Assembly (NCBI GenBank): GCA_019752015.1 | Contig: JAIEMQ010000013.1 | Span: 62,001 to 126,000 of the forward strand | DNA from: Cyanobacteriota bacterium | GTDB taxonomy: Bacteria > Acidobacteriota > Vicinamibacteria > Vicinamibacterales > UBA2999 | Length of the DNA: 64,000 nt | Reading direction: 5' to 3' | Shown: positions 1-64,000 of the stretch, piece by piece | Position numbering within the stretch: the stretch's first letter is position 1 | Layout of the letters: every line of letters starts with the position of its first letter | Translations under genes and position numbers: made by a program | The notes under the pieces: model-generated | Told to the model about the DNA's origin: nothing | The model's input: only the letters and a program-made list of their open reading frames with translations | Databases searched by the model: none

Positions 1-1
1 A

Positions 2-673
2 GTCGAGACGCCGGAAGGCATCCTCATCGAGCTGCGTCCAGCCGGCCTCGTCGTTCGCTCGTACGCGTTCGCGGTCGACTGGGGGATTCGCCTGGCGGTC
101 CTCTATGCCGTCGCGATGCTGACCGCGTTCATCGGCGGGGTCGGCCTGGCGGTGTGGCTGATCCTGCTGTTCGCCTGCGAGTGGCTCTATCCGATCGTCT
201 TCGAGCTGAAGGGATCCGGAGCGACGCCGGGCAAGCGCGTGTTCAAACTGAAAGTGACGATGGACAACGGCTTGCCCGTGACGCCGGCGGCGTCGATCAC
301 GCGCAACCTGCTTCGCGTTGCGGACTTCCTGCCATTTGGTTTCGGCTTTGCGATCGCCAGCATGCTGATGCGCAAAGACTACAAGCGCCTTGGCGACATT
401 GCCGCCGGCACCATGGTCGTGCACCAGCAAAAGCCGGCAGGGAAGCCGGTGCTCGCCGATGTGCCGCCCATCACACCCGCGACGGCGCTGGCACCGCGCA
501 CGCAAGCCGCGCTGATCGCGCTGGCGGCTCGCGCGCCGTTCCTCACCGTCGAGCGGCTCGATGAGCTCGCCGCAATCGCGGCACCGGTATCAGGAGACGC
601 GCGGCGATCGGGCCGGCGTGTCACGCATCGTGTGCTTGGCGTCGCGCAGTGGGCGATGGGGAGACGTGAGTGA
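2..673 (+). CDS. RDD family membrane protein (5' truncated by window edge)
   Basis: The reading frame is open from base 2, so the ORF-track start at 116 is internal and the true start lies before the window. The visible N-terminus has the RDD signature (an R...AFAVDWGIR stretch with Arg and Asp at the start of a hydrophobic segment) and a second membrane segment near LILLFACEWLY, followed by a loop with GSGATPGKRVF, a hallmark of RDD proteins. The C-terminus is a soluble tail rich in Ala and Arg. The molecular role of RDD proteins is mostly unknown. Its stop overlaps the next gene's start as GTGA, which places it as an upstream gene of the MoxR/DUF58 operon. The family call is firm; the function is not known. 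Confidence 0.85.
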   Translation, partial: VETPEGILIELRPAGLVVRSYAFAVDWGIRLAVLYAVAMLTAFIGGVGLAVWLILLFACEWLYPIVFELKGSGATPGKRVFKLKVTMDNGLPVTPAASITRNLLRVADFLPFGFGFAIASMLMRKDYKRLGDIAAGTMVVHQQKPAGKPVLADVPPITPATALAPRTQAALIALAARAPFLTVERLDELAAIAAPVSGDARRSGRRVTHRVLGVAQWAMGRRE

Positions 674-1638
674 CGCCCCTGCAGTTCGAGCAGCTGTACG
701 ACAAGGAGTGGGATGAGCTCGAGCTGAGCCTCGATCGTCATGCCGCGGCGCCGTCAGCCCGCGCCATCGCCGGCGCGCGATTCACCGAGCTGTACCGCCA
801 CACCTGCGGGCACCTGGCGATCGCGAGGGGGCGATCGTACCCGCCTCACCTGATCGATCGGCTCGAGCACTTGACCGCCGAATGCCACCAGTTGATCTAT
901 CAGCAGCGCGAGTTGGGCGCCGGGGCGCTGCTGAGAATCATCACCCGCGATTTTCCCGCGGCGGTCCGTGCGCACTCTGCGTACGTCGCGACGGCCACCG
1001 CGTTGTTCCTGGTGCCGACACTGGTGCTCGGCTTCCTCGTGTATACGCAACCGGAGTTGATCCTGTCGGTGGTTGACGCAGAGACCGCGGCGGAGTTCGA
1101 CGCGATGTACTCGGGCGGCGCGCAATCGATCGGCCGGCTTCGCGATGTCGACACGGACTGGGCAATGTTCGGCCACTACATCCGGAACAATATTGGCGTG
1201 GCCTTTCAGTGTTTCGCGGGCGGTCTCTTCGCGGGACTCGGGTCGATTTTCTTCCTCGCCTTCAACGGCGCGTACGGCGGCGCGATTGCCGGGTACCTGA
1301 CGGAACGCGGACTCGGCCACATTTTCTATTCGTTCATCGTCACGCACGCCGCGTTCGAACTGACGGCGATCGTGCTGGCCGGCGCCGCCGGACTACGCAT
1401 CGGGCACTCGCTGCTCGCGCCGGGCCGGCAGACCCGCGTGCAATCGCTGATCGCCGCGTCACGGCAGGCGATCGTCCTGTTGTACGGTGTCACCGCCATG
1501 CTGGTCGTGGCCGCGGTGATCGAAGCGTTCTGGTCGTCGGCGACCTGGATGCCCGTGTCGGTGAAATACGGCGTCGCGGGGCTGTGCTGGTCCGCGGTGT
1601 TCGCCTACTTCGCGTTCCAGGGACGCCATGCTCGTTGA
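670..1638 (+). CDS. Stage II sporulation protein M-like membrane protein (SpoIIM/DUF95)
   Basis: A 322-residue protein starting with GTG in a GTGA overlap with the preceding RDD gene. The first 90 residues are soluble and charged. They are followed by about five membrane segments, including a glycine-rich pair around GGLFAGLGSIFFLAFNGAYGG and an HAAFELTAIVLAG stretch, both typical of the SpoIIM superfamily. In endospore formers SpoIIM belongs to a peptidoglycan-degrading complex. In non-sporulating bacteria the family is regularly encoded beside RDD, MoxR and DUF58 genes, as here, and its role is unknown. There is no other sporulation gene in the window, so I do not infer sporulation. Confidence 0.85.
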   Translation: MTPLQFEQLYDKEWDELELSLDRHAAAPSARAIAGARFTELYRHTCGHLAIARGRSYPPHLIDRLEHLTAECHQLIYQQRELGAGALLRIITRDFPAAVRAHSAYVATATALFLVPTLVLGFLVYTQPELILSVVDAETAAEFDAMYSGGAQSIGRLRDVDTDWAMFGHYIRNNIGVAFQCFAGGLFAGLGSIFFLAFNGAYGGAIAGYLTERGLGHIFYSFIVTHAAFELTAIVLAGAAGLRIGHSLLAPGRQTRVQSLIAASRQAIVLLYGVTAMLVVAAVIEAFWSSATWMPVSVKYGVAGLCWSAVFAYFAFQGRHAR

Positions 1639-2362
1639 TACGCTCTCGGTGCGGCTGCGGCCGCGCACGCCCAACGAAGCGATCGATCTCGGCGTGCGGC
1701 TGTGCCAGAGCGCGGCGCCCGCGGTGTACCGCTGCTATTTCGTCGCCTTCATTCCGGTGCTGGCGATCGCGCTGGCGTCCACGGAGCTCATCGGCTGGTA
1801 TTCGACGATCGTGATCTGGTGGTTCAAGCCGTGGCTCGATCGCACGATCCTGTTCGTGCTGTCGCGCGCCGCGTTCGGGCAACCGACGAGCGTCGGCGAT
1901 CTGTGGCGGTCGCAGTGGCGGGTGTGCTGGCGGCCGTTGTTGTTCCTCTTGACCGTACGGCGGTGCTCGCTGTGGCGGTCGCTCACTGAACCCGTGTACC
2001 TGCTGGAAGACGGTCCGGCGATCGGCTCGAGCGATCGCATCATCCAGATTCGCCATCGCGTCGTCGGCTCCGCGTTCATGATGACGCAGACGTTCATCGG
2101 CATCGAGTTCTCGGTCGTCATGGGCCTGTTCTCGCTGTTCTGGTGGTTCGCGCCGACCGGAACGTCGTTCGATCTCTCGCAACTGTTCAGCGAAGATCCG
2201 CCGGTATTTTTTGCGGTCGCGAACTTCATCACCTATTCGCTCGGCGTCTTTCTGCTCGAGCCGTTTTACGTCGCCGCTGGTTTTGCGATGTACCTGAACC
2301 GGCGGGCCGAGCTCGAGGCGTGGGACATCGAGCAGGAGCTGAAGCGTGCATTCGCGGCGTAA
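1628..2362 (+). CDS. Multi-pass membrane protein of the MoxR/DUF58 operon
   Basis: A 244-residue protein with several hydrophobic segments (near AFIPVLAIALASTELIGW, IVIWWF, FSVVMGLFSLFWWF and FLLEPFYVAAGFAMYLN) and a conserved-looking C-terminal tail RRAELEAWDIEQELK. The ATG lies 11 bases inside the end of the SpoIIM-like gene and its own 3' end overlaps the DUF4129 gene, so translation is probably coupled. I do not recognise a named domain. The position suggests it is the membrane partner that usually accompanies SpoIIM/RDD and DUF4129 in these clusters. Function unknown. Confidence 0.8.
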   Translation: MLVDTLSVRLRPRTPNEAIDLGVRLCQSAAPAVYRCYFVAFIPVLAIALASTELIGWYSTIVIWWFKPWLDRTILFVLSRAAFGQPTSVGDLWRSQWRVCWRPLLFLLTVRRCSLWRSLTEPVYLLEDGPAIGSSDRIIQIRHRVVGSAFMMTQTFIGIEFSVVMGLFSLFWWFAPTGTSFDLSQLFSEDPPVFFAVANFITYSLGVFLLEPFYVAAGFAMYLNRRAELEAWDIEQELKRAFAA

Positions 2363-3110
2363 CCTGCGGCCCGCCGGCGCGGTCACCGTCGTCCTGCTGC
2401 TGGCCGTGTCGCCGGCCGCGCAGGAGCAACCAACGGTCCCGGCGTACACGCAGGAAGAGATCGACGCCGCGATCCAGAAGGTCAAGCAGGATCCGAACAT
2501 CGGCGGCACCCGCACCATGAGGATGTTGAAGTGGACGGAGACCGAGCGAAAGCCGCGAAACAGCAATCGTGGCTGGCTGTCCTGGGTCACCGGCTTCTTC
2601 GGCTGGGGGATGCAGTCGGCGCGCTACCTGGTGTGGCTGGGCCTCGCGGGGCTCGCCGGCTGGCTGGGCCTGTATCTCTTCCGCGCGATACAGACGCGCG
2701 GCCTCGATGTGACGGCCGCGGACACGTTCGTGCCGCCGACGCACGTGCGCAATCTCGATATTCGGCCCGAAAGCCTGCCGCCGAACATCGGCGCCGCGGC
2801 GTGGAAGCTGTGGGAGCGCGGCGATCACCGTGCCGCGCTGTCGCTGCTGTATCGAGGATTGCTGTCGCGGCTGACGCACGTGCATCGCGTGCCGATTCTC
2901 GACTCGACCACCGAAGGCGACTGTCTCGTGTTGCTCTCCGGACGCGTGCCCGCAAAGACCGGGGATTACGCCGCTCAACTCGTCGAGGCGTGGAGGGGAT
3001 TCGTCTACGGCGGCACCGCGGCGCCGACGCCGGCGGTGCAGACGCTGTGCGATGGATTCGCCGGCGCGCTCGATCGATCGGTCGCGCGCAAGATTGAAGG
3101 CGGCGAATGA
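2346..3110 (+). CDS. DUF4129 domain-containing membrane protein
   Basis: A 254-residue protein starting with GTG inside the preceding gene. It has an N-terminal signal-like segment (AGAVTVVLLLAVSPAAQ), a periplasmic stretch, one membrane segment (YLVWLGLAGLAGWLGLYLF, about residues 92-110), then a cytosolic C-terminal helical domain with WERGDHRAALSLLYRGLLSRL. That helical motif is characteristic of DUF4129, a domain common next to transglutaminase-like, MoxR and DUF58 genes. The biochemical role is unknown. The stop overlaps the next start (ATGA). Confidence 0.85.
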   Translation: MHSRRNLRPAGAVTVVLLLAVSPAAQEQPTVPAYTQEEIDAAIQKVKQDPNIGGTRTMRMLKWTETERKPRNSNRGWLSWVTGFFGWGMQSARYLVWLGLAGLAGWLGLYLFRAIQTRGLDVTAADTFVPPTHVRNLDIRPESLPPNIGAAAWKLWERGDHRAALSLLYRGLLSRLTHVHRVPILDSTTEGDCLVLLSGRVPAKTGDYAAQLVEAWRGFVYGGTAAPTPAVQTLCDGFAGALDRSVARKIEGGE

Positions 3111-4264
3111 CGCGATCCCATTGGGCCGGCCTCGTGAGCGTCGTCGCGCTGGTGATGCTGATCGTCTACATTGCGGCGAACACGTATTGGGAGGACGTGC
3201 CGATCCCAACACCGCCGAAAGGCGAGGCGATCACCAATCCTTTTTATGCCGCGCAGAAGTTTGCCGAGGCCCTCGGCGCCACGACCAGGCGCGAGCGTTT
3301 GCTCGTCGTGCCGTCGCCGCAAGCGGTGATGGTGCTGTCGGTGTGGCACTGGGATCTGACGCCGCAGCGGCAGGCCGCCATCAAACCGTGGGTCGAATCC
3401 GGTGGACGCCTCGTTGTCGACCGCATGCTCTCCGGTGACCTGAGCGAATTCGAATCCTGGTCTGGCCTCGAGTGGGAATACAACGAAGAGGCCGCCGACA
3501 AGTATTTCGAGAACATCAACGACAACGGCTCTCAGAGCCACCGCTGCGCGCCGGCCAACCAGGTGATGCCGCAACCGGGCAACTCCTACGTGTTATGTGG
3601 AGAGGATTTTTCATTCCTGAAATCGTCGCGGCCGGTCCAGTGGGCGCTTGAAAGCGAAGCCGGTCATCAGGCCATGCGCGTCGCGGTGGGGAAGGGCAGC
3701 GTCACGATCATCAACGGCACGCCGTTCACCGGACAGCAATTGTTCGAGGGCGATCACGCCGCGGCCTTCGTCGCGGCGGCGCAGCTGCAGCGCGGCGACG
3801 AGATCATCTTCCTGACCGAGGATGATCATCCGGCGCTGCTGGCACTGATGTGGAATTACGGCGCTCCGGCCGTGACCGCATTCCTGGTGCTGGTTGGACT
3901 GTTCCTGTGGCGCGGCGCGATCCGCTTTGGCCCCACGATTGGCGTGCCGGAGCCGCGGCGCCGCTCGATGGCCGAACAGATCCGCGGCAGCGGCCACTTC
4001 GCGTTGAAGTTCGGCGAAGGCGCGCCGCTTCACGCCGCCGCCGTGCGCGCGCTGACCGAAGCGGCCAACCGCCGCATCCCGGCCTACGCGCGGCTGTCGC
4101 GGCCGCAACGCATTGCCGCGCTCGGCACGGCCACGGGCATGAGCGGTGAATCGCTGGTCAACGCCACCGATGGCGCCAGCAAGCGTCGTCCCAAGGAGCT
4201 CCCGAATACCCTCGCGCTGATCGAGAGCGCGCGGCGTCAACTTCTCAAACGCGGCGATCACTGA
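3107..4264 (+). CDS. DUF4350 domain-containing protein
   Basis: A 385-residue protein with an N-terminal membrane anchor (LVSVVALVMLIVYIAANTYW) and a periplasmic domain of about 200 residues that contains ESGGRLVVDRML, a glutamine-amidotransferase-like fold motif expected of DUF4350. A second membrane segment follows near residues 248-270 (APAVTAFLVLVGLFLW), then a cytosolic tail beginning RFGP. The family is almost always found in DUF4129-DUF4350-MoxR-DUF58 operons, as here. No catalytic residues can be assigned. The gene starts in an ATGA overlap and ends 15 bases before the MoxR gene. Confidence 0.8.
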   Translation: MTRSHWAGLVSVVALVMLIVYIAANTYWEDVPIPTPPKGEAITNPFYAAQKFAEALGATTRRERLLVVPSPQAVMVLSVWHWDLTPQRQAAIKPWVESGGRLVVDRMLSGDLSEFESWSGLEWEYNEEAADKYFENINDNGSQSHRCAPANQVMPQPGNSYVLCGEDFSFLKSSRPVQWALESEAGHQAMRVAVGKGSVTIINGTPFTGQQLFEGDHAAAFVAAAQLQRGDEIIFLTEDDHPALLALMWNYGAPAVTAFLVLVGLFLWRGAIRFGPTIGVPEPRRRSMAEQIRGSGHFALKFGEGAPLHAAAVRALTEAANRRIPAYARLSRPQRIAALGTATGMSGESLVNATDGASKRRPKELPNTLALIESARRQLLKRGDH

Positions 4265-4279
4265 CCACGGACCCCAACG

Positions 4280-5242
4280 ATGAGCGACATTCCGCAAGCC
4301 AAGGTTCTCCTCAACGATCTGCGCACGGCGATCGGCCACGCCATGGTCGGCCAGTCCGCCGTGGTCGAGCAGGTGCTGATTGCCCTGGTGGCGTCGGGTC
4401 ACGTCCTGATCGAGGGCGTGCCGGGACTCGGCAAGACGCTGCTGGTGCGCGCGCTCTCGCAGGCAATGTCGCTGGCCTATGCGCGCGTCCAGTTCACGCC
4501 GGACATGATGCCGTCCGACATCACCGGCCACGCGATGCTCGATCCGTCAACGCGCGAGCTGCGCGTCATGCGCGGACCGGTGTTCACGCAGATCCTGCTC
4601 GCCGACGAGATCAACCGCGCGCCCGCGAAGACACAGAGCGCGCTCCTCGAAGTAATGCAGGAGTATCAGGTCACGATCGAAGGCCAGGCACACCAGCTGC
4701 CGAAGCCCTTCATGGTGCTGGCGACGCAGAACCCCGTCGAGACCGAAGGCACCTATCCGCTGCCGGAAGCGCAGCTCGATCGGTTCCTGTTCAAGATCGA
4801 GATCGGCTATCCGTCGGCGGCGGAGGAAGCCAACGTCGTGTCGCGCGTCACCAACAACCAGGCCGGAGACGAGCTGCCGCTCGAACACGTGAAGCCGGTG
4901 CTCGACCAGGCCGGGGTGTCGTCACTGCAGGCGATGGCCGCGGCGCAGCGCGTTGACGAACAGGTCATTGACTATGCCGTCCGGATCGCGCGCGCGACGC
5001 GCGCGTTCCCCGGGCTCGCGATTGGCGCCGGATCGCGCGGCGCCCTTGCACTGGTGCGCGGCGCCCGCGCCGCGGCGCTGCTCGAGGGCCGCAACTATGC
5101 GACACCGGACGACATCAAGAGGGTGGCGCTGCCGGCGCTGCGGAACCGCGTTGCGCTCGCGCCCGACGCCATGCTCGAAGGACGAAGCGCGAACGACATC
5201 CTGAATGCGGTGATGGCGGCAACGCCGGCGCCGCGCGCGTAA
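4280..5242 (+). CDS. MoxR-family AAA+ ATPase
   Basis: A 320-residue AAA+ ATPase of the MoxR subfamily. It shows Walker A GVPGLGKT near residue 49, Walker B ILLADEINRAP, sensor region MVLATQNPVETEGTYPLPEAQLDRF, and the C-terminal lid helices. MoxR ATPases act as chaperones that remodel or activate partner proteins carrying von Willebrand A-like domains; the DUF58 protein encoded seven bases downstream is the usual partner. Length and motif order are normal. In this operon it probably drives maturation or control of an envelope complex, but the client is not known. Confidence 0.95.
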   Translation: MSDIPQAKVLLNDLRTAIGHAMVGQSAVVEQVLIALVASGHVLIEGVPGLGKTLLVRALSQAMSLAYARVQFTPDMMPSDITGHAMLDPSTRELRVMRGPVFTQILLADEINRAPAKTQSALLEVMQEYQVTIEGQAHQLPKPFMVLATQNPVETEGTYPLPEAQLDRFLFKIEIGYPSAAEEANVVSRVTNNQAGDELPLEHVKPVLDQAGVSSLQAMAAAQRVDEQVIDYAVRIARATRAFPGLAIGAGSRGALALVRGARAAALLEGRNYATPDDIKRVALPALRNRVALAPDAMLEGRSANDILNAVMAATPAPRA

Positions 5243-5248
5243 TTCGCG

Positions 5249-6607
5249 ATGCACCTCCGCGTCATCCCCAGCCGGCTGCTGCTCGCCATCGTTGGCGGCA
5301 GTGTCGTCGTCTCAACGGCGGCATTGATTGCCGGCGTCAGCGTTGAGCTCGTGGGGACGGCGGCCGCACTCGGCGGAGCAGTGCTGGCCCTGGCGACGCT
5401 GGGGGATTACCAGATCACCAGGCGGACGTGGCGAGAGTCGAAGCCGGAGATGAAACGCGGCTTGCCGGCCGCCTTCGCGATCGGTGTCCGCAAGCCGGTC
5501 ACGCTGTCGATCACCATGAAAGGCTCGCTGCGGTGGAGCTGCGAGGTCTACGATCACGCCGCGTCGAGCCTCGTCACCGAAGGACTGCCGCTGCCGCTGG
5601 AGCTCGCCGGCGGCACTGAAACCGACACGCTCTATTGGGTCGTGCCGACCGTGCGCGGCGAGGTCCAGTTCGCTCCAGCCGATGTGCGGCTGCGCTCGCG
5701 GCTCGGCCTGTGCGAAGTCCTCGAGCGGCTCGGCGAAGTCGAGAGCCGCCGCGTGTTTCCCGACTTCGCGCAGGTCGCGCGCTATGCGTGGCTGGCCGGC
5801 GATCGCCGGCTGCAGGAAATCGGCATCAAGACCTACCAGCAGCGCGGTGAGGGCACCGACTTCAAGCAGCTGACCGAGTACCGCATCGGCGATCCGGTAC
5901 GCCACATCGACTGGCGCGCCACGCTGCGGCAGGCGCGGCCGATCATCCGCGAGTTCCAGGACGAGCGCGATCAGTGCGTGATGATGCTGGTCGATTGCGG
6001 CCGCCGCATGCGCGCCCACGACACCGACAGCGTGATCGGCACCACGCACTTCGATCAGGTCCTGAACGCGGTGATGCTGCTCGGCTACGTCGCGCTGCAG
6101 CGCGGCGACGCGGTCGGCGCCATGACCTTCGGGACGCCGCCCGAAGACGAGCGCTCCTTCGCCGCCAGGAAAGGGAAGCAGGCCCTGCAGGGACTGATGA
6201 GCGAGTTCTTCGGCGTCCAGCCGACGCTCGAACATTCGGACTATGTCCTCGCCGCGCAGCAGTTGCTGCGACGGCAACGCCGCCGGGCGCTGGTGATCAT
6301 CATCACTAATTTCCGGGACGAGGACGCCTCGGAGCTCAGTCACGCGCTGAAGCTGCTGCGATCGCGGCACCTGGTGCTGGTCGCGAGCTTACGCGAGCGA
6401 ATTGTCGGTGAGCTGATCATGCAGCCGCTCGTCAGCAGCGAGTCGGCGATTGAAATCGCCGGCGCGCAGCTATACGAGCAGGCGCGGCGCGATGCGTTCA
6501 ACAGGCTGGCCGATCGCGATGCGCTGATGGTCGACGCCGAAGCCGATCAGCTGGGTATCGCGCTCGTCAATCGCTATCACGCCGTGAAGCGCGCCGGCAA
6601 AATCTGA
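5249..6607 (+). CDS. DUF58 domain-containing protein, MoxR partner
   Basis: A 452-residue protein with two adjacent N-terminal membrane segments (ending about residue 50) and a large cytosolic region. The DUF58 core motif is intact: EYRIGDPVRHIDWRATLR, followed by a vWA-like segment VMMLVDCGRRM with Asp in the metal-site position. It is the last gene of the RDD-to-DUF58 operon and ends convergently 16 bases from the ADOP permease. DUF58 proteins are thought to be the vWA-type partners of MoxR ATPases; the exact task is unknown. Confidence 0.9.
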   Translation: MHLRVIPSRLLLAIVGGSVVVSTAALIAGVSVELVGTAAALGGAVLALATLGDYQITRRTWRESKPEMKRGLPAAFAIGVRKPVTLSITMKGSLRWSCEVYDHAASSLVTEGLPLPLELAGGTETDTLYWVVPTVRGEVQFAPADVRLRSRLGLCEVLERLGEVESRRVFPDFAQVARYAWLAGDRRLQEIGIKTYQQRGEGTDFKQLTEYRIGDPVRHIDWRATLRQARPIIREFQDERDQCVMMLVDCGRRMRAHDTDSVIGTTHFDQVLNAVMLLGYVALQRGDAVGAMTFGTPPEDERSFAARKGKQALQGLMSEFFGVQPTLEHSDYVLAAQQLLRRQRRRALVIIITNFRDEDASELSHALKLLRSRHLVLVASLRERIVGELIMQPLVSSESAIEIAGAQLYEQARRDAFNRLADRDALMVDAEADQLGIALVNRYHAVKRAGKI

Positions 6608-6623
6608 TGCGCCGGCGCCCCCG

Positions 6624-9290
6624 TTACGATTCTCTGAGCGCGGCCATCGGATCGATGCGCGCCGCCCGCTGCGCGGGCAAGTACGCCGCCACCAGCGCCG
6701 CGACCGCCAGCACCGCGCTGATGATCGCCAGCGTGACGATGCTGTTGGTCACCATCTCGAATAACAGCGCCTCCATGATGCGGCCGGCGCCAAAGCCGAG
6801 CGCCGCGCCGATCACCGTGCCGGCAATCGTGATGAAGACCGCGCGCCGCGTGATCGCGCGCACCACCTGCCAGCGTCCGGCACCGAGGGCCATTCGCACG
6901 CCAATCTCCTGCGTCCGCTGCGTGGTCAGGAACGCCATCAAGCTGTAGATGCCGATGATCGACAGCACCAGCGCGATCAGGCCGACCACCCCCAGTGCGC
7001 GAGAGATGAAGACGAAGCCGCCGGCGCGGTCTTCAACCAGCTGGTCCAGCGTCATCAACGAGGCAATCGGTTGATCGGCGTCCACCGAAGACACCGCACG
7101 ACGGAGATCGCCGGCGAGCGCGTTTGGATCACCCACCGTCCTGACGGCAAACGCCACCGAGTAAGGCGCGACCTGGGTCAGCGGCCGGTAGACCGTGTCG
7201 TACTGACGCACGAACCAGTTGTGCACCATGTTGCCGGAAACGCCGATGACCGTGATCCACGGGCCGTCGAGCGCCAGACGGAATCGCTTGCCGATCGGAT
7301 CGGCATCCGGCCAATACCGGCTGGCCAACGCGGCGCTCACGACCGCGACTTGCGGACCGTCGGCGCGATCGGAATCGTCGAAGAGCCGCCCTTGGATCAA
7401 CGGGATCTTCATCGCAGCGAAGTAGTCAGGCGTCCCGCTGCGGTATTGCGCCCAGCGCGCCTCGTGCTCCTTCAGTTCCACGCCCTCGGGAAAAAAACGG
7501 CGGCTGTTGTTGTTGAACGCGGCTGGAATAATGCTGGTCGCGCCGATGTTCGACACCGCGGGGATGGTGCGCATGCTGTCCTCGACACTCGTGATGAAGC
7601 GCCGCCGCTTGTCCGCATCGCTGTAATTGCGTTCCGGCAGGTTCAGCTGCGCCACCAGCACGCCGTTCTTGTCGAAGCCGAGCACGCCATTCACCGTCCT
7701 GTAAGCGGCGCTCATCGCGAGCGACGACGCGAAGACGAGAGCCAGAGCCAGCGCGACCTGTGTGATTGCCAGCGTGCTGCGCAGCCACTGCCGGTTCCGC
7801 CCCGGCGTCAGCGTGCGGCCGGATTGACGAAGCGTGTCTGAGACCTGTGTGCGCATGGCCTGCATCGCCGGCAGGACCGAGAACACGGTCATCGCCACCG
7901 TGCCGAGCGCGGCGGTTACCAGGAACAGCTCGAGGTCAATGCGAATGTACGCCCACCCCGGTATGAAGCGCAGCACTGAAGCGGGAATCGACGCGCGCGA
8001 CAAGGCGAGACCGATGCCGATGAACGGCATCGATAACAGCACGGCGCCCATCGACAGGATCAATCCTTCGAGCAGCGTCTGCGCGAACAGCCGCGCACGG
8101 CTCGCGCCGAGTGCGAGACGAATCGAGTATTCCGACGTGCGCTCGGCGCCGCGCGCCATCAGCAGGTTGGCGATGTTCGCGCACGCAATCAGCAGCAACA
8201 GCAGCGCAGCCGCCTGCCAGACGCCGACGAACGCGCCGGCACCGGGATCCGACATGCCTTTCGTGAACGACATCACCCGTGCGTAGCGCTTGGTGTTGGT
8301 GTCGGGGTGATCGCGGCGCTGCGTATCGACAATCGTTTCGAGCTCAGCTCGCGCCTGTTCAAGCGAAGCGCCATCCTGGAGGAGTCCATACACGCCGAGA
8401 ATCCCGGCGCGGCGATTGGCCCACTGCTCACCGGTCAGCGCGGCCGGCGCCCACACCTCGGCGCCATCGGGCGTGTTGAAACCGGGCGGCGCGATGCCGA
8501 CCACTTCATACAACTCGCCGTCCAGCCGTACCTGCTTGCCGATGATCTGCGGATCCGACGCGAACCGCCGCGTCCACAGGCCGTGACCGAGCACAACGCG
8601 GTGATGCTGCCCCTGCTGCGTCTCACTCGCCAGGAATTCGCGACCCATCACCGGCTTCACGCTCAGTAATTCGAAGAATCCCGGCGAGATGAAAAAGCCG
8701 GGGACCTGCTCGGGAATGTCGACGCCCGACAGGTTCGCGTCCCACCACTGGTAGGTGGCCCAGCCCTTGACGCTCTTCGCCTGGGCCTGCCACTCGCGAA
8801 AATCCGCGGCCGTGACGTTGGCGCGATCGAAGAACGCGTCTTCGGGTGCGACGGTGGTCGCGACGATGAGCCGCTCGACGCCGGCAAACCGGTACGGCCG
8901 AAGCACGAGCGCATCGAGCAGGCTGAAGGTCGTGCTGTTGGCCGCAAGCGCGAGAGCCAAGGTCAGTATCACCGCCACCGACAGCATGGGCCGCTGCGTC
9001 GTGGCGCGCCAGGCATACAGCACATCGCGGGTCGCGCCCGTCCACCACGGTCCCGATGTTTCCGCGGCGGCAATCGTGAACCATCGCACCGGTGGTTTGC
9101 GGCGCAGCGCGCGCATCACGCCGTACCGCACGGCAATCCCGAGGCTCTGGCGCGTGTGCCACCGCTTCGCGCTCGCGCCGCCGAAGCGAGCCGCATGTCG
9201 CGCCGATTCTTCGCGCAAATCGCCGATCACCGATTCTCGGAGCCCGATATCTCGAATGACGGTTGAGAGAAGCTGTTCGGCAAAATTCAT
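6624..9290 (-). CDS. ADOP-type ABC transporter permease (MacB/FtsX-like, duplicated, orphan)
   Basis: An 888-residue permease with an N-terminal cytosolic helical prefix (IRDIGLRESVIGDLREE...) and then two tandem MacB/FtsX units. The first membrane helix is followed by a periplasmic MacB-PCD domain and an FtsX core around LLLLIACANIANLLMARGAERTSEY; the second half repeats this and ends with AAYLPAQRAARIDPMAALRES. This duplicated, prefix-carrying layout without an adjacent ATPase gene is the acidobacterial duplicated orphan permease. It is encoded directly after padR on the same strand, 52 bases apart, and a purine-rich AGAAGG lies about 8 bases before the ATG. The substrate is unknown. Confidence 0.92.
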   Translation of the reverse strand: MNFAEQLLSTVIRDIGLRESVIGDLREESARHAARFGGASAKRWHTRQSLGIAVRYGVMRALRRKPPVRWFTIAAAETSGPWWTGATRDVLYAWRATTQRPMLSVAVILTLALALAANSTTFSLLDALVLRPYRFAGVERLIVATTVAPEDAFFDRANVTAADFREWQAQAKSVKGWATYQWWDANLSGVDIPEQVPGFFISPGFFELLSVKPVMGREFLASETQQGQHHRVVLGHGLWTRRFASDPQIIGKQVRLDGELYEVVGIAPPGFNTPDGAEVWAPAALTGEQWANRRAGILGVYGLLQDGASLEQARAELETIVDTQRRDHPDTNTKRYARVMSFTKGMSDPGAGAFVGVWQAAALLLLLIACANIANLLMARGAERTSEYSIRLALGASRARLFAQTLLEGLILSMGAVLLSMPFIGIGLALSRASIPASVLRFIPGWAYIRIDLELFLVTAALGTVAMTVFSVLPAMQAMRTQVSDTLRQSGRTLTPGRNRQWLRSTLAITQVALALALVFASSLAMSAAYRTVNGVLGFDKNGVLVAQLNLPERNYSDADKRRRFITSVEDSMRTIPAVSNIGATSIIPAAFNNNSRRFFPEGVELKEHEARWAQYRSGTPDYFAAMKIPLIQGRLFDDSDRADGPQVAVVSAALASRYWPDADPIGKRFRLALDGPWITVIGVSGNMVHNWFVRQYDTVYRPLTQVAPYSVAFAVRTVGDPNALAGDLRRAVSSVDADQPIASLMTLDQLVEDRAGGFVFISRALGVVGLIALVLSIIGIYSLMAFLTTQRTQEIGVRMALGAGRWQVVRAITRRAVFITIAGTVIGAALGFGAGRIMEALLFEMVTNSIVTLAIISAVLAVAALVAAYLPAQRAARIDPMAALRES

Positions 9291-9300
9291 AATCTGAGCC

Positions 9301-9342
9301 TTCTGTGCCTTCTGTGGCCCTGGTGTGCTTCTGTGGCCCTGG
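9301..9342. repeat. 14-bp direct repeat in padR-ADOP spacer
   Basis: TTCTGTGGCCCTGG occurs at 9310-9323 and 9329-9342, preceded by a partial copy. On the minus strand this gives repeated CACAGAAGG units, the last of which can serve as the ribosome binding site of the permease gene. Confidence 0.7.
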
Positions 9343-9672
9343 CTATCGGTTACCGAGAATCGTTTCCAGGCCCTTGGTCATGCGGCTGAGCGCCTCGTGG
9401 GTCGCGCGGATTGCCTTGAGGCCCGACGGCGTGACGGAGTAGTAGCGGCGGGCCTTGCCGCCGCGCTCCTCGGTGGGATCGCCCATGCGCGACTTGAGGC
9501 AGCCCTTGGCCTCGAGGCGATCGAGGCCGGTGTACAGCGCGCCGCGCGCCACGGGACGGCTGGTGCGCTGCTCGATCAGCTCTCTGATCGGTACGGCATA
9601 GGCATCCTCATCGAGGTGGAGGATGGCCAAAAGGACCGCGTATTCGAATTCGCCGAGGTAGATGGGTGCCAT
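9343..9672 (-). CDS. PadR-family transcriptional repressor
   Basis: A 109-residue winged-helix protein of the PadR family (single domain, subfamily-2 length). The N-terminus LGEFEYAVLLAILHLDEDAYAVPIRELIEQRT leads into a recognition helix region SRPVARGALYTGLDRLEAKG, and the wing RKARRYYSVTPSGLKAI-type strand is clear (seen as GGKARRYYSVTPSG). In Acidobacteriota such regulators usually sit directly upstream of an ADOP permease and repress the pair. The paired palindromes within 40 bases of its start codon are the probable operator. Confidence 0.93.
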   Translation of the reverse strand: MAPIYLGEFEYAVLLAILHLDEDAYAVPIRELIEQRTSRPVARGALYTGLDRLEAKGCLKSRMGDPTEERGGKARRYYSVTPSGLKAIRATHEALSRMTKGLETILGNR

Positions 9673-9714
9673 GACTGCATTGCAGGCTAAACCAATGCCT
9701 GCATTGCAGTCAAA
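9673..9714 (-). promoter_or_regulatory. Candidate padR operator/promoter: two CTGCATTGCAG palindromes
   Basis: Two identical 11-bp palindromes (CTGCA-T-TGCAG) lie at 9675-9685 and 9699-9709. Their flanks (GA...GC and GC...TC) make the whole block a larger dyad. On the minus strand TTGACT (9714-9709) overlaps the distal palindrome and could be a -35 element, with a weak -10 candidate about 17 bases downstream, between the palindromes. The start codon of padR is at 9672, so a bound repressor would occlude the promoter. Autoregulation is inferred from position and symmetry. Confidence 0.65.
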
Positions 9715-9728
9715 TACGGGCGGGCCAG

Positions 9729-9778
9729 GTCAAAAGTTCAACAGATCAAAAGATCAACAGATCAAAAGATCAACAGAT
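9729..9778. repeat. Tandem 16-bp repeat (CAACAGATCAAAAGAT)
   Basis: Two full copies (9739-9754 and 9755-9770) are flanked by partial copies, so GATCAA/GATCAAAA alternate about every 8 bases. The block lies between the ftsH stop codon and the padR operator. It is clearly AT-richer than its surroundings. No function is evident. Confidence 0.85.
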
Positions 9779-11621
9779 TTAGAGATTGACCGCCCGCGGC
9801 GCGTTCATCATGGCGCGCAATTCGTCGCCTTCCATCACTTCCTTTTCGAGCAGGAAGCGGGTGACCCGCTCGAGGATGTCGCGCCGATCGCGCAGGATGC
9901 GGCGGGCCTCGTTGTGGGCGGCGGCGACGATCAATTTCACTTCCTCGTCGATCAGCCGCGCCGTCTCTTCGGAGTAGAGCCCGCGTTCGGCGGGCATGCC
10001 GAGATCGAGGAAGCGGCCGCGGCGGCTGTGGTCATAGTTCACCGTGCCGAGCTTCTCGCTCATGCCCCATTCGGTCACCATCGATCGCGCCACATCGGTG
10101 ACGCGCTGCAGATCGTTCTGCGCGCCGGTGGAGATCTCGCCGACCGCGATCTCCTCGGCGGCACGGCCGCCGAGCAGGATGGCCATCTGGTTGTTGAGAT
10201 CGCCCTTTTGCATCAGGTAGCGATCTTCCAGCGGCAGTTGCATCGTGTAGCCGAGCGCGCCGAAGCCGCGCGCGACGATCGAAATCTTGTGGACCGGATC
10301 CATGTTGGGCAGTACGCTCGCCACGATGGCGTGGCCGGCCTCGTGATACGCCACGATCTCGCGCTCACGCGTGCTCATCACACGTTTCTTCTCGAGGCCC
10401 GCGATCAGCCGATCGATCGCCTCGTCAAAGTCCTTCATCACCACCGTCTGGCCGTCACGCCGCGCCGCCAGCAGCGCCGCCTCGTTGACGAGGTTCGCCA
10501 GGTCGGCGCCGGCAAAGCCGGCCGTCCGTGCGGCGACCTTGCGCAGGTCGACGGTGGGATCGAGCTTGACGTTGCGGACGTGAATCTTCAGCACTTCCTC
10601 GCGGCCCTTGACGTCGGGCTTGTCCACGAGGACCTGGCGATCGAAACGGCCCGGGCGCATCAACGCCGGATCGAGGACTTCAGGACGATTGGTGGCGGCC
10701 ATGATGATGATCGCCTTGCGCGCGTCGAAGCCGTCCATCTCCGCCAGCAGCTGATTGAGCGTCTGCTCGCGCTCCTCGTGGCTGCCCATCGGGCTTTGCA
10801 CGCGTGCCTTGCCGAGCGCATCCAGCTCGTCGATGAACACGATGCACGGCGCCTTCGCTTCGGCCTGCGCAAACAGATCGCGCACGCGCGCCGCGCCCAC
10901 GCCGACGAACATCTCGACGAACTCGGAGCCGCTCAGGCTGAAGAACGGCACCTTGGCCTCACCGGCGACCGCCCGCGCCAGCAGGGTCTTACCGGTGCCC
11001 GGAGGTCCGACGAGCAGCACGCCCTTCGGGATCTTGCCGCCGAGATTCGTGAACTTGCGGGGCGTCTTCAGGAATTCCACGATCTCGCGCAGCTCCTGCG
11101 CGGCCTCGTCCACACCGGCAACGTCCTGGAACGTCGTCTTGACGTCGTCTTCGGCGTAGATCTTGGCCTTGCTGCGCGCGAACGACATGACGCCGCCTTC
11201 CGCGCCGCCGATCCGGCGGGCGAAGAACGACCAGAGCGCGATGATCACGACGAAGGGCAGCAGCCAGCCGATCACCTCCGGCAGCCAGCGGCTGACCAGC
11301 TCGCCCGAGTACTTCACGCCGGCCTGATCGAGCTCCTCGATCAATTTCGGATCCTCGATGCGCGTCGTCGTGAACGCGGTCGCGCCGTTGTCGGCCTTCT
11401 TCAGCGTGCCGCGAATGACCGTGTCCCCGACCTGGACCTCGGCGACCTGGCCGCCGCGCACCATGCCCTTGAACTCGCTGTACGAGATCGTGCGGCCCGC
11501 CGGCGCCAGGAAATACGCCTGGCCAATGGCCAGCAGCGCCAGCGCCCCGAGCACCCACCACAGCGCGGTGGGCTTCGTAGACGGTTGACGCCGCTCCTTG
11601 CCGCCGGGCGGGAGCGATGGA

Positions 11622-11629
<8 letters not shown>
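9779..11629 (-). CDS. ftsH: ATP-dependent zinc metalloprotease FtsH
   Basis: A 616-residue membrane protease of normal FtsH length. An N-terminal segment with two membrane helices ([20 protein letters not shown] and [18 protein letters not shown]) flanks a small periplasmic domain. The AAA+ module has Walker A GPPGTGKT, Walker [13 protein letters not shown] and the second region of homology [20 protein letters not shown]. The M41 protease motif HEAGH is present and the zinc-ligand Asp segment follows. FtsH degrades misfolded membrane proteins and short-lived regulators. Its ATG lies 8 bases inside the 3' end of clpB, so here ftsH is the last gene of the HspR heat-shock operon. Confidence 0.97.
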
Positions 11630-14168
<2,539 letters not shown>

Positions 14169-14173
14169 CGCTT

Positions 14174-15178
14174 TTAACTTTTAATTTTTAATTTTTCATT
14201 CAGCGCTTCGTAGTGCTTCCGTTCGTCATCCGACAACTGTTTCGGAATATCGACTTCGACATTCGCGTACAGATCGCCGCGGTCGTCGGCCTTGCCGACC
14301 TGCGGCAACCCGTGCCCGCGCAGCCGGAATTTCTGGCCGCTCTGCGTGCCGGCCGGAATCTTCAAGCGCAGCGTCTTCGCCTCCGGCGTCGTCACATCCA
14401 CTTCGCCGCCGAGCACCGCCACCGGCACGGGCACTCGTGCGCGGGTGTAGACGTCTCGGCCTTTCACATCGAACACCGGATGCGGCTTCAGCTGCACCCG
14501 CAGGTACAAATCGCCGCTCGGCGCGCTGCCCGATCCGCGCCCCCCTTCGCCGGCCACGCGCACGCGCGATCCATCCGTGACGCCGGCGGGGATGCGGACT
14601 TCCACGGTCCGCGCATGCCCGTCATGCCGCAGCTGCAATCGCTGCACGCTGCCGCGGATCGCATCTTCGAGATCGAGCTCGAAGGGATGCTCGACGTCCT
14701 GGCCCTTGCGTGCCCGCGGCCTGGCGCGGCCGCCGCGCGCGCCGGTCGATTCCTCCGCGCCGCCCATGCCGCCGAAAAACGTCTTGAAGAAGTCGGAGAA
14801 AGGGCTGTCGGCGCCGCCGCCGCCAAACATCTCCGCCATTTCTTCCTCGGTCATCGTGCGGAAACCGCCGCCGCCTCCGCCGGTGCTCCACTGGCCGCCG
14901 CCGAACGGCCAGCCGCCGCCGTGCGGATTCGCTCCCGGCGGCACGTTCTCGTAGGCGCGCCAGTTCGCGCCGAGCTCGTCGTACTTCTTCCGCTTCTGCG
15001 GATCGCTCAGCACCTCGTTGGCTTCGTTCACTTCCTTGAACTTCGCCTCGGCGCCCTTGTCGCCCGGGTTGACGTCGGGGTGGTACTTGCGCGCCAGCTT
15101 GCGGAAGGCCTGCTTGATCTCCTTGTCCGTGGCGGTCTTCGAGACGCCGAGCGTGGTGTAGTAGTCCTTGAAGTCCAC
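14174..15178 (-). CDS. CbpA-type DnaJ co-chaperone
   Basis: A 334-residue J-protein. I start it at the GTG at 15178, not at the ORF-track start (15598), because the J domain begins directly after this codon ([20 protein letters not shown]) and the upstream extension is only a shadow of the hspR gene. The start overlaps the hspR stop as TAGTG, so translation is coupled. The HPD motif is intact ([12 protein letters not shown]). A Gly-rich linker containing [16 protein letters not shown] follows, and then two DnaJ C-terminal beta domains. The cysteine-rich zinc finger of classical DnaJ is missing, which makes it the CbpA class. It stimulates DnaK ATPase activity. Confidence 0.93.
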
Positions 15179-15582
15179 TATCGCGTCCGCCCTGAGCGAG
15201 GATCGCTTATGCGATCCGAGTCGAATGGGCCGCCTCCGTGATCGAGCCCCAGCAATTCGACGAGCTGATCGATTTCCCGGACCAGCTTGCGGCGATTGGC
15301 GTCGCGCTGCAGGGCCGACGCCTGCATCAAGGGCCGGATGCGCTGCATCGCTTCCGCCACCGACAACAACTGCTGCACGCCTGCAAGATTGACTCCCGAC
15401 TCGTCCACGAGCCGCTTGATGAAGCGCAGCCGCTCGATCTCGTCCTGAGAGTAGAGGCGCATGCTGCCGACGGTCCGTGCCGGACGCACCAGCCCGAGCC
15501 GCTCGTACTTGCGGAGCGTCTGGGGATGCATGTCGAGCATGCGAGCCGCGTCGGAGATGAAGATCAGCGCTACCGTTGACAC
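15178..15582 (-). CDS. hspR: MerR-family heat-shock repressor HspR
   Basis: A 134-residue MerR-family regulator. The helix-turn-helix reads [26 protein letters not shown] with the HspR-type wing [13 protein letters not shown], then a helical C-terminus. HspR represses chaperone operons together with DnaK as co-repressor. The gene heads hspR-cbpA-clpB-ftsH. The GTG start at 15582 begins only 6 bases after a good -10 hexamer (TATACT), so the mRNA is probably leaderless. Acidobacterial HspR is little studied; the family call is secure and the autoregulation is inferred. Confidence 0.92.
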
Positions 15583-15588
15583 GATCTG

Positions 15589-15617
15589 AGTATATCAATT
15601 GATACGAGTCGTATCAA
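15589..15617 (-). promoter_or_regulatory. hspR operon promoter overlapping a perfect 19-bp palindrome
   Basis: On the minus strand TTGATA (15617-15612), a 17-base spacer and TATACT (15594-15589) form a near-consensus sigma70 promoter. Superimposed on it is the perfect palindrome TTGATACGA-G-TCGTATCAA (plus strand 15599-15617) and a second palindrome TATCAATTGATA (15593-15604), giving three TTGATA half-sites. The arrangement fits an HspR operator that blocks RNA polymerase. It differs from the classic HAIR sequence CTTGAGT-N7-ACTCAAG. The terC stop codon is only 4 bases away. Confidence 0.8.
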
Positions 15618-15620
15618 CTC

Positions 15621-16466
15621 TCAGATCCTGGCGAGCAGCTGTTCGAGCGGCCAGAGGATCACGCCGACGACCTGCGTGATGGCGCGCATGACGGGAATCG
15701 ACAACTTCACGATCGGCTTCACCAGCCGGCGGACGGTCGCGTCGGCTTCGTAGAAGAGCGCCACCATGATGATGACGAGGATGCCGGCGAACTTCGCGTA
15801 GGCCGGCAGGTGCAGCGGCGAGCCCATGACGAGGTGATAAACCTCTTCGGTGATCAACAGGATGCCGACGTAGCCGATCAATACGAAGGCAGTCGGCTCG
15901 AGGATCGGATATTTCTTGAGCAGGTTCACCGCGTGCGGAGCAATTTGCTGCAGCGCGAGAATCGCGATCAGCACGCCCGCGTAAATCGGCCACATCACCG
16001 GATCGCCCGACGGCGTCTTCGGCGCCAGGCCGACGGCGGCGATCACGTTGTCGATGCTGAGGCTCAGATCCATCAAGCCGATCTGGATGAGCACCACGCG
16101 CATTTGCCGCGGTGCCGATCCCGTGCGCGGGGATTGATTATTGGTCTCGTCCTCGTCGAGCAGGACCTCGCCAACGTCGTGAGCGTGGCCCCTGGTGAGA
16201 TGCGACGACATCAGCCAGATCAGGTAGCCCGCGCCAAGCCAGCGCACCCACGTATTCGTGGCCAGCCATCCCGCGACAAACAACGCGAGCACGCGGAAGA
16301 AGTAGGCGAGGAACAGGCCGATGCGGATGGCCTTGCGCTGCTGTGGGACCGGTAACTCGGTGGCGAGTGCCGCGATGCCGAGCACGTTGTCGACCGACAG
16401 CAAACCTTCCAGGACGACGAGCGCGGCAATGACGGAGAGGCCGGCGAGCAAATCCGCTGAAGACAT
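15621..16466 (-). CDS. TerC-family integral membrane protein
   Basis: A 281-residue TerC-family protein with about seven to eight membrane segments and the two repeated signatures GLLSVDNVLG near the start and DLSLSIDNVIAAVG in the middle, whose acidic residues are thought to bind metal. Between them lies a soluble, acidic loop (HDVGEVLLDEDETNN). Members such as Alx and MeeF export manganese and support metalation of secreted proteins; others are tellurite-resistance associated. I start at ATG 16466 because TACGAT, a -10-like hexamer, ends 9 bases upstream. The upstream region is too short to hold a manganese riboswitch. Confidence 0.92.
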   Translation of the reverse strand: MSSADLLAGLSVIAALVVLEGLLSVDNVLGIAALATELPVPQQRKAIRIGLFLAYFFRVLALFVAGWLATNTWVRWLGAGYLIWLMSSHLTRGHAHDVGEVLLDEDETNNQSPRTGSAPRQMRVVLIQIGLMDLSLSIDNVIAAVGLAPKTPSGDPVMWPIYAGVLIAILALQQIAPHAVNLLKKYPILEPTAFVLIGYVGILLITEEVYHLVMGSPLHLPAYAKFAGILVIIMVALFYEADATVRRLVKPIVKLSIPVMRAITQVVGVILWPLEQLLARI

Positions 16467-16527
16467 CAAACGACTATCGTATCGCGGCGGCCGGAAGAAG
16501 AGAGGCGAGGGGTGTCGCCTGGGCTGG

Positions 16528-16767
16528 TTAAACCTTGCTGCGGGCGGCCATGACAGCCTTCACGAGATCGTCGGGGATGGCCCCGATTTCATCGCTCATT
16601 TCATCGCAGGCAATCTTGCCGGCGCGGATGGTGACTTCGTACTGCACGAGGTACTCGTGACAGTTCTTGCACTTGCTCAAGTGGAATTCGAAGTGCGTGC
16701 GGCTCTCCAGCGGGAGCTCCTGGTTCACGTAGTCCGCAAGGAATTCCGCCAGTTCCCGGCATTTCAT
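16528..16767 (-). CDS. Soluble zinc anti-sigma factor (zf-HC2)
   Basis: A 79-residue protein with the anti-sigma zinc motif H-x3-C-x2-C (FHLSKCKNCHEYL) and an upstream Cys in CRELAEFL, typical of ZAS-domain anti-sigma factors. No membrane segment is present, so it should act in the cytosol, possibly as a redox-sensitive switch as in RsrA/ChrR relatives. Its start overlaps the sigma factor's stop (ATGA), which strongly supports a sigma/anti-sigma pair. Confidence 0.9.
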   Translation of the reverse strand: MKCRELAEFLADYVNQELPLESRTHFEFHLSKCKNCHEYLVQYEVTIRAGKIACDEMSDEIGAIPDDLVKAVMAARSKV

Positions 16768-17369
16768 GACGCCGCGCTCCTGAAGTGGGGGGCCAGCAAC
16801 GTCCGCAGCGCCTGGCGCGCGCGGTGCAGCCGAATCTTCGTAGCGTTGACGGACAACCCTAGCACTTTTGAAGTTTCCTCGGTATCCAGACCTTCGATGT
16901 CGCGCAGGACGAGAACGGTACGGTACCCCTCGGGCAGCGCATCAATTTGCTTGCGCACCAGTTCGCGGTTTTCCGCCCGCTCCATAAGCTTGTCGACGGG
17001 CTCATCCCAGCTCTTGAAGCGCTCTTCGTGGTGGCCGTCGTCGAGGAACGAGGGCAGCAGCGTCTCGATCGATTGCTCCGGCTTGCGCTTTCGGGTGCGC
17101 AGCTTCATCAATGCCGCGTTGACGACAATGCGGTGCAGCCAGGTGGAGAGCTTGGCGTTGCCTTCGAATCGATCGAGGCTCTTGAACGCGTTCAGGAAAG
17201 CGTCCTGCACGACGTCGCGCGCGTCTTCCTCGGTTCCGACAATGCGGCGCGCGACTGCCAGCAGGCGGCCGCCGTACGCACGGACGACCTGCTCGAATGC
17301 CGCCTCGTCTCCGGCGCGAAGCTGGGCAACAAGCGTTGCCTCATCATCTACGGGTGTCGCGCTGGCCAT
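16764..17369 (-). CDS. ECF-type RNA polymerase sigma factor
   Basis: A 201-residue group-4 sigma factor. Region 2 is visible as AFEQVVRAYGGRLLAVARRIVGTEEDARDVVQDAFLNAF, with the DVVQDAF core-binding motif, and region 4 as LPEGYRTVLVLRDIEGLDTEETSKVLGLSVNATKIRLHRARQALR. A roughly 35-residue charged linker (KRKPEQSIETLLPS...) separates them. It is cotranscribed with the zinc anti-sigma factor. The upstream region does not show an obvious ECF -35/-10 (GGAACTT...TC) pair, so autoregulation cannot be read from sequence. Confidence 0.95.
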   Translation of the reverse strand: MASATPVDDEATLVAQLRAGDEAAFEQVVRAYGGRLLAVARRIVGTEEDARDVVQDAFLNAFKSLDRFEGNAKLSTWLHRIVVNAALMKLRTRKRKPEQSIETLLPSFLDDGHHEERFKSWDEPVDKLMERAENRELVRKQIDALPEGYRTVLVLRDIEGLDTEETSKVLGLSVNATKIRLHRARQALRTLLAPHFRSAAS

Positions 17370-17503
17370 CGATCGAGGGTATCACACGGAAGTTCTTGCG
17401 CAGAACGCACTTAGAACGGCTGTGGCAAGTTTGTTGCAATTCGTGGGATGACGGCCCCGTCCCCCCGGCAGGCCTGCTGATCAATGGAATCGGATTGACC
17501 AAA

Positions 17504-17947
17504 ATGCTTGCCGACAATCACATGGCTGACGCCAACACGACGACCGCCGCGGCGGTGAAGACGACACCGAAGCACTTCAAGATTCTCATCGTCGACGACA
17601 ATCACGACTCCGCGCTGAGCATGGCGATGATGTTGTCGATCATGGGCCATGACACGCGCACCGCGCACGACGGCGAATCCGCCGTCGACACGGCGGAGAG
17701 TTTCCTCCCTGAAGTGATCCTGCTGGACATCGGACTGCCGAAGCTCAATGGCTACGAAGTCGCGCAGCGCATTCGGGAGAAGCCATGGGGCACGGCGATG
17801 TTCCTGATTGCCGTCACTGGCTGGGGTCAGGAGGAAGACCGGCAGCGATCATCCGAAGTGGGATTGAACGTGCACATGGTCAAGCCGGTCGAACCGGCCG
17901 CGCTCGAAAAGCTTCTGGCAGGGCTGCCGCTGACGGAGCGGCAGTAA
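17504..17947 (+). CDS. Single-domain response regulator
   Basis: A receiver-only protein of about 147 residues. The ORF-track start at 17297 runs into the sigma-factor gene's first codons, so I take ATG 17504 (MLADNH...); ATG 17522 is the alternative. Receiver landmarks are present: acidic pair in ILIVDDN, phospho-acceptor Asp in VILLDIGLPKLNG, Thr in IAVTGWG, and Lys in HMVKPVEP. There is no output domain and no adjacent kinase, so its partner is unknown. The IGLP motif and GWGQEEDR sequence match the family often attached to hybrid kinases. Confidence 0.85.
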   Translation: MLADNHMADANTTTAAAVKTTPKHFKILIVDDNHDSALSMAMMLSIMGHDTRTAHDGESAVDTAESFLPEVILLDIGLPKLNGYEVAQRIREKPWGTAMFLIAVTGWGQEEDRQRSSEVGLNVHMVKPVEPAALEKLLAGLPLTERQ

Positions 17948-18011
17948 CGAGCGCGCCGAAACCGAGCCAAAGTACGTAAAATGCTGACCTGTCATAGGCA
18001 GGCGGCTACCC

Positions 18012-19253
18012 ATGCGTACACACATTCGATTGCAAGTTCCCGCGCTGATTCTCGCAGTTACGCTCGCGCTGACGTCGCTGCACGGCGCCCCAACCATCCC
18101 GCGGGCAACGCCCGAAGCTGCCGGAATGTCGACGGAGCGATTGCAGCAGGCGACTGCCATCCTGCGGCAATACGTCGCCGATCGGAAAATTTCCGGCGCG
18201 GTCGCCGCCGTGGCGCGGCGCGGCAAGTTGATCTATCTCGAGCCGGTCGGCCTCCAGAGCTTCGACTCGAAGGCGCCGATGACCGAACGGTCCCTGTTCC
18301 GCATCTATTCGATGACGAAGGCCGTCACCGCGGTCGCGGTGATGATGCTCGTCGAGGAAAACCGGATCCAGTTGACCGATCCGGCCGCGAAGTATCTGCC
18401 CGAGTTCAAGAGCGTCATGGTGCAGGAGGGCGGCACCGGCGCGTCACGCCGCCCCTCACGTGACATCACGATCCAGGATCTCCTGCTGCATACATCGGGA
18501 TTGAGCCATCGCACGTCCGAGCTGTATCGCCGTCTGCAAGTTCGATCACGATCGATCGCGTTGCCTCAGTTCGTCGTCAACATCACGAAGGCGCCGCTGC
18601 TCGAGGATCCGGGCACGCGGTTCCGTTACAGCGAAGCGACGACCGTTCTCGGCCGGGTCGTCGAGGTCGTGTCGAAACAAAGCTTCGATGCGTTCGTGAC
18701 AACGCGCATCCTGCAGCCGCTGGGCATGAGCGATAGCGCGTTCTGGGTCGACGCCTCGGCGCGGCCGCGGCTGACGACCGTGTATCAGCGCGGACAGGAC
18801 GGCGTGCTGGCGCCTTTTGAGATCGAAGAGGTCCCGTTTACCGAGAAGCCCGCGCTGCTCGAGGGCGCCGTCGGCCTGGTATCCACGGCCGAGGATTTTG
18901 TGCGCTTCAGCCAGATGCTCCTGAACATGGGCGAGCTCGGTGGCGTTCGATTGCTGAAGCCCGACACCGTAGCCGCAATGACTGTAAACGCGTTGCCGCC
19001 GGCGATCTTGAAGGACAAGGGCGGCAACGTCGGCTGGGGCCTCGCGAACGTCGATGTGGTCGTCGCCGAAGGCTCACGCGGCTACCTCACCGCGATTGGC
19101 GAGTACGGGTGGGATGGTTCAGCGGGCACGTTCTTTTCCGTTGATCCATCGAAAGAGCTGGTCGTGACGCTGATGACGCAGAACCTGCCCGCGAATCCCG
19201 AGCAGCTGCGTCAACGCTTCAAGGCCGCGGTGCTCGCCGCAATCGTCAACTGA
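18012..19253 (+). CDS. Secreted serine hydrolase, beta-lactamase/EstB superfamily
   Basis: A 413-residue protein with a Sec signal peptide (VPALILAVTLALTSLHGAP). The catalytic S-x-x-K is SMTK in FRIYSMTKAVTAVAV. LLLHTSGLSH is the usual follow-up motif, the second-motif tyrosine lies in FRYSEATTVLGRVVEVVS, and GWDGSAGTFFSVDP occupies the third-motif region. This pattern is that of the class C-like esterases/D,D-peptidases (EstB group), not true AmpC. The likely reaction is hydrolysis of an ester or peptide in the periplasm; the substrate cannot be predicted. It is a single gene with its own upstream region. Confidence 0.9.
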   Translation: MRTHIRLQVPALILAVTLALTSLHGAPTIPRATPEAAGMSTERLQQATAILRQYVADRKISGAVAAVARRGKLIYLEPVGLQSFDSKAPMTERSLFRIYSMTKAVTAVAVMMLVEENRIQLTDPAAKYLPEFKSVMVQEGGTGASRRPSRDITIQDLLLHTSGLSHRTSELYRRLQVRSRSIALPQFVVNITKAPLLEDPGTRFRYSEATTVLGRVVEVVSKQSFDAFVTTRILQPLGMSDSAFWVDASARPRLTTVYQRGQDGVLAPFEIEEVPFTEKPALLEGAVGLVSTAEDFVRFSQMLLNMGELGGVRLLKPDTVAAMTVNALPPAILKDKGGNVGWGLANVDVVVAEGSRGYLTAIGEYGWDGSAGTFFSVDPSKELVVTLMTQNLPANPEQLRQRFKAAVLAAIVN

Positions 19254-19293
19254 CGTTCCAAACATCCAATACATCGGTCATCCCGCTCGTAGA

Positions 19294-19910
19294 GTGGCGG
19301 GTTGCCTCGGCCATCCCGATCCATCCATCCGCGATCGCCTGGCCTTTGAAACGTTGTCGAAGATGATGCGCGCCGGCGAGCTGGAACCGGCGACGCTCGG
19401 CCGGCTCCGGCGGAACGCGCCGAGATGGTTGATGCCCCCGCCGGCGTTTCTCTCGGGAATCACCAACTACTACGCGTGCGGCGACATCCGCGGTTACGTG
19501 CAGGCGTCGCGCATGGCGCCGACTTCGCGCTGCAGCTGGCGCTCAACCCGGCGGTGACGAACGCGCAACTCGATCAGCTGTTGCCGGCGATCGCAACCCA
19601 GGTCGCGCCGCGGGACACGAGCGTGGCGTATTGGGCGGGTGAGCCCGATCGACTCGCGCGCGCGGTCGTGTTCATCGCGCAACGCAACCGGCACTCGGAC
19701 GCTGAATGGAAGACGTGGTTCGAGAAAGTCATGAATCCCGCGCCTCTCAAGAGCTGGGATGCGGCGTTCTCGTCAGAGGCGGGGATCAAGAAACACCACA
19801 ACGTTCGCGCCTTTCTCCTGAGCGTGTTTGCCACCGCGATGACCACAGATGACCCCGGCGTGAAACAACTCGTGTCGCCGGTGCGCGAATCCCTCAAATT
19901 TGTGCCGTAA
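19294..19910 (+). pseudogene. DUF2785 family protein, frameshifted and possibly 5' truncated
   Basis: The first part (frame of 19294) reads LGHPDPSIRDRLAFETLSKMM and continues to GDIRGYVQ. The homologous continuation AHGADFALQLALNP...YWAGEPDRLARAVVFIA is in another frame (ORF 19425-19910). The order matches DUF2785 proteins, where an RG-containing segment is followed by a G-x-x-H-A-x-AHGAD-like motif. The switch occurs between about 19495 and 19515 and needs one missing base. The N-terminus also seems about 20 residues short. Function of the family is unknown. It could be a decayed gene or carry a sequencing error. Confidence 0.65.
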
Positions 19911-19938
19911 TTCGTACAGGTACGGTCCTTGCTCATAC

Positions 19939-20871
19939 ATGAGCATGACCTGTCGACGACTGCTCGTGTGCCTTATCTGTGCCGTAGCCATTGCCGGATC
20001 TCCGGTGAGCGCGCAGAAGAAGGCGGCTCCGAAATCCGCCGCCGCCAAACCCGACATGCTGCCGACGCAGGTCCTGCTCGATCGCGCCGGCTTCTCGCCC
20101 GGGGAAATCGATGGCGCCGGCGGCCCGAACACCGAGCGCGCGATTGCGGCGTACGAGGCGGCGAAGCAGTCTTCCGTCGCGGATGCGCTGGCCTCGAGCG
20201 AGCCGGCAACAATCAGCTACACGATCACCGCCGAGGATGAATCAGCGCCCAAGACGCCGAACATTCCCGAAGACATGATGGAAAAGGCGAAGTTGAAGCG
20301 CCTCGATTACTCGTCGATGGTGGAGATGCTCGGCGAGCGTTTTCATTCGTCACCGGCGCTCCTCAAGAAGCTGAATCCCGGCGCGCGCTTCGCGTCCGGT
20401 GAACAAATCACGGTACCCAACGTCACCGTCGTGTCCGCGGCGGAAGGCAAGCCCGTGCCGAACATCCTCGTCAAGGTGTCGAAATCAAATTCGACGCTGA
20501 CCGTCACGGACTCGACCGGCGCGATTCTGATGCATGCGCCCGTGACCAGCGGCAGCAAGCGCGATCCGCTGCCGATCGGATCGTGGACGGTGACGGCGGT
20601 CGCGCGCAATCCGTCGTTCAACTACAACCCGGATCTGTTCTGGGACGCGGAGCCGTCGGATGCGAAGGCGAAGGTGCCGCCGGGCCCGAACGGTCCGGTC
20701 GGCGTGGTGTGGATCGATATCAACAAGCCGCATTACGGACTGCACGGTACTCCGGAACCGGGGACTGTCGGCTACGCGTCATCGCACGGTTGTGTCCGTC
20801 TGACGAATTGGGATGCCTTGAAGCTTGCCGCGATGGTGGGGAAGGGCACCAGGGTGGAGTTCGTCGAATGA
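19939..20871 (+). CDS. L,D-transpeptidase (YkuD) with peptidoglycan-binding modules
   Basis: The gene starts at ATG 19939 (MSMTCRRLL), directly ahead of a signal peptide (LLVCLICAVAIAGSPVSAQ); the track start lies 13 codons further upstream without support. After the signal there is a PG-binding-1-like helical segment (LLDRAGFSPGEIDGAGGPNTERAIAAYE), a LysM-like segment (MLGERFHSSPALLKKLNPG) and a C-terminal YkuD domain with LHGTPEPG and the catalytic SHGCVRL motif. It forms 3-3 cross-links or attaches proteins to peptidoglycan in the periplasm. It overlaps the M23 peptidase gene by ATGA. Confidence 0.93.
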   Translation: MSMTCRRLLVCLICAVAIAGSPVSAQKKAAPKSAAAKPDMLPTQVLLDRAGFSPGEIDGAGGPNTERAIAAYEAAKQSSVADALASSEPATISYTITAEDESAPKTPNIPEDMMEKAKLKRLDYSSMVEMLGERFHSSPALLKKLNPGARFASGEQITVPNVTVVSAAEGKPVPNILVKVSKSNSTLTVTDSTGAILMHAPVTSGSKRDPLPIGSWTVTAVARNPSFNYNPDLFWDAEPSDAKAKVPPGPNGPVGVVWIDINKPHYGLHGTPEPGTVGYASSHGCVRLTNWDALKLAAMVGKGTRVEFVE

Positions 20872-21593
20872 CGCCACAGAAGGCTCAGACCACACAGACG
20901 CCGGCGAAGGCTTCGAAGCCGGCCGCATCGTGGCTCGTGTTCGCAACGGCCATCGGCTTCCTCGGCGGCATGCTGGTGATGGCGGCGCTCGTCACGATAT
21001 TTCCGTCCGGCGTGGCCGCTGTCGCCGAGCCACTGATCCAGGCGGCGCCTCGCAAGGTCGAAGTCAAGCCGACGAGGAAAGAAGAGCCGCCTCCGGTCGC
21101 GCCGCCGCCGCCGGCGGTCGTGGCGCCGCCGGCAACGGCGTTCGGCGTTGAAGTCGAAATGCTGCGCAGGCGCGCGTTGACGCTGCCGGTGCAGGGGATC
21201 GAGCGTGAGGATCTCCGCGACACTTTCAACGAGATGCGCGGCTCATCGCGCCGTCACGAGGCGCTCGACGTGCTCGCGCCTCGGAACACGCCGGTGCTCG
21301 CGGTGGAAGACGGCACCATCGCCAAGCTGTTTCTCAGCGACGCCGGCGGCGTCACGATCTATCAGTTCGATCCGTCCGAGACCTTTTGCTACTACTACGC
21401 GCATCTCGAGCGCTACGCCGATGGATTGAAGGACGGCGCGACGATTAAACGCGGCCAGGTGATCGGTTATGTCGGGACCACGGGCAACGCGCCTCGCGAT
21501 ACGCCGCACCTGCACTTCTCGATCTTCAAGATGGCCGAGGACAAGCGATGGTGGCAGGGGACCGCGATCGATCCCTATTCGGTCCTGAGATAA
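20868..21593 (+). CDS. M23 family metallopeptidase, membrane anchored
   Basis: A 241-residue protein from ATG 20868, in ATGA overlap with the L,D-transpeptidase; the longer track start (20583) is a shadow. One N-terminal membrane helix (WLVFATAIGFLGGMLVMAALV) is followed by a Pro-rich linker and an M23/LytM domain: HEALDVLAP supplies the first His and Asp, and HLHFSIF the second His pair. It is likely a periplasmic peptidoglycan endopeptidase. The overlap with an L,D-transpeptidase suggests coordinated opening and re-crosslinking of the wall. Its 3' end overlaps the WYL regulator gene convergently by 19 bases. Confidence 0.92.
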   Translation: MTPQKAQTTQTPAKASKPAASWLVFATAIGFLGGMLVMAALVTIFPSGVAAVAEPLIQAAPRKVEVKPTRKEEPPPVAPPPPAVVAPPATAFGVEVEMLRRRALTLPVQGIEREDLRDTFNEMRGSSRRHEALDVLAPRNTPVLAVEDGTIAKLFLSDAGGVTIYQFDPSETFCYYYAHLERYADGLKDGATIKRGQVIGYVGTTGNAPRDTPHLHFSIFKMAEDKRWWQGTAIDPYSVLR

Positions 21594-22570
21594 GTCGCGC
21601 GCGTTTCCTCGAGGCTCTCGACGATCCGTGTCGCAAACGCGGCCGGAGCGATCACCTTCGCCGCGGGCCCGAATCCCATGACCCACGCCTGCAGCTCCCA
21701 GTCGATCACCACGTTCAGCGTCAGCCGGATGCGGCCACCCGGCAAATCGTCGATGGTCTGCGACGCATGAAACTCGCGCTCGCGCACGTACGGCGCTTCG
21801 GCCGCGGTGAACTCGATCACCACCCGCTCGGGCGTTCCCGAAAAGGCGCCGAGTGAGTGGGGGAACACATCGGCCTCGGCGCTCTCGACCGGATTGAACG
21901 ACTCCTCGAGGGCGACGGCCTGCTCGATGCGCTGCACCGCGAACGTGCGCATCTCGCTGTAGTCGGGCACGAACGCCTGTAGATACAGGCCGCCCTGCGC
22001 GTAGGCCAGGCGATACGGTTCGATCAGGTAATCCTTGATCTGCTGGCTGGAGAACGAGTGGTACCGCATGCGGACGCGGCGGCGCGAGAGGATCGCCTGC
22101 ATCAGGGCATCCACTGATTTCGCGGAGGCCGGGTTGCGCGGACGCGTCGCATGCTCCTTCGCGCCGAGCGCATCCGGCAGGCTTTCGATGAACTTCCACA
22201 TCGCCGGCGGCAGCGCGTCATACAGCTTTTCGAAGGCCGACGCGAGGCTCTCGCGGAAGGGACCTCCGGCGACAGCGATCAATACCGTGCGACTGAGGTG
22301 AAGCGCACAGAGTTCCGAGAGTGAGAAGCCGGTTGCCGCGACGCCCTTGAACACCTCGCGGTTGAGGACAAAGACGGTTTTGCCGTCCCGTTTCGAGGTC
22401 TCGATCGGGAAGCCCGCCTGACCCAGCGCATCAAAATCGCGGCGGATGGTCCGCTCGGACACCCCGTCTCCCGCCTCGTTTTGGGCCTCATTTAACGTGA
22501 GTCCGCGGGCCCTGCCCTCGAGAGCCAGCAGAAGGCGCCATTGGCGGACGATTTCAGAGTGGCGTTCCAT
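21575..22570 (-). CDS. WYL-domain transcriptional regulator
   Basis: A 331-residue regulator with an N-terminal winged HTH (LTLNEAQNEAGDGVSERTIRRDFDALGQAGFPIE), a central linker and a WYL domain recognisable at RRVRMRYHSFSSQQIKDYLIEPYRLAYAQGGLYLQAFV, followed by a WCX-like C-terminal extension. WYL proteins sense nucleic-acid or nucleotide ligands and often repress stress or defence genes. No defence genes are near, so the target is unknown. The gene stands alone on the minus strand. Confidence 0.9.
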   Translation of the reverse strand: MERHSEIVRQWRLLLALEGRARGLTLNEAQNEAGDGVSERTIRRDFDALGQAGFPIETSKRDGKTVFVLNREVFKGVAATGFSLSELCALHLSRTVLIAVAGGPFRESLASAFEKLYDALPPAMWKFIESLPDALGAKEHATRPRNPASAKSVDALMQAILSRRRVRMRYHSFSSQQIKDYLIEPYRLAYAQGGLYLQAFVPDYSEMRTFAVQRIEQAVALEESFNPVESAEADVFPHSLGAFSGTPERVVIEFTAAEAPYVREREFHASQTIDDLPGGRIRLTLNVVIDWELQAWVMGFGPAAKVIAPAAFATRIVESLEETRATYLRTE

Positions 22571-22640
22571 CGCTAGCGCAGCAGGTTAATTCAAGCCGGT
22601 ACACAATATGCAGTGGTGTGCAAAGGAGTGCAAGAGTACG

Positions 22641-22679
22641 CAGTGGTTACCACCCTGACCTGGTCTGTCAGGGCCACTG
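22641..22679 (+). repeat. Hairpin in leader of small CxxC gene
   Basis: CAGTGG (22641-22646) pairs with CCACTG (22674-22679), and inside it CCCTGAC (22653-22659) pairs with GTCAGGG (22667-22673), leaving a 6-base bulge on the left and a 7-base loop. It ends 14 bases before the ATG of the downstream small gene and just before its AAGGTGA ribosome-binding site. GCAGTGGT is also repeated 35 bases upstream. It could be a leader control element. Confidence 0.55.
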
Positions 22680-22693
22680 GATAAGGTGACGTT

Positions 22694-22951
22694 ATGACGA
22701 TTCGCATAGGATTCCGCCGTCCCGCTCCCGCAGCCCGCAAAGTCTGCAGGCACTGTGAAAACCGCCGTTCGCTGTTCCGCCAGGAGGGCATCGCCAAGTG
22801 GGATCCCTACTACGCGCTCTGCTACAAGTGCTACCAGCGTTACTTCACCCACGCGCAGGGCGAACAGGCACCGCAGGTAGCAGCGGCTGCGAACGTGGAT
22901 CGCCGTCGTAGTACACGCGCTCTAGAAACAGACCTGATGCCGGCGCGGTAA
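22694..22951 (+). CDS. Small CxxC-x(n)-CxxC protein, probable zinc ribbon
   Basis: An 85-residue protein with ATG 22694 preceded by AAGGTGA at good spacing. It contains two knuckles, VCRHCENRR and LCYKCYQRYF, about 24 residues apart, separated by a hydrophobic/aromatic stretch with WDPYYA. This four-cysteine pattern should bind one zinc ion. The C-terminal 35 residues are low complexity and overlap the end of truA on the other strand, so the functional part is probably the first 55 residues. I do not recognise the family; nucleic-acid or protein binding is possible. Confidence 0.6.
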   Translation: MTIRIGFRRPAPAARKVCRHCENRRSLFRQEGIAKWDPYYALCYKCYQRYFTHAQGEQAPQVAAAANVDRRRSTRALETDLMPAR

Positions 22952-23618
22952 GCCGCGCCGCATCAGCGGTCCAGATGTCGCCGGGGTCGAGCTGTCCTTT
23001 GCCGACCTCGACGAGCACTCCGACCATGCGCCGCACCATCTTCCAGATGAAGTGCGAGCCGCCGACGCGCACGAGGATCAAGTCGCCGTCCTCGCCAATG
23101 GTGATGTCCTCGATTAGCACGTCGGTTGATTTCTCGTCCGGATCATCATCGCTGAACGCCTGGAAATCGTGCATGCCGCTGAAGCGCGATGCCGCGTCGT
23201 TCATGCGATCGAGATCGAGCGCGTCTTTCACCCACCACACGAACGGCTTGGCGAACGCGCTGCGGCGCCGCGAAATCTGATAGAGGTAGCTCCGCGCGAT
23301 CGCGCTGTGCCGCGCGTGAAAGCGGTGCGGCACCGAATCAACCGCGAGCACGTGGATGTCGGCCGGCAGTTCGTCGTTGATGCCCCGGCGCAACGTTTCC
23401 GCGGGCACCGTCTTTCGCACATCGAGATGCGCGACCTGCCGCAGCGCGTGCACGCCGGCGTCGGTCCGGCCGGAGCCCATGAACTCGAACGATTTGTCCC
23501 TGATGGCTGCGCCGATCGCGGCTTCGAGCTCGCCCTGGACCGTGCGCGCGTTCTTCTGCTTCTGCCAGCCGCTGTATTTCGTTCCGGCGTATTCGATCGT
23601 CAGCTTGTAGCGCGGCAC
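22845..23618 (-). CDS. truA: tRNA pseudouridine(38-40) synthase TruA
   Basis: A 257-residue enzyme of normal TruA length. The N-terminal YKLTIEYAGTKYSGWQKQ motif and catalytic Asp in GSGRTDAGVHALRQVAH are present, as is the later HFIWKMVRRMVGVLVEVG motif. It isomerises uridines 38-40 in the tRNA anticodon arm. It starts with GTG at 23618, only 21 bases from the divergent ridA start, and a -10 candidate TATCAT lies 7 bases upstream. Its last 107 bases overlap the small CxxC gene antisense. Confidence 0.96.
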   Translation of the reverse strand: MPRYKLTIEYAGTKYSGWQKQKNARTVQGELEAAIGAAIRDKSFEFMGSGRTDAGVHALRQVAHLDVRKTVPAETLRRGINDELPADIHVLAVDSVPHRFHARHSAIARSYLYQISRRRSAFAKPFVWWVKDALDLDRMNDAASRFSGMHDFQAFSDDDPDEKSTDVLIEDITIGEDGDLILVRVGGSHFIWKMVRRMVGVLVEVGKGQLDPGDIWTADAARLTAPASGLFLERVYYDGDPRSQPLLPAVPVRPARG

Positions 23619-23624
23619 TCACCG

Positions 23625-23631
23625 TATGATA
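23625..23631. promoter_or_regulatory. Overlapping divergent -10 elements of truA and ridA
   Basis: The 7-base string TATGATA reads as TATGAT on the plus strand (9 bases before the ridA ATG) and as TATCAT on the minus strand (7 bases before the truA GTG). Both match TATAAT in 5 of 6 positions. The 21-base gap between the two start codons leaves no room for separate promoters or ribosome-binding sites, so both messages would be leaderless or nearly so. Confidence 0.65.
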
Positions 23632-23639
23632 GTCGCGCC

Positions 23640-24032
23640 ATGAGCCATAAACCTGTCCACGCCGCGAATCTGCCGAAACCCGTCGGACCGTACTCGCCCG
23701 GCATGGGATTCGAGCGATTGATCTTCGTCTCGGGCCAGGGTGCGACCGATCCCGCAACGGGGCAGCTCGCCGGCGCCGACGTGGAAACACAGACGGAGCA
23801 GTGCCTGAAAAACCTGCAAGCGATCCTCAAGGCCGGCGGATCCGATCTCAAGCACGTGCTGCGGTGCGGCGTGTTCCTGATCGACATGAAGGAATTCGCG
23901 AAGATGAACGGCGTCTACTCGCGCGTGTTCGGCGATCATCGCCCGGCGCGCACCACCATCCAGGCCGCCGGTCTTCCCGGGGACGGATTGAGGGTCGAAA
24001 TCGACTGCATCGCCTACGTCCCTGCTAAGTAG
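23640..24032 (+). CDS. ridA: RidA-family enamine/imine deaminase
   Basis: A 130-residue protein; the start is ATG 23640 because the homologous region begins there (AANLPKPVGPYSPGM), while the track's longer frame is a truA shadow. The RidA core is complete: LIFVSGQGATDPATG, TEQCLKNLQAILKAGGSDLKHVL and the C-terminal VEIDCIAYV, with the substrate-binding Arg in HRPARTTIQ. RidA removes reactive 2-aminoacrylate made by PLP enzymes. It is divergent from truA. The stop codon is the first base of a composite inverted repeat. Confidence 0.93.
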   Translation: MSHKPVHAANLPKPVGPYSPGMGFERLIFVSGQGATDPATGQLAGADVETQTEQCLKNLQAILKAGGSDLKHVLRCGVFLIDMKEFAKMNGVYSRVFGDHRPARTTIQAAGLPGDGLRVEIDCIAYVPAK

Positions 24033-24136
24033 GGGTCAGACCCTGAAATCACGCAAATTGCTCGATTAGGGACAGATCTAGCGAAGCGAGGTCTGTCCCC
24101 CACTTAGCAAAATGCTGAATTTCAGGGTCTGACCCC
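24032..24136. repeat. REPIN-like composite inverted repeat
   Basis: An 18-bp arm, GGGGTCAGACCCTGAAAT (24032-24049), has a perfect inverted copy at 24119-24136. Inside it, GGGACAGATCT (24069-24079) pairs with AGGTCTGTCCC (24089-24099) with one mismatch. The element fills the whole gap between the ridA stop and the S46 peptidase promoter. GGGGTCAGACCCC and GGGACAGAC-type strings are typical of REP sequences mobilised by RAYT transposases; no RAYT gene is in the window. Confidence 0.85.
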
Positions 24137-24157
24137 CAACAAGCAGCGCGGTACAAT
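24129..24157 (+). promoter_or_regulatory. Candidate S46 peptidase promoter
   Basis: TACAAT (24152-24157) ends 6 bases before ATG 24164, with CTGACC as a weak -35 at 17-base spacing. The -35 lies within the right arm of the inverted-repeat element. The mRNA would be leaderless. Confidence 0.5.
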
Positions 24158-24163
24158 TGGCGC

Positions 24164-26263
24164 ATGGGTCAGCTTGTGCGCAAAGCCGTCGTCGTTGTTG
24201 CGTTGCTCGCGGCGTTGCCGCTCGTCGGCCATGCGAACGAGGGGTTCTGGCCGTTCAATCGCATTCCGAAAGCCGCGATCAAGCAGTCGCTTGGCGTCGA
24301 TCTCTCCGATCAGTGGATCGAGCGCGTCCAGCAGGCGTCGGTACGTTTCCCGAGCGGATCGGGATCGTTCGTCTCGCCCGACGGACTGGTGCTGACCAAT
24401 CATCACGTCTCGCTCGATTTGCTGCACAAGTTGAGCACGCCCGAGCGCGACTACGCGAGCAAGGGATTTGTCGCCGCCGATCGCAGCCAGGAGATGAAGG
24501 CCGCCGACCTCGAGCTGATGTCGCTGCAGAAGATCGAAGACGTCACCGCGAAGGTCAACGAAGCGGTAACGGCGAACATGTCGTCGGCGGAAACGCTCGC
24601 GGCGCGCCGGGCCGCGATCGCGGCGATCGAAAAGGAGTCGCAGGACAAGACCGGCCTGGAAGCCGAGGTCGTGACGCTCTACCAGGGCGGGCAGTATCAC
24701 CTCTATCTCTACAAGAAGTTCACCGACGTCCGCCTCGTCTTCGCGCCGGAGTTCGACGCCGCGTTCTACGGCGGCGATCCGGACAACTTCACTTTCCCGC
24801 GTTATTGCCTCGACATGACGATCTGGCGCGTCTACGAGAACGGCAAGCCGTTCCAGACGAAGAACTATCTGCCGTGGTCGACGACCGGCGTCAAGGAAGG
24901 CGAGGCGGTGTTCACGTCAGGACATCCCGGCGCGACGCAGCGGCTGAACACCGTTGCGCACCTCGAGTTCCTCCGCGACCAGGCGCTGCCGCTGTCGATC
25001 AACGCGTTCACCGAAATCCGCAACTCCCTCGATGCCTACATGAAGCTCGGGCCGGAGCAGGCGCGCCAGGCGAACGACGACTTCTTCGGCATCGAGAACT
25101 CGCTCAAGTCGTGGAAGGGCCAGATCGGCGGCCTTAAGGATGCGGCGACGATGAACAAGAAGCGGGCGGATGAAAAGGCGTTGCGGGATCGCGTCAATGC
25201 GAACGCCGATCTCAAGGCGAAGTACGGCGATGCCTGGGACCGGGTCGCGGCCGCGCGCGCGGCGCTGCCGCCCTACAACCTCGAGCGCGTGTTCTTCGAG
25301 AGCGGCCTCGGGCCCTACACGCAATACTTCACGCTGGCCCGCACGCTCGTGCGCTGGGCCGACGAAAGCGCCAAGCCGAACGGACAGCGTCTGCCCGAAT
25401 ACGCCGATGCCCGGAAGGCGGCGATCGAGCGGCAGATCGGATCAACCGCGCCGACCCATCCCGGAGTGCAGCAGGCCGAGCTCGAGGCCGGCTTCACCGT
25501 GATGCAGCAAATGCTCGGCGCCGACCACGCGCTCGTGAAGCAGATCCTCGCCGGCAAGACGCCGAAGGCGCGGGCCGCCGAGCTCGTCGCCGGGACGAAG
25601 ATGGGCGATCCGGCCGTGCGAAAGGCGTTGTTCGCGGGCGGCAAGGCGGCAATCGCGGCATCGAAAGATCCGTTCATCGAGCTGGCCCGCCTCGTCGATC
25701 CGCGCGCACGCGAGCTGCGAACCAAGTACGACAACGAGGTGCTCGGCGTCGAGCGCGATGCCTACGCGAAGATCGCCCAGTCGGCGTTTGCCACGCAGGG
25801 CAACGCCGCGTATCCGGATGGCACCTTCACGCTGCGGCTGTCGTACGGCCAGGTCAAGGGCTACATGGAGAACGGCAAGAACGTGACGCCGTTCACCGAA
25901 CTCCGCGGGCTGTATGTTCGCGGCGACGAGCACAAGCAGAAGCCGCCCTACAAGATCGCCGACTCGTGGATGAAAGCGCGCGCGGCCGTCAATCCGACGA
26001 CGCCATTCGACTTCGTCAGCACCAACGACATCGTCGGCGGCAACAGCGGCTCGCCGGTGATCAACGTGAAAGGCGAGCTGGTCGGATTGATTTTCGACGG
26101 CAACATCCAGTCGCTGCCGGGATACTTCATCTACGACCAGGCCGTGAACCGCGCGGTGTCCGTGGATGCGCGCGGCATGCTCGAAGCGCTGCGTGTCGTC
26201 TACAAGGCAAACTGGATCGCCGACGAGCTCACTGGCGCAAATTCAACATCGGTGTTGCGTTAG
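24164..26263 (+). CDS. S46 family dipeptidyl-peptidase (DPP7-like)
   Basis: A 699-residue secreted peptidase, normal for S46. It has a signal peptide (VVVALLAALPLVGHA), the start motif EGFWPFN, catalytic His in LVLTNHHVSLD and catalytic Ser in DIVGGNSGSPV, and a long helical lid domain in between. The enzyme removes dipeptides from the N-terminus of oligopeptides in the periplasm. The residue 18 positions after the catalytic Ser (Gly673 in DPP7, Arg673 in DPP11) is Gly here (IFDGN), which predicts preference for hydrophobic P1 residues over Asp/Glu. Its 3' end overlaps the SPFH lipoprotein gene convergently. Confidence 0.94.
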   Translation: MGQLVRKAVVVVALLAALPLVGHANEGFWPFNRIPKAAIKQSLGVDLSDQWIERVQQASVRFPSGSGSFVSPDGLVLTNHHVSLDLLHKLSTPERDYASKGFVAADRSQEMKAADLELMSLQKIEDVTAKVNEAVTANMSSAETLAARRAAIAAIEKESQDKTGLEAEVVTLYQGGQYHLYLYKKFTDVRLVFAPEFDAAFYGGDPDNFTFPRYCLDMTIWRVYENGKPFQTKNYLPWSTTGVKEGEAVFTSGHPGATQRLNTVAHLEFLRDQALPLSINAFTEIRNSLDAYMKLGPEQARQANDDFFGIENSLKSWKGQIGGLKDAATMNKKRADEKALRDRVNANADLKAKYGDAWDRVAAARAALPPYNLERVFFESGLGPYTQYFTLARTLVRWADESAKPNGQRLPEYADARKAAIERQIGSTAPTHPGVQQAELEAGFTVMQQMLGADHALVKQILAGKTPKARAAELVAGTKMGDPAVRKALFAGGKAAIAASKDPFIELARLVDPRARELRTKYDNEVLGVERDAYAKIAQSAFATQGNAAYPDGTFTLRLSYGQVKGYMENGKNVTPFTELRGLYVRGDEHKQKPPYKIADSWMKARAAVNPTTPFDFVSTNDIVGGNSGSPVINVKGELVGLIFDGNIQSLPGYFIYDQAVNRAVSVDARGMLEALRVVYKANWIADELTGANSTSVLR

Positions 26264-27068
26264 CGCCGTAGATGAACGTGCAGTTGCCCTTGGCGCATAC
26301 GTCGCGCTGCATCTGGATCGCCTGCAGCGCCACGTACTGTTCGGTATTCAAACCCATCTTCTGGTTGTAGGCCTGATCGGCGGCGGCCCGGCTTTCTTCC
26401 GCGAGCTTGCGCTGATCCTCCGCCAGCTTTTTCTGCTTCTCGGTGTTGATGCGCTGCTCCTGCGCGGCGGTCTCGACGCGCTGATGCAGGATCGCATCGG
26501 GCGGGTTGGCGCGGCCGAGTGACACGTCGAGGACGCGCACCGGCACGCCGGTTTCCTTGATGATCGCCAGCAGATGATCCGTGACGACGCGATCGACCTG
26601 CTCGGCGGCGGTCGCCTGGATGGCCATCTCGTTCATGCCGTGCGCCTTGACGGCGTCGCGAACGGCGGTGCGAAACGGTTGATCGAGGTTGCGGGTCCAG
26701 AAGCCCGGTGTGCCGGTGGCGCCGCCCATGTCCGCGCCGAAATCGCGCACCAGCTTCACGCTGTCGGTGACTTGCAGCGTCAGCACCGCGTGAAAGTCGA
26801 TCGGCACGCCGTCGGACGTCATCAGGTCGGTGAATTCCACATCCACGCGCCGCGGCTGCATGTTGACGTCAATGCCTTCGGTGGTGAACGCCACGTACTT
26901 CAACCCGGTCTTCACCGGCGTCTCGTCCACACCGCCGCTGCCGAAGATGAGCGGCTTGCGCACGAGAACGGCCTCGTGGCCTGCGTCGGGTTGCACCGTC
27001 GAACACGCCGACAACGCCGCCACTGACACGATCACCGCCGCGACTGCGATCTTCGCCACCTTCTTCAT
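26229..27068 (-). CDS. SPFH/prohibitin-like lipoprotein
   Basis: A 279-residue protein with a lipoprotein signal (VSVAALSAC, lipobox Cys at about residue 22). An SPFH/band-7 domain follows (VDVNMQPRRVDVEF..., LTLQVTDSVKLVRDFG, AVRDAVKAHGMNEM), then a charged coiled coil (RINTEKQKKLAEDQRKLAEESRAAADQ) and a short tail with two Cys. SPFH proteins form ring-like membrane-associated assemblies. It lies 12 bases after the stomatin gene on the same strand, so it is part of a three-gene NfeD-stomatin-SPFH operon. Being a lipoprotein, it probably faces the periplasm, unlike the cytosolic paralogue next door. Confidence 0.85.
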   Translation of the reverse strand: MKKVAKIAVAAVIVSVAALSACSTVQPDAGHEAVLVRKPLIFGSGGVDETPVKTGLKYVAFTTEGIDVNMQPRRVDVEFTDLMTSDGVPIDFHAVLTLQVTDSVKLVRDFGADMGGATGTPGFWTRNLDQPFRTAVRDAVKAHGMNEMAIQATAAEQVDRVVTDHLLAIIKETGVPVRVLDVSLGRANPPDAILHQRVETAAQEQRINTEKQKKLAEDQRKLAEESRAAADQAYNQKMGLNTEQYVALQAIQMQRDVCAKGNCTFIYGANATPMLNLRQ

Positions 27069-27080
27069 GCCTTTCTCCTG

Positions 27081-28001
27081 TTACTTGCGATTCTGCTGCA
27101 CGACGTTCATCGCGGTCGTGATCATCGCCGCGACGTCCGCCACGTTCGACGGCAGGATGATCGTGTCGGCGTTGTTGATCACCTTGCCAAACTCGTTGAT
27201 GTACTGCTCGGCGACGCGCAGCTGGATTGCCTCTGCTCCGCCGGGCGCGCGTGTCGCTTCGGCCACGCGCTTGATGCCTTCCGCGGTCGCGGTCGCCACC
27301 GCGAGAATGGCCGCGGCCTGGCCCTCGGCCTCGTTGATCTGCTGCTGGCGCCGCGCTTCCGAGTTCTTGATGGTCTGCTGCTTGTCGCCTTCGGCGGTGT
27401 TGATCGCCGCGTCGCGGACGCCTTCCGACGTCAAAATGACGGCGCGCTTTTCGCGCTCGGCGCGCATCTGTTTTTCCATCGCGGCGAGCACGTCGGCCGG
27501 CGGCGTGATGTTCTTGATCTCGTAGCGCAGCACTTTCACGCCCCACGGCTCGGTCGCCTTGTCGAGCTCGGCAACCACGGCGGTGTTGATGTTGGTCCGC
27601 TCTTCGAACGTCCGATCGAGATCGATCTTGCCGACCTCGCTGCGCAGCGTCGTCTGCGCGAGCTGCGAGATCGCGAAGATGTAGTCGGAGATGCCGTACG
27701 ACGTGCGTTCAGGATTCAGCACCTTCAGGTAGAGCACGCCGTCGACCTGCACCTGCACGTTGTCGCGCGTGATGCAGATCTGCGCCGGGATGTCGAGGGC
27801 CGCTTCCTTCAGCGAGTGCTTGTAGCGGATCACGTCGACGAACGGCACCAGGATGTGAAACCCCGCGTCGAGCGTGCCGGCGTAGCGGCCGAGCCGCTCG
27901 ACCACGAACGCGCTCTGCTGCGGCACGACGATCGCCGTCTTGTACAGGACGATGATCACAACGAACGCAAGCAAACCGAAAAAGATCAGTCCGCCTTCCA
28001 T
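27081..28001 (-). CDS. Stomatin/paraslipin-like SPFH protein (QmcA type)
   Basis: A 306-residue protein with one N-terminal membrane helix (LIFFGLLAFVVIIVLYKTAIV), then the SPFH domain starting VPQQSAFVVERLGRYAGTLDAGFHILVPFVD and containing YGISDYIFAISQLAQTTLRSEVGKIDLDRTFEERTNIN. A coiled coil (ARRQQQINEAEGQAAAILAVA) and a C-terminal assembly helix follow. Bacterial paraslipins are almost always encoded beside NfeD; the NfeD gene is 19 bases upstream here. They organise membrane microdomains or protect membrane proteins from FtsH-type proteolysis. Confidence 0.95.
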   Translation of the reverse strand: MEGGLIFFGLLAFVVIIVLYKTAIVVPQQSAFVVERLGRYAGTLDAGFHILVPFVDVIRYKHSLKEAALDIPAQICITRDNVQVQVDGVLYLKVLNPERTSYGISDYIFAISQLAQTTLRSEVGKIDLDRTFEERTNINTAVVAELDKATEPWGVKVLRYEIKNITPPADVLAAMEKQMRAEREKRAVILTSEGVRDAAINTAEGDKQQTIKNSEARRQQQINEAEGQAAAILAVATATAEGIKRVAEATRAPGGAEAIQLRVAEQYINEFGKVINNADTIILPSNVADVAAMITTAMNVVQQNRK

Positions 28002-28020
28002 GACGCTCCTTTGCCCGTGT

Positions 28021-28449
28021 CTATTCGGGAATAACGGCCAGGGTCAGTCCGTCCACGCCCGTGACGCGGGCACGCTGGCCGGGATCGAGAGTGACGTTGC
28101 TGGTGTTGCGCGCGCTCCACGACGACCCGCGCACCTCGACGCGTCCGACGACGCCCGGCGACAACCGCTCCTGCGGTATCGCGAGGTCGCCGATCAGCGA
28201 ATCGACGGTGGCAGCCGACGGTGTTTGCAGTCTGGACTGCAGGCGTCCGCGCAGGATCGCGAGTGAACCGACGGACAGCACGCTGAACAGCAGGAACTGG
28301 AGCGCCGGCGACGTGACGACGCCGAGCAGGCCGAGGACGCCAACGACGAGCGCCGCGATGCCGAAGAAGATGATGACGAAGCCTCCTGGCGTGGCGAGTT
28401 CAGCCACGACCAGCACGAGACCGGCAGCGAGCCACATCCACCATTCCAT
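28021..28449 (-). CDS. NfeD-family membrane protein
   Basis: A 142-residue short NfeD: a hydrophobic N-terminal half with two to three membrane helices (WMWLAAGLVLVVAELATPGGFVIIFFGIAALVVGVLGLLG) and a C-terminal OB-fold domain ending GVDGLTLAVIPE. I start at ATG 28449 (MEWWMW), not at the GTG at 28455, because a perfect TATAAT lies 9 bases upstream (28464-28459) and would put the GTG too close. It is the first gene of the NfeD-stomatin-SPFH operon. Confidence 0.9.
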   Translation of the reverse strand: MEWWMWLAAGLVLVVAELATPGGFVIIFFGIAALVVGVLGLLGVVTSPALQFLLFSVLSVGSLAILRGRLQSRLQTPSAATVDSLIGDLAIPQERLSPGVVGRVEVRGSSWSARNTSNVTLDPGQRARVTGVDGLTLAVIPE

Positions 28450-28518
28450 ATGCACGGGATTATATGAGGATACGGTCCCGGTGGCGCGGCGGTTCGGTGA
28501 GATAAAATCGAAGGATTC

Positions 28519-29259
28519 ATGCCGTTAATTCTGGTTACCAATGACGATGGTGTTACGTCCGAAGGCATTCACGCGCTCGCCGATGCCATGCGGCCGCTTG
28601 GCGACGTGCTCGTCGTCGCGCCGCTACAGGAAGCGAGCGCCATCGGCCACGCGTTGACGCTGCGCCGGCCGCTCCGCATCGAAACCATACGCGACGGTGT
28701 CTTCGGCGTCGACGGCACGCCGACCGATTGCGTCAACCTCGCGTGCGCGATTCTCCTCAAGGGCAACCTGCCTGATCTCGTCGTCTCCGGCATCAACAAA
28801 GGCTGGAACCTCGGTGACGACATCACGTATTCGGGAACCGTCTCGGGCGCGCTCGAAGGCGCGTTGCTCGGCGCTCCTGGCATTGCGGTGTCGGTGAAGC
28901 GGACGCCGACGTATGACTTCGGTCCGTCAGCGGACGCAGCGGCGAAAGTGGCAAAGGCGGTCCTCGCGCACGGCCTGGCGCCGCGCAACTTCATCAACAT
29001 CAACGTGCCCGCCGGCACGCCAAAGGGCATGCGCGTCACGACACAGGCGAAGCGCAATCACGTGACGAAGATCGACGCGCGGACCGACCCGCGCGGCGGC
29101 GCGTACTACTGGATCGAAGAAGCGCTCGACGAATATCACCCTGACAGCGGACGGACGGATCACGAGGCCGTGAAGGAAGGGTTTGTGTCGGTCACACCGC
29201 TGCAGCCCGACATGACCTCGTATGAAGCGCTAGAACAACTGGTCGCGCGCATCAAGTAG
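28519..29259 (+). CDS. surE: 5'/3'-nucleotidase SurE
   Basis: A 246-residue SurE phosphatase. The metal-binding N-terminus ILVTNDDGVTSEGIHAL is intact, with the Asp pair, as are VDGTPTDCVNLA, VSGINKGWNLGDDITYSGTVSGALEG and the Asn/Gly-rich active-site loops. It dephosphorylates nucleoside monophosphates in a divalent-metal-dependent way and is linked to stationary-phase survival. ATG 28519 is preceded by AAGGA, and TAAAAT ends 10 bases upstream. Confidence 0.95.
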   Translation: MPLILVTNDDGVTSEGIHALADAMRPLGDVLVVAPLQEASAIGHALTLRRPLRIETIRDGVFGVDGTPTDCVNLACAILLKGNLPDLVVSGINKGWNLGDDITYSGTVSGALEGALLGAPGIAVSVKRTPTYDFGPSADAAAKVAKAVLAHGLAPRNFININVPAGTPKGMRVTTQAKRNHVTKIDARTDPRGGAYYWIEEALDEYHPDSGRTDHEAVKEGFVSVTPLQPDMTSYEALEQLVARIK

Positions 29260-29334
29260 CATCGCGGTCGCGGCCGACGGCGGAAGGCCTCATGTCTCGC
29301 CAGGACTGCCGCTGTTCCTCTATCTGCGCGAATC

Positions 29335-29372
29335 GGCACCGAGGCACTCAGGCACTTTAGGCACCCTGGCAC
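29335..29372. repeat. Five GGCAC iterations upstream of tRNA-Pro
   Basis: GGCAC recurs at 29335, 29343, 29351, 29360 and 29368, that is every 8-9 bases, in the 140-base gap between surE and the tRNA gene. A -10-like TAGACT (29385-29390) follows. Whether the iteration matters for expression is unknown. Confidence 0.6.
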
Positions 29373-29400
29373 CAGGATTTAAGGTAGACTGAGTGTTCCT

Positions 29401-29477
29401 CGGGGCGTGGCTCAGCTTGGTAGAGCGCTCGGTTCGGGACCGAGAGGCCGCTGGTTCGAATCCAGTCGCCCCGACCA
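29401..29477 (+). tRNA. tRNA-Pro (anticodon CGG)
   Basis: A full cloverleaf can be folded by eye. The acceptor stem is CGGGGCG/CGCCCCG and discriminator A is followed by an encoded CCA. The D arm is GCTC-AGCTTGGTA-GAGC, the anticodon stem CTCGG/CCGAG has loop TTCGGGA giving anticodon CGG (reads CCG), and the T arm has loop TTCGAAT. The C1:G72 pair is the usual identity feature of bacterial tRNA-Pro. Confidence 0.96.
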
Positions 29478-29495
29478 CTTTAGCCAAGAAAACAG

Positions 29496-29534
29496 CGGGG
29501 CACCCTGAGCGAAGTCGAAGGGTCGCCCCGACCA
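29496..29534 (+). repeat. tRNA-Pro end-like hairpin containing a REP palindrome
   Basis: Eighteen bases after the tRNA, CGGGGC (29496-29501) pairs with GCCCCG (29525-29530), which is followed by ACCA, reproducing the acceptor ends of the tRNA. Between them is ACCCTGAGCGAAGTCGAAGGGT (29502-29523), a common intergenic palindrome type. TCGCCCCGACCA thus occurs at 29466-29477 and again at 29523-29534. It may be a tRNA duplication with an internal deletion or insertion. Confidence 0.7.
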
Positions 29535-29562
29535 ACTTTCAAGTTCGTAACTCCGCAAGATC

Positions 29563-29592
29563 AGCCCGTTTGACGCCAGTCAGCGGGCTTTT
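29563..29592 (+). terminator. Intrinsic terminator after tRNA-Pro
   Basis: AGCCCG (29563-29568) pairs with CGGGCT (29584-29589), with an inner TGAC/GTCA stem around GCCA, followed by TTTTC. It is well placed to end the tRNA transcript. Confidence 0.75.
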
Positions 29593-29609
29593 CGTGTCTC
29601 TGGGGCCGG

Positions 29610-29879
29610 GTGAGAGTTTCCGTCAGCGCGGCCGTCTATCCAGTTGTGACGACAAGAGGCGGCGACGTAGTGGTTCTCATGATGCCGGACGCACCCGTGG
29701 TCTACGTGGCCCGGGTCATCGAGGACGGCGAAGGGCTCGACACCATTACCGAACGCCTGATCATTTCCTTGCGGCCGCACGCCTTCAATGAAGCGCGCAA
29801 CATGGCCCGCGTCACCGGCGGCCGCGTCCTGCAGTGGATGAGCGGCGCGAACGAGCCGAGGCCCTGGCCCGAAGCCTGA
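29610..29879 (+). CDS. Small hypothetical protein
   Basis: An 89-residue ORF with a GTG start in a GGGGCCGG context. The sequence has protein-like character (VVVLMMPDAPVVYVARVIEDGEG, then ARNMARVTGGRVLQWM, an alpha/beta pattern), with no membrane segment and no recognised family. It lies between the tRNA terminator and the lipoprotein gene. The start codon is uncertain and the ORF could be spurious. Confidence 0.45.
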   Translation: MRVSVSAAVYPVVTTRGGDVVVLMMPDAPVVYVARVIEDGEGLDTITERLIISLRPHAFNEARNMARVTGGRVLQWMSGANEPRPWPEA

Positions 29880-29917
29880 CACTGCGGGTATGATCGCGGG
29901 CGCGCCGCGAGTTGTAG

Positions 29918-30535
29918 ATGCGCGCGATCCCAATTCTTCTGATCGTCACGGCGACTGCTGCGTGTGGTGAGCCACCGCGGCAACCTCGCGGGCAAAGTAC
30001 GCCGCCCGCCACTCCTGCACCTGTCGCCGAGCCATCGCCCGCCGCATCGCGCGCCGATGCCCTCGTAGAAGATCTCAAGCGACGAGAGGAAGCGCAGGCC
30101 AAGGTGGATCGAGAGACTCCGCCGCCGCCCGCTCCATCGGTTCCTGTGTTGTCGGATCCGCGTCCAACTGCGCCACCTGCGAGTGCGCCGGTCGCGGCGC
30201 CACCGCCGGCGGTTGCTCCTGCAGCGCCAGCATCCAGTCCGTCCCCTCCGGCGGCCCAGGGCGAAGCGTGGTGGAAGGAGCAGCGACGATCGCTGCAACA
30301 GGTGCTCGATGCCGCGTTGGCGCAGCTGGCCGAGGCTGAAAAGAACAACGTGAAATACGGTTACAACGACGCGCAGGCGATCTACAAGAAGCAGGTCGCC
30401 GCGGTCGCAGCCGCCCGCGAGGCGATCGATAAGCTCCACGACGATGCGCGGCGCGCCGGCGTGCCGCCAAGCTGGCTCCGCTCGGCGATCGATCCGAACA
30501 TTCCGCGCGATCTTGTGAATCCAGCTCGGCCTTAG
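29918..30535 (+). CDS. Proline-rich lipoprotein with C-terminal helical domain
   Basis: A 205-residue protein with a lipobox (LIVTATAAC, Cys at about residue 16). A long Pro/Ala-rich low-complexity segment follows up to about residue 120, then a helical region (WWKEQRRSLQQVLDAALAQLAEAEKN ... AVAAAREAIDKLHDDARRAGVPPSWLR) that probably forms a coiled coil. The Pro-rich part could span periplasm or peptidoglycan. It precedes the chemosensory operon by 65 bases, but the TATAAT in between suggests separate transcription. Function unknown. Confidence 0.8.
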   Translation: MRAIPILLIVTATAACGEPPRQPRGQSTPPATPAPVAEPSPAASRADALVEDLKRREEAQAKVDRETPPPPAPSVPVLSDPRPTAPPASAPVAAPPPAVAPAAPASSPSPPAAQGEAWWKEQRRSLQQVLDAALAQLAEAEKNNVKYGYNDAQAIYKKQVAAVAAAREAIDKLHDDARRAGVPPSWLRSAIDPNIPRDLVNPARP

Positions 30536-30573
30536 TTCCTGGTGAATATGGAGTGCCGCGAAAGCCGTCCCGA

Positions 30574-30579
30574 TATAAT
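30574..30579 (+). promoter_or_regulatory. Candidate -10 of the chemosensory operon
   Basis: A perfect TATAAT in otherwise GC-rich sequence, 21 bases before the CheY ATG at 30601. No convincing -35 is seen at 16-18 bases, so an activator may be needed. Confidence 0.45.
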
Positions 30580-30600
30580 CGGATGCTTGCGCGGCGCTTC

Positions 30601-30984
30601 ATGTCACACATCCTGATCGTCGACGACTCCCAGACAATTCGCCGGATGGTGAAAGCCTCGCTCGCCCCGCTCGGGGTCGAGTTCATCGAGGCGTCGTCGG
30701 GTCTCGAGGCGATTGAACGTCTCGCGGTCGGATCGATCCAGCTGATGGTCCTCGATCTCAACATGCCGGACATGCACGGCCTCGAAGTGCTCGGCTTCGT
30801 CCGCGCCAACCAGAAATTCCAGCAGCTGCCGATCCTGGTGCTGACGACGCGCGATGATGCGGCCAGCCGCACCGCGGCCATGCAGGCGGGCGCCACCGCC
30901 TATCTCACCAAGCCCTTCACGCCGCAGACGCTGCTCGGCGAGGCGCGCGGCCTGCTCGAGCGCACCGTCGAGGGCACGCGGTGA
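30601..30984 (+). CDS. CheY-like response regulator (first gene of chemosensory operon)
   Basis: A 127-residue receiver protein starting at ATG 30601 (MSHILIVDDS); the track start 16 codons earlier overlaps the -10 element. Landmarks are the Asp pair in IVDDS, phospho-acceptor Asp52 in VLDLNMPDMHG, Thr-Thr in LVLTTRDD and Lys in YLTKPF. There is no output domain. Its stop overlaps cheA (ATGA-type overlap of 4 bases), so it is the primary candidate for CheA-dependent phosphorylation. With no flagellar genes nearby its output is unlikely to be the flagellar switch. Confidence 0.93.
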   Translation: MSHILIVDDSQTIRRMVKASLAPLGVEFIEASSGLEAIERLAVGSIQLMVLDLNMPDMHGLEVLGFVRANQKFQQLPILVLTTRDDAASRTAAMQAGATAYLTKPFTPQTLLGEARGLLERTVEGTR

Positions 30985-32915
30985 CCGACTTCCTCGATAA
31001 CTTCCTCGACGACTATTTCGCCGAGGCCGAAGAGCATCTCGCCGTCATCCGCCGCGCCTTGCTGACGCTCGAACACTCCGTCGGCCAGCGGCGCATTGAC
31101 GGCGGCGTGCTCGAAGAGTTGTTCCGCAGTTTCCATTCGCTCAAGGGCATCGCGGGCATGGTCGATCACCGCGAGACGGAAGCGCTGGCGCACGAGCTCG
31201 AGAGCTACCTGCGGGCGCTGCGCGAAGGCGACGTGATCCTGACAACCGGCGGCATGGACCTGCTGATCAAGGGCGCGGGAGCGCTGGAAGCATCGATCGC
31301 CGCCCGGCGTGCGAAAGGACCGGCGCGCGACACCGGCGTGGTCGTCGAAGAGATTCAGTCGCTGATCACGCGCGACGGCACGTCGCAGCCCGCCGCGAAG
31401 CCCGAATCGCGCGGCCGCGGCAACTGGCTCTGCACCTTCACGCCGTCGCCGGCATTAATCGCCCGCGGCGTCAACGTGGACGTGGTGCGCTCGCGCCTGC
31501 GCGAGATCGGCGAGATCATCACCGCCGCGCCAATGGTCAACGCGCAGGGGTCGGTGGCGTTTCAATTTGAAGTAAGCGCGGCGGTCTCCGACGAGTTGAT
31601 CGAGCGGTGGCAGCCCGACGGCCTGCACTTCACGCCGATCGCACCCGGCGGGGCGCCGGGCGCCCGCGCCGGAGCCGACGATCGTTCGGGCTCGATTCTC
31701 TCGTCCGGTCATTACGTCCGCGTTGATCTGGCGCGTCTCGATGAGCTGATGCGCATGATCGGCAACCTCGTGATCCTGCGCTCGCGTCTGACCGATACGC
31801 TGGCGCGCAGCGAGCGCCACATGCCGCCGGGGCAGTATCGCGAAGTCCAGGACGATGCCGAGGCGATCGAGCGCGAGCTTCGTGAGCTGCGCGAAGGTGT
31901 GATGCGCATCCGGCTCGTCCCGGTCGGCGAAATCTTCAGGCGCATGCCGTTCGTGGTCCGCGATCTCGCGCGCGACAGCGGGCGCTCCGTCAACGTCGTG
32001 CTCAGCGGGCAGGACACCAAGATCGACAAGTTCCTCGTCGAGCGGATGATGGACCCGGTGCTGCACCTGGTCAGAAACGCCGTCAGCCACGGCATTGAAA
32101 CACCGGTGGAGCGCGGGGCGGCGGGGAAACCGCCGGCCGCGACGATCCGCCTGAGCGCGAGCGCGTCCGGCGAGACGGTCGTGATCGAGATTGCCGACGA
32201 CGGCCGCGGCATCGACGTGGACAAAGTCACGGCCCGCGCGAAGCAGGCCGGCCTGCCCGTGCCATCGGGCACGATCGACGCCGTTGCGCTCCTCGAGTTG
32301 ATCAGCGCGCCGGGATTTTCCACGCGCGACGCGTCCGATCGCGTCAGCGGCCGCGGCTTCGGCATGAACGTCGTGCGCGAAACGCTGCAGGAGCTCGGCG
32401 GCACGATGCAGGTCGAGACGCATCCCGGCGAGGGCACCCGCTTCATCATCGAGCTGCCGTTGACGCTGGCGATCGCCGCGGCGATGCTGGCGCGCGTCGG
32501 CGATCAGATCTTCGCCGTGCCGCAGGCCGCGGTCCGTGAAGTTGCCGAGTTCGAAGCCGCGTCGATTCGCGCGATGCAGGGCGCCGAAGTGGTCGAGTTC
32601 CGCGGCGCGCCGCTGCCGGTCGTGCGGCTCTCGACCGCCCTCAACGTTGCGCCGTCGGACGCCACGCGCTTCCACGCGTTCATCATCGGCAGCGGCGCCG
32701 CCGCCGTCGGACTGCTGGTCGATCGCATCGTCGGTCATCGCGAAATCGTGGTGCGAACGACGGCCGATCCGCTGATTCGCGTCGAGGGGGTGAGCGGCGC
32801 GACCGATCTTGGCGACGGCAGGGCGGTGCTGATTCTCGATGCCGGCGCGATCGCGCGCCAGGCCCGCGATCGCCACGGCCGCCGCGGCCTCACCGTCGTC
32901 CGGGGGATTGCATGA
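30981..32915 (+). CDS. cheA: Chemotaxis histidine kinase CheA
   Basis: A 644-residue CheA with a GTG start. P1 carries the phospho-accepting His52 in FHSLKGIAGMVDH. A small middle domain follows (WLCTFTPSPALIARGVNVDVVRSRLREIGEI), of the P2-like type found in non-flagellar CheAs. Then come P3 dimerisation (VDLARLDELMRMIGNLVI), P4 kinase with N box LHLVRNAVSHGIE, G1 DDGRGID and G2 GRGFGMNVV, and P5 CheW-like regulatory domain to the end. All catalytic boxes are intact. It should couple the soluble receptor to the two CheY proteins and CheB encoded in the operon. Confidence 0.97.
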   Translation: MTDFLDNFLDDYFAEAEEHLAVIRRALLTLEHSVGQRRIDGGVLEELFRSFHSLKGIAGMVDHRETEALAHELESYLRALREGDVILTTGGMDLLIKGAGALEASIAARRAKGPARDTGVVVEEIQSLITRDGTSQPAAKPESRGRGNWLCTFTPSPALIARGVNVDVVRSRLREIGEIITAAPMVNAQGSVAFQFEVSAAVSDELIERWQPDGLHFTPIAPGGAPGARAGADDRSGSILSSGHYVRVDLARLDELMRMIGNLVILRSRLTDTLARSERHMPPGQYREVQDDAEAIERELRELREGVMRIRLVPVGEIFRRMPFVVRDLARDSGRSVNVVLSGQDTKIDKFLVERMMDPVLHLVRNAVSHGIETPVERGAAGKPPAATIRLSASASGETVVIEIADDGRGIDVDKVTARAKQAGLPVPSGTIDAVALLELISAPGFSTRDASDRVSGRGFGMNVVRETLQELGGTMQVETHPGEGTRFIIELPLTLAIAAAMLARVGDQIFAVPQAAVREVAEFEAASIRAMQGAEVVEFRGAPLPVVRLSTALNVAPSDATRFHAFIIGSGAAAVGLLVDRIVGHREIVVRTTADPLIRVEGVSGATDLGDGRAVLILDAGAIARQARDRHGRRGLTVVRGIA

Positions 32916-33409
32916 CCACCGATAACTACATCCTGTTCACCGTGGCCGGCACGTCGTACGCGCTGCCCAGCCAGGACGTGGCGCACGTCGAGATGGTCGA
33001 TCAGGTGACGCGCGTGCCGAACGCGCCGGCGTTCGTCGACGGCGTGGTGTTTTCACGCGGGCAGGTCGTGCCCGCCATCAACATGCGCGCGCGCTTTGGT
33101 TTCGAGCGCGCGGCGCTCGATGTGTCGTCGCGGCTGCTGGTCGTGCAGAGCAAGGGCCGATCGGTCGGCTTGCTGGTCGACTCGTGCCGTGAATTCATGA
33201 ACGTCCCGCAATCGTCGATTCATCCGCCCGGCGAAGCGCTCTCGGGACTGAGCGCGCAGTACGTCGACGGTATGGCAAGCGTCGGCAATCGCCTGATCGT
33301 GGTCCTCAGCCTCGAGCGGCTGCTGGGCTCGACCGAACATGCGGTGGCAACACGTCCCCGCGAGCAGGCTTCCGGAGAAGGACATGGCTACACAGAAACG
33401 CGCAATTAA
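32912..33409 (+). CDS. cheW: CheW coupling protein
   Basis: A 165-residue single CheW domain ([25 protein letters not shown] ... [22 protein letters not shown] ... [14 protein letters not shown]). It links receptors to CheA. It overlaps cheA by 4 bases (ATGA) and its 3' end extends 26 bases into the receptor gene, so the three form a translationally coupled core. Confidence 0.96.
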
Positions 33410-35474
33410 CGGCACTCACCACGCCTTCGATCCTCGCTCGGTGATCGGGCAGGCCGAGCAGGTGACGGCGTCGGCGCACGGTATTGCCCGCACCGCCGAC
33501 GAGGTCTGGGAGGGCGCGAGCGAGCAGCTGCGGTCGCTCGATCAGGCGTCGGTCGAACTGGAGTCGACCGCCGCATCACTGGCCGAAACCGCGACGCTGG
33601 CCGAGTCGATCCTCGCCGCGACGGAGGAGACGTTGTCCGGCGCCAACGAAATGGCGGCCTCGATCGAAGGGCTGGCCAGCAACATCAACGGCCTGACGTC
33701 GTTCATCGGCAAGACCGCGACCGCGATCGATCAGTCGTCGGCCTCGATTCAATCGGTGTCAGCCACGGCCGCTGAGATGGCGACCGCGGCCGAGCAGGTG
33801 ACGACCTCGATCACGCAGATGTCGAGCTCGGTGCGCGCGGTCAGCGGCGACACCGAATCGCTCGCGGCTTCGGTGGAGCAGACCTCGGCGTCCCTGATTG
33901 AAATGGCGGCGTCGATTCGCAGCGTCTCCGGCAATTCCGACGACCTCGCCGCGGCCTCCGAGCAGACCGCCTCGTCGATCAACGAGATGGCGGCGTCGAT
34001 CGAAGAAGTCGGCGCCATGAGCGAGAACCTGGCGACCATCATCGAACAGAATTCGGCGTCGATCGAGGAAATGGCGCGCTCGATTCAGAGCGTCGCGGCG
34101 AGCGGAAGGAATATCGCCGACGCCGCGACGACCGCCGCCGCGTCGGCGACGCAGACGGAGAAGTCGATCGAGTCCGTGGCGGGCCTGGCGAGCCGCGCCG
34201 ATGCGCTCGCGCGGCGGGTCTCGAGCGAAGCGCAGGAGGGCGGCGCCGCGGTCGAGCGATCGATCCAGGGCATCGGCCGCCTGCGCACCGCGATGTCGCA
34301 GTCATCGACGGTGATGAAGGAGATGGGCAAGCGCACGAGCGACATCACGTCGATCGTCGCAACCATCAACATGATCGCCGAGCGCACGAATCTGTTGTCG
34401 CTGAACGCATCGATCGAAGCGGCGCGCGCCGGCGATGCGGGCCGCGGCTTCGCGGTCGTTGCCGAAGAGATCCGCAACCTCGCCGATCGCTCGGCGAAGG
34501 CCACGGCCGACATCGGCGCGATCATCAAGGGCCTGCAGGACGTGGCTCAGGAAGCCATCACCGCCTCGGCCGAGGGCCTGCGCGTCGCCGACGACAGTAA
34601 CGCCATCGCCGAGACCGGCGCGGCCGGCCTTCGCAAGATCCTCGGCGGCGTCAACGAGACCGTGGAGATCGTCGGACAGATCGCGCGCGCGACGGATGAG
34701 CAGCGTCAAGCGGGCAAGGCAGTGACGCACGCCGTCGCCTCGACCGTCGAGCAATCGCGTTTGGTAGCAGAAGCGACCGGTCAACAAAGCTCAGCTGCGG
34801 CATCGATCGTGCAGGGAACTGCTCAAATGCGGAAAGTCGCGCAGGAAGTGACCAAGGCAGTTACCGAACAAGGGCGCGCGTCGCGCGACATTATGAAAGC
34901 CGCGCAATCGAGCTCGCGGCTCGCGGCTGACGTTCGCAAGGCGACGGCAGAGCAGGCGCGCACCACCGACCAGCTGACGCAGATGTCCGAGACGGTTCGC
35001 AAAGGCGCTGCCTCAACCGCGCGCGCCGTATCGGAGCAAGCCGTCGCATCAGAGCAGATTACGAAAGCGGCGAGCCATTTGAACCGCCAGATCGGCCTCG
35101 TCAGCCGCGCCATGATCGAACAGACGGCGACGGCGAAGGCGCTCGCCAACGGCATCGAGGGCATCCGCACCCAGTCGGATCAGGCCGCGAGAGCCGCCGC
35201 GGAACAGGCCCGCACCATGAAAGAGGTCGCCAAAGCGTCTGAAGCCACCGCGCGCGAGGTTCGCAGCGTCGCGAAAGGCAACCAGCAGCACTCGAAGAGC
35301 GCGGCCAGGATCGTCAGTCAGGTCGCTGATATTCGACGCATCACGCAGCGCAACGTCGAAGGTGTCAGCCGGACCCGCGGCGGCACGGCCGATCTGATCG
35401 AACAGGCGCGTGCCTTGACCGGGTTGATGAAGACCCCTCAAGGCCGTTCGCCCAACGGACGCAACGGCCGGTAG
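33384..35474 (+). CDS. Soluble methyl-accepting chemotaxis receptor with 28-residue repeats
   Basis: A 696-residue receptor starting at ATG 33384, which has GGAGAAGG just upstream (the track start at 33339 is inside cheW). No membrane segment or recognised sensor domain is visible. The first 300 residues are a long coiled coil in which a four-heptad unit of 28 residues recurs, each containing SI/SL-x-EMA-x-SI and ending in an EQ pair. The signalling tip is [38 protein letters not shown], normal for MCPs. The other arm continues about 250 residues with unusually many EQAR/EQ motifs. As a cytosolic receptor it must sense via an internal ligand or a partner protein; the PAS-HEAT protein encoded 7 bases downstream is a candidate. 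Confidence 0.93.
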
Positions 35475-35481
35475 CTCGTCG

Positions 35482-37920
35482 ATGCACACGGCACCGACGC
35501 TCGGGGTGGTGACGACCGACCGCCACCTCAAGGTTCGCGGCTGGAATGCCTGGGTCACCGAGGCGATTGGTGTGCCTGACGACGCCGTCATCGGGCGCTC
35601 GCTGCTCGACTTCGTCGCGGCCGAGCGCGTTGACTTCTATCGCGACCTGCTGTCGGACGTGATCGCGTCGGGATCGGCGCGCGTCCTCGCGCCGGCCTTC
35701 CATCGTTATCTGATCAGGTGTCCGCCTCGCACCAGGTCGGACCATTTCGATCACATGCAGCAGCGCGTGACGATCGCGCCGCTCGTCACCGAATCCGAGG
35801 TGGTCGGCCTGATGATCACGCTCGAAGACGTGACCGGGCGGCTCGACCGCGAGCGCAGCGTGGCGGCGATCCTCGATCCCTGCGACGCCACTCAACGCAC
35901 CGAAGCGCTCGCGTCGGAAGACTGGCAGGTCCGCGGCCAGGCGATCCGGCATCTCAGGCAGTCCGCGTCGGCCGACGAGCTGCGATACCTGTTCGAGACG
36001 CTGCATCGCGATCATCACGACCTCAACGTGCTGAACAGCGCGCTGCGCGTCCTGATCGGCGCCGGCCGCGCCGTGGTCGAACCGCTCGTGCAGTTGCTGT
36101 CGGATCAGGCCGCCAACCTGCGCATGCACGCGGCGCTGGCGCTCGGCGAGCTGAAGGCGCAGGAAGCCACGCCGACGCTCGTCACGACGCTTGAAGATCC
36201 GGACGAGAACGTTCGCTTCCACGCCATCGAAGCGCTTGGCCGGATCGGCGCAACGGAGTCGATCGGTCCGTTGTCGAAGATCGCCGCGTCCGGACATTTC
36301 TTCCTCGCCTTTGCGGCGATCGATGCGCTCGGCAAGACCGAAGATGCGCGCGTCGCGCCGCTGATGGTGTCGCTGCTCGATCAGGAATTGCTCCGGCCGG
36401 CGGCGATCGCCACGCTCGCGCTGATCGGCGACGAAGACTGCGTCCCGGCGCTCGCGCGCGCGCTCAATGCCGACACCGGCGACACCGGACCGATCGCCGG
36501 CGCCATCTGGCGGATCTACCAGCGCTACGATGAGAGCCTCAACGCCGGCGATTTCATCCGCGACGCCGCCAGGAACGCGATCAACACGACGGGCCGCGGC
36601 CGCCTGATCGACGCGGCGGGCCACGCCGACGAACACCGCTATGCCGCCGCGACCGTCCTCAGCTGGCTCGGCGAGCCCGCACTCGGTCCGCTGATGGCGC
36701 TGCTCGGCGACGAGCAACTGCATGCCGCCACTGCCGACGGTGTGGTGAAGATTGGCGCCGCCGCGGTTGAACCGCTGATTGCGGCGCTCGAGTCCGCGGC
36801 GCGTCCGGCGCGAATTGCCGCCGCCCAGCTGCTCGGCCGCCTTGGCGATCGCCGCGCCACCGCTGCGTTGCTGCGCGCCCTCGACGACGCCGAATCCGAT
36901 GTCGCGGCCGCGGCGGCCGCCGCGCTCGGCGGGCTCGGCGATCCGGCCGCGCTCACGGGTCTGATCGGGCTGTTCGGGCATCCGAGCGCCACCGTCCGCC
37001 GTGCGGCAATCGCGGCGATTAACGCCACCGGCGCCGCCGGCACCGCCGGCCCGGTGCGCGCGGCCATGACTGATGTCGATCCGCGCGTCCGCGAAAGCGC
37101 GATCCGTGTCGCCGGCTATTTCGGCTTCAACGATGCGGTCCCGGGAATCGTCGCGGCGCTCGCCGACGCCGTCGAAGACGTCCGCCGCGCGGCCATCGAG
37201 CAGTTGCCGGTCCTCGACGGCGTTGATGCGGCAGGAAAGCTTGCCGCGCTGGTCGCCGAAGAGACGCCACGCAACCGGGCGGCCGCGGCGCATGCGCTGC
37301 GCCTCATCGACGATCCGCGCGCCGGCGCCGCGTTGCGCGACGCGCTGCAGGACGAGGACGCCTGGGTCCGATATTTCGCGGCCACGTCGCTCCCGCAGCG
37401 GCCATCAGGCAGCATCCACGCGCAGCCGCTCGCCACGCTGGCGCAAAACGATCCGGCGACCCACGTTCGCATTGCCGCCATCACCTCGCTCGGCGCGCTC
37501 GATCAGCAGCTCGCGGCGCGCGCCGCCGCCGCATTGATCGACGACGACGATGACGATCTGGCGGTTGCCGCCATCAAAGTACTCGGGACCATCTCGCGGC
37601 CGGAGGCGTTCTCATTGCTCGAGCGCGCCGCGCGCGCCGCGCGCCCGGCATTGCAGCTCGCCGCGGTCCGCGCCTTCGCGGGGCGGCCGTCGCTCGAGTC
37701 CATCGAGGTGCTGGCCTGGGCGGCCAGGGTCAGCGATGTCCAGGCGCTGTCCGACGAGGCAATCGAAGCACTGCGCCGCATCGGCGCTGCCGCCGATCAG
37801 CCGATCGCGCAGCGTGCCGCCGTTGCCGCCTTGCGGGAGCTCGCCGCCGAAGGCACGCGCCGCCTCCAGGTCATCGCGGCGATCGCGCGCCTGCCGTGCC
37901 GGAGGTCGCGTCGGGTCTGA
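35482..37920 (+). CDS. PAS domain fused to a long HEAT-repeat solenoid
   Basis: An 812-residue protein of the chemosensory operon. Residues about 5-120 are a PAS domain (GVVTTDRHLKVRGWNAWV ... VVGLMITLEDVTGR). The remaining 690 residues are back-to-back HEAT/PBS-lyase-type repeats of about 31 residues, with helix pairs such as MHAALALGELKAQEATPTLV and FHAIEALGRIGATESIGPL; I estimate about 20 repeats. HEAT solenoids bind proteins or act as scaffolds. The gene starts 7 bases after the receptor gene. The frame ends in an abnormal basic tail (PCRRSRRV) while HEAT sequence continues in the next frame (37896-38195), so this CDS is probably frameshifted near 37893. Confidence 0.88.
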   Translation: MHTAPTLGVVTTDRHLKVRGWNAWVTEAIGVPDDAVIGRSLLDFVAAERVDFYRDLLSDVIASGSARVLAPAFHRYLIRCPPRTRSDHFDHMQQRVTIAPLVTESEVVGLMITLEDVTGRLDRERSVAAILDPCDATQRTEALASEDWQVRGQAIRHLRQSASADELRYLFETLHRDHHDLNVLNSALRVLIGAGRAVVEPLVQLLSDQAANLRMHAALALGELKAQEATPTLVTTLEDPDENVRFHAIEALGRIGATESIGPLSKIAASGHFFLAFAAIDALGKTEDARVAPLMVSLLDQELLRPAAIATLALIGDEDCVPALARALNADTGDTGPIAGAIWRIYQRYDESLNAGDFIRDAARNAINTTGRGRLIDAAGHADEHRYAAATVLSWLGEPALGPLMALLGDEQLHAATADGVVKIGAAAVEPLIAALESAARPARIAAAQLLGRLGDRRATAALLRALDDAESDVAAAAAAALGGLGDPAALTGLIGLFGHPSATVRRAAIAAINATGAAGTAGPVRAAMTDVDPRVRESAIRVAGYFGFNDAVPGIVAALADAVEDVRRAAIEQLPVLDGVDAAGKLAALVAEETPRNRAAAAHALRLIDDPRAGAALRDALQDEDAWVRYFAATSLPQRPSGSIHAQPLATLAQNDPATHVRIAAITSLGALDQQLAARAAAALIDDDDDDLAVAAIKVLGTISRPEAFSLLERAARAARPALQLAAVRAFAGRPSLESIEVLAWAARVSDVQALSDEAIEALRRIGAAADQPIAQRAAVAALRELAAEGTRRLQVIAAIARLPCRRSRRV

Positions 37921-38195
37921 GCGCGGTTCGCGTCGGCGTGCGCGTCGCCACTGCCGATGCGCTGGCGGCAATGCGTCACCCGCGCGCCTCGAGTGAGCTC
38001 GCGCGCGCGCTGCGCGACGAAGCGCCGGCAGTACGGTCGGCGGCGATCGCCGGTTTTGCAAAACTCGGCACGCCCGCTGTGGGACGCACCATTGCGGCAA
38101 TGCGGCAAACGGATCCGGACGAAGCAGTGCGGCGGCGCGCCGAGCTGGCCTGCCAGCGTCACGGATGGGGTCCAGGGCCATTCGCGCGCACATGA
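37896..38195 (+). CDS. C-terminal HEAT repeats of the preceding gene, in another frame
   Basis: A 99-residue stretch with clear HEAT character (TADALAAMRHPRASSELARALRDEAPAVRSAAIAGFAKLG). Its stop codon overlaps the cheR start as ATGA, the same junction used throughout this operon. That junction argues that this frame is the true end of the PAS-HEAT gene, giving a protein of about 904 residues. Joining the frames requires one extra base at about 37893-37896. No slippery heptamer is visible there, so programmed -1 shifting looks unlikely. A separate gene starting with the GTG at 37896 is a less likely reading. Confidence 0.7.
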   Translation: MPEVASGLSAVRVGVRVATADALAAMRHPRASSELARALRDEAPAVRSAAIAGFAKLGTPAVGRTIAAMRQTDPDEAVRRRAELACQRHGWGPGPFART

Positions 38196-39070
38196 CGATC
38201 GCGTCGAACCGCGCCTACGCCGCGCCGGTCCCGGACGTCCGCGGCCTGCGCATTCCCGAGCGCACGCTCGAGCTGATCCGCGAGCTCGTCGTCGCACACC
38301 TCGGGATCTACTACGACGACGGCCGGCTGGACATCCTGCGCGATCGGATTGTGCCGCTCGCGATCGAGCGCGGATTTGATTCGCTGCTCGATTACTACTA
38401 CCTGCTGAAATACGACGCCGCTGCCGGCACCGAGTGGCCGCGCGTCATGGATGCCTTGTCGGTGCAGGAAACCTATTTCTGGCGCGAGACCGACCACTTC
38501 ACAGCGCTGGCCCGCGCCATTGTCCCCGGACTGATCGGGCGGTTGAAGCGGCGCATCCGGATCTGGTCCATTCCATGCGCGTCGGGCGAGGAGCCGCTGT
38601 CCATTGCGATCGCGCTCAACGAGGCCGGCCTGTTCGACGCCGCCGACATCGAGATCCACGCCAGCGACGCGAGCGAAGCGGCGCTGGCCAAGGCGCGAGG
38701 CCGACGCTACGGGCGGCGCGCCTTCCGGCAGCTGCCTGACGCGTTGCGCGAAAAGTACTTCACGCGCGTGCCGGACCGGGAAGAGTGGATGGTCGGCGCC
38801 GATCTCTACAGCCGGATCGATTCGTGGACGCGCATCAACATTGTCAATCCGGACGAGATCGCCGCGCTCGCCTCGAGCGATGTGATCTTCTGCCGCAACC
38901 TGTTCATCTATTTCACGCCGGCCGGCGTCCGTACTGTCGCGTGCGAGCTCGCGCGCCATATGCCGTCGCCCGGTTACCTGTGCGTGGGCGCGGCCGAGTC
39001 GCTGCTCAAGGCCGGAGCGGGTTTCGATCTGCTCGAAGTCGGAGGGGCGTACGTGTACGTCAAACAATGA
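38192..39070 (+). CDS. cheR: Receptor glutamate methyltransferase CheR
   Basis: A 292-residue CheR starting at ATG 38192 (MTIASN). The N-terminal helical domain holds LGIYYDDGRLDILRDRI. The SAM-binding domain shows VQETYFWRETDHF, IWSIPCASGEEPLSIAIAL (motif I), ASDASEAAL and DVIFCRNLFIYF. It methylates Glu residues of the receptor for adaptation. The start overlaps the HEAT frame's stop, and the stop overlaps cheB (ATGA). Confidence 0.96.
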   Translation: MTIASNRAYAAPVPDVRGLRIPERTLELIRELVVAHLGIYYDDGRLDILRDRIVPLAIERGFDSLLDYYYLLKYDAAAGTEWPRVMDALSVQETYFWRETDHFTALARAIVPGLIGRLKRRIRIWSIPCASGEEPLSIAIALNEAGLFDAADIEIHASDASEAALAKARGRRYGRRAFRQLPDALREKYFTRVPDREEWMVGADLYSRIDSWTRINIVNPDEIAALASSDVIFCRNLFIYFTPAGVRTVACELARHMPSPGYLCVGAAESLLKAGAGFDLLEVGGAYVYVKQ

Positions 39071-40134
39071 GCGACATGCACGCCATTCCCGCTCGGGTCT
39101 CATCGCTCGTCCGCGTGCTGGTCGTGGACGACTCCGCGTACGTGCGCAAGATGATGACGCAAATGCTGTCGCGCAGCCCGTTCGTGGACGTCGTCGGCAC
39201 GGCGCGCGACGGCAGGGAAGCGCTCGAGCTCGCCGCGACGCTGGCGCCCGACGTCATCACGTGCGATCTGAACATGCCGGAGATGGATGGCGTCGAGTTC
39301 GTGCGCAGCCAGATGGCGATCCGGCCGATGCCGATCGTCATCATCAGCGTCGCCAATCCGTCCGGAGAACAGGTCCTCGGAGCACTCGAGGCCGGCGCAG
39401 TGGATTTTCTGCAGAAGCCCACCGCGCTGGCGACCGATCGTCTGCTCGAGGTCGCCGACGAGCTCGTCGCCAAGGTCAAGGCGGCAGCGGCTGCGAAATT
39501 GTCGCGCATCTCGCCCACCGCGACGACGGGCACGGCCGCGCTGCCGGCATCGGGGATTACCGCTCAGCGCACCGACATCGTGCTGATCGGCATCTCAACC
39601 GGCGGGCCACAGGCGTTGAAGACACTGGTGCGGGCGATCCCGGCCGACTTTCCGGTGCCGATCGGCATCGTGCTGCACATGCCGGTGGGATACACGGCGC
39701 TGTACGCGAGCAAGCTCAACGACCTGTCGCAATTGCACGTCAAGGAAGCGGAAGAGGGCGATGCGCTCGAGCCCGGCACCGTCTATCTCGCGCCGGCGGG
39801 ACGTCACCTGTCGTTCCGCCGTGCGGGCGCTCGAGTGGTCACGCACCTCGACGTGCGGCCGCTCGACATGCCGCATCGCCCCGCCGTAGACGTGATGTTT
39901 CAGTCGGCGGCGGAAATTTTCGGTGCAAAGGTGATGGGCGTCGTCATGACGGGCATGGGCGCTGACGGCCGCGATGGCGCCGCGTGGATCAAGGCGCGCG
40001 GCGGCCAGGTGATCACGGAAGCGGAGCAGTCGTGCGTCGTCTACGGCATGCCGCGTTCGGTGGTCGAGGCCGGGCTCAGTGATTTCTCTGTCTCGCTCGA
40101 ACAGATGTTTGACGTCATACTGGAGAGGCTATGA
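39067..40134 (+). CDS. cheB: Receptor methylesterase CheB
   Basis: A 355-residue CheB from ATG 39067; the long track ORF begins inside cheR in a shadow frame. The receiver domain has Asp67 in ITCDLNMPEMDG. The esterase domain has the Ser motif IGISTGGPQAL, the His in VLHMPVGYTALYASKLN and the Asp in MTGMGADGRDGA. It demethylates the receptor when phosphorylated by CheA. It overlaps cheR and the second cheY by 4 bases each. Confidence 0.97.
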   Translation: MSDMHAIPARVSSLVRVLVVDDSAYVRKMMTQMLSRSPFVDVVGTARDGREALELAATLAPDVITCDLNMPEMDGVEFVRSQMAIRPMPIVIISVANPSGEQVLGALEAGAVDFLQKPTALATDRLLEVADELVAKVKAAAAAKLSRISPTATTGTAALPASGITAQRTDIVLIGISTGGPQALKTLVRAIPADFPVPIGIVLHMPVGYTALYASKLNDLSQLHVKEAEEGDALEPGTVYLAPAGRHLSFRRAGARVVTHLDVRPLDMPHRPAVDVMFQSAAEIFGAKVMGVVMTGMGADGRDGAAWIKARGGQVITEAEQSCVVYGMPRSVVEAGLSDFSVSLEQMFDVILERL

Positions 40135-40499
40135 GTCCCCGGGTGCTGGTCGTCGACGATTCAGGCCTGGCGCGCCGCCGCGCGCGGGCGATCCTCGAGT
40201 CGGCCGGCTTCGAGGTCCTCGAAGCCGAGGACGGCATGGCGGCCCTCGAACGATATTTCGTCGACAAGCCCGACGTCGTCCTGCTCGACCTGGTGATGAA
40301 AGGCATGTACGGCCTCGATGTGCTGGCGCGCTTGAAGGAAATGGATCCGACGGCGAAAGTGATCGTCGTGTCAGCGGATGTCCAGACGTCGTCGCACGAG
40401 CTCGTGGCGCAGGGCGGCGCCGCCGGATTTCTGGTCAAGCCCGTCGACGCCAACGAGGTGCTGACCCTCGTGAAGTCGACGCTGGGAGAACAGGCGTAA
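40131..40499 (+). CDS. CheY response regulator (second)
   Basis: A 122-residue receiver: VLVVDDS Asp pair, phospho-acceptor Asp53 in VVLLDLVMKGMYG, Ser in VIVVSAD and Lys103 in FLVKPVDA. The LVMKGMYGLD loop matches the CheY type often found with CheC. It is adjacent to the CheC phosphatase gene (TAATG overlap by one base), so CheC probably dephosphorylates this CheY. It differs clearly from the first CheY of the operon, giving the pathway two potential outputs or a phosphate sink. Confidence 0.95.
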   Translation: MSPRVLVVDDSGLARRRARAILESAGFEVLEAEDGMAALERYFVDKPDVVLLDLVMKGMYGLDVLARLKEMDPTAKVIVVSADVQTSSHELVAQGGAAGFLVKPVDANEVLTLVKSTLGEQA

Positions 40500-41113
40500 T
40501 GGAACTGAATACCGTTCAGCATGATGCGCTCGTCGAGCTGCTGAACATCGGCTTTGGCCGCGCCGGCGCATCGCTGTCGAAACTGACGCAGCAGCGCGTG
40601 CTGCTCGAAGTCCCGCAGGTCGCGATCCATCCGGTGACGCACTTGAACCAGGCGCTCGGCCGGCTCGTCGACGAACGCGTCGCCAGCGTGCACCAGGTCT
40701 TCAGCGGGCCGGTCGCCGGCGATGCGCTGCTGCTGCTCGATCCGATCGCCGCCGCCACGCTGACCGAGCTGCTGACCGATGTGCCGCCGTTGTCGATGGA
40801 TCTCGATCCGTCGGCGCGCGAGGTCTTCACCGAAGTCGGCAACATCGTCCTCAACGCGTGCATCGGCACGTTCGGCAACATGCTCGGCGTGCCGGTGTCG
40901 TTCTCGGTCCCCGACGTGGACGTCACCAGCGTCCATTCGGTGATCGATCGGATGCTCGACAGCGGGGAAGCGTTTCGATACGCGCTCGTCATCACCGCCG
41001 GATTCCGGCTTCGCGATTCCGCCGTCACCGGCTACGTGGTGATCGTGCTCACGGTGCAATCGCTGAAGCGCCTGCTCGACGCGCTCGATCGCTGGCAACA
41101 AATCCAGGCGTGA
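40499..41113 (+). CDS. cheC: CheC-type CheY-P phosphatase
   Basis: A 204-residue CheC from ATG 40499. Both phosphatase helices are retained: HDALVELLNIGFGRAGASL and REVFTEVGNIVLNACIGTF, each with the E-x-x-N pair. The two-site layout and length separate CheC from the shorter CheX. It dephosphorylates CheY-P. No cheD is present, although CheC usually interacts with CheD in Bacillus-type systems. It lies between cheY and the hybrid kinase gene. Confidence 0.93.
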   Translation: MELNTVQHDALVELLNIGFGRAGASLSKLTQQRVLLEVPQVAIHPVTHLNQALGRLVDERVASVHQVFSGPVAGDALLLLDPIAAATLTELLTDVPPLSMDLDPSAREVFTEVGNIVLNACIGTFGNMLGVPVSFSVPDVDVTSVHSVIDRMLDSGEAFRYALVITAGFRLRDSAVTGYVVIVLTVQSLKRLLDALDRWQQIQA

Positions 41114-41115
41114 CG

Positions 41116-42711
41116 ATGACGGCGCGCCAGACTCCTGCGGATGCCTTCACGGCGGGCATGCTGCGGTGGTTCGAGAACCATGCCACGCACGGCCTGTTCA
41201 CCACCGATCGCGATCTCCGGATTAGGACCTGGAATCGATGGCTCGCGACCGCGACCGGATTGCAGCCCGAAGCCGTCATCGGCGAAGTGCTCACTGACAT
41301 CGTGCCGTCGCTCGCCGAGCGCGGTCTCGACGCGTGTTACCACAACGCGCTGAAGGGCCATGCGACGGTGCTGTCGCATACCCTGCATCGCCATCTGCTG
41401 CCGTGCCAGCAGGAAGACGGCTCGCTGATGCCGCAGACCGGCCGCATTGCGCCGCTCGTCGACGGCGACGAGATCGTCGGCACCATCACGCTGGTCGGCG
41501 ACGTCAGCGAGCGTGTCGTCGCGGAACGGCAGCTGCGGGCGCAGATCGCGGCGGCGGAGGATGCGCGGGCGATCGCGGAAGCGGCATCGCGCGCCAAGGA
41601 TGAATTCCTCGCCACGCTGTCTCACGAGATTCGCACGCCGCTCAGCGCCGTGCTCGGGTGGGTGCACCTCCTCAAGGTCCGCGAGCCGGATGCCGCGACC
41701 ATCAAGCGCGCCGTCGACGTGATCGAGCGCAACGCCAAGTCGCAGCTCGCGCTGATCAGCGACATGCTCGACATGGCGCGCATCTCCAGCGGCAAGGTCC
41801 GCCTCGAGCTGGCCGACGTCAACATGACGCAAGTCGTCGCGGGCGCCGTCGACGGCGTGCGGCCGGCGGCGGAGGCCAAGCACATTCGACTCGTGACTGA
41901 TTTGCCTCCGGGCGTCGCCTGGGTGAGCGGCGACGCCGATCGGCTGCTGCAGGTGACGTGGAACATCCTGTCGAACGCGGTCAAGTTCACCGGTGATGGT
42001 GGGATGGTGGTCGTATCATTGCGATCGGATCGCAGCGGCACGCACCTGACGGTCGCCGACACCGGGCAGGGCATCGACGCGAAGTTCCTGTCGCAGGTGT
42101 TCGAGCGCTTCAAGCAGGCCGACACCACCGCCGCGCGCAAGACCGGTGGACTCGGTCTCGGCCTCGCCCTCGTCAAGGATCTCGTCACGATGCACGGCGG
42201 CAGTGTCGAAGCCGCGAGTCCGGGTCCCGGGCTCGGCTCGACCTTCTCCGTCCATCTGCCGAATCGGATCGAGAGCACTGAGACCACGGCGGCACGGCAG
42301 CCGCTGCTTCCGGCGGAGACGACGCTCGAAGGCGTCCGCGTCTTGATCGTCGAGGACGATCCGGATGCGCGCGAGATCGCGATGCGGTCGATTAGTGACG
42401 CGGGCGGGATGGCCATTACCGCCGGCAACGCCACCGAAGCGCTCGCCGCGCTCGCCGACAGCACCTCGTTGCCGCATGTGCTGGTCAGCGACATCGGCCT
42501 GCCCGGCACCGACGGCTACGACCTGCTCGCCGCGATACGCCAGCTGCCCAACGAGCGCGGCGCAATCCCGGCAATCGCCGTCACCGCGTACGCCAGCGAC
42601 GCCGACGCGAAGATGGCGATGGATCGCGGCTTCCGCGCACACATCACCAAGCCGTACCTGCCGTCAGCGCTCGTCGCCGCCGTGCGCGACGCGATCTTTC
42701 ACCGCGCATAA
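41116..42711 (+). CDS. PAS-containing hybrid sensor histidine kinase
   Basis: A 531-residue soluble hybrid kinase starting at ATG 41116, two bases after the cheC stop. The PAS domain (about residues 10-125; GLFTTDRDLRIRTWNRWL ... VGTITLVGDVSERV) closely resembles the PAS of the HEAT protein. HisKA has LSHEIRTPLSAVLGW, HATPase has NAVKFT, DTGQGID and GGLGLGLALVK. A C-terminal receiver has LIVEDDPDA, VSDIGLPGTDG and ITKPYLP. It is the last gene of the operon and is followed directly by a terminator. It probably feeds a second phosphorelay into the same output. Confidence 0.95.
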   Translation: MTARQTPADAFTAGMLRWFENHATHGLFTTDRDLRIRTWNRWLATATGLQPEAVIGEVLTDIVPSLAERGLDACYHNALKGHATVLSHTLHRHLLPCQQEDGSLMPQTGRIAPLVDGDEIVGTITLVGDVSERVVAERQLRAQIAAAEDARAIAEAASRAKDEFLATLSHEIRTPLSAVLGWVHLLKVREPDAATIKRAVDVIERNAKSQLALISDMLDMARISSGKVRLELADVNMTQVVAGAVDGVRPAAEAKHIRLVTDLPPGVAWVSGDADRLLQVTWNILSNAVKFTGDGGMVVVSLRSDRSGTHLTVADTGQGIDAKFLSQVFERFKQADTTAARKTGGLGLGLALVKDLVTMHGGSVEAASPGPGLGSTFSVHLPNRIESTETTAARQPLLPAETTLEGVRVLIVEDDPDAREIAMRSISDAGGMAITAGNATEALAALADSTSLPHVLVSDIGLPGTDGYDLLAAIRQLPNERGAIPAIAVTAYASDADAKMAMDRGFRAHITKPYLPSALVAAVRDAIFHRA

Positions 42712-42715
42712 AACA

Positions 42716-42747
42716 AGGGCCTCGCCGTTTTCCGGCGAAGCCCTCTT
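42716..42747. terminator. Terminator between hybrid kinase and TonB receptor
   Basis: GGGC-CT-CGCCG pairs with CGGCG-AA-GCCC around a TTTTC loop, with a mixed pyrimidine tail. It sits between two convergent genes and could work for both. Confidence 0.75.
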
Positions 42748-42767
42748 CCTGCCTGCCTGCCTGCCTG
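42748..42767. repeat. Five tandem CCTG tetranucleotides
   Basis: A simple repeat in the gap after the terminator, just 3' of the TonB receptor stop on the other strand. Confidence 0.9.
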
Positions 42768-42781
42768 TCAGGCCTGTCTGC

Positions 42782-45700
42782 CTACCAGCGAAGCCGCCAC
42801 ACCAGCTGCACCAGGCGCGACGTGTTGTCGCCGAGCAGCGCCGTCAGGCGGTAGTTGTCGACGTTGGTCGCCGCCGTGGTGTTCGCGGTCGGCGTGCCGC
42901 CGCCGACACCGCTCGGCGAGGTGGTGGTGGTGGTGAAGCCGAGCGGCGTCCCGCCCGTCGACGCCGGGTTGAAGTACGGCGTGTTGAAGGCGTTCAGCAT
43001 CTCGCCGCGGAACTCGAACACGAAGCGGCCGCGGAGATCGAACTTCTTCGCGATGCCGATGTCGAAGCGCACCAGCTTCGGCCCGTTGACGATGATGCTG
43101 CGGGCGCCGCAGTCGCCGTAGCCAGGCGCCGTTTCGATGCAGTCCGGTCCGTTGGCCGGCGCGAAGTAGCGCCCGCTCGGCGCACCGAGCGCGCCATAAC
43201 CGCTCGCCGACGTGGGGCTCACCGAGAACGCCTTGACGGTGTTGTTGAGAATGTCCGCCGGCAGGATGAAGATCTGCCCGCCCGGACCCTGCTGCACCTT
43301 GATCTGCTTCTGCAGCTCGCTCTTCGTCATGCCGACGAGGCGAACGTTGCCGAAGTCGAGCACTTCACCGGTCTGGACGCGGCCGACGCCGTCGAACGAC
43401 CAGCCGCCGACGATCGCGTCGAGCACGCCGGGGAGGTTCGCGCCGAACTTGCGGTCCTTGCCGATCGGCACCTGCAGGCTCCAGTTGGCCTTCACGGCGT
43501 GCCTGACGTTGCCCACCTGGCCCGCCTGATCGATCCACTCGTTCGGTCTCGCGTACCCAAAACGCCGCTGCAGCTGTGCCACGCTGAAGGTGTAGCTGCT
43601 GTTGACGCTGAAGCTGTTCGAGAACCGCTTGCGGTATTCGAACTGCATCGAGTGCGCGCGGGTGCCGCCACTGTTGGTAATCAGCTGTGCCGCGCCGGCG
43701 GTGGTGCCGGCGCCCAGCAAATCCGGATTGGCGACGAAGAAGTTCGAGGGCAGCCCGGCGTTGATGGCGTTGGTGCGCAGTGTCGCATTGCCGATCAGAC
43801 CGTTGCCGCCCGCCGAGGCAAAGCCCCACGGATTCGGGTTGCGCGCGGCGAGGAAGCCGAGGAACGTGGCGCTGGTCCAGTTCGCGCCGGTATAGAGCGT
43901 CTGGTTGCCCGCATTCGCGGCCCCCTGCGCGTTGAAGTGGGCCAGCAGAATAGGCAGCGGCGCGGTGCCGGTGCCGGCGCCCATGTACGCGAACGTCGCG
44001 CCGCGGCCGGCCGCGATGTTGGCCTGCAGGTTCGCCTGCGCCTGCCGGAACTCGGTCAGGAAGCCGTTGCTGGTGATGTTCGGCTCATTCAGGTTGATCG
44101 AATCCCATGACCCCTTGAGGCGGCTGCCGACATACCGCACCTCGATTGCCGAATCGCGCGAGACCTTGCGTTGCCAGCCCGTGGACCACGACTGCACCTG
44201 CGGCAGCTGGATGCCCGGATCGTAGGCATTGCCGCGCGTCGTGATGGACGCCGGGGCCGCGGGCAGCGTGACCGCGGGCGCCCCCGGCAGTGTCGGCGTA
44301 TTGCGCAACACAATCGGCAGGGTCGCATTGTTCTGATCCCTGATCAGCGACACGGCGATGCCCTGGTTGTCGCCAAACACCCCGGTGAAGTCCGACAGGC
44401 CCGGACGCTGGTAGGCCATCGCCCAGCCACCACGCACCACGACGTCGCCGGCTTCGCTGCCGCGCAGCCACTTCATCAGCCCGGCCGTGGGCGGCACCTG
44501 CCACGCCGCGCCGAGGCTCGGCGCCAGGTTGTTGCGATCGGGGTTGTACGCGTACTGGCCGGCCGGGAAGCGGATGAATTGCGGCGGCGCGCCGGTGAGC
44601 GTCCCGGGCATGCCGATGTTGCCCTCGCCCGAGCGCCCATAGAGCGAGGCCACCGTCATCGTGGTGTAGCTGTCGTTGGTCGGATAGAACGGGTTCTGCA
44701 GCACGTAGCGCACGCCGGCGCTCACCGTGAGCGACGGTGTGGCGCGCCACGAGTCCGACACGAACACGTTGAATTCGCGCATGCGTCCCTCGGCGCGCGA
44801 CGCGCCGAGCAGGTTATACGCGTCGCCGCCGGCATTGATGCGGGCATCGCCAGTCAGCGAGAGGAGCCGGCCGGTCAGCATCGCGTAGAGGTTCTTGGCC
44901 TGCGTGATGTCGGCGGCCGACGCACCGGGCAGTGTCGTGGCGTTGAAGATCGCGTCCGCCGCTTCGCTCGTATTGACGCCGAAGTTCGCCGTCGGCACCA
45001 GGGTCTGGTTCGCCAGCCACACGTCCGCCTGCACCATCACCGCGCCGAACTGCATGTTGTGATTGCCCGTCAGCCACGTCGTGGTGTTTTCGACGACCTT
45101 GGTCGAGGCCTCGCGCGAGGACTGGCCGGCGCCGAGGCTCCAGTTGGTCAGCTGCGCGCCGGTGCCGCAGCAGGCGCCGTTGAAATTGAGGCGGTAGCCG
45201 CCGGTGTCCGAGAACATGTTGGTCGCGAACTCCGGCGAGAACAACGTCGCGCCGCCCGAGCCGCCGACGCGGAACTCGTTGAAGACGCTGTCGCCGAACG
45301 TCGACCGCAGCGACTCCGACGTCGTCCAGCGCGTCGACTGCTGGCTGCCGGTCTGCAATGAATTCGGGAACGGCAGCTGTGCGCCGTTGGTGGTGTCCGG
45401 CGTCGAATTGATGTGACGGTAGTTGAACGATCCGTTGAGACGATGCGCGCGCGTGATTTCGTAGTCGAGGCGCACTGTCGGCGCCGGGTTGAAGTTCCTC
45501 GTCGGCATCGACCACGTGTACTGCTGGACCAGCGGATTGTTGAGCGCCGTGACGCCGCCAGTCTGCGACGTTGCCGCCTGGATCTGGCCGAGGATCTTGC
45601 CGACCGTCGGATCGATCGTCGCGAGCTGACCGTTGGCCGCCGCGATCTGCAGCAGGTTCTGCTGCAGGCCGTTGCCGTAGGTGAAGATGCCCGATGCCGC

Positions 45701-46699
45701 CTGCGGCGTCAGGATGATGCGCTGCAGCGTGCTGGCCGCCGGTCTCCGCTCCTCCTCATAGTTGAAGAAGAAGAACGCCTTGTTCCGCTTGATCGGTCCG
45801 CCTTGCGCGATGCCGCTGGTGTAGCTGCGCAGCTGGTCCTTCGGCGCCTTGCCGGTCCGCGGATCCGGCGGCAGGTCGCGGTTGCGGAACCACGAATTCG
45901 CGTTCAACGCATCGTGCCGAAGGTATTCGTAGGCCGTGCCGATCCACCGGTTCGTGCCGGCCTTGGTGACGAAGCGAATCTGCACCGCGCCCTGTCCGGT
46001 CGCATCAGCCGTGTTGCCGGCGGTCGTGACGGTCACCTCTTCCACCGAATCGAGCAGCGGGCTCAAGCGCGCAAAAAAGCCGTCGGTGGTCTTCAGGTAG
46101 TTGTCCTGCACGCTCATGCCGTCGAGCGTGATGTTGATGGCGCTGCGCGGCAGGCCGCTCACGGTCGAATTGCGTGCCGTGCCCGACGTGTTGAAGCCGG
46201 CGAGCGACGTCAACGAATCGAGCGCGTTGCGGCTGGTCAGCGGCAGGCTCGTGATCTGCTGGCCGGTCAGGTTGGTCGAGATCGCCGGTGACTGCGATTG
46301 CACGACCGTCGCCGATTCGCCGACCACCATCACGTTTTCCGAGATGGTGCCGACCTGCATGGTGACCCTGACGGCGGTCGGGATGCCGGCAGCGACACTC
46401 ACCGAACTGAGCGTCGTGGTGCGGAAGCCCGCGAGCTCGACGGTCACCGAGTAGTTACCGCTGTTGATGTTGGGGGCGGTAAATCCGCCATCGCCACCGG
46501 AGACCAGGTCGATTTCCTGGCCGGTGCCGTTGTTCTTGATTTTCACGTTGGCGCCGGGAATCGGAAGATTCTCGGCATCGACGACGGTTCCTGACAGGGT
46601 GGAGAAAATACTGCCTTGCGCGTACGCCGGAGCACCGATTGTAAGGATCAGGGCTAACGCAAGGAACACGCTTCCTAAGCTTGTTCTAAAGCCGCTCAT
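42782..46699 (-). CDS. TonB-dependent receptor, Oar-like, with carboxypeptidase regulatory domain
   Basis: A 1305-residue outer-membrane protein. I choose ATG 46699 (MSGFRTS) because AGGAGG lies 6 bases upstream; the track start is 7 codons earlier. It has a signal peptide (LALALILTIGAPAYAQ), then a CarboxypepD_reg domain (LSGTVVDAENLPIPGANVKIKN), then a plug-like region with INITLDGMSVQDN, and a long beta-barrel ending in alternating aromatic/Arg LVQLVWRLRW. There is no canonical TonB box that I can pick out. This class is heavily expanded in Acidobacteriota and is thought to import polymers or peptides. It has its own promoter. Confidence 0.93.
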   Translation of the reverse strand: MSGFRTSLGSVFLALALILTIGAPAYAQGSIFSTLSGTVVDAENLPIPGANVKIKNNGTGQEIDLVSGGDGGFTAPNINSGNYSVTVELAGFRTTTLSSVSVAAGIPTAVRVTMQVGTISENVMVVGESATVVQSQSPAISTNLTGQQITSLPLTSRNALDSLTSLAGFNTSGTARNSTVSGLPRSAINITLDGMSVQDNYLKTTDGFFARLSPLLDSVEEVTVTTAGNTADATGQGAVQIRFVTKAGTNRWIGTAYEYLRHDALNANSWFRNRDLPPDPRTGKAPKDQLRSYTSGIAQGGPIKRNKAFFFFNYEEERRPAASTLQRIILTPQAASGIFTYGNGLQQNLLQIAAANGQLATIDPTVGKILGQIQAATSQTGGVTALNNPLVQQYTWSMPTRNFNPAPTVRLDYEITRAHRLNGSFNYRHINSTPDTTNGAQLPFPNSLQTGSQQSTRWTTSESLRSTFGDSVFNEFRVGGSGGATLFSPEFATNMFSDTGGYRLNFNGACCGTGAQLTNWSLGAGQSSREASTKVVENTTTWLTGNHNMQFGAVMVQADVWLANQTLVPTANFGVNTSEAADAIFNATTLPGASAADITQAKNLYAMLTGRLLSLTGDARINAGGDAYNLLGASRAEGRMREFNVFVSDSWRATPSLTVSAGVRYVLQNPFYPTNDSYTTMTVASLYGRSGEGNIGMPGTLTGAPPQFIRFPAGQYAYNPDRNNLAPSLGAAWQVPPTAGLMKWLRGSEAGDVVVRGGWAMAYQRPGLSDFTGVFGDNQGIAVSLIRDQNNATLPIVLRNTPTLPGAPAVTLPAAPASITTRGNAYDPGIQLPQVQSWSTGWQRKVSRDSAIEVRYVGSRLKGSWDSINLNEPNITSNGFLTEFRQAQANLQANIAAGRGATFAYMGAGTGTAPLPILLAHFNAQGAANAGNQTLYTGANWTSATFLGFLAARNPNPWGFASAGGNGLIGNATLRTNAINAGLPSNFFVANPDLLGAGTTAGAAQLITNSGGTRAHSMQFEYRKRFSNSFSVNSSYTFSVAQLQRRFGYARPNEWIDQAGQVGNVRHAVKANWSLQVPIGKDRKFGANLPGVLDAIVGGWSFDGVGRVQTGEVLDFGNVRLVGMTKSELQKQIKVQQGPGGQIFILPADILNNTVKAFSVSPTSASGYGALGAPSGRYFAPANGPDCIETAPGYGDCGARSIIVNGPKLVRFDIGIAKKFDLRGRFVFEFRGEMLNAFNTPYFNPASTGGTPLGFTTTTTSPSGVGGGTPTANTTAATNVDNYRLTALLGDNTSRLVQLVWRLRW

Positions 46700-46743
46700 C
46701 ACCATCCTCCTGCAACTCAAAACACGGGCAAAACAACGTCTGG

Positions 46744-46772
46744 AATGTAATAGGGGGGACGCTTTCGGTCAA
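46744..46772 (-). promoter_or_regulatory. Candidate TonB receptor promoter
   Basis: On the minus strand TTGACC (46772-46767), 17 bases, TACATT (46749-46744). This predicts transcription from about 46737 and a leader of about 38 bases containing the AGGAGG site. Confidence 0.6.
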
Positions 46773-46857
46773 TAGATATCGGCCGCCCTCCCGGAGTGGG
46801 CGCAATTGGTGTGGGACGAAATGCGGCGATTTTTGCAAGACCCGCTACGATCAAGCC

Positions 46858-47349
46858 ATGTCGCCTTTGCCGTCCGACGTCCAGATTCGCCGGGCCGACG
46901 CCCACGACGTGCCGCACCTCGGCGAGCTCGGTGCGGCGCTGATGCGCACGCACTACGCGTTCGACGCGCAGCGGTTCATCGAGCCCGACAGTGGTGACAA
47001 CGACGGGTATGGCCGCTTCCTGGGATCGCAGCTCGACGAACAGGGCGCGATCGTGCTGGTCGCCGAACGGCAGCGCAAGATCGCCGGCTATGTCTACGCG
47101 ACGATCGAGCCGATGTCCTGGAAGGATTTGCGCGGCGAGTGCGGGTTCATCCATGACCTGCTGGTGGCGGACGCCGCGCGCGGCAGCGGCATCGGCGAAG
47201 CGCTGCTCGAGGCGGGCATCGAGTGGCTTCGCGAACAGGGCATGCCGCGCGTGGTGCTCGGCACCGCCGCGCAAAACGGACGCGCGCGGCGCTTGTTCGA
47301 GCGCCACGGCTTCCGGCCGACCATGGTCGAGATGACGAGGGAGCTCTAA
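46858..47349 (+). CDS. GNAT family N-acetyltransferase
   Basis: A 163-residue GNAT. It has IRRADAHDVPHLGELG at the N-terminus, beta4 IVLVAERQRKIAGYVYATIEP, and the acetyl-CoA loop region GFIHDLLVADAARGSGIGEALLEAGIEWLREQG, followed by VVLGTAAQNGRARRLFERHGFRP. The pyrophosphate-binding R/Q-x-x-G-x-G/A is ARGSGIG. It acetylates an amine on an unknown substrate. TACGAT ends 6 bases before the ATG. It overlaps the PQQ-like gene convergently by 4 bases. Confidence 0.92.
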   Translation: MSPLPSDVQIRRADAHDVPHLGELGAALMRTHYAFDAQRFIEPDSGDNDGYGRFLGSQLDEQGAIVLVAERQRKIAGYVYATIEPMSWKDLRGECGFIHDLLVADAARGSGIGEALLEAGIEWLREQGMPRVVLGTAAQNGRARRLFERHGFRPTMVEMTREL

Positions 47350-48710
47350 CGCTCGCCGACCGCAACGAGGTGATTGCGCGTGCGGAAGAGCAGCGTGCCT
47401 TCCGAAATCGCCGGCGTCGCCATCGCCACTTCACCGAGCGGATTCGTCGCGAGCAGCTCGTACGTGGGCCCGGCTTTCACAACGTAGACATCGCCATCTT
47501 CGCTCGTGAAATACAGGCGTCCGCCTGATGCCACCGCCGACGCCGAGAATCCCGTCTTGCCGTCGCCCAGCCGCGCCTGGTAATGCTTGGCGCCCGTCTT
47601 CGCATCGAAGGCGCTCAACACGCCGTTGTCGCGGCACACGTACAGGATGCCGCCGTAGACGATCGGCGTCTGCATGTAGCCGCCGTCACGCATGTAGCTC
47701 CACGCAATGTGCGCGTTCGATGATTCGCCTTCTTTGAGCGTGATATCGCCGCTCGCCGTCGGCTTGATCGCATAGATCGGCGCCGCCTTGCCGTGCGCAT
47801 TGGTGATGAAGACCAGGCCGTGCGCGGTGATCGGCGTCGGCACCGGAATGTCGCCGCCGCCGCTCATGCGCCACACTTCCTTGCCGGTCTCGAGGTCGTA
47901 GCCGCCGATGTGTTTCCAGCCGTTGACGATCACCTGGTCGCGGCCGTTCATCGACACCACCGCCGGCGTGCTGAACGTCGGCACGTCGCCGCGCGGCGTG
48001 CGCCACAGCTCCTTGCCGGTGCGGACGTCGAACGCCGCCACGAACGATCCCTTCTGCACGTCGGCCTGCACGATCACGCGGCCGTTATGAATGATCGGCG
48101 AGCTGGCGAAACCCCATTGCGCATCCGGCACCATGTAGAAGCCGGAGTCGAGCGTGCCGAAGTCCTTTTTCCATAGCAGATCGCCCGACGGCGAATACGC
48201 GTAAAGCCCCTCCGATCCGAACATCGCGATGATGTGCCGCCCGTCGGTCGCGAGCGTGGAGGAGGCGTGCGTCGACTTGGGATGGCGCTTGACGATCGGC
48301 ACGCCGGTCTTCGCGATCCGCTCCCAGCGCGGCTTGCCGGTGCGCTTGTCGAAGCACGACACGATCCATTGGTGCGCGGTCTGATCGAGCACCGAGCCGA
48401 TGTCACCGTAGAGACCGACCTTCAGCTGCGGATCGGGCGTGCCGCTGATCGCGCTCGCGGTGCAGACCTGATCGCCCCACACGATCGGGCTCGAGTGGCC
48501 GAGGCCCGACACCGGCACCTTCCACTTCACCAGCCTCGAGTCGGGGACGCTCCACTGGGTCGGCAGCGTCTTCGCATCGTCCACGCCCGCGGCCGCGATG
48601 CCGCGGAAGCCAGGCCAGTCGACGCCGGCTTTCGGTCCGGACGGAGACTGCGCGCTCACCGTCCATGTGAGCATCAACAACAGCGCAGCGGCATTCAGCG
48701 ATTTCTTCAT
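47346..48710 (-). CDS. Secreted PQQ-like beta-propeller protein
   Basis: A 454-residue protein. The start is ATG 48710 in an ATGA overlap with the upstream dehydrogenase gene; the track start lies 4 codons further in. It has a signal peptide (AAALLLMLTWTVSAQ) and then a WD-like PQQ propeller with repeated strand signatures such as VAAFDVRTGKELWRTPRG, GYDLETGKEVWRMSGG and SAFDAKTGAKHYQARLG. Such proteins resemble BamB or quinoprotein dehydrogenases, but I cannot see enough conserved residues to assign PQQ binding. It is the last gene of a four-gene redox operon. Confidence 0.88.
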   Translation of the reverse strand: MKKSLNAAALLLMLTWTVSAQSPSGPKAGVDWPGFRGIAAAGVDDAKTLPTQWSVPDSRLVKWKVPVSGLGHSSPIVWGDQVCTASAISGTPDPQLKVGLYGDIGSVLDQTAHQWIVSCFDKRTGKPRWERIAKTGVPIVKRHPKSTHASSTLATDGRHIIAMFGSEGLYAYSPSGDLLWKKDFGTLDSGFYMVPDAQWGFASSPIIHNGRVIVQADVQKGSFVAAFDVRTGKELWRTPRGDVPTFSTPAVVSMNGRDQVIVNGWKHIGGYDLETGKEVWRMSGGGDIPVPTPITAHGLVFITNAHGKAAPIYAIKPTASGDITLKEGESSNAHIAWSYMRDGGYMQTPIVYGGILYVCRDNGVLSAFDAKTGAKHYQARLGDGKTGFSASAVASGGRLYFTSEDGDVYVVKAGPTYELLATNPLGEVAMATPAISEGTLLFRTRNHLVAVGER

Positions 48711-50737
48711 TGTGCGTACCATGGTGCGAGTCGAACCTCGATAGGCAGACGATAGGCGACGAGCTCGCCCGGCTTGATCGAGCTGCTCGATGCCACCACG
48801 ATGTATTGCTTGCCGTCGAGCATATAGGTCATCGGCGATCCGGTTTGCGCGCCGGGCATGGCGACCGCGCCAACATCGGCGCCGGTTTTCTTGTCGTAGG
48901 CGCGCAGCATGGCGCCTCTCGATCCGTCCGGCATCGCAACCGTGCCGCCTTCGCCGGCGATCACCAGCGTCTTCGTCACCAGCGTGCCGATGCCGCCGGA
49001 GCTGCCGCCCGCGCCGGCAGGCCGGCCGGTGCGCGGAATTTTCACGCCCTTCAACGCCGGGTTGTTCTTGATCGCGTCAGGCGTGTCGCCGTGGGCGACC
49101 TGCCACACCAGCTCGCCCTTGTTCAAATCGATCGCGCTGAGCCGGCCATAGGGTGGTTTGATGAGCGGCAGTCCCTGCACCGACACGCCGCCACCGCCGC
49201 CGTCTTCGAGCGTGGCACCGACGCTGATGTAGGCCATGTCGGATCGCTTCGGATCGTGCGCCATCGACAGCACGCGCAGCAGCGAATGCGAGTAGATGTA
49301 CATCATCCCGGTTTCGGGATCGAACGCGCCGCCGGGCCAGTTGGCGCCGTTCGGGATGTACATCGTCCCGATCTTTCCGCCTTCACCCTTGGCGATCGGC
49401 GGCGTGTAGATCGGCCCGTACTTGTAGTCCTTGAGAATCTTCAGGCCCTCGGCCTTCAGCTCAGGCGTGAAGTCGATCACCATGTCCTCGCTGAAGCCGT
49501 TGCGCTCGAACGCCGGCGGCCTGGTCGGGAAGGGCTGCGTCGGCGAGTACCACTCGCGCGGCAGCGTGCCCTGTTCGACGGGCCGCTCCTCGATCGGCCA
49601 CACCGGCTGGCCGGTCTTGCGATCGAACACGAACGTGTAGCCCTGCTTGGTCGGCTGCGCGATCGCGGCGATCGTCCGGCCGTCGACCGTGATGTCGACC
49701 AGCATCGGCGCGCACGGAATGTCGTAATCCCAGATCGGATGGTGATTGAGCTGGAAGTGCCAGATGCGCTTGCCGGTCTGGAGATCGACGGCCACGAGGC
49801 TGCTGCCGAACAGGTTGTTCCCCGGGCGATGTCCGCCGAAGTAATCGCCGGTCGGATCCTCGACCGGCAGGTAGGCGATGCCGAGATTTTCGTCGACGGT
49901 GATCTGCGTCCACACGCCGGTGTTGCCGGTGTACTCCCACGACTTCTCGAGCCACGTGTCGTTGCCGAACTCGCCGGGTTGCGGAATGGTGTGGAAGATC
50001 CAGAGGCGCTTGCCGGTCCGCGCGTCGAAGCCGCGAATGTAGCCTTTGGTGTTCCTCATCGTGCGCGGGGCGGTGCCGCCGCGGTGCGACGCGCCGACGA
50101 TCACGACGTTCTTGGCGACCACGGGCGCGCCGTTCCACGCCACTTCGCCTTCGATCGGATCGATCTCCTGGTCGTTGTCCTTCTTCAGATCGATGACGCC
50201 GTTGACGCCGAAATCCTTGAGCGGGACGCCGTCCTTCGCATTGAGGCCGACGAGCTGATAGCCGATCGTGACGTAGAAGATCCGCTCGTCGCCCTTGCCG
50301 TCGGTCCAGTAGCCGACGCCGCGGCCCGACAACCGCCGCGCCGATCGCAAGGCGCGCTGGCCTTCCTCGAGCCGGTGCATCCACAGCAGCTCGCCGGTGT
50401 TCGCATCGAGCGCCACGGCATTGCGATGTTCGCCGGCGGTGGCGTACAGCACGCCGTTGACCATCAACGGCGTCGTCTGCATGTTGAAGTCGGGGCGCGC
50501 GCCGAGGCTGTCGCTCTTGAAGCGCCACGCCACCTGCAGCGTGTTGAAGTTCGCCGCGGTGATCTGATCGAGCGGCGCGTAGCGGGTGACGCCGAGATCG
50601 CCGCCCCACGTGCGCCACTCACCATTGGTCGTACCCTGCTGCGCATGCGCGATCACGCCCAGCGCGAGGGCGAAGCAGGCGAGCGCTGGTCTCGCCGTAG
50701 CGCGAAGCGCGAAGGCGGACGCACCAACGAACTTCAT
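48707..50737 (-). CDS. PQQ-dependent quinoprotein dehydrogenase
   Basis: A 676-residue secreted propeller enzyme. It has a signal peptide (CFALALGVIAHAQ), then the family start motif WRTWGGDLGVTRYAPLDQITAANFNTLQVAWRF. Characteristic segments are FNMQTTPLMVNGVLYATAG, NHHPIWDYDIPCAPMLVD and PEREWYSPTQPFPTRP-like (seen as PREWYSPTQPFPTRPP), as in glucose/quinate-type PQQ dehydrogenases, but without the five-helix membrane domain of those enzymes. It oxidises an alcohol or sugar and needs PQQ; no PQQ biosynthesis genes are in the window. It overlaps both neighbouring genes by 4 bases. Confidence 0.9.
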   Translation of the reverse strand: MKFVGASAFALRATARPALACFALALGVIAHAQQGTTNGEWRTWGGDLGVTRYAPLDQITAANFNTLQVAWRFKSDSLGARPDFNMQTTPLMVNGVLYATAGEHRNAVALDANTGELLWMHRLEEGQRALRSARRLSGRGVGYWTDGKGDERIFYVTIGYQLVGLNAKDGVPLKDFGVNGVIDLKKDNDQEIDPIEGEVAWNGAPVVAKNVVIVGASHRGGTAPRTMRNTKGYIRGFDARTGKRLWIFHTIPQPGEFGNDTWLEKSWEYTGNTGVWTQITVDENLGIAYLPVEDPTGDYFGGHRPGNNLFGSSLVAVDLQTGKRIWHFQLNHHPIWDYDIPCAPMLVDITVDGRTIAAIAQPTKQGYTFVFDRKTGQPVWPIEERPVEQGTLPREWYSPTQPFPTRPPAFERNGFSEDMVIDFTPELKAEGLKILKDYKYGPIYTPPIAKGEGGKIGTMYIPNGANWPGGAFDPETGMMYIYSHSLLRVLSMAHDPKRSDMAYISVGATLEDGGGGGVSVQGLPLIKPPYGRLSAIDLNKGELVWQVAHGDTPDAIKNNPALKGVKIPRTGRPAGAGGSSGGIGTLVTKTLVIAGEGGTVAMPDGSRGAMLRAYDKKTGADVGAVAMPGAQTGSPMTYMLDGKQYIVVASSSSIKPGELVAYRLPIEVRLAPWYAQ

Positions 50738-52860
50738 CTTGCGAGCGGATCCGGACGCAGCTGCACGTGATACACCTTGCTCGTCGTCCCTTTACCCGTC
50801 TCCATGTGGAACGGCGTGCGCGTGCTGATCGTCGCCCACAATCCGCGGCCCTTCCAGCCGCCGTTCGGATCGTCGATGCGTCCGTCCATCCACTTGGTGT
50901 AGAAGCCGGTCGGATACGGAATGCGCAGCACCACCCACTTGCCGTCCTTCAAGGCGAGCAGACCTTCCGACGCGTTGCCGGTGTTGATCGGCACGTTCTC
51001 GCCGAGACCGAGCGCGCCGAATTGATCCACCCACGTGTAGTAGCTGCCTTCCACGCTGCCGCCATCCCGCACGCCGCGGAACTGCGGCAGCGGCTCGGCG
51101 TAAAGCGTCCAGCCCTCGGAACAATGCTGACCTGTGGCGGTTGGACCGTTCAGCACCTTGCACTTGCGCCGATCGAAACTGGCGAGATGACCGCTGGCGA
51201 GCGCCGCCCAGAATACGCCGTTGCGATCGACGTCGCCGCCGCGCGGCGAGAAGCCGGGCCGCTTCGGATCCTTGAACGGCGGCTCGTAGACTTCGGCGAT
51301 CGCGGTTTCCGATGGATTCGATCCGGGAACGAGGCGCACCACCTGGCCGGGGTATCCGAGCACCGTTCCCCAAATCGATCCGTCCGGCGCCGGCGCCACT
51401 GAATAGAACGCCGCGCCGAAGCGCTTGTCCTTCGCGGGATCGATCGGATCGTTCGGCTCGACATACGCGTCGCGCCGGCCGTTGCCGTTCGTATCCATGA
51501 TGAGCGGCGTCCAGCCCTGCGACTTCTGCACGTCGCCGGTCTCGTCGAACATCTTGCGATTGAGCCAGCCGACGACCTGTCCGCCGCCGCTCGTCCACAG
51601 CGTGTTGTTCGCGTCCTCCGCAAACATCAAGTGATGCGTGCCGAAGCACGTTTCGATGTGCGTCTGCTTCTTGGTGGCGGGATCGATGACCAGCAGGTGC
51701 CGGCCGCTGCGCTGCAAGGGGAATTTCGCCGACGGGTGCAAGCTGGCGTCCTGGCACCACGCGGGATTCTCCGGCGCGCGCACCGCCGACGTCAGCCACA
51801 GCCGGCCCTTCTCGTCGAGCATGGGATTGTGGACGTTGTTCTTGCTCGTCCAGATCACTTCCTCGCCCCAGTACGGCGACGGCGCCGGCATTTTCGGGTT
51901 GGTCGGCGGCGTGTTCGCGTCGCGCACGCTCAGCGGAATGCGATCAATCGTATGGGTGTTCGGATTCAACACCGGCGTGTAGTCCGAGCTCAGCTCGAGC
52001 GCGCCGTAGAGCAATCCGTTCGCATTGATCGTCGGCTTGCGGCGATCGGTCGAGACGACGTCGTGCAGGTACGACTTCGGATCGGCCCAGTCCCACATCG
52101 TGATCACGACGTTCCGCTCGAGGCCCTGCGGACGCGCCGGCGCCGGCGGCACTTCACCGCGGTTGATGCGATCGGTCCAGTCGGCGAACAGCAACAGCGC
52201 GCGCTCCTTGCCGAGCTGGTTCAATCCGCCGACCATGTTGCCGCCCGCCTGTCCCGACTGGATGCGGCGATCCCATGCATGGACGAGAGAAGGGAAGTTG
52301 CCGAGCTCTTTCGGAATCTCGCGCGTGCCTTTCGTGCCGAGCTGATGGCACGCGGTACAGCCGCCGGATTTGATCAACCGCACCCAGTCGGACTGGCTCT
52401 TCACGTTCGGCGAAATGCCGTTGCCTTGCGGACCCGTCCCGGGAAATTCGCCGGCCTCGGGAATGCGAAGCATCGAGAGCCAATAGCCGGCGGGGTAATA
52501 CTGCGCGGCCGCATGCGGCGTCGGCGCGATCACCGCGGTCAGGTTGAGCGTCTTGCCGGCCGTCGTGCTCACGCGCGGCGAATCGACCAGGCCGTAGCCG
52601 CGCACAAAGACGCTGTAGCTCGCCTTCGGCAAATCGGGCATCAGGTAGCGGCCCTGATCGTCGGTGACGACGATCTTCACGTAAGGCGTCGGGAGATCCT
52701 TCGTCTCGGCGATTACCCAGACGCCGGCTTCGGGTCCTTTACTGCTGCGAACCACGCCGGCGAGATCGTCGCCGTCAACGGCCGGCGTCTGCCTCGCGCT
52801 GACTGGAGTCAAGGAAAGACCGAGCAGAACAAGAGCCACAAACGAGATGCCCTTCATCAC
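50734..52860 (-). CDS. Cytochrome c propeller protein with carboxypeptidase regulatory domain
   Basis: A 708-residue secreted protein. After a signal peptide comes a CarboxypepD_reg-like beta-sandwich (DDLAGVVRSSKGPEAGVWVIAETK ... DDQGRYLMPDLPKASYSVFVRGYG), then a c-type heme site GGCTACHQLG near residue 175. A large domain with lyase/propeller-like repeats follows (DEKGRLWLTSAVR, APDGSIWGTVLGYPGQVVRLVPG). The heme suggests electron transfer to or from the PQQ dehydrogenase encoded next, with which it overlaps by 4 bases. The substrate is unknown. Confidence 0.85.
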   Translation of the reverse strand: MMKGISFVALVLLGLSLTPVSARQTPAVDGDDLAGVVRSSKGPEAGVWVIAETKDLPTPYVKIVVTDDQGRYLMPDLPKASYSVFVRGYGLVDSPRVSTTAGKTLNLTAVIAPTPHAAAQYYPAGYWLSMLRIPEAGEFPGTGPQGNGISPNVKSQSDWVRLIKSGGCTACHQLGTKGTREIPKELGNFPSLVHAWDRRIQSGQAGGNMVGGLNQLGKERALLLFADWTDRINRGEVPPAPARPQGLERNVVITMWDWADPKSYLHDVVSTDRRKPTINANGLLYGALELSSDYTPVLNPNTHTIDRIPLSVRDANTPPTNPKMPAPSPYWGEEVIWTSKNNVHNPMLDEKGRLWLTSAVRAPENPAWCQDASLHPSAKFPLQRSGRHLLVIDPATKKQTHIETCFGTHHLMFAEDANNTLWTSGGGQVVGWLNRKMFDETGDVQKSQGWTPLIMDTNGNGRRDAYVEPNDPIDPAKDKRFGAAFYSVAPAPDGSIWGTVLGYPGQVVRLVPGSNPSETAIAEVYEPPFKDPKRPGFSPRGGDVDRNGVFWAALASGHLASFDRRKCKVLNGPTATGQHCSEGWTLYAEPLPQFRGVRDGGSVEGSYYTWVDQFGALGLGENVPINTGNASEGLLALKDGKWVVLRIPYPTGFYTKWMDGRIDDPNGGWKGRGLWATISTRTPFHMETGKGTTSKVYHVQLRPDPLAR

Positions 52861-52869
52861 CGTCTCCCC

Positions 52870-52942
52870 GGTCCGCCTGAAGGCGGACCCTCACAAGGTT
52901 GAACCTTTGACCCCCCTGTGAGGGTCCGGCTTTAGCCGGACC
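52870..52942. repeat. REPIN-like element with two GGTCC hairpins
   Basis: Two short hairpins, GGTCCGCC-TGAA-GGCGGACC (52870-52889) and GGTCCGGC-TTTA-GCCGGACC (52923-52942), are linked by a longer inverted pair GGACCCTCACA (52885-52895) / TGTGAGGGTCC (52917-52927), which shares bases with both, and by AAGGTT-G-AACCTT (52896-52907). It lies inside the redox operon, between the stop of one gene and the start of the next. Confidence 0.85.
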
Positions 52943-54403
52943 TTAGCGCTGTTGTCTTGAATCGGTTGTCTGTCGCTGGGCGCGGCGCTTGGCGAGCTCC
53001 TCTTTGTACTGCTCGTCGCTGAGGAACGCGATGTCCGTCCACCCATGTCCCATTTCATCCATCGTCCGCGATCCCCAGCCGACCCACGCGGTCGGATCGG
53101 GATTGTGCTTGTTGCCCGCGGTGTTGTCGTGCACCGAGACGACGTGGAGGATCGTGCCGGCGGGGAAGAGGTGCGGCACTTTGTACTTATAAGTGACCTG
53201 CCAGTTCTGCTCGTAGTGCGTGGCGTTGGTCAGGATCTCGCGGCGGCCGTCCGGATGGATCGCTTCGAGCAGCATCTTCGAGCCGCGGAAGTGCATGTGC
53301 GGCTGGAAGCTGATGATCAACGCCGGCTTCGGCAGCGGGAAATAGCGATCGTGCGTCACGACGGTGTTCGGCGGAATGCTGAGAAACGCCGCCGCGTGCA
53401 GCGGGTTCTCGGCAACCAGCGCGCCGGTCGGCATGGCCGGCTCGTCGATCGACAGCTTGACGCCGGCGCGCAGCAGCAGATCTTCCACGCGCTCGCGATT
53501 CAGCACCCAGTCGTTGCCGACGCCGGTGCGAATGCGATGCGACGTGACCACGTGATCGGGCTTGTAGCCTTTCGGATAGAACTTGATCCCGACGCGCATC
53601 CGATCGAACTGCTCTTCGCCGTACGGGTGATAGTGGCCTTCGAAGCGGAACTTCGATCCCTTCTTCAACACCTTCGTCGTGCCGTCGGGGAACACATCGG
53701 CGTCGTTGCCGGCGCCGTACTCGATCAAGTCCATCGAGTCGCCGACGTTCGATCCCATTCGCAAGCCGACGTCGCTCAGATCCGCGTCTTCAGGAAAATC
53801 GACATACACGTGCGCGTGATGCACCGCCTTCCACGCGTCGGGAATGATCTGCACCCACTTCACATAGCGATCCTCGGTCAGTCCGGGATCGACGATCTCT
53901 TCAGGAATGAAGTCCGGGCCGTTCGCGGGAATCTTGAACCCCTTCTCCATGCGCACGATCAGATCGGGCTCGCCGTAGGTCCATTCGGTGCTCGGTGGAA
54001 ACACCTTTGCCGCCGGCGCCTCGGCGCGGTTGCCTTCCGGCGCCCCCGCATCGACCCACGCGGCAATCGTCTCGACTTCCTTGTCGCTGAGCGAGGGGTC
54101 GTTCGAGTACTCACCGATGCTGCGATCGATGTGCCACGGCGGCATCTCGCGGCTGACCACGCGCGTCCTGATCGAGCGCGCCCACGGGCGCACCTCGGCG
54201 TAGGTCATCAGCGACATCGGCGCCGGCGTGCCGGGATGGTGACAGGCCTGACAGGACTTCTGCAGAATCGGCAGCACGTCCTTCGAGAATGTCGGGGCGG
54301 CCGGCCGCGGCGCAGGTGTTTGTGCGGCAGGTTGAGCAGAGAAGAGCAGGGCGGCAGCGAACGCCGCAGTCGTCAGACCGGCAAGCCGCGAAACGGTGAC
54401 CAT
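52943..54403 (-). CDS. Cytochrome c fused to a copper monooxygenase-like (PHM-fold) domain
   Basis: A 486-residue secreted protein and first gene of the redox operon. It has a signal peptide and then a mono-heme cytochrome c domain with KSCQACHHPGT and distal Met candidates. The C-terminal 330 residues show His clusters placed as in copper type II ascorbate-dependent monooxygenases: VHHAHVYVD, FEGHYHPYGEE and FQPHMHFRGSKM, plus the tail YDN-like SVHDNTAGNKHNPDPTAWVGWG...DEMGHGW. By analogy it could hydroxylate or oxidise an organic substrate with electrons from the heme. The assignment rests on motif pattern only. Confidence 0.78.
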   Translation of the reverse strand: MVTVSRLAGLTTAAFAAALLFSAQPAAQTPAPRPAAPTFSKDVLPILQKSCQACHHPGTPAPMSLMTYAEVRPWARSIRTRVVSREMPPWHIDRSIGEYSNDPSLSDKEVETIAAWVDAGAPEGNRAEAPAAKVFPPSTEWTYGEPDLIVRMEKGFKIPANGPDFIPEEIVDPGLTEDRYVKWVQIIPDAWKAVHHAHVYVDFPEDADLSDVGLRMGSNVGDSMDLIEYGAGNDADVFPDGTTKVLKKGSKFRFEGHYHPYGEEQFDRMRVGIKFYPKGYKPDHVVTSHRIRTGVGNDWVLNRERVEDLLLRAGVKLSIDEPAMPTGALVAENPLHAAAFLSIPPNTVVTHDRYFPLPKPALIISFQPHMHFRGSKMLLEAIHPDGRREILTNATHYEQNWQVTYKYKVPHLFPAGTILHVVSVHDNTAGNKHNPDPTAWVGWGSRTMDEMGHGWTDIAFLSDEQYKEELAKRRAQRQTTDSRQQR

Positions 54404-54437
54404 GAGGCCTCCCTAGTTAGGGCATACTTTAGCACCC

Positions 54438-55196
54438 ATGAGAGGCTTCGTCGTAACCGTCGCCGCCGCCGTCTTCTCCGTCTCTCCGTTCTTTCTCCGT
54501 GCCTCGGAAGCGCAAGCAAACCAGCCGATTTACCCCGTCTACGACGGCTATATCAAGAACCCGGACGGCAGCTACACGCTGTCGTTTGCATACTTCAGTC
54601 ATAACGCCAGCGAGGTCACGATTGCGCCCGGCGCCGGCAACTCGTTCGCCCCGGGGCCCGGCGATCGGATGCAGCCGACCACGTTCCTGCCCGGGCACTG
54701 GCGGTATCAGTGCGTGATGGTCGTGCCGCCTGATTTCGACGGCAAGATGAAATGGACGCTGACCTACGGCGGCGTCACGACGGGCACCAGCGAACGGATG
54801 CTGCAGTCGAACTGGAATCTCTTCGAGCGCGAAGGCGGCGCGGCGCTCGCGCGGCTCGACTACGCGAAGCTGCCGAAAGGTGTCTGCATCAACCAGGCGC
54901 CGACGGTGCGTGTGCTCGGCGTCACCGCGAATCCGAAGAATCCTCCGACGCTCAACGTCGGAGTGAACGAAGAGCTGAATCTCTTCGGCAGCGCGCACGA
55001 CGAAGGCCTGCCGCGCGGCAAAGGTCTGGCGGTGGAATGGAAGATGTTGAAAGGACCGGGCACGGTGAAGTTCACGATCCCGGGTTCCGCGAGAACCAAA
55101 GCGATCTTCTCGGCGCCGGGCCTTTACGAGCTCGAATTGACCGCCACCGATTCCGAATACACCCGCACGACGCGATTGAACGTCAAGGTGGGTTGA
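54438..55196 (+). CDS. Secreted protein with PKD/Ig-like C-terminal domain
   Basis: A 252-residue exported protein (signal VVTVAAAVFSVSPFFLRASEA). The N-terminal domain has aromatic beta-rich sequence (YPVYDGYIKNPDGSYTLSFAYFSHNA), and the C-terminus ends in a PKD/Ig-like strand pattern (GPGTVKFTIPGSARTKAIFSAPGLYELELTATDSEYTRTTRLNVKV). It is divergent from the cytochrome/monooxygenase gene with a 34-base gap and could be co-regulated with the redox operon. I do not recognise the N-terminal family. Confidence 0.82.
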   Translation: MRGFVVTVAAAVFSVSPFFLRASEAQANQPIYPVYDGYIKNPDGSYTLSFAYFSHNASEVTIAPGAGNSFAPGPGDRMQPTTFLPGHWRYQCVMVVPPDFDGKMKWTLTYGGVTTGTSERMLQSNWNLFEREGGAALARLDYAKLPKGVCINQAPTVRVLGVTANPKNPPTLNVGVNEELNLFGSAHDEGLPRGKGLAVEWKMLKGPGTVKFTIPGSARTKAIFSAPGLYELELTATDSEYTRTTRLNVKVG

Positions 55197-55205
55197 CGTT
55201 CGGAG

Positions 55206-55227
55206 AGCGACGGCTTTAGCCGTCGCT
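55206..55227. terminator. Convergent-gene hairpin AGCGACGGC-TTTA-GCCGTCGCT
   Basis: A perfect 9-bp stem with a TTTA loop lies between two converging genes and touches the stop codon of the minus-strand gene. Its GGCTTTAGCC core is the same as in the second hairpin at 52923-52942, so it belongs to the same class of short palindromes. There is no T run. Confidence 0.65.
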
Positions 55228-57652
55228 AGATATGCGACTGCAGCGGCTCGTGCATCCGCTTGCCGTGCGTCAGCGACATCAGCACGACATCTGACGTCAC
55301 CGGCGCGCGCCGGAACGCATCCACGCCGATCGCATCGGCCAGCGCATTGAGCACCGCGCCGAATCCCGCGCCGACCGGAGGCTCGCCCACCCCTCGTGCG
55401 CCGACGGGGGTCTCCGGATCCGCCAGGTCCAGCGCGGACGATTTCATCTGCGGAATGTCGAGAATCGTCAGCGGCTTGTTGTGATGGAACCGGCGCGCGA
55501 GCGACAGGCCATACGTCGGCTCGTAGACGAGCTTTTGATACATCGCGTGCGCGATGCCGAGGCAGCAGCCGCCGTTCAGTTGCGCGATCAGGCTGCGCGG
55601 ATTCACGATCGTGCCGACGTCGCCGACGCTGAGGAAATCGATCAACCTCCAGACACCGGTTTCGACATCGACCTCCACTTCCGCAAACCCGGCGACAAAT
55701 GAATAGGTGTCGCCGTTGCGTGGATACACATCCTTCGCGACGCCCATCAAGCCGAGCCCGGCATTGATGCCCGCGGCGGCTTTCGTCACCGCATGAATGT
55801 CGGCCGGCAGCTCATGTCCATCGAACTTTCCGCCAAGCGCGATTGCGCGCGTTGCGGCCTGCGCGTAACTGAGTCCACGCGATGGATTGCCTTTACGGAA
55901 CACACGTTCGTTGCCGATGTCGTAATCATCCGGAGAGCCGCCGAGATCTTTCGCCGCAATCTCCTGCAGCTTTCGCTTCGCATCCACCGCGCCGGCGTGA
56001 TTCGCGCGCGTCATGGCGTGTGTCGTCTGGCTCCCGACCGATAGACACGTCCACGGCAGTCCCTTGCTCGTGTCGCCCCAGTTGACGACAACATTTTCCC
56101 AGGGCACCTCGAGAACGTCCGCCGCGACGCGCGCGAGATCGAAGCACGAGTGCGTGCCGAGATTGCCGACACCCGATTGCACGTAGAGCTTGCCGTCGGG
56201 CCGGATGGTCATCAGCCCGTCGAACTGGATCGTGCCAGCGGGATGCGTTCCCACCGCCACGCCGACGCCGGTGACTTTCGATCCGATCCGTTTGCCGGCC
56301 CGCGCCGCGCGAGCAGACCAGTCGAACTGCTGCGCGCCTCGATCGAGCGCTTCTTTCGCGAAGGCGCTGGTCACACGACGGCGAACACCTTTTGCATCCG
56401 GCGGGCCATAGATCGCCTTGCCTTCGGGCGAGTTCATCCGCCGAATCGCAACTTGATCGATCCCGAGCTGCTTGGCCGCTTTGGTGATCACGCCTTCGCA
56501 GATGCCATTCGCCTGCATCGGGCCCGGCGATCGCTGCTGCGTGCGCGGCGGCGTGTTGGTCACGACGTTGACGGCGCGCCACCGCATCGCGGCGGGCTGA
56601 TAGAGGATCGATGCCGTGTTGCCCGCGGACCGATGATCGCCCATCGGTCCGTACGGGCCGCTATCCTGGATGATGAACAGATCGAGCGCGAGGATTCGGC
56701 CGTCCTTCGCGAAGCCCGCGCGCATGCGCCCGGCCATATTCGTTCGCGCGCGCCCGATATAACTTTCTTCTTCGCGGCTGATGCGCATCATCACCGGCGC
56801 GTTGGCCTTGCGCGACAACAGTGCGGGAATGGCCATCGACACCGCGCCGCCGCCCTTGCTGCCGAATCCGCCGCCGGTGTATTCGCAGATCAGGACAACG
56901 TCCGTCGGTTCGATGCCGACCCATCGAGCAACGGCATCAACGGTTCGCACCACGCTTTGAGTGGAGCAGTGGAGATGCAGCTTGCCGTTCTGCCAGAACG
57001 CCATGGCGCTGCGCGTTTCCATCGGGTGGTGTCCGGTCGACGGCACGATGAACGATTCGTCGACGACCAGCGCCGCGTTCTTGAAGCCGGCCTCGAGATC
57101 GCCGTAGGACCATTCTTCGGTCGCCTTGCCGGTCGGCACCTGGTCGCCGGCGGCGGCGAAATCAGCTTCGGTCCACTTCAATTCCTGCATCGTCGGTCGC
57201 GGCGGCGTGCCGGACGGCGGGCCCCACACGTTACCGTCAGTGCGCGCATTCGGTCCGCCGGGCCGCAGGCTCTCGATCGGATCGACTACATGCGGCAGCG
57301 GCTCGATATCAAGGTGGATCAGTTCGATAGCGGCGGCCGCGATCTCTTCGCTGATCGCGGCAACCGCGGCAATTGGTTCGCCGGCATAGAGCGGCTCTTT
57401 GGTGAGACAGTGTTCCGTCGTTCCACCCAGCTGCGGAACGTCGTCGGCCGTGATGATCGCCTTGACGCCGTCGAGACGCATGGCGCGGCTCGTGTCGATC
57501 GATCGAATCCGTGAATGCGGCCGCTCGCTCAGCATCAGCTTGCAAAACAGCATGCCGTCGGCGCGGAAATCCTCGGCGTACCGCGCGCGGCCGGTGACTT
57601 TCGCGATGATGTCCGGCGTGACGTAATTGGCTCCGACCAGCCGTTCTGCCAT
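55226..57652 (-). CDS. Xanthine dehydrogenase-family molybdopterin-binding subunit (orphan)
   Basis: An 808-residue large subunit. The start is ATG 57652 (MAERLVGANYVTPD) with TATAAT 7 bases upstream; the longer track start has no support. Domain Ald_Xan_dh_C begins at TGRARYAEDF. The Mo-binding domain shows CEYTGGGFGSKGGG, the family RSPGPMQA motif and the C-terminal GARGVGEPPVGAG with the catalytic Glu. It should hydroxylate an aldehyde or N-heterocycle using water. The FAD and 2Fe-2S subunits expected beside it are absent, so the partners must be encoded elsewhere or it uses other electron acceptors such as cytochromes. Confidence 0.9.
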   Translation of the reverse strand: MAERLVGANYVTPDIIAKVTGRARYAEDFRADGMLFCKLMLSERPHSRIRSIDTSRAMRLDGVKAIITADDVPQLGGTTEHCLTKEPLYAGEPIAAVAAISEEIAAAAIELIHLDIEPLPHVVDPIESLRPGGPNARTDGNVWGPPSGTPPRPTMQELKWTEADFAAAGDQVPTGKATEEWSYGDLEAGFKNAALVVDESFIVPSTGHHPMETRSAMAFWQNGKLHLHCSTQSVVRTVDAVARWVGIEPTDVVLICEYTGGGFGSKGGGAVSMAIPALLSRKANAPVMMRISREEESYIGRARTNMAGRMRAGFAKDGRILALDLFIIQDSGPYGPMGDHRSAGNTASILYQPAAMRWRAVNVVTNTPPRTQQRSPGPMQANGICEGVITKAAKQLGIDQVAIRRMNSPEGKAIYGPPDAKGVRRRVTSAFAKEALDRGAQQFDWSARAARAGKRIGSKVTGVGVAVGTHPAGTIQFDGLMTIRPDGKLYVQSGVGNLGTHSCFDLARVAADVLEVPWENVVVNWGDTSKGLPWTCLSVGSQTTHAMTRANHAGAVDAKRKLQEIAAKDLGGSPDDYDIGNERVFRKGNPSRGLSYAQAATRAIALGGKFDGHELPADIHAVTKAAAGINAGLGLMGVAKDVYPRNGDTYSFVAGFAEVEVDVETGVWRLIDFLSVGDVGTIVNPRSLIAQLNGGCCLGIAHAMYQKLVYEPTYGLSLARRFHHNKPLTILDIPQMKSSALDLADPETPVGARGVGEPPVGAGFGAVLNALADAIGVDAFRRAPVTSDVVLMSLTHGKRMHEPLQSHI

Positions 57653-57659
57653 GGTGCCG

Positions 57660-57667
57660 ATTATACT
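57660..57667. promoter_or_regulatory. Overlapping divergent -10 elements (Mo-hydroxylase / OmpA-like)
   Basis: The 8-base string ATTATACT contains TATAAT on the minus strand (57665-57660, 7 bases before ATG 57652) and TATACT on the plus strand (57662-57667, 17 bases before ATG 57685, which also has GGAGG). The gap between the start codons is only 32 bases. Confidence 0.65.
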
Positions 57668-57684
57668 GACGCCCGGAGGCCAGA

Positions 57685-58572
57685 ATGATCCGTTCCATCG
57701 GCGTCGCGGTCCTCCTCGCTGTTTCGGCTTCAATCACTGCCGCGCAGCCTGCCAAGCAGGCGCATCCGATGATTCCGCCATATTCGGGCTCGACGATGGG
57801 CATGGGCTCTCAGGCCAAGGCCTTCGATGAGTCGATATTCCGACCCGGACCTACGAAAGACGGTAAGTTCACCAGGACGCAACACGTCGAAGGGAAATTT
57901 ACGGCGTTCGGGTACGGCGCGCCCGACAAGCGATCGCCGCTCGAGGTGTTCCGCAACTACGAAGGCGCTCAAGGCTGCGGGGTTCACCACGCTCTTCACG
58001 TGCAACGCCGCCGAGTGCGGCGGTCAACTCGGCTACGGTCCGCTCGGCTACGTCCCCAATGGCGAGGAAGGGCGATACTCGCCGCCAGGCTCACCCGCGC
58101 CGAAGGGGACGTGTATGTGGCGATGAACGTCCAGCCGCTCGAGACCCGCTTCGTGATTGTCGAAGTCAAGCCGATGGGAACCGGCCTCGTGAAGATCTCG
58201 GCGGACACGCTCAATCGCGACATCGGTACGACCGGGCACGTGGCGGTTCACGAAATCCTGTTCGACACCGGTCAAGCGGTGATCAAGCCCGAGTCGGCCG
58301 CCGCGGTCGGCGAGATCGCGAAGCTGCTCACGAACACGCCGTCGCTCTCACTGCACGTCGTCGGTCACACCGACAACGCGGGCGCGCTCGCCGGGAACAT
58401 GGATCCGTCCAAACGCCGCGCCGCCGCAGTCGTGACCGCGCTGACGACGACGCACAAGGTAGCGGCGACACGCCTGCATGCCGATGGTGTCGGTCCGCCG
58501 GCGCCGGTGGCAAGCAACGACAACGAAGCCGGCCGCGCCAAGAATCGCCGCGTCGAATTAGTCAAGCAATAG
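57685..58572 (+). CDS. OmpA-family outer-membrane protein, two compensating frameshifts
   Basis: The N-terminus has a signal peptide (IGVAVLLAVSASITAAQ) and a GSTMGMGSQAKAFDESIF region. The C-terminus is an OmpA peptidoglycan-binding domain (EILFDTGQAVIKPESAAAVGEIAKLLTNTP ... VVGHTDNAGALAGN ... AKNRRVELV). Between about 57968 and 58105 the annotated frame gives an Arg-rich, implausible sequence, whereas the +1 frame gives ALKAAGFTTLFTCNAAECGG, typical of this DUF4892-like region. An extra G near 57970 and a missing G near 58105 would explain it. With both corrected the length is normal. It anchors to peptidoglycan. Confidence 0.8.
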   Translation: MIRSIGVAVLLAVSASITAAQPAKQAHPMIPPYSGSTMGMGSQAKAFDESIFRPGPTKDGKFTRTQHVEGKFTAFGYGAPDKRSPLEVFRNYEGAQGCGVHHALHVQRRRVRRSTRLRSARLRPQWRGRAILAARLTRAEGDVYVAMNVQPLETRFVIVEVKPMGTGLVKISADTLNRDIGTTGHVAVHEILFDTGQAVIKPESAAAVGEIAKLLTNTPSLSLHVVGHTDNAGALAGNMDPSKRRAAAVVTALTTTHKVAATRLHADGVGPPAPVASNDNEAGRAKNRRVELVKQ

Positions 58573-58619
58573 CGATCGCTGCAGGCGGACACTGCTGGAC
58601 GAGGTAACATCGTCTCGCA

Positions 58620-59603
58620 GTGTTCCGCTCGCGCCTCTCCCTCCTCAACATCCTCGTTGCCATTGTCGGCGTCGCGCTGCTGATCTTCACGGTCAGGCGC
58701 GCCGGCGGGTGGGGCTCGATCGTAGAGGGCGTGGCCACCGTCGGCTGGTGGTTCATCGTCATCGTGCTGCTCGGCGCGTTCCGGATGGTCTGCCGCACGC
58801 GCGCGTGGATGATCTGTGCCGGTGGCGCGCCGCTCCGATTCCGCGACGCCTTCGCCGCGTGGATCGCAGGCGATGCGCTCGGCAACCTCACGCCCCTCGG
58901 CGTGCTCGCGAGTGAGCCGACGAAGATCCTGATGGTGCGCACCCGGATCTCGACGGTCACCAGCATCGTCTCCGTCACCGTCGAGAACGCGTTCTACATG
59001 GTGTCGGTATTGATGGTGTTGCTGACCGGCACGTGGATCTTCATGCAACACGCCGATGTGCCTCCGGCGCTCGAGCAGATATCCGAATTCATCCTAATCG
59101 TCGTTGCCATCGCCGCGATCGCCGGAGTATGGGCCGTGCGCGCGCGTCCTGCGGTGTTGTCACGCTTCGCGCCAATGCTCGCGAAGCTCGCTGGACGCAC
59201 CGAGGCGCCTGCCGACGCGATGCGCGAAATCGAATCGCAGATTTACGCTGTTCCGCAGTGGCCGATCGGCCGCCTTCTTCGCGTGGCGTCATGGGAAGTC
59301 GCGTTTCACATCGCAGCGGTCGCCGAAGTGTGGGTCGTCTTGTTGCAGCTCGTCCCCGACGTCACGCTGGCCGAAGTGTTTCTCCTCGAGAGTGCCGGAC
59401 GATTCGTCACCGTGGCCTTCAAGTTCGTCCCATATCGACTCGGGATCGATGAAGCGGGTTCCGGCGCCGTGGCCGACGTTCTCGGCTTCCCACCGGCAGT
59501 CGGCGTCACGCTGGCGCTAGTGCGCCGCTTGCGGATCATCGTGCTCAACGCGTTCGGATTGATTCCACTGGCCGGCAGCCGCCAGCTACGGAAGCCAGCG
59601 TAG
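58620..59603 (+). CDS. Flippase-like / lysylphosphatidylglycerol synthase TM-family membrane protein (UPF0104)
   Basis: A 327-residue protein starting with GTG (TAACAT ends 9 bases before it). About eight membrane segments are visible (LLNILVAIVGVALLIFTV, WWFIVIVLLGAFRMV, IVSVTVENAFYMVSVLMVLLTGTW, FILIVVAIAAIAGVWAV and later ones). The motif AGDALGNLTPLGVLASEPTKILMV matches the conserved N/P-rich region of the LPG_synthase_TM family (also called AglD/YbhN-like). The family is linked to lipid or glycan precursor flipping; no catalytic LPG synthase domain is present. Its end is 11 bases from the next gene. Confidence 0.85.
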   Translation: MFRSRLSLLNILVAIVGVALLIFTVRRAGGWGSIVEGVATVGWWFIVIVLLGAFRMVCRTRAWMICAGGAPLRFRDAFAAWIAGDALGNLTPLGVLASEPTKILMVRTRISTVTSIVSVTVENAFYMVSVLMVLLTGTWIFMQHADVPPALEQISEFILIVVAIAAIAGVWAVRARPAVLSRFAPMLAKLAGRTEAPADAMREIESQIYAVPQWPIGRLLRVASWEVAFHIAAVAEVWVVLLQLVPDVTLAEVFLLESAGRFVTVAFKFVPYRLGIDEAGSGAVADVLGFPPAVGVTLALVRRLRIIVLNAFGLIPLAGSRQLRKPA

Positions 59604-59614
59604 AATGATGACCC

Positions 59615-62600
59615 ATGAAAGCTATTCGTCTGTTTGTTGTCGTCGTCGGCTTGATGACGATGTTGCCGCTCTCCGCTCAGCAGGGGAGCACGGTCGACCC
59701 CAGCCTTTATGGCGGAATGCGCTGGCGCAACGTCGGGCCCGCGCGTGGCGGCCGATCGATCGCTGCTGAAGGCAGCGACGCCCGGCCAAACGAGTACTGG
59801 TTCGGCGCCACCGGCGGCGGCGCCTGGAAGACCACCGACGGCGGCACCACGTGGAACCCGATGACCGACGGCAAGATCACCATGTCGTCGATCGGATCGG
59901 TCGGCATTTGCCCCTCGAATCCTGACGTGGTCTACATCGGCGGCGGCGAGTCGGACATCCGCGGCAACATCATGATGGGCGACGGCGCCTATAAAACGAC
60001 TGACGGTGGCAAGACGTGGAACGCAATTGGTCTCCGCGATGCGCAAGTGATCTCGCGGATTCGCCTGCACCCCTCGAACAACTGCGACACGGTGCTCGCC
60101 GCGGTACTCGGTCACGGCTTTGGCACCAACGACGAGCGCGGCGTGTTCAAGACGGCCGACGGCGGCAAGACCTGGCGGCGCACGCTGTTCAAAGACAACA
60201 AGACCGGCGCCGTGGAAATCATCTACGACCCGAAGAACACCAACATCGTTTACACCGCGTTGTGGGAATCGCAGCGCTTTCCGTGGGGCATGTCGAGCGG
60301 CGGACCTGGCAGCGGCCTTTTCAAATCCACCGACGGCGGCGACAGCTGGAGCGAGATCACCAGGAATCCCGGATTGCCGGGCGGCCTGTGGGGCAAGGTC
60401 GGCATCAGCGTTTCCGGAGCCGACAGCAATCGCGTCTATGCGCTGATCGAAAACGAGCCCGAGGGCGGACTCTACGTTTCCGACGATGCGGGCGCGTCGT
60501 GGAAGAAGATCAACGACAACCGCAACATCCGCCAGCGCGCGTTTTACTACACGCGCATCTACGCCGATCCGAAGGTGAAGGACACGTTGTGGATCCTGAA
60601 CGTCAGCCTCTACAAGTCGACCGACGGCGGCAAGACCATCCAGAACGTGCGCGTGCCGCACAGCGACAACCACGATATGTGGATCGCCCCGAGCGATTCG
60701 AATCGCATGATCGAGGCGAACGACGGCGGCGCCAACGTCAGCGTCAACGGCGGACAGACGTGGACGGATCAGGACTATCCAACCGCGCAGTTCTACCACG
60801 TGTTCCTGACGTCGCACATTCCGTATCAGATTTGCGGCGCGCAGCAGGACAACTCTACGGCGTGCATGTCGAGCCAGGCCGGCGGCTTCGGACAGGACGC
60901 CTATTACTACGACGTCGGCGGCGGCGAGAGCGGCTACATCGCGCCGGATCCGCTCGACCCCGACATCTATTACGCCGGCAGTTATGGCGGACTCCTGACG
61001 CGCTTCGATCGCCGCACCGGCCAGCAGCGCAACATCAACATCTGGCCCGACAACCCGATGGGCTATGGATCCGAAGGCATCACCGAGCGGTTCCAGTGGA
61101 CCTTCCCGATCATCTTCTCGCCGGTCGACAAGAAGACGATCTACGCCTCGTCGCAGAGCATCTGGAAGACGAGCAATGCCGGACAGACGTGGACGAAGAT
61201 CAGCCCCGATCTGTCGCGCCACGATCCGAAGACGATGGGCGCGTCGGGCGGACCGATCACCAAGGACAACACCGGCGTCGAGACCTATGGCGTGGTGTTC
61301 ACGATCGCGCCGACGCCGCAGGACATCAACACCATCTGGGCCGGATCGGATGACGGCCTGATCCACGTGACGCGCAACGGCGGCCAGAGCTGGGACAACA
61401 TCACGCCGAAGGATCTGCCGGAGTTTGCGCGCATCAGCCTGATCGAAGCGTCGCCGCACACCATCGGCACCGCGTACGTCGCCGCGAATCGATACCAGAT
61501 GGACGATCAGAAGCCGTATGTCTACAAGACCACGGACTTCGGCAAGTCGTGGACGAAGATCGTCAACGGCGTGAAGGACACGCACTTCGCGCGGCAGATT
61601 CGCGAAGACATCAAGCGCAAGGGCCTCCTTTATCTCGGCACCGAGAACGGCATCTACGTTTCATTTGACGACGGCGCCAACTGGCAGTCGCTGCAGCTGA
61701 ACCTGCCGGATACGTCGATTCAAGGTCTGCAGGTCGCCGAGCGCGACCTCGTCGTCGGCACGCACGGCCGCAGCTTCTGGATCCTCGACAACATCGGCGT
61801 GCTGCGCCAGGCGACGCCGACCATCACCACCGAGAATCTTCACGTGTTCGATCCGGTCGATCCGCAGCGCGGCCTCGATCGCAACATCGCGATCGATTAC
61901 TACCTGAAGAACGATCAGGACACGGTCAAGATCGAGTTTCTCGACGCGCAAGGCAACGTGGTGCGCGCCTTCACCGGCGACTCGAAGCCGGCGCAGACCG
62001 CGAACAACGACGGCGAGGGCTTCTTCGGTCCGCCGCCGGCGCGCGTCGGCGTCAAGAAGGGCATGAACCGCTTCACGTGGGACATGCGCTACGAAGGCGC
62101 GACCGTGTTCCCCGGCATGATCATGTGGGCCGCCAACCCGGCGCGTGGACCATTGGCGCCGCCGGCCGACATCACGGTGCGAGTCACCGCGGCCGGCGAG
62201 ACCAGGACGCAGGGTTTCACGATCGGCATCGACAAGCGTCTGCAGGGACAGGTGACCGCGGCCGATCTGCTCGAGCAGTTCAAGCTCGCCACCGACATCC
62301 GCAACAAGGTGACGGAAGCCAATGCGGCGGTTATCCAGATTCGCTCGATCCGCGATCAGGTCAACAAGGCGCTCGAGAAGGTGCCCGAGCGCAAAAAGAA
62401 GGAAGTGCAGGCGATCGCCGACGGCCTACTGAAGCCGATCGCGGTCGTTGAGGAGGAGGTCTACAACACCAAGCTCCGAAGCGGACAGGACCCGCTGAAC
62501 TTCCCGATCCGCTTGAACAACAAGATCGCCGCGCTGCAGGGCGTGGTCGAAAGCTCCGACAACAAGCCGACCGATCAGACCTACGTGGTGTTCAAGGAGC

Positions 62601-62755
62601 TGTCGGCGAAGCTCGATGCGCAGATCCAGAAACTGCAGCAGTCGCTGAAGACCGAATTGCCGCGATTGAATGCGGCACTGAAGCGCGAGAAGGCGGGCGA
62701 GATCGATCCGAACAAGAAGCCGGATCCTCCTGCGGCGACCGCCAAACCGCAATAG
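59615..62755 (+). CDS. Large secreted BNR/VPS10-type beta-propeller (glycosyl hydrolase-like)
   Basis: A 1046-residue exported protein (signal VVVVGLMTMLPLSAQ) with the family opening LYGGMRWRNVGPARGGRSIA. I count about eleven Asp-box-like turns of the S/T-x-D-G-G-x-T-W type, for example KTTDGGTTW, KSTDGGDSW and KTTDFGKSW, across two propellers. After about residue 750 there is a beta-sandwich and a helical C-terminus rich in Lys/Gln. The group is often labelled glycosyl hydrolase or VPS10-domain protein; no catalytic residues can be assigned. TAGAAT ends 8 bases before ATG. It is abundant in Acidobacteriota. Confidence 0.88.
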   Translation: MKAIRLFVVVVGLMTMLPLSAQQGSTVDPSLYGGMRWRNVGPARGGRSIAAEGSDARPNEYWFGATGGGAWKTTDGGTTWNPMTDGKITMSSIGSVGICPSNPDVVYIGGGESDIRGNIMMGDGAYKTTDGGKTWNAIGLRDAQVISRIRLHPSNNCDTVLAAVLGHGFGTNDERGVFKTADGGKTWRRTLFKDNKTGAVEIIYDPKNTNIVYTALWESQRFPWGMSSGGPGSGLFKSTDGGDSWSEITRNPGLPGGLWGKVGISVSGADSNRVYALIENEPEGGLYVSDDAGASWKKINDNRNIRQRAFYYTRIYADPKVKDTLWILNVSLYKSTDGGKTIQNVRVPHSDNHDMWIAPSDSNRMIEANDGGANVSVNGGQTWTDQDYPTAQFYHVFLTSHIPYQICGAQQDNSTACMSSQAGGFGQDAYYYDVGGGESGYIAPDPLDPDIYYAGSYGGLLTRFDRRTGQQRNINIWPDNPMGYGSEGITERFQWTFPIIFSPVDKKTIYASSQSIWKTSNAGQTWTKISPDLSRHDPKTMGASGGPITKDNTGVETYGVVFTIAPTPQDINTIWAGSDDGLIHVTRNGGQSWDNITPKDLPEFARISLIEASPHTIGTAYVAANRYQMDDQKPYVYKTTDFGKSWTKIVNGVKDTHFARQIREDIKRKGLLYLGTENGIYVSFDDGANWQSLQLNLPDTSIQGLQVAERDLVVGTHGRSFWILDNIGVLRQATPTITTENLHVFDPVDPQRGLDRNIAIDYYLKNDQDTVKIEFLDAQGNVVRAFTGDSKPAQTANNDGEGFFGPPPARVGVKKGMNRFTWDMRYEGATVFPGMIMWAANPARGPLAPPADITVRVTAAGETRTQGFTIGIDKRLQGQVTAADLLEQFKLATDIRNKVTEANAAVIQIRSIRDQVNKALEKVPERKKKEVQAIADGLLKPIAVVEEEVYNTKLRSGQDPLNFPIRLNNKIAALQGVVESSDNKPTDQTYVVFKELSAKLDAQIQKLQQSLKTELPRLNAALKREKAGEIDPNKKPDPPAATAKPQ

Positions 62756-62850
62756 CGATCAGAGGAAATCGAGGTCATTGCGCTTGCGCGATGGCCTCCA
62801 TCCCGGCGGCGCCGGCCTGGTCACGATTCCCGCAATCAGCCGGATCAGCC

Positions 62851-63999
62851 TCAGGCAGATTCGCTGAATCGTGCTCGCCATGCCAGTTTGTCCTCGAGCG
62901 TGGTGTCGTGTGGATTGCGGAAGATGCGGTCCTCGATCACGAGGTCATCGATCAGCGTGTGACGAAAGCACTGCCAGGCATCTGTCGCGGTGCGCACAAT
63001 CGGCTCGCCGCTGACGTTGAAACTGGTGTTGATCAGCAGCGGCACACCGGTGATGTGCTTGAACTCAATCAGCAAGCGATGCAGGTCCGGATGGCGCTCG
63101 CGCCTGACGGTCTGCAGGCGCGATGAGTAATCGACGTGAACGACGCTGGAGAATGCGCAGCGTCGCTGGGCGGGGCGGTCGCGCATGGTTGCGGCGGGCC
63201 CGGTCGGGTAGCGGTGCTGCGGTTTCAGCAACGCCGTGCTCTGCATGTAGTCCGACGGTTCGGTCGAATCGAACCATTCGCCGCACTCCTCGGCCAGAAT
63301 CGCCGGCGCAAACGGGCGAAACGATTCGCGGAACTTGATCTTTTCGTTGAGCGTCGACTGCATGCCGTCCACGCGCGCGTCGGCAAGAATCGATCGGGCG
63401 CCGAGCGCCCGCGCGCCCAGCTCCATTCGGCCGCGGACCCAGCCGACAATGTTACCGTCGGCCAGCAAACGCGCTGTGGCAGTAAAGACGTCACCCGCAT
63501 ACGACACTTCGTGCGTGAACGCCTCGGGCGGCACCGCGCCGGGCAATGAGCCAAGGAATATGCCGGCGACGTCGACCTTGCGGTTCGCTGCGGCCGCCGC
63601 CTTCTGCTGATGCAGCAGAGCGCCGCCGAGCCCGGTTCCCATGTCGCCCGCTGCCGGCGCCGTGAACACGTCGTCGAACACGCCGAGCCGGCGCAGCTTC
63701 CCGGCGGCCACGCAATTCTGCGCGCACCCTCCGCAGAACAGCAGATATCGCTCGCCGGTCACGCGCTTCGCGAACGACGCCATCCGGAAGAGCTGCTCTT
63801 CGAACAGCGCCTGCACGGATGCGGCAATGTCAGCGTGATCGCCGGTGATCGCACCGCCCTTTAACCTGACCGGCAATCCGAGATGCGTCGCCAACGATTT
63901 CAGAATGTCCGGCCAGGCGAGCGACGGCCGCGAGTTGAAGCGAAGCGCGCCATCGCTATCGGAGCTGGCGAACGATTGCAATCGATCGAGGAAGACCGG
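62851..63999 (-). CDS. NodU/CmcH-family carbamoyltransferase (N-terminus beyond window)
   Basis: The frame is open to the window's right edge (the track's TTG start at 63981 is not a real start), so about the N-terminal third is missing. Visible motifs are YLLFCGGCAQNCVAAGKLR, FTAPAAGDMGTGLGGAL, VGWVRGRMELGARALGARSILADAR and the C-terminal domain HITGVPLLINTSFNVSGEPIV, all characteristic of carbamoyltransferases that transfer carbamoyl from carbamoyl phosphate via carbamoyl-AMP to hydroxyls of glycans or natural products. The acceptor is unknown; the context to the right is not visible. Confidence 0.92.
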   Translation of the reverse strand, partial: PVFLDRLQSFASSDSDGALRFNSRPSLAWPDILKSLATHLGLPVRLKGGAITGDHADIAASVQALFEEQLFRMASFAKRVTGERYLLFCGGCAQNCVAAGKLRRLGVFDDVFTAPAAGDMGTGLGGALLHQQKAAAAANRKVDVAGIFLGSLPGAVPPEAFTHEVSYAGDVFTATARLLADGNIVGWVRGRMELGARALGARSILADARVDGMQSTLNEKIKFRESFRPFAPAILAEECGEWFDSTEPSDYMQSTALLKPQHRYPTGPAATMRDRPAQRRCAFSSVVHVDYSSRLQTVRRERHPDLHRLLIEFKHITGVPLLINTSFNVSGEPIVRTATDAWQCFRHTLIDDLVIEDRIFRNPHDTTLEDKLAWRARFSESA

Positions 64000-64000
64000 G

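Follow-up and report, generated by a model that had tools for sequence, protein, structure and literature searches.

A Vicinamibacterales variant of the HAIR operator is fused to a probably leaderless promoter of a putatively autoregulated hspR-dnaJ-clpB-ftsH operon

The minimal operator of the heat-shock repressor HspR has been published as TTGAGYNNNNNNNACTCAA, TTGAGY-N7-ACTCAA (PMC2687793). HspR operators are known to lie over core promoters and to be accompanied by weaker flanking sites that are bound cooperatively; an example is the HspR of Helicobacter pylori and Campylobacter jejuni, whose own cbpA operon has a core promoter overlain by HAIR-like repeats that the repressor binds (PMC6102357, PMC7464140). 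The HspR regulon of Deinococcus radiodurans, as far as it is cited in PMC2687793, was reported to include dnaJ, clpB and ftsH, and its single HspR also controls dnaK, grpE, lonB and hsp20. Literature searches turned up no description of HspR operators for Acidobacteriota and nothing relevant on HspR paralogs.

The locus described here was identified on the minus strand of a 64-kb stretch of DNA from Vicinamibacterales (Acidobacteriota), the whole of which is referred to as the window and numbered from its first letter. The control region comprises 38 bp between the end of a terC-like gene (15621) and the start of hspR1 (15582), and reads GAGAG-TTGATACGACTCGTATCAA-TTGA-TATACT-CAGATC-GTGTCAACGG. 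Its promoter, TTGATA-17-TATACT at 15617-15589, consists of a -35 element TTGATA (15612..15617), a 17-nt spacer and a -10 element TATACT (15589..15594; consensus TAyACT), and the six-base discriminator CAGATC (15583..15588) separates the -10 from the GTG start codon of hspR1, where transcription would probably begin. The -35 is covered by a perfect 19-bp palindrome, TTGATACGA-C-TCGTATCAA (15599..15617), whose left arm is identical with the element and whose right arm ends 4 nt ahead of the -10. We consider this palindrome, for which the order consensus is TTGACACG-N3-CGTATCAA, to be the operator of HspR1. Most relatives carry TTGACA in the left arm, which is an ideal -35; the TTGATA of the window completes the palindrome but gives up one match to the -35 consensus. 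The original prediction had given the promoter, the palindrome and the 6-nt distance to the GTG with exact letters and coordinates.

The first gene, hspR1 (15178..15582), encodes a MerR-type repressor of 134 aa (Pfam MerR_1) with NCBIfam NF047375 (HspR) as best hit at 101.8 bits, 3.2 bits below the cut-off of 105. The protein is longer than those of congeners (about 110-120 aa), and its extra C-terminus (15178-15240) runs to the TAGTG at which the hspR1 stop and the GTG start of dnaJ overlap by 1 nt. A sequence search for a solved HspR structure found none, GlnR being the best match. All genes that follow lie on the same strand: dnaJ (14174..15178; CbpA-like, with J domain and C-terminal domain), the disaggregase gene clpB (11622..14168; TIGR03346, 1339 bits, cut-off 1232) and an ftsH-like membrane protease gene (9779..11629; TIGR01241, 805.8 bits, cut-off 600). 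A gap of 5 bp separates dnaJ from clpB, and clpB shares 8 bp with ftsH; from this spacing, ftsH is probably the last gene of the operon.

Orthologs of hspR1 were located by tblastn in 46 of 60 genomes (G000-G059), all from the same order. A further set of 80 named hspR loci, overlapping the 46, was drawn from Acidobacteria and Vicinamibacterales MAGs plus a few records labelled otherwise; 79 of them had upstream sequence. Records L168, L217, L219, L220 and L240, titled Acidimicrobiia, Bifidobacterium breve and Dehalococcoidia, contain a Vicinamibacterales-type hspR and look mislabelled. Where there was room to see, dnaJ followed hspR in 67 of 75 named loci and clpB in 69 of 71.

Judged from the window sequence alone, neither the promoter match nor the palindrome is beyond chance. 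The promoter had been called one of the best in the window, and it is indeed the sole sigma-70-like match of at least 10/12 in the 64 kb, with 0.6 expected in shuffles; a perfect odd palindrome of 19 bp is expected 0.88 times per window in shuffled sequence. The significance of the site rests on conservation. Its absence before hspR in close relatives had been named as an outcome that would count against it, and the operator was found upstream of hspR1 in all 46 order-mates at no more than 4 mismatches of 16 (41/46 with no more than 2), with a -10-like hexamer at a fixed register in nearly all of them. Among the 79 named loci, mismatches to the order consensus numbered 0 in 29, 1 in 34, 2 in 11, 3 in 2 and 4 in 3, so that 74 had no more than 2, and among 1580 shuffled upstream sequences one reached 3 mismatches and the remainder had at least 4. 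An exact match to operator and promoter combined (the operator followed after 4 nt by TAyACT) occurred in 28 of 193 class genomes, once per genome and always within the order; a reversed-pattern control gave 0. Alignment columns farther upstream of the operator were at background. Together with the gene order, this conserved register supports the proposal of an hspR heat-shock operon whose operator is fused to its promoter.

Within the 5.9-Mb source genome, the exact palindrome is present in one copy and the next-best site of its type is 2 mismatches away; sites with no more than 3 mismatches number 43 per strand, versus 23 for the reversed control, and further HspR1 targets in this genome were discounted on these figures. 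One relative (G021) has three additional near-copies, ATGACACGGGKCGTATCAA, at C2:26965, C24:20543 and C82:5729, which are possibly a dispersed repeat or additional HspR1 targets.

The site retains the HAIR skeleton, namely the TTGA-N11-TCAA spacing and the outer letters, and overlaps the promoter as well. Sites of the actinobacterial dnaK-hspR loci, such as TTGAGTCCACCAGACTCAA and TTGAGCCAGTCAGACTCAA, have the same length. The published inner letters, TTGAGY-N7-ACTCAA, are absent: the symmetric positions 5, 6, 14 and 15 differ, being TA/TA in the window and mostly CA/TA in relatives. Because the HAIR geometry is exact and only these four inner positions are changed, the site is a HAIR variant rather than a canonical HAIR. 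The earlier statement that it is not the actinobacterial HAIR consensus is thus right about the inner letters and wrong about the architecture. By its sequence, the predicted HspR1 operator is a local variant, or dialect, of HAIR that is conserved across one order of Acidobacteriota; the suggestion of a distinct acidobacterial HspR site is thus borne out by a variant conserved before hspR, but one restricted to Vicinamibacterales and not phylum-wide.

The system shares with that of Actinomycetota (Streptomyces and others) a MerR-type HspR with a 19-bp TTGA-N11-TCAA inverted repeat, putative control of chaperone genes including clpB, and the location of hspR inside a chaperone operon. It differs in the letters TTGAYA...TATCAA and in an operon without dnaK in which hspR comes first under its own operator. 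Like the H. pylori and C. jejuni operators it lies over the core promoter of its own operon; unlike there, neither HrcA nor CIRCE was seen as a partner at the hspR1 promoter, the HAIR-like letters are not the same, and in putatively leaderless species one flanking half-site falls on the start codon. The likeness to D. radiodurans, as far as its regulon is cited, is one of gene content: dnaJ, clpB and ftsH are the genes of the window operon, whereas the additional D. radiodurans targets are not.

This flanking half-site, GTrTCAA, is conserved at alignment columns 35-41, 6 nt past the -10 and 23 bp downstream of the right arm. In the window it reads GTGTCAA (15576..15582) and is formed by the GTG start, the TCA codon of Ser2 and an A, as it is in leaderless hspR1 genes generally. 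It is kept among relatives both as untranslated leader and as coding sequence. The second codon is TCA in 11 of 15 leaderless hspR1 genes, and TCA makes up 10% of serine codons in ten window genes. In distant members the half-site turns into GACGCAA or GGCGCAA. Since known HspR operators have cooperatively bound weaker flanking sites, its likely role is that of an additional, weak HspR1 site spanning the -10 and the start. Two other candidate elements were rejected. The 12-bp palindrome TATCAATTGATA (15593..15604), which joins the right arm to the -10, is private to the source genome, most relatives having [GT]GCC at columns 19-22; the three TTGATA half-sites that it had been said to give are literally present but not conserved, and it is at the start codon that an additional half-site is conserved. 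An extended -10 (TGn) was not conserved in relatives either.

Taken together, these data suggest an autoregulated heat-shock promoter of the hspR-dnaJ-clpB-ftsH operon with a HAIR-variant operator read by HspR1, a reading to which we assign a probability of about 0.83. Most likely, an HspR1 dimer would bind the 19-bp inverted repeat and thereby block RNA polymerase, since its left arm coincides with the -35 and its right arm stops just short of the -10. The weaker half-site over the start codon would probably let a second HspR1 unit stretch the complex, perhaps cooperatively, over both the -10 and the start point. HspR1 would repress its own operon as long as the cell is unstressed, and heat or misfolded protein would release it.

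The source genome encodes a second HspR, HspR2 (G000:C4:127392-127835), downstream of dnaK and dnaJ, which passes the NCBIfam HspR cut-off (107.6 versus 105 bits). HspR2 is found phylum-wide (96/119 genomes at E 1e-15), whereas HspR1 was detected in 20 of the 24 order genomes of the phylum draw and in none elsewhere at E 1e-22, that is, in Vicinamibacterales only. Directly after hspR2 on the same strand is a 210-aa ORF (L002:783-1415, in G000:C4) that, read by eye, resembles a sigma-70-type factor with an unusual C-terminal part. The dnaK promoter TTGAC[AT]G-N5-cACTCA-nATTT-nATAnT was present in 40 of 45 loci with 17-nt spacing and a HAIR-like right arm. In the source genome the dnaK promoter was its single match within 3 mismatches, and no further HspR2 target was found at that threshold. 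The main dnaK (G000:C4:129065-130887) has CATACT, 6 nt and then ATG, and is probably leaderless by this layout. A second full-size HSP70 gene (G000:C34:39592-41232) has no HAIR-geometry site upstream, and no CIRCE was found upstream of either dnaK in the source genome. The dnaK-dnaJ-hspR2 system thus resembles the hspR1 promoter in the TTGAC at -35 (for hspR1, in most relatives), the 17-nt spacing, the TTGA-N11-TCA geometry and the 6-nt, probably leaderless start in the genus; it differs in its right arm, ACTCA as in classical HAIR, and in its phylum-wide distribution. A search for the operator upstream of dnaK and clpB in relatives had been suggested: clpB has it through the hspR-dnaJ-clpB promoter, but dnaK lies outside the operon under a second HAIR-like dialect linked to HspR2.

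The presence of two repressors raises the alternative that the operator is read by HspR2, or by both HspRs, which would make the two operons one regulon instead of two circuits. Both proteins are HspR-like and their operators share the TTGA-N11-TCA geometry, yet we regard this as rather unlikely, as the inner letters consistently differ (GTATCAA versus ACTCA) and the proteins, about 38% identical, fall into two distinct clades, each supported (97/93 and 98/97), and show fixed differences both in the recognition helix (LRKYERLGL in HspR1, LR[LM]YEREGLL in HspR2) and in the wing (mostly GSMR in HspR1, GNTR in HspR2). The genomes themselves also speak against it. A site within 1 mismatch occurred in 37 of 46 HspR1-bearing genomes and in 0 of 14 HspR1-less ones, and the seven readable hspR1-less genomes keep dnaJ-clpB with no operator-promoter in front; a single HAIR-spaced match overlapping the dnaJ start codon in G040 looks accidental. 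Genus members without HspR1 (G002, G003, G006 and G007) retain HspR2 and the ACTCA-type dnaK promoter but have no such site before dnaJ-clpB. This joint absence carries less weight than it might seem to, since operator and hspR are neighbours and a single deletion would remove both. The TATCAA dialect therefore appears to be tied to HspR1, a link partly confounded by adjacency, and the ACTCA dialect to HspR2. That the palindrome has no protein reader at all, and is a product of chance or an RNA element such as a terC terminator, is very improbable: although one such palindrome per window is roughly what shuffling predicts, its sequence and register are kept across many genera, even where the upstream gene points the opposite way, and it has no T-run and no terminator call, and transcription is predicted to start downstream of it.

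The exact start of the message can be weighed in the same manner. The accepted signature of leaderless genes, a TAnnnT box whose first T is some 12 nt ahead of the start codon, was predicted for 9.7-19.4% of genes in three Acidobacteria (PMC3160421). The first T of the box in the window lies exactly 12 nt ahead of the GTG, and this was repeated in 15 orthologs: the start codon is exactly 6 nt past the -10 in 15 of 46 hspR1 loci, including all five hspR1-bearing genomes of the genus, a few of the 15 also having later in-frame starts. The dnaK ATG is likewise exactly 6 nt past its -10 in 15 genomes, where no half-site accounts for the spacing. An in-frame TGA ahead of the GTG in the window makes this codon the sole usable start before the HTH. 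The hspR1 transcript in this genus thus most likely starts on the GTG, giving a leaderless mRNA, and the predicted start at or next to this codon gains support from the exact spacing at hspR1 and dnaK loci. The promoter could also be real and the hspR message leadered, with transcription starting upstream, for instance at a different promoter or by read-through from terC, or displaced by a few bases. The terC gene runs in the same direction and its end is a mere 38 bp away, so that read-through could be an additional source of transcripts in the source genome; consensus spacing alone cannot place a start site to the base, and 31 of 46 hspR1 orthologs have longer leaders. Against the exact spacing and the lone start codon, and with an upstream gene that is not a co-directional terC in most relatives, a leadered message seems improbable. 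Leaderlessness is not essential to the system, because a leader is present in most of the relatives that belong to other genera.

The locus thus combines an HspR-type operator, probably autorepressing, with a promoter that is probably leaderless. On this comparative evidence it is a well-supported variant, specific to one order, of a system already known, and it gives this abundant soil order an operator defined precisely enough to be tested. A wider reading, which we hold to be evenly balanced, is that Vicinamibacterales have two insulated HspR circuits, HspR2 acting on HAIR (ACTCA) at dnaK and HspR1 on the symmetrically shifted GTATCAA at hspR-dnaJ-clpB. In leaderless species the start and second codons would then be a repressor half-site, and DNA binding would therefore constrain the N-terminus of the protein. 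The HspR paralogs with their own operator dialects would form a natural pair for following a specificity change in MerR-type repressors, and here the start codon of a leaderless gene may at the same time be part of an operator.
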